Positions 1-21,483 of a stretch of 21,483 nucleotides of DNA are shown in pieces. The first letter of the stretch is position 1; each line of letters opens with the position of its first letter. A model generated the notes under the pieces. That model was not told the origin of the DNA, did not search any database, and worked only from the letters and a program-made list of their open reading frames with translations. Source of the DNA: a virus; IMG/VR virus record IMGVR_UViG_3300049827_000312, positions 1 through 21,483 of that record; one strand, written 5' to 3'. Position numbers and translations under genes: made by a program.

Positions 1-2697
1 GATTCAGGTACGAGCAAATGGATTAACGTCTCAATCGGTGGTTCGGGTGGCATTCAGCCGTACGATGCAGGTTTAGCAGCATTAGCAGCAGCAGGTACAG
101 GCGTCGTTGTTATGGACGGCGATAATGCATATTTCCGCACACTGACAGCATCTACCGCAGCAGCTCTGCAAGGTGTTGCAATCGCTAACGGTTCTGGCGT
201 TGCTGGCAACCCAACAATCGGCCTTGATATTCACGGTCTGTCGGCAATCTCTTCTGTCGGTTCTACAAATGAACTCGTGCTGTGGGATGGTACAAACAAC
301 GTTCGTGCATCAGTTGCACAGTTGACAGATGGTATTATCGCTGACGGTATCGCATTTGATGACTTAACAGACGTCACGCTGGCCACACTTGCTTCGGGCA
401 ACATCCTGTATTACAACGGTTCTGCATGGGTGAACTCTGCTCCTGGTTCTACATCTGGTGTTCAAGCATGGAACACAGGTCTGCAAGATATTGCTGATGT
501 TGGCGCAACAACTGCTGGTGACCAGTTCTATTACAGCACCTCTGCAGGAACACTGGCACTCGGAACAGTAACAACTTATGGTCGTTCATTGATTGACGAC
601 GTTGATGCTGCAGCAGCACGTACAACACTTGGTGTTGTTATCGGTACAAACGTCCAGGCATGGGACGCTGACCTTGACACACTGGCAGGTTTCAATGCAG
701 GATGGGCAGATAGCACGTTCCTCGTTGGTACAGGCGGTGCAGAAGGTGCACGTTTCCAACTGGAAGATGGTGCAACAGCGCGCACATCGATGGGCCTTGG
801 CGATATCGCAACGATGGACCAAGACAACTTCATCAAGACAAACGGAACATCAACAATCACTGCTGACATTCCATTCACCAACAAGAAGCTGACGAGCGTT
901 GCAAATCCAACAGATGCACAAGACGCTGCAACAAAGAGCTATGTTGACGGCTTGGTTGCTGGTCTAGTTTGGTTGGCACCAATTGACACACCAAACCTGT
1001 TGGGTGATAACGTCACTGACCTGACAACAATCACAACACCAACAGAAGGTGATGCATATATTCTTCCATCTGACACCACACACTCTGGTGCAGCAGGTTG
1101 GTTAGTTGAATATCAGCCAACAGCTCCTCGTAATGGTGTTACAGTAGTCCCAGGTGCAGCAGGTTGGTACAAGGTGTTTGATGTCGCCGCAGAAGTTAAC
1201 GGTGGTCACGCTGGTGACAAGGTCCGCTTCGGTATCGGTATGGAAGCTCCTGTTGCTGCAACACCAGTCGGTACAGCTCTTGCTAATAAGCAAGGTCAGA
1301 TCATCCAGGTTGTGAAAGGTGCAGGAACATTTACAATCGGTTCTTCGACAACTGGTGCATTAGACGGCGCGACAAACAAGACAATCACATACACAACCCC
1401 GCTAGGTGGCCAAGCTACTCTGTCCCACATTGCTACTTCTTACCACTATGGTAACCAGCTGACATTTAGTGGCACATACAACCAAGCAACAAACGGTACT
1501 GATGGAGACAACTACTGGATTCATTTCGGTGGCACAACAGCAGTTCAAGCAGGTGTCGGTCTGTACTATAGCGGTAACATCCTGAACGTCGGTCTTGGTG
1601 CTGGTATCCATGAGTTGCCAGGTGACGAGGTTGGTGTTGATCTTTATGACACAGCGACCGGTGCTATCATTCTGACAACAGATGGTTCTGCACGGTCAAC
1701 AGCAACTGGTGCGAAGGTTCACCTGAAACTGCACAACAGTCAGTTGAACCAAGACGCAAACGGTCTGTTCATCGTCAACAGCGGCGTTACAGAAACACAA
1801 CTGGCAACATCCGTCGCAGGCGCAGGTCTGTCCGGTGGTGGTGGTGCAGCTCTGGCAGTCAACGTTGACAACAGCTCCATTGAAATCGTTTCTGATACAC
1901 TTCAAGTCAAGGCTGATGGTATCACAAATGCAATGCTGTTGAATGACACAATCGGCTTTGCTGGTGATTCAGGTTCTGGTTCAGTTGCACTCGGATCAAG
2001 CTTCTCTATTCTGACAGGACAGGGTCTAACATCTGTTGGAGCTAGCGGTAGCGTCACGATCAGTGGTGATAATGCAGACTATACTGCAAAGGGTGTTGCA
2101 TCGTTTGATTCTAACCACTTCACAGTAACAACTGGTGCAGTTAGTCTGAAGAACACATCAATCGCTCTGTCTGCTGAGTCTGGCACAGGTTCATTCAGCT
2201 TGTTGTCAACTGGTGCGTTCTCGATTGGTGCAGGAACAGGTATCGACACAAGCGTGACGGGCAACGCATTTACAGTTGCTCTGAATGCGAATATCGCTGA
2301 TCTGAACGATGTCAATGACAGTGGCCGTACAAACGGTGATCTGTTGACTTGGAACGGTTCTGACTGGGTTCCTGTTACACGCGCAACAATGGCTGGTTCA
2401 GTGACACTTGATGCACTGTCCGATGTTGCAGTATCGCACGTTGATGGAAACATCCTGGTGAGCAACGGTACCAACTGGGTCAACCAGAAGGCATACCATC
2501 TGTACACATCCAGTGGTGCAAACACATCACACACAGTGACACACAGTATCGGTCAGAAGTACTGCAATGTCACGGTCGTTGATTCCGCCGACGAGGTAAT
2601 CATTCCTCAGGCAATCACGTTCGTTGATGCAAACAGTCTGACAGTAACGTTCAACACAGCAATTGAGTGTAAAGTTATTGTGATGGGTATTGCGTAA
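1..2697 (+). CDS. Long tail fibre protein, C-terminal part (5' end outside window)
   Basis: The frame is open from base 1 and gives about 898 residues before the stop, so the true start lies upstream. The product is rich in Gly, Ala, Ser and Thr and has no Cys-rich or enzymatic motif, typical of a trimeric beta-rich phage fibre. Near the left edge it has text common in prophage and T4-like fibres (YDAGLAALAAAGTG, then RTLT and NGSGVAGNPT). Around 892-950 is the familiar fibre motif NPTDAQDAATKSYVDG. Four copies of a short motif of the form DLxDV...GN(I/L)L..NGxxWV lie near 238-312, 355-447, 2293-2376 and 2407-2487. The last 67 residues (from 2494) form a W/HTVTHSIG module shared with the next three genes. 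It is followed by a strong terminator. It probably contacts the host receptor. The exact T4 counterpart (gp34, gp36, gp37 or other) cannot be decided. Confidence 0.85.
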   Translation, partial: DSGTSKWINVSIGGSGGIQPYDAGLAALAAAGTGVVVMDGDNAYFRTLTASTAAALQGVAIANGSGVAGNPTIGLDIHGLSAISSVGSTNELVLWDGTNNVRASVAQLTDGIIADGIAFDDLTDVTLATLASGNILYYNGSAWVNSAPGSTSGVQAWNTGLQDIADVGATTAGDQFYYSTSAGTLALGTVTTYGRSLIDDVDAAAARTTLGVVIGTNVQAWDADLDTLAGFNAGWADSTFLVGTGGAEGARFQLEDGATARTSMGLGDIATMDQDNFIKTNGTSTITADIPFTNKKLTSVANPTDAQDAATKSYVDGLVAGLVWLAPIDTPNLLGDNVTDLTTITTPTEGDAYILPSDTTHSGAAGWLVEYQPTAPRNGVTVVPGAAGWYKVFDVAAEVNGGHAGDKVRFGIGMEAPVAATPVGTALANKQGQIIQVVKGAGTFTIGSSTTGALDGATNKTITYTTPLGGQATLSHIATSYHYGNQLTFSGTYNQATNGTDGDNYWIHFGGTTAVQAGVGLYYSGNILNVGLGAGIHELPGDEVGVDLYDTATGAIILTTDGSARSTATGAKVHLKLHNSQLNQDANGLFIVNSGVTETQLATSVAGAGLSGGGGAALAVNVDNSSIEIVSDTLQVKADGITNAMLLNDTIGFAGDSGSGSVALGSSFSILTGQGLTSVGASGSVTISGDNADYTAKGVASFDSNHFTVTTGAVSLKNTSIALSAESGTGSFSLLSTGAFSIGAGTGIDTSVTGNAFTVALNANIADLNDVNDSGRTNGDLLTWNGSDWVPVTRATMAGSVTLDALSDVAVSHVDGNILVSNGTNWVNQKAYHLYTSSGANTSHTVTHSIGQKYCNVTVVDSADEVIIPQAITFVDANSLTVTFNTAIECKVIVMGIA
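2494..2694 (+). repeat. Adhesin module copy 1 (C-terminus of long fibre)
   Basis: These 67 codons encode YHLYTSSG..HTVTHSIG..CNVTVVDSADEVIIP...SLTVTF..A.ECKVIVMG. The layout (aromatic start, x-V-x-H-x-[LI]-G, a V-x-V strand, an IP turn, a final T-V-T-F and IVM strand) is the same as in the five other copies in the window. The Trp seen in the other copies is replaced by His here. This looks like a small all-beta domain at the fibre tip. Confidence 0.6.
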
Positions 2698-2715
2698 TTG
2701 TAGCGAAATAAGATC

Positions 2716-2738
2716 GGGGGAGCGTACGCTCCCCCTTT
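2716..2738 (+). terminator. Rho-independent terminator after long fibre gene
   Basis: A perfect 20-nt palindrome (2716-2735, five G's to five C's around a central AGCGTACGCT) is followed by TTT. It lies 18 nt after the fibre stop codon and ends or attenuates the fibre transcript before the adhesin cassette. Confidence 0.8.
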
Positions 2739-2771
2739 CGTATACAGGATGACTATAGAGGAGAACGAATT

Positions 2772-3383
2772 GTGAAAAGCTACGGCAATCTCAATTTTCA
2801 AAACAACTTTGCTCAAGAAGTAAGATTTGATGTTGAGCAGGAATTCCCAACGGACACAAATAGGATGGTTGGACGGATTATCTTCAAAGATAAGCGTCTT
2901 TACATTTGTGTTGAAATTGCAAGTGGATTACCGGTGTGGGTGCCACTGACAAACGAAATGGATACGTACGTGCACACACAAGTGTCCGGATCAACGACAT
3001 GGAACGTCACACACAATCTGAAAACAAACAACCCACTCGTGCAGGTGTATGAAGCTGGCACTAACGTGATGATGATCCCTGATGAAGTGTTGATTCTCAG
3101 TCGGGACGAACTTCGTATTTCGTTTGGTGATGCTGTGTCGGGACGAGCAATTATCATGTTTGGTGACATCACAGGTGGACAAAAGACGTCATATGCGTAT
3201 GAATATTTTGTAACAACCCCATCGAATACGTGGGTTATTACTCACGGTCTTGGATATGAACCAATCGTTCGTGTGTTTGTTGATGGACAAGAAGTGCAAC
3301 CGTACTCAATCGTACACGACTCAATGTCACAAACAACGATTTCGTTTACGAGCCCACAAGTTGGAGTAGCAAGATTCATCTAA
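2772..3383 (+). CDS. Short tail adhesin protein with two WxVxHxL modules
   Basis: The 203-aa protein starts at GTG 2772, preceded by GAGGAG at 2758-2763. Residues 1-65 (NLNFQNNFAQEVRF...VGRIIFKDKRLYIC) resemble an attachment segment seen in T4-like environmental phage fibres. Residues 66-131 and 143-203 are two copies of the module found at the end of the preceding fibre: TTWNVTHNLKTNNPLVQVY and NTWVITHGLGYEPIVRVFV. No enzymatic motif is visible. The stop is followed by AAGGAGG and the next gene 12 nt on, so these genes are probably cotranscribed. The likely role is a minor fibre or adhesin. The family assignment is inference from composition, neighbours and the shared module. Confidence 0.7.
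   Translation: MKSYGNLNFQNNFAQEVRFDVEQEFPTDTNRMVGRIIFKDKRLYICVEIASGLPVWVPLTNEMDTYVHTQVSGSTTWNVTHNLKTNNPLVQVYEAGTNVMMIPDEVLILSRDELRISFGDAVSGRAIIMFGDITGGQKTSYAYEYFVTTPSNTWVITHGLGYEPIVRVFVDGQEVQPYSIVHDSMSQTTISFTSPQVGVARFI
2967..3164 (+). repeat. Adhesin module copy 2
   Basis: Residues 66-131 of the 203-aa protein: YVHTQ...TTWNVTHNL...PLVQVYEAG...MIPDEV...ELRISF...SGRAIIMFG. This is the most complete match to the common pattern, including the YxHxQ start also seen in copies 4 and 6. Confidence 0.65.
3198..3380 (+). repeat. Adhesin module copy 3
   Basis: Residues 143-203 of the same protein: YEYFVTTPSNTWVITHGLG, PIVRVFVDG, then TTISFTSP and VARFI. It is directly in tandem with copy 2 and diverged from it in sequence, so the duplication is old. 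Confidence 0.65.
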
Positions 3384-3395
3384 GGAGGCACTATT

Positions 3396-3635
3396 ATGGC
3401 AGAAGAAGTAAGGTTTAGTGCAATCCAAGGGACGTATACACACATCCAAACAACTCCAGCGACAGTGTGGGAAATAGCACATCTGCTCGGTACATTGTAT
3501 CCGATCGTTGATGTGTGGGTTGACGATAATGGCACAGAACGGAGAATTCTTCCTGAGAGGGTGCGTGCTATAAATGCTGCAACTGTGGAGATTACATTCT
3601 CCACAGCGACTGCAGGTCGTGCGACAATAATTTGA
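3396..3635 (+). CDS. Stand-alone single-module adhesin protein (79 aa)
   Basis: The start is ATG 3396, with AAGGAGG at 3382-3388 overlapping the previous stop. After 13 residues (MAEEVRFSAIQGT, which echoes EVRF in the preceding protein) the whole chain is one module: YTHIQTTPATVWEIAHLLG, PIVDVWVDDNG, ILPERV, TVEITFSTATAGRATII. A protein this small carrying essentially only the shared domain suggests it assembles on, or can be swapped with, the neighbouring fibre proteins. Its spacing and strong RBS support real expression. The function is inferred only. Confidence 0.7.
   Translation: MAEEVRFSAIQGTYTHIQTTPATVWEIAHLLGTLYPIVDVWVDDNGTERRILPERVRAINAATVEITFSTATAGRATII
3435..3632 (+). repeat. Adhesin module copy 4
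   Basis: Residues 14-79 of the 79-aa protein: YTHIQTTPATVWEIAHLLG, PIVDVWVDDNG, ILPERV, TVEITF, AGRATII. The gene holds nothing else besides 13 leading residues. Confidence 0.7.
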
Positions 3636-3647
3636 CGGAGAAACATT

Positions 3648-5417
3648 GTGCTAAGTTATAGACAATCATTTACAAACTCTTCGACGTGGACTGTAATACA
3701 CGATCTCGACACAACAACTCCGATTGTTGATGCATGGGTCGTGTATGGAGGTAACACAGAGAAAATATTGGCTTTAGATTATCGTATCGTCAATTCGAAT
3801 ACGATTTTGATCGTATTTTCTTCGAATCAGACTGGTGCTGTTCGTGTTGCCGCTCCATCAGAAAGCACAGCGCAAGCAACATATCCACCTGGGTATACCG
3901 GCGATGGAATATATCCGCCGATTGAGCATTTTACACCACCGCCTAATTTGGCTCCAACCGCAACAATAGACACGCCAGCAACTTCGCCAGTGACAATCGC
4001 TGAGGGACAGTTTGTATCCTTTACAGGAACAGGAAGCGATCCTGAGCTGCAGCCACTAACGTATTTGTGGGATTTTGATGGTGGTGCGACGAATACAACG
4101 GAACAAGACCCTGGAAACGTGATGTTTGATACTGCAGGGACTTATGCTGTCGTGTTTAATGTGAGTGATGGAACGAATACCACAACAGATACAAGAACGA
4201 TTGTCGTTGTTGCTCGTTGGCAAACACAGTCAAAGTTATTAGCTAGTGATGCAGCAGCAAACGACACTTTTGGCAATTCTGTGGCAATGAGTAGTGACGG
4301 GAATACATTGGCTGTTGGTTCGAGTGGTGACGACACTGCCGCCGGCTCAAATACTGGTTCTGTCTATATCTTCACTCGTAGCGGTTCTACATGGAGCGAG
4401 CAGGCAAAATTGGTAGCAAGTGATGCAGCAGCGGGTGATACGTTATCGAAGGTGGCAATAAGCAGTGACGGGAATACGGTTGCTGCTGGTGCAAGCGGCG
4501 ACGACGACAGTGTTGCCGGGTCAAACACCGGTTCTGTGTACATCTTCACACGTAGTGGTTCTACATGGAGTCAACAGGCAAAATTGGTGGCAAGTGATAT
4601 GGCAGCAAGTGACCAGTTAGGCATAAGTGTAACTATTAGTAGTGATGGGAATACGGTTGCTGCAGGTGCCCACACTGATGATAATAGTGGTGGGTTGAAC
4701 GCTGGTTCTGTCTATATCTTCACTCGTAGTGGTTCTACATGGAGTCAGCAGACGCGATTGCAAGCAAGCGATGCAGCAGCAAATGACAATTTTGGTAATC
4801 CTGTGGCAATAAGTAGTGACGGGAACACGTTGGTTATTGGTGCAGCTTTTGGCGACACAACCGTTGCAGATACTGGTGCCGCCTACGTATTCACTCGTAG
4901 TGGTTCTACATGGAGTCAGCAGGCAAAATTGGTAGCAAGTGATGCAGCAGCAAGTGATCTTTTTGGCACAAGTGTAACTATTAGTAGTGACGGGAACACG
5001 GTTGCTGTTGGTGCTACCAGCGATGATACAGCCGCTGGTGCAGATACTGGTTCCGCCTACGTATTCACTCGTAGTGGTTCTACATGGAGTCAGCAGGCAA
5101 AATTGGTAGCAAGTGATGCAGTAACATTTGATGCATTTGGAGTGGCGGTGGCGCTAAGTGGTGATGGGAATGTATTGGCCGTTGGTGCTCAAGCAGACGA
5201 TACGGCTGGTTCAAATGTGGGGGCTGTGTATATGTACACACGCAACGGTTCCACCTGGACACCACGTTCTCAGTTGTTTGCGAGCGATCCGGGTTTCCTT
5301 GACTTCTTCGGTTGTTCAGTTTCGTTGAGCAATGGTGGAGATTGGTTGGTGGTGGGCGCTAGAGGTGACGATAATGCAGCTGGCGGAGATGTTGGTGCTG
5401 CCTATGTGTTCTCATAA
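3648..5417 (+). CDS. Adhesin: shared module + PKD domain + seven FG-GAP-like propeller repeats
   Basis: The 589-aa protein starts at GTG 3648 after CGGAG. Residues 3-67 are the shared module (SSTWTVIHDLDTTTPIVDAW). Residues 80-100 are a Pro-rich linker. Residues 101-189 are a PKD-like Ig fold (GSDPELQPLTYLWDFDGG, DTAGTYAVVFNVSDG). Residues 191-589 hold seven repeats of about 57 aa: [A/S]KLxASDxAAxDxFGxSVxISSDGNTxAVGAxxDDTxxxxxTGSxYxFTRSGSTW. The Asp-rich turns (DDT, SDGN) may bind Ca2+. The domain opens with an STWSQQ-like strand (WQTQS) and ends right after YVFS, as expected for ring closure of a seven-bladed propeller. PKD and FG-GAP domains commonly mediate protein or carbohydrate binding, so a receptor-binding role is likely. 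A strong terminator follows. Confidence 0.8.
   Translation: MLSYRQSFTNSSTWTVIHDLDTTTPIVDAWVVYGGNTEKILALDYRIVNSNTILIVFSSNQTGAVRVAAPSESTAQATYPPGYTGDGIYPPIEHFTPPPNLAPTATIDTPATSPVTIAEGQFVSFTGTGSDPELQPLTYLWDFDGGATNTTEQDPGNVMFDTAGTYAVVFNVSDGTNTTTDTRTIVVVARWQTQSKLLASDAAANDTFGNSVAMSSDGNTLAVGSSGDDTAAGSNTGSVYIFTRSGSTWSEQAKLVASDAAAGDTLSKVAISSDGNTVAAGASGDDDSVAGSNTGSVYIFTRSGSTWSQQAKLVASDMAASDQLGISVTISSDGNTVAAGAHTDDNSGGLNAGSVYIFTRSGSTWSQQTRLQASDAAANDNFGNPVAISSDGNTLVIGAAFGDTTVADTGAAYVFTRSGSTWSQQAKLVASDAAASDLFGTSVTISSDGNTVAVGATSDDTAAGADTGSAYVFTRSGSTWSQQAKLVASDAVTFDAFGVAVALSGDGNVLAVGAQADDTAGSNVGAVYMYTRNGSTWTPRSQLFASDPGFLDFFGCSVSLSNGGDWLVVGARGDDNAAGGDVGAAYVFS
3654..3848 (+). repeat. Adhesin module copy 5
   Basis: Residues 3-67 of the 589-aa adhesin: SYRQSFTNSSTWTVIHDL, TPIVDAWVVYGG, TILIVFSSNQTGAVRVA. 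It forms the N-terminal domain, before the PKD and propeller domains. Confidence 0.65.
4218..5414 (+). repeat. Seven tandem ~171-bp FG-GAP-like coding repeats
   Basis: There are seven in-frame repeats of about 168-180 bp. Blades 2-6 share long nearly identical DNA stretches, for example CACTCGTAGTGGTTCTACAT at the end of several blades, while the first and last blades are more diverged. Blade 2 is one codon short and lacks the FG pair (DTLSKVAIS instead of D.FG.SVxIS). The near-identity of the central copies suggests recent duplication or gene conversion. Confidence 0.85.
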
Positions 5418-5448
5418 TACAAGATAAAATTAAAAACTATACCTCAAT

Positions 5449-5474
5449 AAAGCCTCTTCGGAGGCTTTATTTTT
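5449..5474 (+). terminator. Rho-independent terminator after adhesin gene
   Basis: The stem AAAGCCTC/GAGGCTTT closes on a TTCG tetraloop and is followed by A then TTTTT. This is a textbook intrinsic terminator 31 nt after the adhesin stop. Confidence 0.9.
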
Positions 5475-5492
5475 CTGTGCGTGCGCATCGGT

Positions 5493-5500
5493 CATAAATA
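5493..5500 (+). promoter_or_regulatory. T4-type late promoter (CATAAATA)
   Basis: CATAAATA differs by one base from the T4 late consensus TATAAATA. It lies between a terminator and the ATG at 5534, with 33 nt before the start. The same octamer occurs before two leftward genes in this window. Confidence 0.7.
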
Positions 5501-5533
5501 CAATATCAACGTGTGGAAATATAGGAGAACACA

Positions 5534-6760
5534 ATGAATAAAGATGGATTAGGAGTCAGCGTAAGAGGACATTTGCGAGCAGTTGATGATCTTGGAAATG
5601 TGCTACTTGACAAGGATAATGCTGTACATCCACAAAATATGGCTCGTGTGATTGCTCGCGCATTATCAAACGAAAGCAATTATTTTGTTCATAGGATTGC
5701 GTTTGGAAATGGTGGTACAGTTGTTGATGCAGCACACACAATCACTTACAACACCCCGAACGACGGACAAGGTGGAGATTCAGCAAACACGTGGCGTTCC
5801 CGTTTATACAACGAAACGTACAGTGAAATCATCAACGAAGGGAACGTTTCTGTAAATGCGTTGCTTGGAACCGATCCAGGCAGTGCAAGTTCAGGCAACG
5901 AACGTCCAGGCGGCGGAGCAAATCCAGCAGGCGATCCTGCATCAATTCCACACGTATCTGGTCCAGGCGTCCGTTCTAATGAATTGGGCCTGACATCGGA
6001 AATTGTTATCACTGCTGTTCTGAATCCAGGCGAGCCGATGGGACAGTTAGGAACAGATCAAGGAACAGCCAACCCAGCAGATCCGCTTGCACAAACAGAA
6101 AGTTCTTTCTGGTTTGATGAAATTGGGTTATTCACGTCTGGTGCGCCTCTGATTGCAACAAGTGGATATCAGTATATTGACGTCGGCAATCGTGTTTCGA
6201 CCGATCCGACTGGTTTATTGCCGAATACAGCATATTCATTCAGTATTGCTGTTGATGGTGGATCAGCTGTTAGCGTTAGTTTCACGACCCCTGCCGGTGG
6301 CACAGGTGCAAACGGTGAAATCACATATGGCGACCTGTGTGAAGCAATTAACACCGGGGATACTGGCTGGAATCCACTATGGAATGGCGTTTCTCCGTTG
6401 CCTGTTGTTGCAACAGTTCCGACAAAAATCTCAATAACGGATTATTCGGGTGCATATTCGACGATTGCGAACGCACAGACATATGGATATCTGATGTTCG
6501 AGTCGCCAACAACCGGTGCATTGAGTGCAGTTGATGCAAGCGGTGCAATGTTCGCTGCATTAAACCCACCAACCGGTGGTGTGATCTTGACTGCTGTTGC
6601 TGGAAAATCTGCTGGTGTGCAAAATATGCCAACAGATCCAACAACAGAAGGTGAGCGTATGCTGACACACGTGATTTTTGCACCAGTGTTAAAGAGTGCA
6701 AACAGAACTTTGACGATCACTTACACGATCACAGTTTCAGTGGCAAGAACAGTGTATTAA
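5534..6760 (+). CDS. Conserved T4-like virion structural protein (408 aa)
   Basis: The start is ATG 5534 with AGGAG 8 nt upstream and a late promoter before it. The N-terminus (GVSVRGHLRAVDDLGNVLLD, then NMARVIARAL) and the AFGNGGTVVDA.HTITY segment match my memory of a conserved structural protein of T4-like marine phages. So do the late segments FWFDEIGLF near residue 195 and MLTHVIFAPVLKSANRTLTI near the C-terminus. Residues about 220-345 look like an added beta-rich domain (SIAVDGGSAVSVSFTTPAGG...YGDLCEAINTG) between the two conserved parts. It is transcribed alone and ends at the two-way terminator. It is probably a tail or baseplate-associated protein. The exact position in the virion is unknown. 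Confidence 0.7.
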   Translation: MNKDGLGVSVRGHLRAVDDLGNVLLDKDNAVHPQNMARVIARALSNESNYFVHRIAFGNGGTVVDAAHTITYNTPNDGQGGDSANTWRSRLYNETYSEIINEGNVSVNALLGTDPGSASSGNERPGGGANPAGDPASIPHVSGPGVRSNELGLTSEIVITAVLNPGEPMGQLGTDQGTANPADPLAQTESSFWFDEIGLFTSGAPLIATSGYQYIDVGNRVSTDPTGLLPNTAYSFSIAVDGGSAVSVSFTTPAGGTGANGEITYGDLCEAINTGDTGWNPLWNGVSPLPVVATVPTKISITDYSGAYSTIANAQTYGYLMFESPTTGALSAVDASGAMFAALNPPTGGVILTAVAGKSAGVQNMPTDPTTEGERMLTHVIFAPVLKSANRTLTITYTITVSVARTVY

Positions 6761-6784
6761 CATCTGTTGTGTCGTAGTAAAAAG

Positions 6785-6813
6785 AAAGGGTCGCGAAAGC
6801 GACCCTTTTATTT
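6785..6813. terminator. Bidirectional terminator between convergent genes
   Basis: The stem AAAGGGTCGC/GCGACCCTTT (6785-6794 and 6799-6808) has a GAAA loop. Rightwards it is followed by TATTT. Leftwards the hairpin is followed by CTTTTTAC. It lies between convergent stop codons at 6760 and 6835 and can serve both. A second inverted repeat, TAACAAATA/TATTTGTTA (6819-6837), overlaps the leftward stop codon. Confidence 0.85.
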
Positions 6814-6834
6814 GGAGTTAACAAATACTATTTG

Positions 6835-7278
6835 TTATCGCTTGCGAGAAGGAGCACGTTGTTGAGTTTGCACTTCTTCTGTCACATCAGCAAATGGTGA
6901 TTCGGTGGAAGAAACCGCTTCATTCACTCGCTTTTTTGTTTGCACAACACCAGCACCAATGCGTCCGAGTTGTGGGTTGATGATTTTTCCGTTTGGTGTG
7001 ATTACTTTGACCAACTGGTGGAAATATTCCAATGCGTTTGCACCGTTTCCGAGCACTTTGTTTGCCATCAAGTCCCATAGTTCGAAGTTTGTTGCATTCC
7101 TATCGGAGATAATCTGCAGAACACGCTGACGATCAATCGTGTCAAGCTTAGCGACTTCGAAAAAGAAAATGTTGCCGGTTTGATCTTTCTTCATAATAGC
7201 ACACTCAACAAGTGTGCCATCATTGCCAAGATCGATCCACTCAATGTGTGGATATTGTGATTGTACTGTTTGGACCAT
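6835..7278 (-). CDS. Conserved T4-like phage protein, probably tail/baseplate associated (147 aa)
   Basis: The start at 7278 is preceded by AAGGAG in the leader. The chain WIDLGNDGTLVE, FFEVAKLDTIDRQRVLQII, LWDLMANKVLGNGANALEYF, HQLVKVITPNGKIINPQLGRIGA resembles a protein I have seen conserved among T4-like marine phages without an established function. The last 35 residues are polar and probably disordered, ending in a basic RKR. It follows the PAAR gene and has a weak late-promoter-like box in the 62-nt gap before it, so a late virion or assembly role is likely. No catalytic motif is visible. Confidence 0.7.
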   Translation of the reverse strand: MVQTVQSQYPHIEWIDLGNDGTLVECAIMKKDQTGNIFFFEVAKLDTIDRQRVLQIISDRNATNFELWDLMANKVLGNGANALEYFHQLVKVITPNGKIINPQLGRIGAGVVQTKKRVNEAVSSTESPFADVTEEVQTQQRAPSRKR

Positions 7279-7305
7279 TTTGTATTCTCCTTGTTAAGAT
7301 GAGAA

Positions 7306-7313
7306 TATTTACA
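7306..7313 (-). promoter_or_regulatory. Possible late promoter (TGTAAATA)
   Basis: TGTAAATA on the minus strand is one mismatch from TATAAATA and lies 27 nt before the ATG at 7278, in the only sizeable gap of the three-gene late cluster. It is weaker evidence than the [T/C]ATAAATA boxes. Confidence 0.35.
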
Positions 7314-7340
7314 TTGTATTTTTTAGGGGGGACCAATTGT

Positions 7341-7628
7341 TTATCCGTTGATAAACACGTCCGGTGATCCTGATGCAGCACTGCCACCGTGGCAAGGTCT
7401 TCCACAACAATGTCCTGGGTGTGGATCATTTACTCTTGCTGCTGGGATATTGTTAATGAATACGTTTGGAGATCCTTGGACGATTGGAACAGGCGGAAAA
7501 CAGTGTCCGGCAGTGACATCAACGTATGCTCTTGTTGCTTTCAGGTTATTGGTGAATACATCATCGCTGCCGTTAGCCATAACGTCACCACAAGTCATTG
7601 GATCAGAAAGTCTGTATGCTGCTGGCAT
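7341..7628 (-). CDS. PAAR-motif spike tip protein
   Basis: The 95-aa protein is close in length to T4 gp5.4 (97 aa). It begins MPAAYRLSDPMTCGD and has repeated G-[SN]-[DP]-x-V-F-[IT]-N-[NG] hairpins: GSDDVFTNN, GSPNVFINNIPAARVNDPHPGHC, GSPDVFING. The His/Cys-rich segment DPHPGHCCGRPCHGG is the usual site of the metal ion that holds the sharp tip together. PAAR proteins cap the central baseplate spike and help pierce the outer membrane. It starts 1 nt after the stop of the upstream coiled-coil gene, so translation is probably coupled. That neighbour may be a baseplate partner. Confidence 0.9.
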   Translation of the reverse strand: MPAAYRLSDPMTCGDVMANGSDDVFTNNLKATRAYVDVTAGHCFPPVPIVQGSPNVFINNIPAARVNDPHPGHCCGRPCHGGSAASGSPDVFING

Positions 7629-7629
7629 A

Positions 7630-8046
7630 TTATACGTTCATGTTCGTTGGGTTTGGTGCGTCCGCTGGGCGAGCCACAGTGCTTTGTTCTGCCTGAATGT
7701 TAGCATATGTATCAGCAGGCATAGTCGCTTTTAATGTTTTATTTCCTATGTCGTGAGAATATCGCATCCAATCGTTTTGTTCTTCTATTTCGCGGATGAT
7801 TACATACAGGTTGTTAGCAGAAGCTTGCGTGTCTGCTTGTATTCTCGACAATGTGTTGTTGTGTGTTCCCCACGCAGTTACCATGTTGCTCAGGTGGGTC
7901 AGTTGCGTGTCAAGTTTGTCGTTTCTTGCTTGTTCTTTGTCGTTTAGAGTTTGCAACTTGTCGGCAATCGTAACAAGTGTATTTTTTATCTCTGTTAGAA
8001 TAGCGGTATAGTCAGGACCCGATGATGATGGTGGTGTTTCTGGCAT
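7630..8046 (-). CDS. Coiled-coil protein upstream of PAAR (138 aa)
   Basis: The start is ATG 8046 with CGGAG upstream and a perfect TATAAATA late promoter 22 nt before it. Residues 13-110 are heptad-like and helical (ILTEIKNTLVTIADKLQTL, NDKLDTQLTHLSNMV, YVIIREIEEQNDWMRYSHDI), flanked by Pro/Ser-rich ends. It heads a late transcript that continues into PAAR. This layout suggests a tail or baseplate component, possibly one that helps mount the spike. I do not recognise the family. Confidence 0.65.
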   Translation of the reverse strand: MPETPPSSSGPDYTAILTEIKNTLVTIADKLQTLNDKEQARNDKLDTQLTHLSNMVTAWGTHNNTLSRIQADTQASANNLYVIIREIEEQNDWMRYSHDIGNKTLKATMPADTYANIQAEQSTVARPADAPNPTNMNV

Positions 8047-8067
8047 AGTATTTTGTCTCCGTTTTCA

Positions 8068-8268
8068 TTATTTATACTCATCAAGCAGTTGTTGCCTGTG
8101 TTGTAACAACAGAGTGACTATGTGGTCAGCTTGTGCGGCAGTTAGCGCCAGCCGCACTTGTTCGCCTTTATTGTCTCCAAGTTGGAGAAGAACTGATTGC
8201 TCGTTATGTCCTACCGCATAATGAGAGCAGTTTATTGCCGCATTTTCGTTGATATACCAATGCCTCAC
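8068..8268 (-). CDS. Small protein of unknown function (66 aa), last gene of replication operon
   Basis: It starts at GTG 8268, overlapping the RNase H stop as GTGA, and has no strong SD, which fits translational coupling. The sequence WYINENAAINCSHYAVGHNE, SVLLQLGDNKGEQVRLALT, AQADHIVTLLLQHRQQLLDEY reads as a small beta sheet followed by a C-terminal helix. No family is recognised. The overlap, codon composition and intact frame support a real gene. Confidence 0.6.
   Translation of the reverse strand: MRHWYINENAAINCSHYAVGHNEQSVLLQLGDNKGEQVRLALTAAQADHIVTLLLQHRQQLLDEYK
8069..8076 (-). promoter_or_regulatory. T4-type late promoter (TATAAATA)
   Basis: An exact TATAAATA on the minus strand partly overlaps the TAA stop (8068-8070) of the last gene of the replication operon. 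It precedes the ATG at 8046 by 22 nt and so marks the switch from the replication genes to the late tail cluster. Confidence 0.8.
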
Positions 8269-9173
8269 TTGCTCAACATCCCAACATACTGATCTACACT
8301 TTGGCTCACCTTCTTCAGCTCATACTTGCCTAAAAACTTCATAAAATGGAAGTAGGAGAACTTGTTTGTATCCTCAATCTCTTTGTCAATGATTTGATCG
8401 ATCATTTCCTTGACTGTGTCTGGTTGATGGTCAAGATCCATCAGCAAGCGGTTCTCTTCGAACAACTGCTTGACGATAAACTCGTTTCCTTTATCGTCGC
8501 GCCAAATCTCGTTCATCAGTTGGACCTTTTCGAACGGTTCAGTGAATGCTTTTTGTATTCTTGTTGCACGAACTCGTGGGAATGCAGCCATAACGTTGTC
8601 GCCTGTGTCCCCACGAATGCATTTTTGGAACATAAAGTAATCAACGTTGTTTTGGAACTCTTTGAGGTCTTTGTTCTTCCCTTTTAGCGGATCATACACA
8701 GTTGTGTGTGGATGTCGCAGCAATTGTAAAAAGTCATCGTCTGTGCTGACGACAATCTTTTCATCGTCAGGAAACCTGCGAACGAACCCAGCAATCAGAT
8801 CGTCTGCTTCCAATAACTCACCAGACAACACCCATATCGCTGTATGCTCGTTTAGGATCGCCTCAAATTCTTTGATGTGGTCCATAAACTTTGCAAACTT
8901 TTCTTGTTGCTTTGGCGTCATATTCTGACGACGATTTCCTTTGTATGGCCGTTTGGACAAACACTGTTCGCTTGCAGTGTATTGCTTTCGCCAAGATGGA
9001 CGGTCAAATGCCATCACGATCTTGTCAGGACGGAACTCACGAAAATATTTGTGCATCGTCACTAACGCACTGTGATGTGCAAGCCCAGCAACCGTAATAT
9101 CGTCTTCGTTTGGATGTGCAAAGAAGTTGCGATATAGAAAGTTTGATGCGTCAAAGATCAGATACTTGTTCAT
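8265..9173 (-). CDS. rnh: RNase H / 5'-3' exonuclease of the FEN-1 fold (T4 Rnh type)
   Basis: At 302 aa it is very close to T4 RNase H (305 aa). The enzyme removes RNA primers and adjacent DNA from lagging-strand fragments. Visible metal-site acidic residues are D8 (YLIFDASNF), D57 (VMAFDRPSW), E122/D124/D125 (LEADDLIAG), D145-D147 (VVSTDDDF), and D189/D192 in the GDTGDN helix-hairpin region. The segment RPYKGNRR near residue 75-81 fits the basic bridge region. ATG 9173 overlaps the stop of the upstream 92-aa gene as ATGA. The gene sits downstream of the polymerase and clamp, as expected for Okazaki fragment processing. Confidence 0.93.
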   Translation of the reverse strand: MNKYLIFDASNFLYRNFFAHPNEDDITVAGLAHHSALVTMHKYFREFRPDKIVMAFDRPSWRKQYTASEQCLSKRPYKGNRRQNMTPKQQEKFAKFMDHIKEFEAILNEHTAIWVLSGELLEADDLIAGFVRRFPDDEKIVVSTDDDFLQLLRHPHTTVYDPLKGKNKDLKEFQNNVDYFMFQKCIRGDTGDNVMAAFPRVRATRIQKAFTEPFEKVQLMNEIWRDDKGNEFIVKQLFEENRLLMDLDHQPDTVKEMIDQIIDKEIEDTNKFSYFHFMKFLGKYELKKVSQSVDQYVGMLSK

Positions 9174-9448
9174 TCGAAATTCGTCCCAGGTTTGATCCGC
9201 AATGCAAGATCCTTATAGATTGTTGCCAGCCATTTTTGCACAATGGTTTCGTCATCGACACCATCAAACCCTGATCCTTTCAAATACTGTATGAACGCAT
9301 CGTTCCAATCCAACTCCAACTTGATCCCTCGTGCAGGATCGAGACCAGAACTAACAATAGCGACTTCTGGTTCGGTGCTATTGTAGTCGATTCCTGTCTC
9401 TTTGATTACGACTTGTTTTTGAAACTTTTTCTTCAACCATTCAAACAT
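9170..9448 (-). CDS. Conserved small T4-like protein between clamp and RNase H (92 aa)
   Basis: A basic N-terminal helix (MFEWLKKKFQKQ) is followed by LELDWNDAFIQYLKGSGFDG, DDETIVQKWLATIYKDL. The DWNDAF..YLK..G..G.DDETIVQKW pattern resembles a small conserved protein of T4-like marine phages with no known function, from memory. It starts 2 nt after the clamp stop and overlaps the RNase H start by 4 nt, so it is expressed with the replication genes and may be an accessory to them. Confidence 0.65.
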   Translation of the reverse strand: MFEWLKKKFQKQVVIKETGIDYNSTEPEVAIVSSGLDPARGIKLELDWNDAFIQYLKGSGFDGVDDETIVQKWLATIYKDLALRIKPGTNFE

Positions 9449-9450
9449 AA

Positions 9451-10155
9451 TTATGCCTGCGGTAATACGTAGATGTTTAGTCCGTTGATCATAATTTGCA
9501 GGATCCCCTTACCACCGATACTGAATGTGGCGGAAGGATCGTGTTTGAACAGTGTCAGCAACACTTTCAACGGATATCTGTGGCTAAACGGTTTTGTATC
9601 TTTATCCAACTTTTCTGCGCTGTCAGCGATTTTGAATTTCATCTCATCGCTGTTGATGTCTGACAATACGAAAAACACCACTCCGTCCTTGTCAGTCTGA
9701 ATATTGACACTATCCGCCTCCATCGCCGATTGTCCCTTCTGCAGCAACATAATCGCTTCTGGTGTCAGAACGATTGCATACTTGAGGACATCGTTGATTT
9801 GCTTTGGAGCCTGGATAGTGGCCGGATTTGCACACCTATAGTCAATTTTCACCCCCTCACCCTTCATAATTAGGCTACGTGCAAACCCCTTGTCTTCATC
9901 AATAGTCGCTTCGATCGCAACGTGTTCTCTCGTCTTGACGATGTCGATTCTTGACAAAAATGTGGAGATTCTGTTGATACCGATTGAACCGAACGACATT
10001 TCCGGAACGTCTTTGTTATGGACGAGAACGACTGTCTTATCGTCGTGAATACCACGAACGATCCCAGGTTCAATGATAACATTGTCAATTCCAACCATTT
10101 GTGCGGTTCTTGATACGTTTTGAATGTATGCGATGCTGTTAGCGTCAAGTTTCAT
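9451..10155 (-). CDS. 45: DNA polymerase sliding clamp (gp45 type)
   Basis: The 234-aa product matches T4 gp45 in length (228 aa) and has the two-half all-beta layout of clamps. The N-terminus MKLDANSIAYIQNVSR is like gp45. The first half contains GINRISTFLSRIDIV. The second contains LTPEAIMLLQKGQSAMEADSV and ends in PLKVLLTLFKHDPSATFSIG and GILQIMINGLNIYVLPQA, a typical terminal clamp strand. It would encircle DNA and tether the polymerase and late-transcription factors. The start has AAGGA upstream and overlaps the DUF488 gene by 11 nt. The genes for the clamp loader (44, 62) are not in the window. Confidence 0.82.
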   Translation of the reverse strand: MKLDANSIAYIQNVSRTAQMVGIDNVIIEPGIVRGIHDDKTVVLVHNKDVPEMSFGSIGINRISTFLSRIDIVKTREHVAIEATIDEDKGFARSLIMKGEGVKIDYRCANPATIQAPKQINDVLKYAIVLTPEAIMLLQKGQSAMEADSVNIQTDKDGVVFFVLSDINSDEMKFKIADSAEKLDKDTKPFSHRYPLKVLLTLFKHDPSATFSIGGKGILQIMINGLNIYVLPQA

Positions 10156-10576
10156 TTGGTGTATCCTTATAAATTTTCAATTGTTCTTTTATTATAACAT
10201 TTTCACAACGATCTTGCAACCAGTTTCGAGCGATATGGCGATGGCAAAAGTCGTTTGGTGATTCATAACATAGGAGAATCGCCCCATTTGGTAGTGATTC
10301 TACAAGTTGTTGTACGTCAATGTTTCGTGATTGCAACAGTTTTAGGTATTCGACGGTATATTCCCGTTCTTTTTGTAACTGCAAGAGTTTGAGGTATTTG
10401 ACGGTATATCCCCGCTCCAACAAAGGCCGATGCTTATATTGTTCAACAATTTCCCACGTCGGTGCAAGAATTGGCAGCATTTCTCCTTCAAACCACGGAG
10501 GAGCGACCACACTTATGCTGATGGCAAGTGGGTGTTTCCCATTTCGTGCATAGTTTGATGTGTATAACCGTTTCAT
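10145..10576 (-). CDS. DUF488 family protein with internal duplication
   Basis: The 143-aa protein carries the DUF488 signature near the C-terminus: GAILLCYESPNDFCHRHIARNWL. It begins MKRLYTSNYARNG and contains the family-like SISVVAPPWF. The biochemical role of DUF488 is not established. Residues about 55-86 are two 16-aa copies (ERGYTVKYLKLLQLQK and EREYTVEYLKLLQSRN), so the chain is longer than an unduplicated version would be. The start overlaps the polymerase stop as TGATG, and the stop overlaps the clamp start, so it is translated within the replication operon. Confidence 0.8.
   Translation of the reverse strand: MKRLYTSNYARNGKHPLAISISVVAPPWFEGEMLPILAPTWEIVEQYKHRPLLERGYTVKYLKLLQLQKEREYTVEYLKLLQSRNIDVQQLVESLPNGAILLCYESPNDFCHRHIARNWLQDRCENVIIKEQLKIYKDTPNET
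10326..10421 (-). repeat. 48-bp in-frame tandem duplication inside the DUF488 gene
   Basis: Two adjacent 48-nt units share aligned blocks such as GGTATT.GACGGTATAT.CCCG (plus-strand reading at 10345 and 10393), exactly 48 nt apart. Unit boundaries are approximate. The copies differ at several positions, so the event is not very recent. Confidence 0.75.
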
Positions 10577-13167
10577 CAGAAACTCAGCAAGTCATTGACA
10601 ACAAGGTCCTGTTTTGAAGGAACATCATACCCGATTGCAGTAAGGATGTTTTCCAGTGGGTCGTCTATTAGACGCTCAATTTGAGCATCTTTATCAATTT
10701 GTGGTACGAAAAAGTCAAGGAACCACGACGGGATAATTTCTGTGTCGGTCGGCAGTGCAATGCTCTTGAATTTTCCTATTTGCTGCTTCAAGTAAAACAC
10801 TTTCAACTTTGTTCCTGATGTAATTGGCACACTTGCTTTATCGTCGTGAGCGATTAGGTTTTCATTGTAGTGAATAGCGGCTGCAATGTGGCCAGGAAGG
10901 CGTGCATTCAGTCCCAAACGTTTATATTCAGCCGCATAGTGCTCAACTTTGTTGGCACCTTTTGGCAGCCCAATCATCAGTATTTCACTATCAGGAATTG
11001 TGTGTTTGAGATAGTCTTTATACTCGATGATGTCGTTTGCGATTGTTTGCCAGGTTTCGCCCTTCAACAGCCGTTCGATGAACGAAGACAGCTTTTCTTG
11101 GATGTATTTTGGCAGTGTCGTCTTCTTCAGTTCCAGTCCCATCGTTTTCAGTTTATCGACACGTTTTCCTTCAATGTCAATCACGTGAAGGATGTATCGC
11201 TTCTTATCAACGAAAATCCCACGATCGCTAACCAGTTCTCGGCCAGCCTTGATAATGTTGTCGAACTCTGGCTGACACCGGAATGTGTTTATCATAAACT
11301 GCTGGTACGATTTATTGACCTTATCAGCAACAGCATCGGCAATCTTCACTGCATTGTCTGCATTGTCTGCATATGTGTTGAAATACGTTGAGTCTGTGTC
11401 GCCGTAAATCACAGCATCGCCTGTTGGATCGTACTGGTCTTCGAGCACTTGATTGACTGTTGCACACTGGTGTCGCAATATCATACGTCCAGTGCCGGTT
11501 GTGCTTTCTCCCATTCGCAGGTCGAAGAACCGGAAGTTGTAGTTTGATAACGCACCATAAGTGCTGTTCAGTTTGATCTTGAAGATGTATTGCAAACGAT
11601 CGTAGTATGCAGCTTTCGCTTTGTCTCCTGCTTTTTCCGCATCCTTCTTCATTGCTTGATATTTTTTACGAGTTGCAAACCATTCTGTCAAAATAGCAGG
11701 GATCACACCTTGTTTATCTTGGTTGAACACTGTGCCGTATCCACTGACGGACCACTTATTGTCCCACAGTATTTTCCACCAGTCATCAGCAGTGTGTGTT
11801 TCTTGGGTGTCATCCTCATATACGAGGGTCAGGTTAGCGAATGATTGTTTTGAAATCTCCTCTGCGGCTTTTACGTCTTCGCTAAACTGACCTACGATCT
11901 TTTCTGGCGATATGTTGATCGAACGGATTGAAGATGGATACAGACTGTTGATGTCGATTGAACCGACCCATTCGTGCATCCCAATCTTTGGATCAAGAAC
12001 ATATGCGCCCTGAATTGTTCCGTCAGCTCGTTCTGGGCTTGCATCAGGAACAACTGTATCAAGTACGTGATGGCAATAGTTGATAATTGCCAATTCTGCA
12101 AGTTTCACTGTCCCTGTGACGTGTTTGAACAGTCCAGTAGATAAGTGGTACATCTGGTTCGATAGCTCGACGTATCCGAGCGTGTCTTCGAACCCTTTCA
12201 AAATTTCTGTGTCTCGAATGTTGTATCGGACGAAGTACGGAAAGTTTTTTCTGTATAGTTGGTGCAACGTTCCTTCATATTTCAGCTTTGGTAAGTTGGG
12301 AAGAATTTCATCAGCAATCGCTTCCAATTTGTATGACGGACGGTTTGCCATTTCGTATTTCTTGAACAACGCAAGATAGTCCGTGCTAATTCTTCCGTGA
12401 AGATCAACAGTTAGATTGACTTTACCGAATTGTTCTACTTCTTTGAAGTATGGATATGGAGCTTCATCGAACGATAACTGACTGGCATATTTTTTGCCGA
12501 GCGTCAGTTCCATTCGTTTGACAATGTATGGCATATCGAAGAAGTCGCTGTTCCATCCAGCAAGAACATCACTGTCTTCAATTTCAGCGAGATAGTTCAG
12601 CAGCAGTTCTTTTTCGTTAGCACAGATGATGATTTCTGTGGTCGCATCGATCGGTTCAATTCCATTTACCTGTTGCCACAACTGATCAACGTCGTTCCAA
12701 TTGTTATCAGGAGGAACAACAAGAACCACATATTTTCCACCGTGGGTATGGTATAACGCGACAGCGTTGATAGGAGCATAAGGATTTTGAGTCGAAGCAA
12801 AACCAATCCGTTCATCATAATCGACCTCGATGTCGTGGAATGTTACGTGCAGTACAGGTGCAGGTTGCCCATAATACACCTGCGATAGTATTTTCAGTTC
12901 TGGTGCAAGGTCCGCTTCATATATTTGACATCGTCCCTTATCTTTGTAACTGTCTGAGGTATATTGTTCTTTGAATTGTTTGAAGTTCGAGCGGTTGGTG
13001 CATTCCATCTTAGCAAGACGCTCACCGTGCATTCCACGGTATTGACCGTCATCTGCGGGAAAGTAATAGTAGTATGGGGCGCGATACTTTTTCAGTATTC
13101 GCTCCCCATCAACACGTTCCCACACAAGGACGAGTTCGTCCTTGGTTAATGCATTTATGTATCCCAT
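10576..13167 (-). CDS. 43: Family-B DNA polymerase (gp43 type)
   Basis: The replicative polymerase has 863 aa (T4 gp43 has 898). The 3'-5' exonuclease residues are visible: D112 and E114 in HDIEVD, D211 in NSDFFDMPYIVKR, and D319 in YNIRDTEIL. Polymerase motif A is DINSLYPSSIR with D405. Motif B is KIKLNSTYGALSNYNFRFFD (about 530-549). Motif C is YGDTDSTYF with D590 and D592. The C-terminal tail VVNDLLSF is a plausible clamp-binding peptide like that of gp43. The start overlaps the stop of the DsbA-like gene as TAATG. The enzyme is intact with no frameshift or intein. Confidence 0.97.
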   Translation of the reverse strand: MGYINALTKDELVLVWERVDGERILKKYRAPYYYYFPADDGQYRGMHGERLAKMECTNRSNFKQFKEQYTSDSYKDKGRCQIYEADLAPELKILSQVYYGQPAPVLHVTFHDIEVDYDERIGFASTQNPYAPINAVALYHTHGGKYVVLVVPPDNNWNDVDQLWQQVNGIEPIDATTEIIICANEKELLLNYLAEIEDSDVLAGWNSDFFDMPYIVKRMELTLGKKYASQLSFDEAPYPYFKEVEQFGKVNLTVDLHGRISTDYLALFKKYEMANRPSYKLEAIADEILPNLPKLKYEGTLHQLYRKNFPYFVRYNIRDTEILKGFEDTLGYVELSNQMYHLSTGLFKHVTGTVKLAELAIINYCHHVLDTVVPDASPERADGTIQGAYVLDPKIGMHEWVGSIDINSLYPSSIRSINISPEKIVGQFSEDVKAAEEISKQSFANLTLVYEDDTQETHTADDWWKILWDNKWSVSGYGTVFNQDKQGVIPAILTEWFATRKKYQAMKKDAEKAGDKAKAAYYDRLQYIFKIKLNSTYGALSNYNFRFFDLRMGESTTGTGRMILRHQCATVNQVLEDQYDPTGDAVIYGDTDSTYFNTYADNADNAVKIADAVADKVNKSYQQFMINTFRCQPEFDNIIKAGRELVSDRGIFVDKKRYILHVIDIEGKRVDKLKTMGLELKKTTLPKYIQEKLSSFIERLLKGETWQTIANDIIEYKDYLKHTIPDSEILMIGLPKGANKVEHYAAEYKRLGLNARLPGHIAAAIHYNENLIAHDDKASVPITSGTKLKVFYLKQQIGKFKSIALPTDTEIIPSWFLDFFVPQIDKDAQIERLIDDPLENILTAIGYDVPSKQDLVVNDLLSF

Positions 13168-13466
13168 TACGCTGCTTTATCGACGACTGTCAGTCCTTCA
13201 ACGAGCGTTTCGTACAGGATTTCGAAATGTTCTTGTTCAGCCTTGTAGTCGGCATAGTTGTGCTTGTACATCATCTTCGCGATCTTGTTGAGAACCTTCT
13301 TATCAACGCCAAATTGTTCAGCAGCGTCGCTGATGATTGTTTTCACCTGTTCGCGTTCGTCGTCGATCCGTTCAAAACAATGGGTCGCTTCCGCGAGCAT
13401 CGCCTTTAGTTTTTGCCGTTCTTGTGCGTTTGCGATGATGTTATGTCCAGCTGATTTCTTTCCCAT
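13167..13466 (-). CDS. DsbA-like double-stranded DNA-binding protein
   Basis: This 99-aa helical basic/acidic protein contains ERQKLKAMLAEATHCFERID, VKTIISDAAEQFGVDKKVLN and YKHNYADYKAEQEHFEILYE. The layout (helix, VDKKVLNKIAK, YKH.Y.D...E..HFE.LYE) resembles the T4 DsbA family, a dsDNA-binding protein implicated in late transcription. It is smaller than any polymerase accessory enzyme. It heads the replication operon behind a sigma70-like promoter and TAGGAG, and its stop overlaps the polymerase start. The family assignment is from memory of pattern and is moderately sure. Confidence 0.55.
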   Translation of the reverse strand: MGKKSAGHNIIANAQERQKLKAMLAEATHCFERIDDEREQVKTIISDAAEQFGVDKKVLNKIAKMMYKHNYADYKAEQEHFEILYETLVEGLTVVDKAA

Positions 13467-13499
13467 ATCAGTTCTCCTAAAATGTGTTGTTAGTATGAA

Positions 13500-13528
13500 A
13501 GTATATTACAGAGTTGGTTTGGTTTCAA
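13500..13528 (-). promoter_or_regulatory. Sigma70-like promoter of the replication operon
   Basis: On the minus strand TTGAAA (13528-13523) and TATACT (13505-13500) are separated by exactly 17 nt, each five of six to the consensus. They lie in the 64-nt gap before the DsbA-like gene, 33 nt upstream of its ATG. No late box is present here, which fits early or middle expression by unmodified host polymerase. Confidence 0.65.
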
Positions 13529-13530
13529 CG

Positions 13531-14229
13531 TTATAGACCGATTTCTTTGTTAAATGGCTTTACGACATTGTGCACTTTCAGTGCAACATCCCGCACATAC
13601 CCGAATTTGCTCGGCTCTTTCATTTGAAGAGCGTTGCCGATTCCTGCATTGTAAGCAGCAACCGCCCGGTGCCAAGATCCCTTTGTCAACTTCATCATAA
13701 GATCAAAGTTGTATGTAGCGATTCGCATTGATGCCTCTTTGTTCGTCAGCAGTAGAGCGATGATTTCTTCGTCCATCACCTTGCGGTAAGGACGATCACC
13801 AAAATACTTCTGGTAAACTTCGGGGTATCGTTGTAAAACGCTCCTCGCAGCAACGACTTGAACCTGCATCAGTCCGTAGGATCTTTTTCCCACAGGTGAT
13901 GCCTGGTTTCCTATCGTATGCCCTTCCCCAGCTATCGTTTCTTGCAGCAATATTGCCTGCATTGTGTGTCCATGGCCGAGTTCTTCGCCGACTTCGTAAG
14001 CAAGTTTCATATTCTCGGTTTGTTTACGAGTATACGCCTTTGCTTTCAGTAGTACGGGCTTATCTTTCGCTTCAATAACAAGTTCGGTGTCTTGTTGAAG
14101 CTGTGGCTCTGTTTGTTGCACTTGTGCAACGTTGTCGTCTTCTATTATGTCGTTATGAGCTATTACTAGCCCAACCTGGCCAAAAACGAAGGCCAGGATC
14201 AATATCAAGAAGATATATGGCTTTTTCAT
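13531..14229 (-). CDS. Lytic transglycosylase (SLT fold) with N-terminal signal/anchor
   Basis: The protein is 232 aa from ATG 14229. This start has AAGGAAAGG at 14247-14239 and begins MKKPYIFLILILAFVFGQVG, a typical Sec signal or signal anchor (hydrophobic residues about 5-24). A longer frame to 14304 would overlap the previous gene and bury the signal. The SLT domain follows: catalytic Glu E97 in AILLQETIAGEG, then RSYGLMQVQ and AVAAYNAGIGNA. These enzymes cleave the glycan chain of peptidoglycan to give 1,6-anhydro ends. With an N-terminal anchor it could be a SAR-type endolysin or an export-dependent lysis factor. It is the last gene of its operon. Confidence 0.85.
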   Translation of the reverse strand: MKKPYIFLILILAFVFGQVGLVIAHNDIIEDDNVAQVQQTEPQLQQDTELVIEAKDKPVLLKAKAYTRKQTENMKLAYEVGEELGHGHTMQAILLQETIAGEGHTIGNQASPVGKRSYGLMQVQVVAARSVLQRYPEVYQKYFGDRPYRKVMDEEIIALLLTNKEASMRIATYNFDLMMKLTKGSWHRAVAAYNAGIGNALQMKEPSKFGYVRDVALKVHNVVKPFNKEIGL

Positions 14230-14238
14230 AGGTCTTTT

Positions 14239-14247
14239 CCTTTCCTT
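14239..14247 (-). promoter_or_regulatory. Ribosome binding site deciding the transglycosylase start
   Basis: AAGGAAAGG lies 9 nt before ATG 14229. No comparable SD precedes the upstream in-frame start at 14304. The site places the signal sequence at the true N-terminus. Confidence 0.65.
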
Positions 14248-14285
14248 AAACTTTTTTGCCCTGCGGCAAATATCAAGTTGGGATA

Positions 14286-14903
14286 TTACCGGTCGCCAAA
14301 CCAAACTCTGTAATCGCCCGGATAAAGTTTCGGGTCAAAAGTAAATGGCCGTTCTGCTGCCATCTGGATACGGGCTTGATATAACTCACCCGCTTGTATT
14401 TGTGTTGTTATGTTTATAAAGTGAGGATCGCTGGGAAATACAATCATCGTTCCTCGTATTGGATTGAAGCCGAACCCCCATTGTGGGAATTCCAGTTTCC
14501 CTCCATATACTTCGTAATCGTTATCGAATGGTGTTGTTGGTTGATAATCACTCAAAAACACAATCGCTGTCAAGTCTCTGTTCTCAGTTCTAACCCACTT
14601 TTTACGAAGGTATCTGCTATTTTCGCAGTTGAACTGACCTGTCGACGTTTCGGGATACCATTCAAACGATATTGGTTCTGTCCCCTTATATTTGATGTTG
14701 TAATATTGTTCAAATTGGGGAAACAACGGAGACACTCTTTCGTAGATCATTGCCTCCGCTGGTTCATTGTATACGATCTTCTTTATTGGATGGTCGTCAG
14801 CATCAACGTCAGGAAACAATAAGTCGAGATCGTCAATAACTTGTTCACATTGTAGTGGAGACAATAGCTCCTCAACAACGAGGAATGGAGATTTAGGCTG
14901 CAA
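14286..14903 (-). CDS. 2OG-Fe(II) oxygenase-like protein (P4H-like fold), unusual metal site
   Basis: The 205-aa chain follows the double-stranded beta-helix pattern of T4-like phage 2OG oxygenases: FEWYPETSTGQFN, RDLTAIVFLSDYQ, YEVYGGKLEFPQWGFGFNP, GTMIVFPSDPHFINI, GELYQARIQM. H161 in DPHF is the distal metal His, and R178 fits the 2-oxoglutarate Arg. Where the HxD motif is expected, about 10-20 residues before RDLTAIVFL, the sequence reads NCENS (C93-E94-N95), so the usual ligands look replaced. It may hydroxylate an unknown substrate or be catalytically altered. It starts 3 nt after the stop of the protease gene. Confidence 0.75.
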   Translation of the reverse strand: MQPKSPFLVVEELLSPLQCEQVIDDLDLLFPDVDADDHPIKKIVYNEPAEAMIYERVSPLFPQFEQYYNIKYKGTEPISFEWYPETSTGQFNCENSRYLRKKWVRTENRDLTAIVFLSDYQPTTPFDNDYEVYGGKLEFPQWGFGFNPIRGTMIVFPSDPHFINITTQIQAGELYQARIQMAAERPFTFDPKLYPGDYRVWFGDR

Positions 14904-14906
14904 GAG

Positions 14907-15851
14907 TTAGACCTCCAACGATTCCAGCGCGTGTGTTCTTATAAATCTGATCATATCTTTCAAAGAAACATCATTAGTTTCAAGGGTAATGATAGCGTCT
15001 TTTACTTTATCGTAATCAGCAGAAATAGTCAACGGAAAGTCTTGAAATGTGTCGTTTTCGAATAACTTGTTTAGGTAATCCCAATCGACCCCTTCAGATG
15101 GATCGACAACAAATTGTCCTTGTTGTAAAGCGTTTTGTCCTAATAGAACAGGATAGTCCATATTAGCACGATCGTTCAGGTTGAAGTGAACACTTTTGAT
15201 CACTTGACCATTGACCTTGATGTCCATAGCAATTATTGGTCGTCGTTCAACACCACCATCAGATGTGTGAACATCGTGAGTGCCAACCAACGGAACAGTC
15301 AATGTTCCACCAAATACAGACGATCGGAACAACACTCGATCGTCGCTAATCTTCCAGTCTTCGGCGTGAACTGAACTTGTTGTTGCACCTGTATCAACCT
15401 TTGCAGTCAATACTTTACCCAACTGGATAAACATAACTTCTGTTGTTAGTCCAATTGGCTGTTGCTGTTCGTTGACCCAGTCTTTATCAAGTTCCAAAGC
15501 ACCCAATCGTTGTGGCATTGTTGGGCGAACATTGACGGGCATTATCACATTGATGTTCGGATTCCACTTCCACATAAATGCAAGCATTGTCCCAGGTTGA
15601 TCTGCGGTCGTCGTTGGATTTTGTTTGCGCGACATTGCAAAATCGTAATACAGCTGGTTTGCTCGTTGTGCATCAATCACATACAACATAAACATATTCC
15701 AACCTTCGTTGATCACTTTGTCAAGAGGTGGATTGTTTGATTTTTGGAAATGGTAGTTGATTCCTTCAACATTGATTTTTTGTTGAGGAACGAACTGCCT
15801 GCGAACAAACGCCATCCGAAGGTCGTTGATTGTGGAAAATTGCTCGTTCAT
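14907..15851 (-). CDS. Retropepsin-like aspartic protease (RimB / 'ATP-dependent zinc protease' family domain)
   Basis: The protein is 314 aa from ATG 15851, chosen because it overlaps the previous stop as ATGA and has AAGGG upstream; an in-frame GTG at 15887 is less likely. The C-terminal half has the aspartic protease signature LTAKVDTGATTSSVHAEDW with catalytic Asp D153, a flap-like region, RRPIIAMDIKVNGQVIKS, and NDRANMDYPVLLGQNALQQG, all features of the RimB-like single-domain family. The N-terminal 130 residues form a separate domain of unknown function (YHFQKSNNPPLDKVINEGWN). Phage members may process virion or host proteins. The target here is unknown. Confidence 0.78.
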   Translation of the reverse strand: MNEQFSTINDLRMAFVRRQFVPQQKINVEGINYHFQKSNNPPLDKVINEGWNMFMLYVIDAQRANQLYYDFAMSRKQNPTTTADQPGTMLAFMWKWNPNINVIMPVNVRPTMPQRLGALELDKDWVNEQQQPIGLTTEVMFIQLGKVLTAKVDTGATTSSVHAEDWKISDDRVLFRSSVFGGTLTVPLVGTHDVHTSDGGVERRPIIAMDIKVNGQVIKSVHFNLNDRANMDYPVLLGQNALQQGQFVVDPSEGVDWDYLNKLFENDTFQDFPLTISADYDKVKDAIITLETNDVSLKDMIRFIRTHALESLEV

Positions 15852-16108
15852 TCGGCACCCTTCATATACATCACGCGTGTCGCACACTCTGCTGCCCTTC
15901 TGGCAAACATCTCAAAGTCGCGCAGCGTTTGGATTGTCAGTTCGCCGTTGTCGATGTGCTTAGTATCTAAACGATCGCCCCACACACTGAACAGCACTCG
16001 CAGTGAGTCCAACTCCATTTGAAGTTTTTCGACTTCTTTTTCCATCACTTGCTGGTCGATTGTTGTTTGTTCTGCAAGCGAATGATAAAACCGATCTTTG
16101 ATGTTCAC
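15848..16108 (-). CDS. Coiled-coil protein of unknown function (86 aa)
   Basis: It starts at GTG 16108, overlapping the nuclease stop as GTGA, with GGGGAG upstream. Residues 8-40 are strongly helical (TTIDQQVMEKEVEKLQMELD), followed by LFSVWGDRLDTKHID and a helical end. No family is recognised. Its tight fit between two overlapping genes supports a real gene. Confidence 0.6.
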   Translation of the reverse strand: MNIKDRFYHSLAEQTTIDQQVMEKEVEKLQMELDSLRVLFSVWGDRLDTKHIDNGELTIQTLRDFEMFARRAAECATRVMYMKGAE

Positions 16109-16782
16109 AGGTGCTTCTCCCCATATTTCTCGTAGAACGTATTTATCAGTTTTAGAAGTTGAGGCACATAAGGGTCAATCTTTCTGCTATACACCATCGG
16201 CACCATACCCTTTTCAACAGCAACAATCACAGTGCTGTCTTCGATTGGTATATTGAATCGTTCAAAATACATCAGAGCATATGCCGTTGTCTGAATGAAA
16301 TACTTGTCGACCATCTCATTGTATTTGTTGTTGTTTGATGTTTTGAAATCGACGATTGATAACACGCCATTATATTCCGCTATACAATCAACGCGTCCAG
16401 CTATTTTTAGACGATCGCTCCACAATGCAGTTTCTTGTGTTTGAATGTTATTGATGTTGCGTAGTTTCAGCTTGACTTGGTTGAACAGCTTGATATTTTC
16501 TAGTTCGTGTCCTGATGTTGGTTCCGAATTGTTGTTTAGGAACTCTTCGATCATTTTATGCACTGCAGTTCCGCGGTCCGCTGCACGCTTTGTTTCTTTA
16601 TCAGCTTTTTTGGGGCCAAGTGATGTTCTCCAATCTCGCAACGCTTGTGGTTCTTCAATTCCAATTACAGTTGTTGCAGATGGATAAAAATTACCTTCGG
16701 GGGTTTTATACCAACGAAGTCCGTTTTGTTGGACGACAGAAAGATCGGGCAGCTGAAAAGGAAGGCTCGTATGGATGAACAT
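16105..16782 (-). CDS. PD-(D/E)XK (RecB/Cas4-like) exonuclease
   Basis: The 225-aa protein carries the complete RecB-family nuclease core: H75 in RGTAVHKMIEEFL, E117, D132 in AGRVDCIAEY, D145-x-K147 in LSIVDFKTS, and Q164xxxY168 in YFIQTTAYAL. Such enzymes are recombination or DNA-end-processing exonucleases in T4-like phages. The motif order, intact residues and length agree with a single-domain nuclease. The start codon at 16782 lacks a clear SD and lies 26 nt after the previous gene, so translation may be weak. It leads an overlapping series that continues into the coiled-coil, protease, oxygenase and transglycosylase genes. Confidence 0.85.
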   Translation of the reverse strand: MFIHTSLPFQLPDLSVVQQNGLRWYKTPEGNFYPSATTVIGIEEPQALRDWRTSLGPKKADKETKRAADRGTAVHKMIEEFLNNNSEPTSGHELENIKLFNQVKLKLRNINNIQTQETALWSDRLKIAGRVDCIAEYNGVLSIVDFKTSNNNKYNEMVDKYFIQTTAYALMYFERFNIPIEDSTVIVAVEKGMVPMVYSRKIDPYVPQLLKLINTFYEKYGEKHL

Positions 16783-16808
16783 CGTTCAATTATATGACAT
16801 TCTTATGT

Positions 16809-17081
16809 TCATTGCAACGGCGGTTGTTGATTTTGTTGGTTCTGTTGCTGGTTTTGTTGTTGGTTCTGTTGGGACGCCATTGCCACACGCTTTGTAATGA
16901 TCGCCTTTTGCTGTTTCAGTGCGAACATTTGCTTATCAAGCATTGTGTTTTGGGGGTCATTCTGTTTCAGTTGATTTTTACGAACAACCAACGCTTGAAT
17001 CTTCCTGTCTAATTCTGCGACTGCTGCTTGATCGGTGGCTAAATCTTCATTGATCAAGAATTGTTTGAAAGTGAATCCCAT
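16809..17081 (-). CDS. Internal-start product: 90-aa capsid-targeted-like protein
   Basis: Inside the 176-aa frame, ATG 17081 is preceded by GAGGAA with a 6-nt spacer, a better ribosome binding site than that of the longer frame. The product starts MGFTFKQFLINED. It resembles the T4 internal protein leader MKTYQEFIAEA, which is cut after Glu by the gp21 protease. The remaining residues are a coiled coil and a Q/N tail. Both starts may be used, or only this one. Confidence 0.55.
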   Translation of the reverse strand: MGFTFKQFLINEDLATDQAAVAELDRKIQALVVRKNQLKQNDPQNTMLDKQMFALKQQKAIITKRVAMASQQNQQQNQQQNQQNQQPPLQ

Positions 17082-17339
17082 CGTTTGTTCCTCAACATGT
17101 TTTTTGTCGTGTTCGTGAACGTCGTCGGTTGCTTTGTTGACGGCCTGTCCTAATCGCGTAAATGTTGTTGTTCTCAATTTACGCATATGTTTTCTGATCT
17201 TTTGCCCTTCACCATGAGTGCGAATTATCGTCATTATACGCTCAATTGATTTTTCAGAGAGGCCAAGCACGTCTGTCAGAATAGCGTGCGTGATTGACTT
17301 GAACCCCTCGTAATTGCGCGTATAATGTTTGTGTTTCAT
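16809..17339 (-). CDS. Inner-head/scaffold-like protein, full-length frame (176 aa)
   Basis: The ATG at 17339 overlaps the stop of the upstream acidic protein as TAATG, with only a weak SD (CAGG). Residues 1-86 are basic and helical (YEGFKSITHAILTDVLGLSE, GEGQKIRKHMRKLR). Residues 87-176 start with MGFTFKQFLINED, which looks like a capsid-targeting peptide. They continue as a coiled coil (AAVAELDRKIQALVVRKNQL) and end in a Gln/Asn repeat. An internal in-frame start may produce the second half alone. The family is not recognised. Confidence 0.6.
   Translation of the reverse strand: MKHKHYTRNYEGFKSITHAILTDVLGLSEKSIERIMTIIRTHGEGQKIRKHMRKLRTTTFTRLGQAVNKATDDVHEHDKKHVEEQTMGFTFKQFLINEDLATDQAAVAELDRKIQALVVRKNQLKQNDPQNTMLDKQMFALKQQKAIITKRVAMASQQNQQQNQQQNQQNQQPPLQ
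16812..16873 (-). repeat. Gln/Asn-rich coding microsatellite
   Basis: The C-terminal codons encode repeats of Q-Q-N-Q (ASQQNQQQNQQQNQQNQQPP). The DNA repeats units of about 9-12 nt (CAGCAGAACCAA variants) and could expand or contract by slippage. A low-complexity tail like this is probably disordered. Confidence 0.8.
17088..17093 (-). promoter_or_regulatory. Internal ribosome binding site (GAGGAA)
   Basis: GAGGAA is placed 6 nt before the in-frame ATG at 17081, inside the 176-codon frame. It is the main evidence for a second translation start. Confidence 0.6.
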
Positions 17340-18466
17340 TATACCTGCACTCGTAGCCGCTTGTATAGCTCGTCAAAAATTTCTTGTGTTGTAATCTTTC
17401 CTGTATTATTGCCAGCAACCCTTGCTTGTGGCACGACATCTCCACCACTATCCTTGATGTCATTTACCACGCGTTCTTCTTCCTCTTCTGCAAACCCAAG
17501 GTCATTTCCGCCGACATCTTGTGTCATATCATGTTTCCACTTTGCGAGTTTCGCTAAAGTTTTTGTTTCATCGTCCATAGACTTTTTGTTCTTGTAGTAT
17601 GCTTCCATATCAAGCACTTGTTCTTCTTGTTTCAGCTTTGATTCCGCTGCTTGTGCTGTATATTTTGCTTTTTCAGCTTCTGCCTCTGCCTTTTTCGCTT
17701 CCGCTTCTGCTTTTCTTGCTTCAGAATCGCTTTGCATCATCTTGATCATTTGTTGCAGTGCTGTATCAGCGTCTGTTCCAGCAGTCATATCTTCTTCACC
17801 ACCGAGATCAAGATCCTCACCGCCTTCGAGGTCTTCGCCACCCTCTCCACCATCAAGCGTCAGGTCTGTTGCAAGAGCATCTCCACCTTCTTCTCCCCCT
17901 TCACCACCAGCAGTATCTTGTACTGATTGTGTTGCAGGCTCTTCTTCATCTTCTTGATCGTTAGGCCACACAACATCAACGATGTCGAACTTGTCTTTCA
18001 AGTTGTACAACACTTCTGCAACATCAGGAGCTTCGCCAGCATCACCATCAAACTCGTCCCGCTCACCATTACCGTTGAGGATCTGTTGCAATGCTTTTTC
18101 AAAGTCGGTCGCTTGGTCGGTGCGGACGTATACTTTGACAACGTTGTTATTTGAGTCTTCCAGTCCAAACGCAACAGTGTCGTCATTTTCGGAATCGGAT
18201 TTCTTTTCCGTTGCCTTCAGTCGGGAAACGACTTCTGCAGGATCAAAATCAGGATCAACATCAAACTCTAGCAGTTGTTGCAGCAACGATTCGTTTGTAT
18301 TGACTTGGTACATATGTCCACGTTTGATCATAACAGGCAGTTTCTTTTTGGTTGCCTTTTTATTGCGCCGAGGTGATCCGCCCCACGGGTTAGCAGCGAT
18401 TGCTCCAGCACCAACAGCACCAGCAGCAGCATCTTCTTGAAGTATAAATTTGCGAAGGTTGTCCAT
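17339..18466 (-). CDS. Acidic scaffold or inner-head protein with capsid-targeting-like N-terminus (375 aa)
   Basis: The start is ATG 18466 with AAGGGA upstream and a CATAAATA late promoter. It opens MDNLRKFILQED, matching the layout K-x-F-[IL]-x-x-E of the T4 capsid-targeting leader, with possible gp21-type cleavage after E11. A basic patch (RRNKKATKKKLP) follows. The middle is extremely acidic with Gly-Glu/Asp repeats (GGEGGEDLEGGEDLDLGGEE), then a long Ala/Lys/Glu helix (ARKAEAEAKKAEAEAEKAKY). The C-terminus (TTQEIFDELYKRLRVQV) is a compact helix. Composition and promoter suggest a late prohead core or similar assembly protein. T4 gp22, gp67 or gp68 equivalence cannot be shown. Confidence 0.65.
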   Translation of the reverse strand: MDNLRKFILQEDAAAGAVGAGAIAANPWGGSPRRNKKATKKKLPVMIKRGHMYQVNTNESLLQQLLEFDVDPDFDPAEVVSRLKATEKKSDSENDDTVAFGLEDSNNNVVKVYVRTDQATDFEKALQQILNGNGERDEFDGDAGEAPDVAEVLYNLKDKFDIVDVVWPNDQEDEEEPATQSVQDTAGGEGGEEGGDALATDLTLDGGEGGEDLEGGEDLDLGGEEDMTAGTDADTALQQMIKMMQSDSEARKAEAEAKKAEAEAEKAKYTAQAAESKLKQEEQVLDMEAYYKNKKSMDDETKTLAKLAKWKHDMTQDVGGNDLGFAEEEEERVVNDIKDSGGDVVPQARVAGNNTGKITTQEIFDELYKRLRVQV

Positions 18467-18496
18467 ATACGTTCCCTTTTAGACAGTTTGTTAGTG

Positions 18497-18504
18497 TATT
18501 TATG
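18497..18504 (-). promoter_or_regulatory. T4-type late promoter (CATAAATA)
   Basis: CATAAATA followed by C, on the minus strand, is identical over nine bases to the rightward late promoter at 5493. It stands 30 nt before ATG 18466 and just after a strong terminator. Confidence 0.75.
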
Positions 18505-18514
18505 GATGCAATAA

Positions 18515-18540
18515 GAAAGCCCAGGCAAGCCTGGGCTTTC
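18515..18540 (-). terminator. Rho-independent terminator after the 89-aa gene
   Basis: A perfect 11-bp stem (GAAAGCCCAGG/CCTGGGCTTTC) has a 4-nt loop. In the leftward direction it ends TTTCTTATT. It separates the 89-aa late gene from the next late promoter. Confidence 0.85.
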
Positions 18541-18590
18541 GGGAAAGGCGAAAGAGCGAGTTCTTTCGCAGTATTATACGAGGTCGAAGA

Positions 18591-18860
18591 TTACTCTGCT
18601 TTTGTTTCTTCGTTAGCAGCCGCTGCTTTTTCGGCAGCCTCAGCCGCTTCTTGCTTCTTCTTTTGCACAGTGGACAGAATTTCGCGTGTGATGTCGCGAA
18701 TTGCTGCTTGCGCCATCAACATATCGAGCCTGCTATCGAGCTCTTTTTGCTTCCAGTGGTCGTAAACTTCCACCAAACGTTGAACTTCTGCGTCGAGTGC
18801 ATCTACGGCATACGTTTCGTTGTCGAGGGTTAGAACTTTTGTTTCATCTGCTTTGATCAT
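18591..18860 (-). CDS. Small conserved late protein (DUF6447-like, 89 aa)
   Basis: The start is ATG 18860 with AAGGAG 8 nt upstream and a CATAAATA late promoter. Residues 8-20 (KVLTLDNETYAVD) followed by LDAEVQRLVEVYDHWKQKEL and a long helix match my memory of small T4-like phage proteins grouped as DUF6447. The C-terminus is Ala/Glu/Lys-rich (AAEAAEKAAAANEETKAE). It is transcribed alone and stopped by a strong terminator, which points to high dosage late in infection. The function is unknown and the family name tentative. Confidence 0.65.
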   Translation of the reverse strand: MIKADETKVLTLDNETYAVDALDAEVQRLVEVYDHWKQKELDSRLDMLMAQAAIRDITREILSTVQKKKQEAAEAAEKAAAANEETKAE

Positions 18861-18896
18861 AGTATTATCTCCTTGTGAGTATAGATTATTGTGTGA

Positions 18897-18904
18897 TATT
18901 TATG
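18897..18904 (-). promoter_or_regulatory. T4-type late promoter (CATAAATA)
   Basis: CATAAATA on the minus strand, 36 nt before ATG 18860, starts three bases after the helicase stop codon. Its placement lets late transcription of the small gene begin independently of the helicase. Confidence 0.72.
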
Positions 18905-18906
18905 CG

Positions 18907-20232
18907 CTAAATATCGACGATGTCCAATAGACTTCTTTTTGGTGTTCCGGGTATTATGTTGTTTTGTACCCTTTCCTGCTTCTTTTGTTCTATTTTTGAT
19001 GCTATCGCCTTCGTGTCGTTCTCTTCTTTTGGATCCCATATACGAAGCGTTTTGTTATTCCAGCCAGTATATATGATCTTTCCTGCACCATCGCTATTAC
19101 GTGTTTTTTCGAATTGAAATCCGATATCCCCTGCTGCTTTCATTGCATTTGTTAGGTGGATAGACACATACACGTCAGCAGTATTGATTTTACTGATACC
19201 ACCAGCAATGTGTGCGTGGCTATGCGTGTCAGCATCAACGGCACTCCTATTCAACTGGGAAGCAGTCGCTCCAACCATATTGAATTCGTTCAAAAGGTTC
19301 CGAAGTTGCTCGGAACATTGTTTATCTTTTTCAAATACGTTATCTGCACTAACTTGCCTATTTGGAGCCATTAGATCAAGATAATCAACACACAACAAAT
19401 CTGGCATATGTCCATATTGCAGTTGATATTCTTTCAAATATGCTCTGATCTCATATGCCTTGGTTCCTGATGGCATATACTTGATCACAAGTCGCTGTTT
19501 GCTTGATACTTTGAACTTTGATACCTTGCTCGCTATCTCGTCGATGTGGTCTCGCCATATTGCGCTACTGACACCACTGATCATTGTATCGAATCTGCGA
19601 CCAACTAAATCTTCCGATAGTTCGAGAGTTATGTACAAAACGTTCAAGTCTTGTAACAAGAAGTTTAGGGCCAGGTTTTTGAGAGTGATCGACTTACCAC
19701 CACCTGAACTGGCACTAAACAATATCAGTTCTTTGCGTAGTAATCCACCATAAAGCAGTTCATCAAACTCTTTCCACAACGTTGGAATTGGCTTGACTGT
19801 TTCCAGTTGTCGTATCAGTCGTTCTTCGGGATCATCGAAATAAACAAGACCGAGATCCCGGTTCAGTGATATGCTGATTGCCGTTTTCAGTTTTTCTTCT
19901 ATTTGCCCGTAGTCGCCCTTCTTCATCAACTCGACGCTGTTGATCAGCGCCTTTTCAATCGCTTTCTGCTTACAAAATCCTTCGATCTCGTTTGTACAAT
20001 ATTCGAACTTGTCACCAGTGATGGTGTGAGTAGCAACACTAACTTCTGTCTCTGCGGTTATCTGTTCGACAGACGGTAATCCTTTGTATGTTTCGTAGTA
20101 TTGCTGGATGAACTTGACAACGGGTTTTAGTTCGGGAACGAAGTAGTCGGGTTTGACGATCGGGTGGCACATCGCGAACAAGTCGGTCGATGACAACAGA
20201 TATTCAACAAGTAGTTGTTGTTTTGCTTTCAT
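18907..20232 (-). CDS. 41: Replicative DNA helicase (DnaB-like, gp41 type)
   Basis: The 441-aa helicase (T4 gp41 has 475) drives fork unwinding. The Walker A motif is at 174-181 (SASSGGGKS with K180), followed by LNVLYITLELSEDLVGRRFD. Walker B is LLCVDYLDLMAP with D283. Further RecA-fold text is GATASQLNRSAVDADTHSHA and the KTRNSDGAGKI finger near the C-terminus. The N-terminal 130 residues are the DnaB-like helical domain (FIQQYYETYKGLPSVEQI). The SD is AAAGGA. It lies apart from the polymerase operon, between virion genes and late head-like genes. Confidence 0.93.
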   Translation of the reverse strand: MKAKQQLLVEYLLSSTDLFAMCHPIVKPDYFVPELKPVVKFIQQYYETYKGLPSVEQITAETEVSVATHTITGDKFEYCTNEIEGFCKQKAIEKALINSVELMKKGDYGQIEEKLKTAISISLNRDLGLVYFDDPEERLIRQLETVKPIPTLWKEFDELLYGGLLRKELILFSASSGGGKSITLKNLALNFLLQDLNVLYITLELSEDLVGRRFDTMISGVSSAIWRDHIDEIASKVSKFKVSSKQRLVIKYMPSGTKAYEIRAYLKEYQLQYGHMPDLLCVDYLDLMAPNRQVSADNVFEKDKQCSEQLRNLLNEFNMVGATASQLNRSAVDADTHSHAHIAGGISKINTADVYVSIHLTNAMKAAGDIGFQFEKTRNSDGAGKIIYTGWNNKTLRIWDPKEENDTKAIASKIEQKKQERVQNNIIPGTPKRSLLDIVDI

Positions 20233-20254
20233 ATGTAGTCCTTTGTAAGGATAA

Positions 20255-20283
20255 ACGATAAATCAAACAACAACTAAAATCAA
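20255..20283 (-). promoter_or_regulatory. Possible sigma70-like promoter upstream of helicase gene
   Basis: TTGATT (20283-20278) and TATCGT (20260-20255) on the minus strand are 17 nt apart, each four of six to the consensus, in the 47-nt gap before the helicase. This is weak evidence. Confidence 0.3.
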
Positions 20284-21257
20284 CGGTAAAATATTGGGGG
20301 ATATGTTGGTACGATTGTTGTTGGATCGCAATATGTTTCACCATTTACGTAGAAGAGTGTTGGTAAAGATGTCGTTGAACTAAAAGTATCCACCAGATGG
20401 TCGGTTGTTTTGTCATACACAGTGAATGGTGATGTTGCTAACAGTATCAACACTTGGTTTGCTGCAACCGGTGTTAGGTTGATCATTGGAATTGTGATCG
20501 GTGCTGATGTAACACCCGTTGCTGCAATATCGCTGTTGAACACATTGAAGCTGAACACTTTGTAGTTCGTTCTGTTGATTACAACAAGCGAATCGTCAGC
20601 ATCCACCCACGACGAAAGGATCGATGGTCTGTTATCAATCCTGTATGTGTATTGGAACTGTGGCGATGCAAGGAACGTGACAGTCAGTGGGAACGTCTCT
20701 GAATCTGTAAACAGATTTTGTGCAATGTCGTACCTTACTGCGATCGTTAGTTCGCCCTTGTTTGTTACCAGCACATTTTGTTTGCTGACAACAGGTGGTG
20801 GTACTATGTTCTTATTTTCAGATGTTACTGTGAAACACTGCACTTCTCCTGCCTCAAACGAATCAAACGTCAACGTCAGTGAGTATATGTCGTTGTATGT
20901 AACGGTGGGCTCAGCAGGTATTAGATACGGTTGGTTGTTTTCGTCATATCTTGTAACATACGTTTTTAGAACGGGAATTACACCGAGATTGTGCTTGATT
21001 CTCCACACGTTTGCAGCAATTGCCTGAACGTGTGTATAAATCATCTTTTTCTGATACCAATAGTCTAATCCTTCAACAGGATCTGCAAGAACCTTTGCTC
21101 TTGCAGGAACCAGACGTCGTTTTACCTTGTGGAGTGTGCCGAGGCACCCATCAGTAATAATACACCGCTGTGCAGTGTCAATTCCGTGCCGGTTGTATTG
21201 AACATCAACCTGACGATTACACGTATCGCATTTGTAAGTTACAATTCCATCAGCCAT
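20280..21257 (-). CDS. Virion protein with N-terminal zinc ribbon and WxIxHxL module (325 aa)
   Basis: It begins MADGIVTYKCDTCNRQVDVQ. Four Cys (C10, C13, C32, C38; C-x2-C-x18-C-x5-C) form a likely zinc ribbon. Residues 74-142 are the module found in the rightward fibre cassette (YTHVQAIAANVWRIKHNLG, then LTLTFDSFEAGEVQCF). The C-terminal 180 residues are beta-rich (PLTVTFLASPQFQYTYRIDN; TSAPITIPMINLTPVAANQV). The start overlaps the upstream partial gene by 8 nt. The shared module suggests a tail or baseplate surface protein even though it lies beside the helicase. No exact family is recognised. Confidence 0.65.
   Translation of the reverse strand: MADGIVTYKCDTCNRQVDVQYNRHGIDTAQRCIITDGCLGTLHKVKRRLVPARAKVLADPVEGLDYWYQKKMIYTHVQAIAANVWRIKHNLGVIPVLKTYVTRYDENNQPYLIPAEPTVTYNDIYSLTLTFDSFEAGEVQCFTVTSENKNIVPPPVVSKQNVLVTNKGELTIAVRYDIAQNLFTDSETFPLTVTFLASPQFQYTYRIDNRPSILSSWVDADDSLVVINRTNYKVFSFNVFNSDIAATGVTSAPITIPMINLTPVAANQVLILLATSPFTVYDKTTDHLVDTFSSTTSLPTLFYVNGETYCDPTTIVPTYPPIFYR
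20832..21038 (-). repeat. Adhesin module copy 6 (leftward)
   Basis: Residues 74-142 of the zinc-ribbon protein: YTHVQ...NVWRIKHNLG...PVLKTYV...LIPAEP...SLTLTF...AGEVQCF. It is particularly like copies 2 and 4 in the YxHxQ start, although it lies 17 kb away on the other strand. Confidence 0.65.
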
Positions 21258-21483
21258 TTAGTATTCCGGCGGGTGCTATCTGTATCCCCGACGTCCTTGA
21301 CAAATATTCCCTTTTTAGTGTTTCGTTGGGTTCTGTCACTTGTCCAATGATGTGGCGTTTTTGCAATGTTGCACCACCAGTTGGGCTGCTCAGAAACCAA
21401 GGAATCATTGTAATATTTACTTGTCCGGATGCAGTTGGAACTATCTGCATTGTGAATGGCTTGTCGAGGATGTAATACTCGTC
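21250..21483 (-). CDS. C-terminal part of a leftward gene of unknown function
   Basis: The frame is open to the right edge, so the start lies outside the window. The visible 77 residues include DEYYILDKPFTMQIV, GQVNITMIPWFLSSPTGG and RHIIGQVTEPNETLKREYL. They read as a mixed beta protein. Its stop overlaps the start of the zinc-ribbon virion gene by 8 nt, so it probably belongs to the same late transcript. No family is recognised with confidence. Confidence 0.6.
   Translation of the reverse strand, partial: DEYYILDKPFTMQIVPTASGQVNITMIPWFLSSPTGGATLQKRHIIGQVTEPNETLKREYLSRTSGIQIAPAGILNG

Follow-up and report, generated by a model that had tools for sequence, protein, structure and literature searches.

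The 589-aa product of the gene at 3648-5417 combines an N-terminal module shared with phage fibre proteins, a PKD domain and a predicted seven-bladed FG-GAP_2 propeller, and we consider it probable, at roughly 70%, that it serves a large contractile-tailed phage as a virion adhesin. The window (the whole stretch of DNA analyzed, 21,483 bases) is a complete IMG/VR virus record and probably a fragment of a virus genome. In the proposed arrangement, the N-terminal module, a local fibre building block, probably docks the protein onto neighbouring module-bearing fibre proteins, the PKD domain would serve as a spacer, and the propeller would form the outer head, with loops that may bind a host-surface glycan or protein. 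Presence in the particle, docking and binding are what we infer for this protein; receptor binding is likely, given the position of the gene and the domain partners of the propeller. Among the structures that such an adhesin could form, we favour a fibre of the tail or baseplate over a whisker on the neck or a fibre on the head. The coordinates of the gene, its parts and its neighbours are collected in Table 1.

Table 1. Features in and around the propeller gene, in positions of the window (aa, amino acids).
Feature	Positions	Strand	Remarks
Tail/virion protein, module C-terminal	1..2697	+	Open at window edge; homologue of PaBG gp257
Terminator-like hairpin	2716..2735	+	5' of the 203-79-589 gene group
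203-aa gene, two module copies	2772..3383	+	Homologue of PaBG_00258 and Erwinia phage proteins
79-aa gene, module alone	3396..3635	+	Homologue of PaBG_00259
Fibre module, PKD and seven FG-GAP_2 blades	3648..5417	+	589 aa; GTG start, open frame to stop
N-terminal beta module of ~70 aa, motif TWxxxHxL, residues 1-72	3648..3863	+	phrog_28944, phrog_21918; AlphaFold2; BFVD
PKD domain, residues 111-187	3978..4208	+	PF18911, PF00801; ColH PKD structures by sequence
Predicted seven-bladed propeller, residues 191-589	4218..5414	+	Pfam stretches, AlphaFold2, PDB fold matches
Expected closing strand (outer strand of blade 7), residues 191-197	4218..4238	+	Strand 194-197 in model; terminal phase shared by 39 arrays counted
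Terminator-like hairpin, 11 pairs and T run	5446..5471	+	3' of propeller gene
phrog_11259 protein	5534..6760	+	Homologue of XacN1 ORF329

The gene follows two module genes across gaps of 12 bases, and GGAG lies 8-11 bases 5' of its start codon. FG-GAP_2 (PF14312) matched the product in seven stretches with 331.3 bits against a curated cut-off of 23 (E 4.7e-101); "FG-GAP-like" is apt wording for this propeller. The repeats begin at residues 191, 249, 307, 365, 422, 480 and 537 (bases 4218, 4392, 4566, 4740, 4911, 5085 and 5256), with a spacing of 58, 58, 58, 57, 58 and 57 residues; the last unit, of 53 aa, is cut before the GST linker. A first-pass annotation made from the letters alone had described seven repeats of ~57 aa filling residues 191-589, opening with WQTQS and closing with YVFS; Pfam and the repeat spacing confirm the former, and both end motifs are found in the sequence. 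Its PKD domain was also borne out, as one Pfam domain above the cut-off (PF18911, 41.6 bits against 27; E 1.3e-10). Other Pfam matches, HPS5 and BT_3987-like among them, were weak and were rejected, with scores below or close to the cut-offs.

Blade-to-blade median pairwise protein identity is 62.5%, with blade 7 the most divergent. This value, computed by our own procedure, is borderline above the >60% median blade identity that marks highly repetitive propellers (PMC9218822). A single open frame spans all seven copies. Because the blades are 51-79% identical in pairwise DNA comparison and the longest exact repeat in the array is 69 bases (at 4879 and 5053), a copy number collapsed or expanded through assembly, which the first-pass annotation had named as a threat to its reading, is unlikely: the copies are too diverged.

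Structure prediction of residues 191-589 returned a propeller, as had been anticipated, and not some other fold. The AlphaFold2 model of the full-length protein, built with 16 family sequences, has block-average pLDDT values of at least 73 throughout the propeller, mostly 87-98; the PKD domain is moderately confident and the N-terminal module is not confident in this model. Modelled in the propeller are 28 strands (mostly pLDDT 80-98) in the order D, six times ABCD, then ABC, that is, seven four-stranded blades, which agrees with fold matches to integrins and other propellers. Strand order together with the PDB matches points to pairing of the first and last strands, and strand order and phase fit a "3+1" closure, in which strand 194-197 would complete blade 7. 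The earlier claim that the repeat phase is cut as ring closure needs is thus compatible with the strand order of the model and with the arrays of relatives.

The top PDB fold matches of the model are the integrin alpha heads aXb2, a4b7 and a5b1 (E 7.7e-17 to ~1e-15, probability 1.00). This predicted fold is common to both, although sequence identity to the integrin alpha head is 17-20%. Integrin-type propellers are defined by an FG-GAP/Cage motif in every repeat and DxDxDG in the A-B loop (PMC3192720). The strict Cage motif, a relaxed pattern of it and the DxDxDG calcium loop all had no match in the 3648-5417 protein. Membership of the integrin family was rejected on the absence of these motifs, and we therefore describe the domain as an FG-GAP_2 ring whose predicted fold is integrin-like rather than a strict integrin-type propeller. 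The receptor-binding protein of Staphylococcus phage phi11 includes a five-bladed beta-propeller; it is likewise a phage protein with such a ring, but the propeller family, blade number and attachment domains are different. As for the VCBS supercluster, marked by conserved G and W in the C-D loop and by DxDxDG in loop A-B (PMC8023676), GSTW occurs at all six internal C-D junctions, giving the G and W, whereas the DxDxDG mark is missing from the protein. The role typically associated with VCBS-like propellers is recognition of carbohydrates (PMC9218822), which favours an adhesin.

Blades in relatives were counted with a repeat profile, applied to 28 viral loci, 35 bacterial loci and named phages; the counts cover arrays that were clear of contig ends and had at least 15 bits in each repeat. 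Seven or 14 repeats were found in 20 of the 25 viral arrays and 31 of the 34 bacterial ones. In 39 arrays counted for phase, the start falls at profile positions 1-14 (mostly 1-5) and the end usually at 49-55, before the linker. Seven is the rule among FG-GAP_2 arrays, a conclusion drawn from the breadth of the sample (many bacterial phyla, several phage groups) and not from binomial values, because the arrays are not independent of one another. The bacterial locus L048 has 12 repeats and two more in an ORF just upstream, and therefore 14 in all. This split 2 + 12 array (1223-8110 of the locus) may reflect a broken gene or an error in sequencing.

In the N-terminal part of the protein, residues ~4-69 match phrog_28944 and phrog_21918. 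Modelled on its own with AlphaFold2, from the six window copies only, the module reaches a pLDDT of 92.8, and predicted viral structures in BFVD share its fold with TM of about 0.7-0.88; those matched are annotated as collagen-like, Peptidase S74, Mtd_N, Stf-repeat and pectate lyase. On these models, the TWxxxH module is a general phage fibre module. Solved structures offered no clear relative by sequence, and the best PDB fold match was not significant (E 0.21). What links the module to phage fibres is therefore sequence families and predicted viral structures.

The module is common to three neighbouring genes of the tail cluster and to many phage fibre proteins, which favours an adhesin; the first-pass view of a modular protein joined to the local phage module holds on the same grounds. 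The phage setting is borne out as well. PaBG_00257 to 00259 are homologues of the first three module genes in conserved order, and gp261 and gp263 belong to the same PaBG cluster as gp257. All three of gp257, the homologue of the 1-2697 neighbour, gp261 and gp263 were detected in purified virions (PMC7412058 Table 1), and this too argues for an adhesin. The modules of PaBG_00258, PaBG_00259 and the Erwinia phages resemble the N-terminal 70 aa of the 589-aa protein, whose TM against predicted phage proteins reaches 0.88. In PaBG and pEa_SNUABM_5, however, the module stands alone, is repeated or ends a longer protein, with no adjoining propeller seen. A further copy lies at residues ~73-139 of the 325-aa product of 20280-21257 (minus strand), a gene beside the replication genes; the cysteine-rich start of that protein, ahead of the module, may be a zinc ribbon.

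While the module genes are nearest to PaBG and Erwinia jumbo phages, the DNA polymerase and a 408-aa protein are nearest to the jumbo phages XacN1, CM1 and RAS14, at about 45% identity. The two neighbouring gene sets (1-6760 and 10576-13167) therefore differ in their nearest kin and make up a mosaic. When the whole window was compared with named phages by megablast, there was no match. XacN1, which the DNA polymerase and the 408-aa protein mark as kin of the phage studied, reportedly has no tail fibres (PMC5852040), and this counts against an adhesin. Two other genes lie on the minus strand: 7341-7628, just past the fibre cluster, encodes a 95-aa PAAR-motif protein that is possibly a tail-spike tip, and the 326-aa product of 14907-15887 lacks a PHROG match and has a putative ATP-dependent zinc protease domain (PF05618).

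Phage FG-GAP proteins with seven-repeat propellers include those of Vibrio phage nt-1 (AGN30308.1), cyanophage S-TIM5 (AEZ65754.1) and the IMG/VR loci L001-L027; they share the propeller, but their N-terminal parts are different. Where their genes lie bears on the role of the protein. In L019 and L025, the propeller genes have tail-fibre or gp10-like genes (phrog_9729, phrog_677) on one side and neck genes on the other, and T4 has its short tail fibre and whisker genes at the corresponding place. The propeller of L013 is fused to Mtd_N, the seven-repeat relative in S-TIM5 is annotated as a virion structural protein, and L001, L020 and L027 each have two or more different propeller genes side by side. 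Together with the gene sites in L002, where three propeller genes in a row come directly after the major head and head proteins, these observations lead us to prefer a virion adhesin, with the tail as its most likely site.

The same L002 genes make a head fibre possible, since they come after head genes. It is nonetheless unlikely that the protein decorates the head or neck as a fibre or whisker and raises encounter rates by binding glycans or particles without selecting the host. The nearest PHROG of the 1-2697 neighbour is filed under head and packaging, in keeping with such a decoration, but the PaBG homologue of that same gene is listed as a tail component (PMC7412058 Table 1). Moreover, the propeller genes of L019 and L025 adjoin fibre and baseplate genes, and the Mtd_N fusion points to tropism.

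Considerably less probable is a non-virion protein of infection, such as an exported or cell-bound adhesin akin to bacterial FG-GAP_2 surface proteins. Bacterial relatives do carry signs of surface proteins (L045, for example, has passenger-associated repeats), and the nt-1 propeller gene is surrounded by hypothetical genes, at a distance from the annotated tail genes. However, the N-terminus here is a fibre module with no evident signal peptide, and the gene is placed 12-base gaps behind two module genes and ends at a terminator-like hairpin. Least probable of all is a ring or cap that binds no ligand and only builds a baseplate or fibre joint: propellers are common scaffolds and some phage propellers are structural, but this one is C-terminal, at the free end of the fibre module and spaced by PKD, and several different propellers in a row suit variable adhesins better.

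Returning to the adhesin and its origin, bacterial PF14312 propellers (e.g., L044-L047 and L052) are of the same repeat family, with seven or fourteen blades and the same terminal phase. Their best matches to the window are 53-54% identical, and those of viral loci are 49-61% in the best segment. In a tree of the propellers, the window row branches from an unresolved node that it shares with bacterial and viral rows, and phage relatives already group among themselves. As judged by these sequences, acquisition from bacteria, an option raised in the first-pass annotation, is possible. A PKD domain was absent from the 15 phage relatives scanned and, by Pfam, from the scanned bacterial loci L045, L046, L047, L052, L058, L060 and L061; the TWxxxH module was found neither in the phage relatives nor in any bacterial locus searched. 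The first-pass annotation had proposed looking for the same module-PKD-propeller order in other phages and in host surface proteins; none of the other loci searched had it, and neither the 203-aa protein nor the module-PKD half, used as queries against viral contigs, brought up a confirmed relative. Among the loci searched, the fusion was seen only in the 3648-5417 gene; phage FG-GAP proteins are already known from annotated records (nt-1, S-TIM5).

No description of phage FG-GAP propellers as a class was found in the literature searched, and a 2024 paper on a prasinovirus put it forward as possibly the first virus in which FG-GAP domains had been confirmed (PMC11467894). Many phages carry FG-GAP domains, here with a predicted integrin-like ring on a fibre anchor. 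We tentatively suggest, at somewhat less than even odds, that FG-GAP_2 propellers are a widespread and so far undescribed class of phage adhesin heads, swapped among N-terminal anchors (the TWxxxH module with PKD, Mtd_N and others) and held at seven or fourteen blades by ring closure, such that phages would reuse an integrin-like fold for cell binding. If the ring is a host-binding head, phage attachment uses the same fold as animal integrins, and the seven-or-fourteen rule offers a simple way to spot such adhesins in unannotated viral sequence. Two further observations were made among the loci searched. L001 (4465-11110) and L027 (1-6860) hold several different propeller genes in a row, most of them seven-bladed, and in Sinorhizobium phage Phosso (L042, 5640-16718) a single protein of 3692 aa contains dozens of weak FG-GAP-like repeats.
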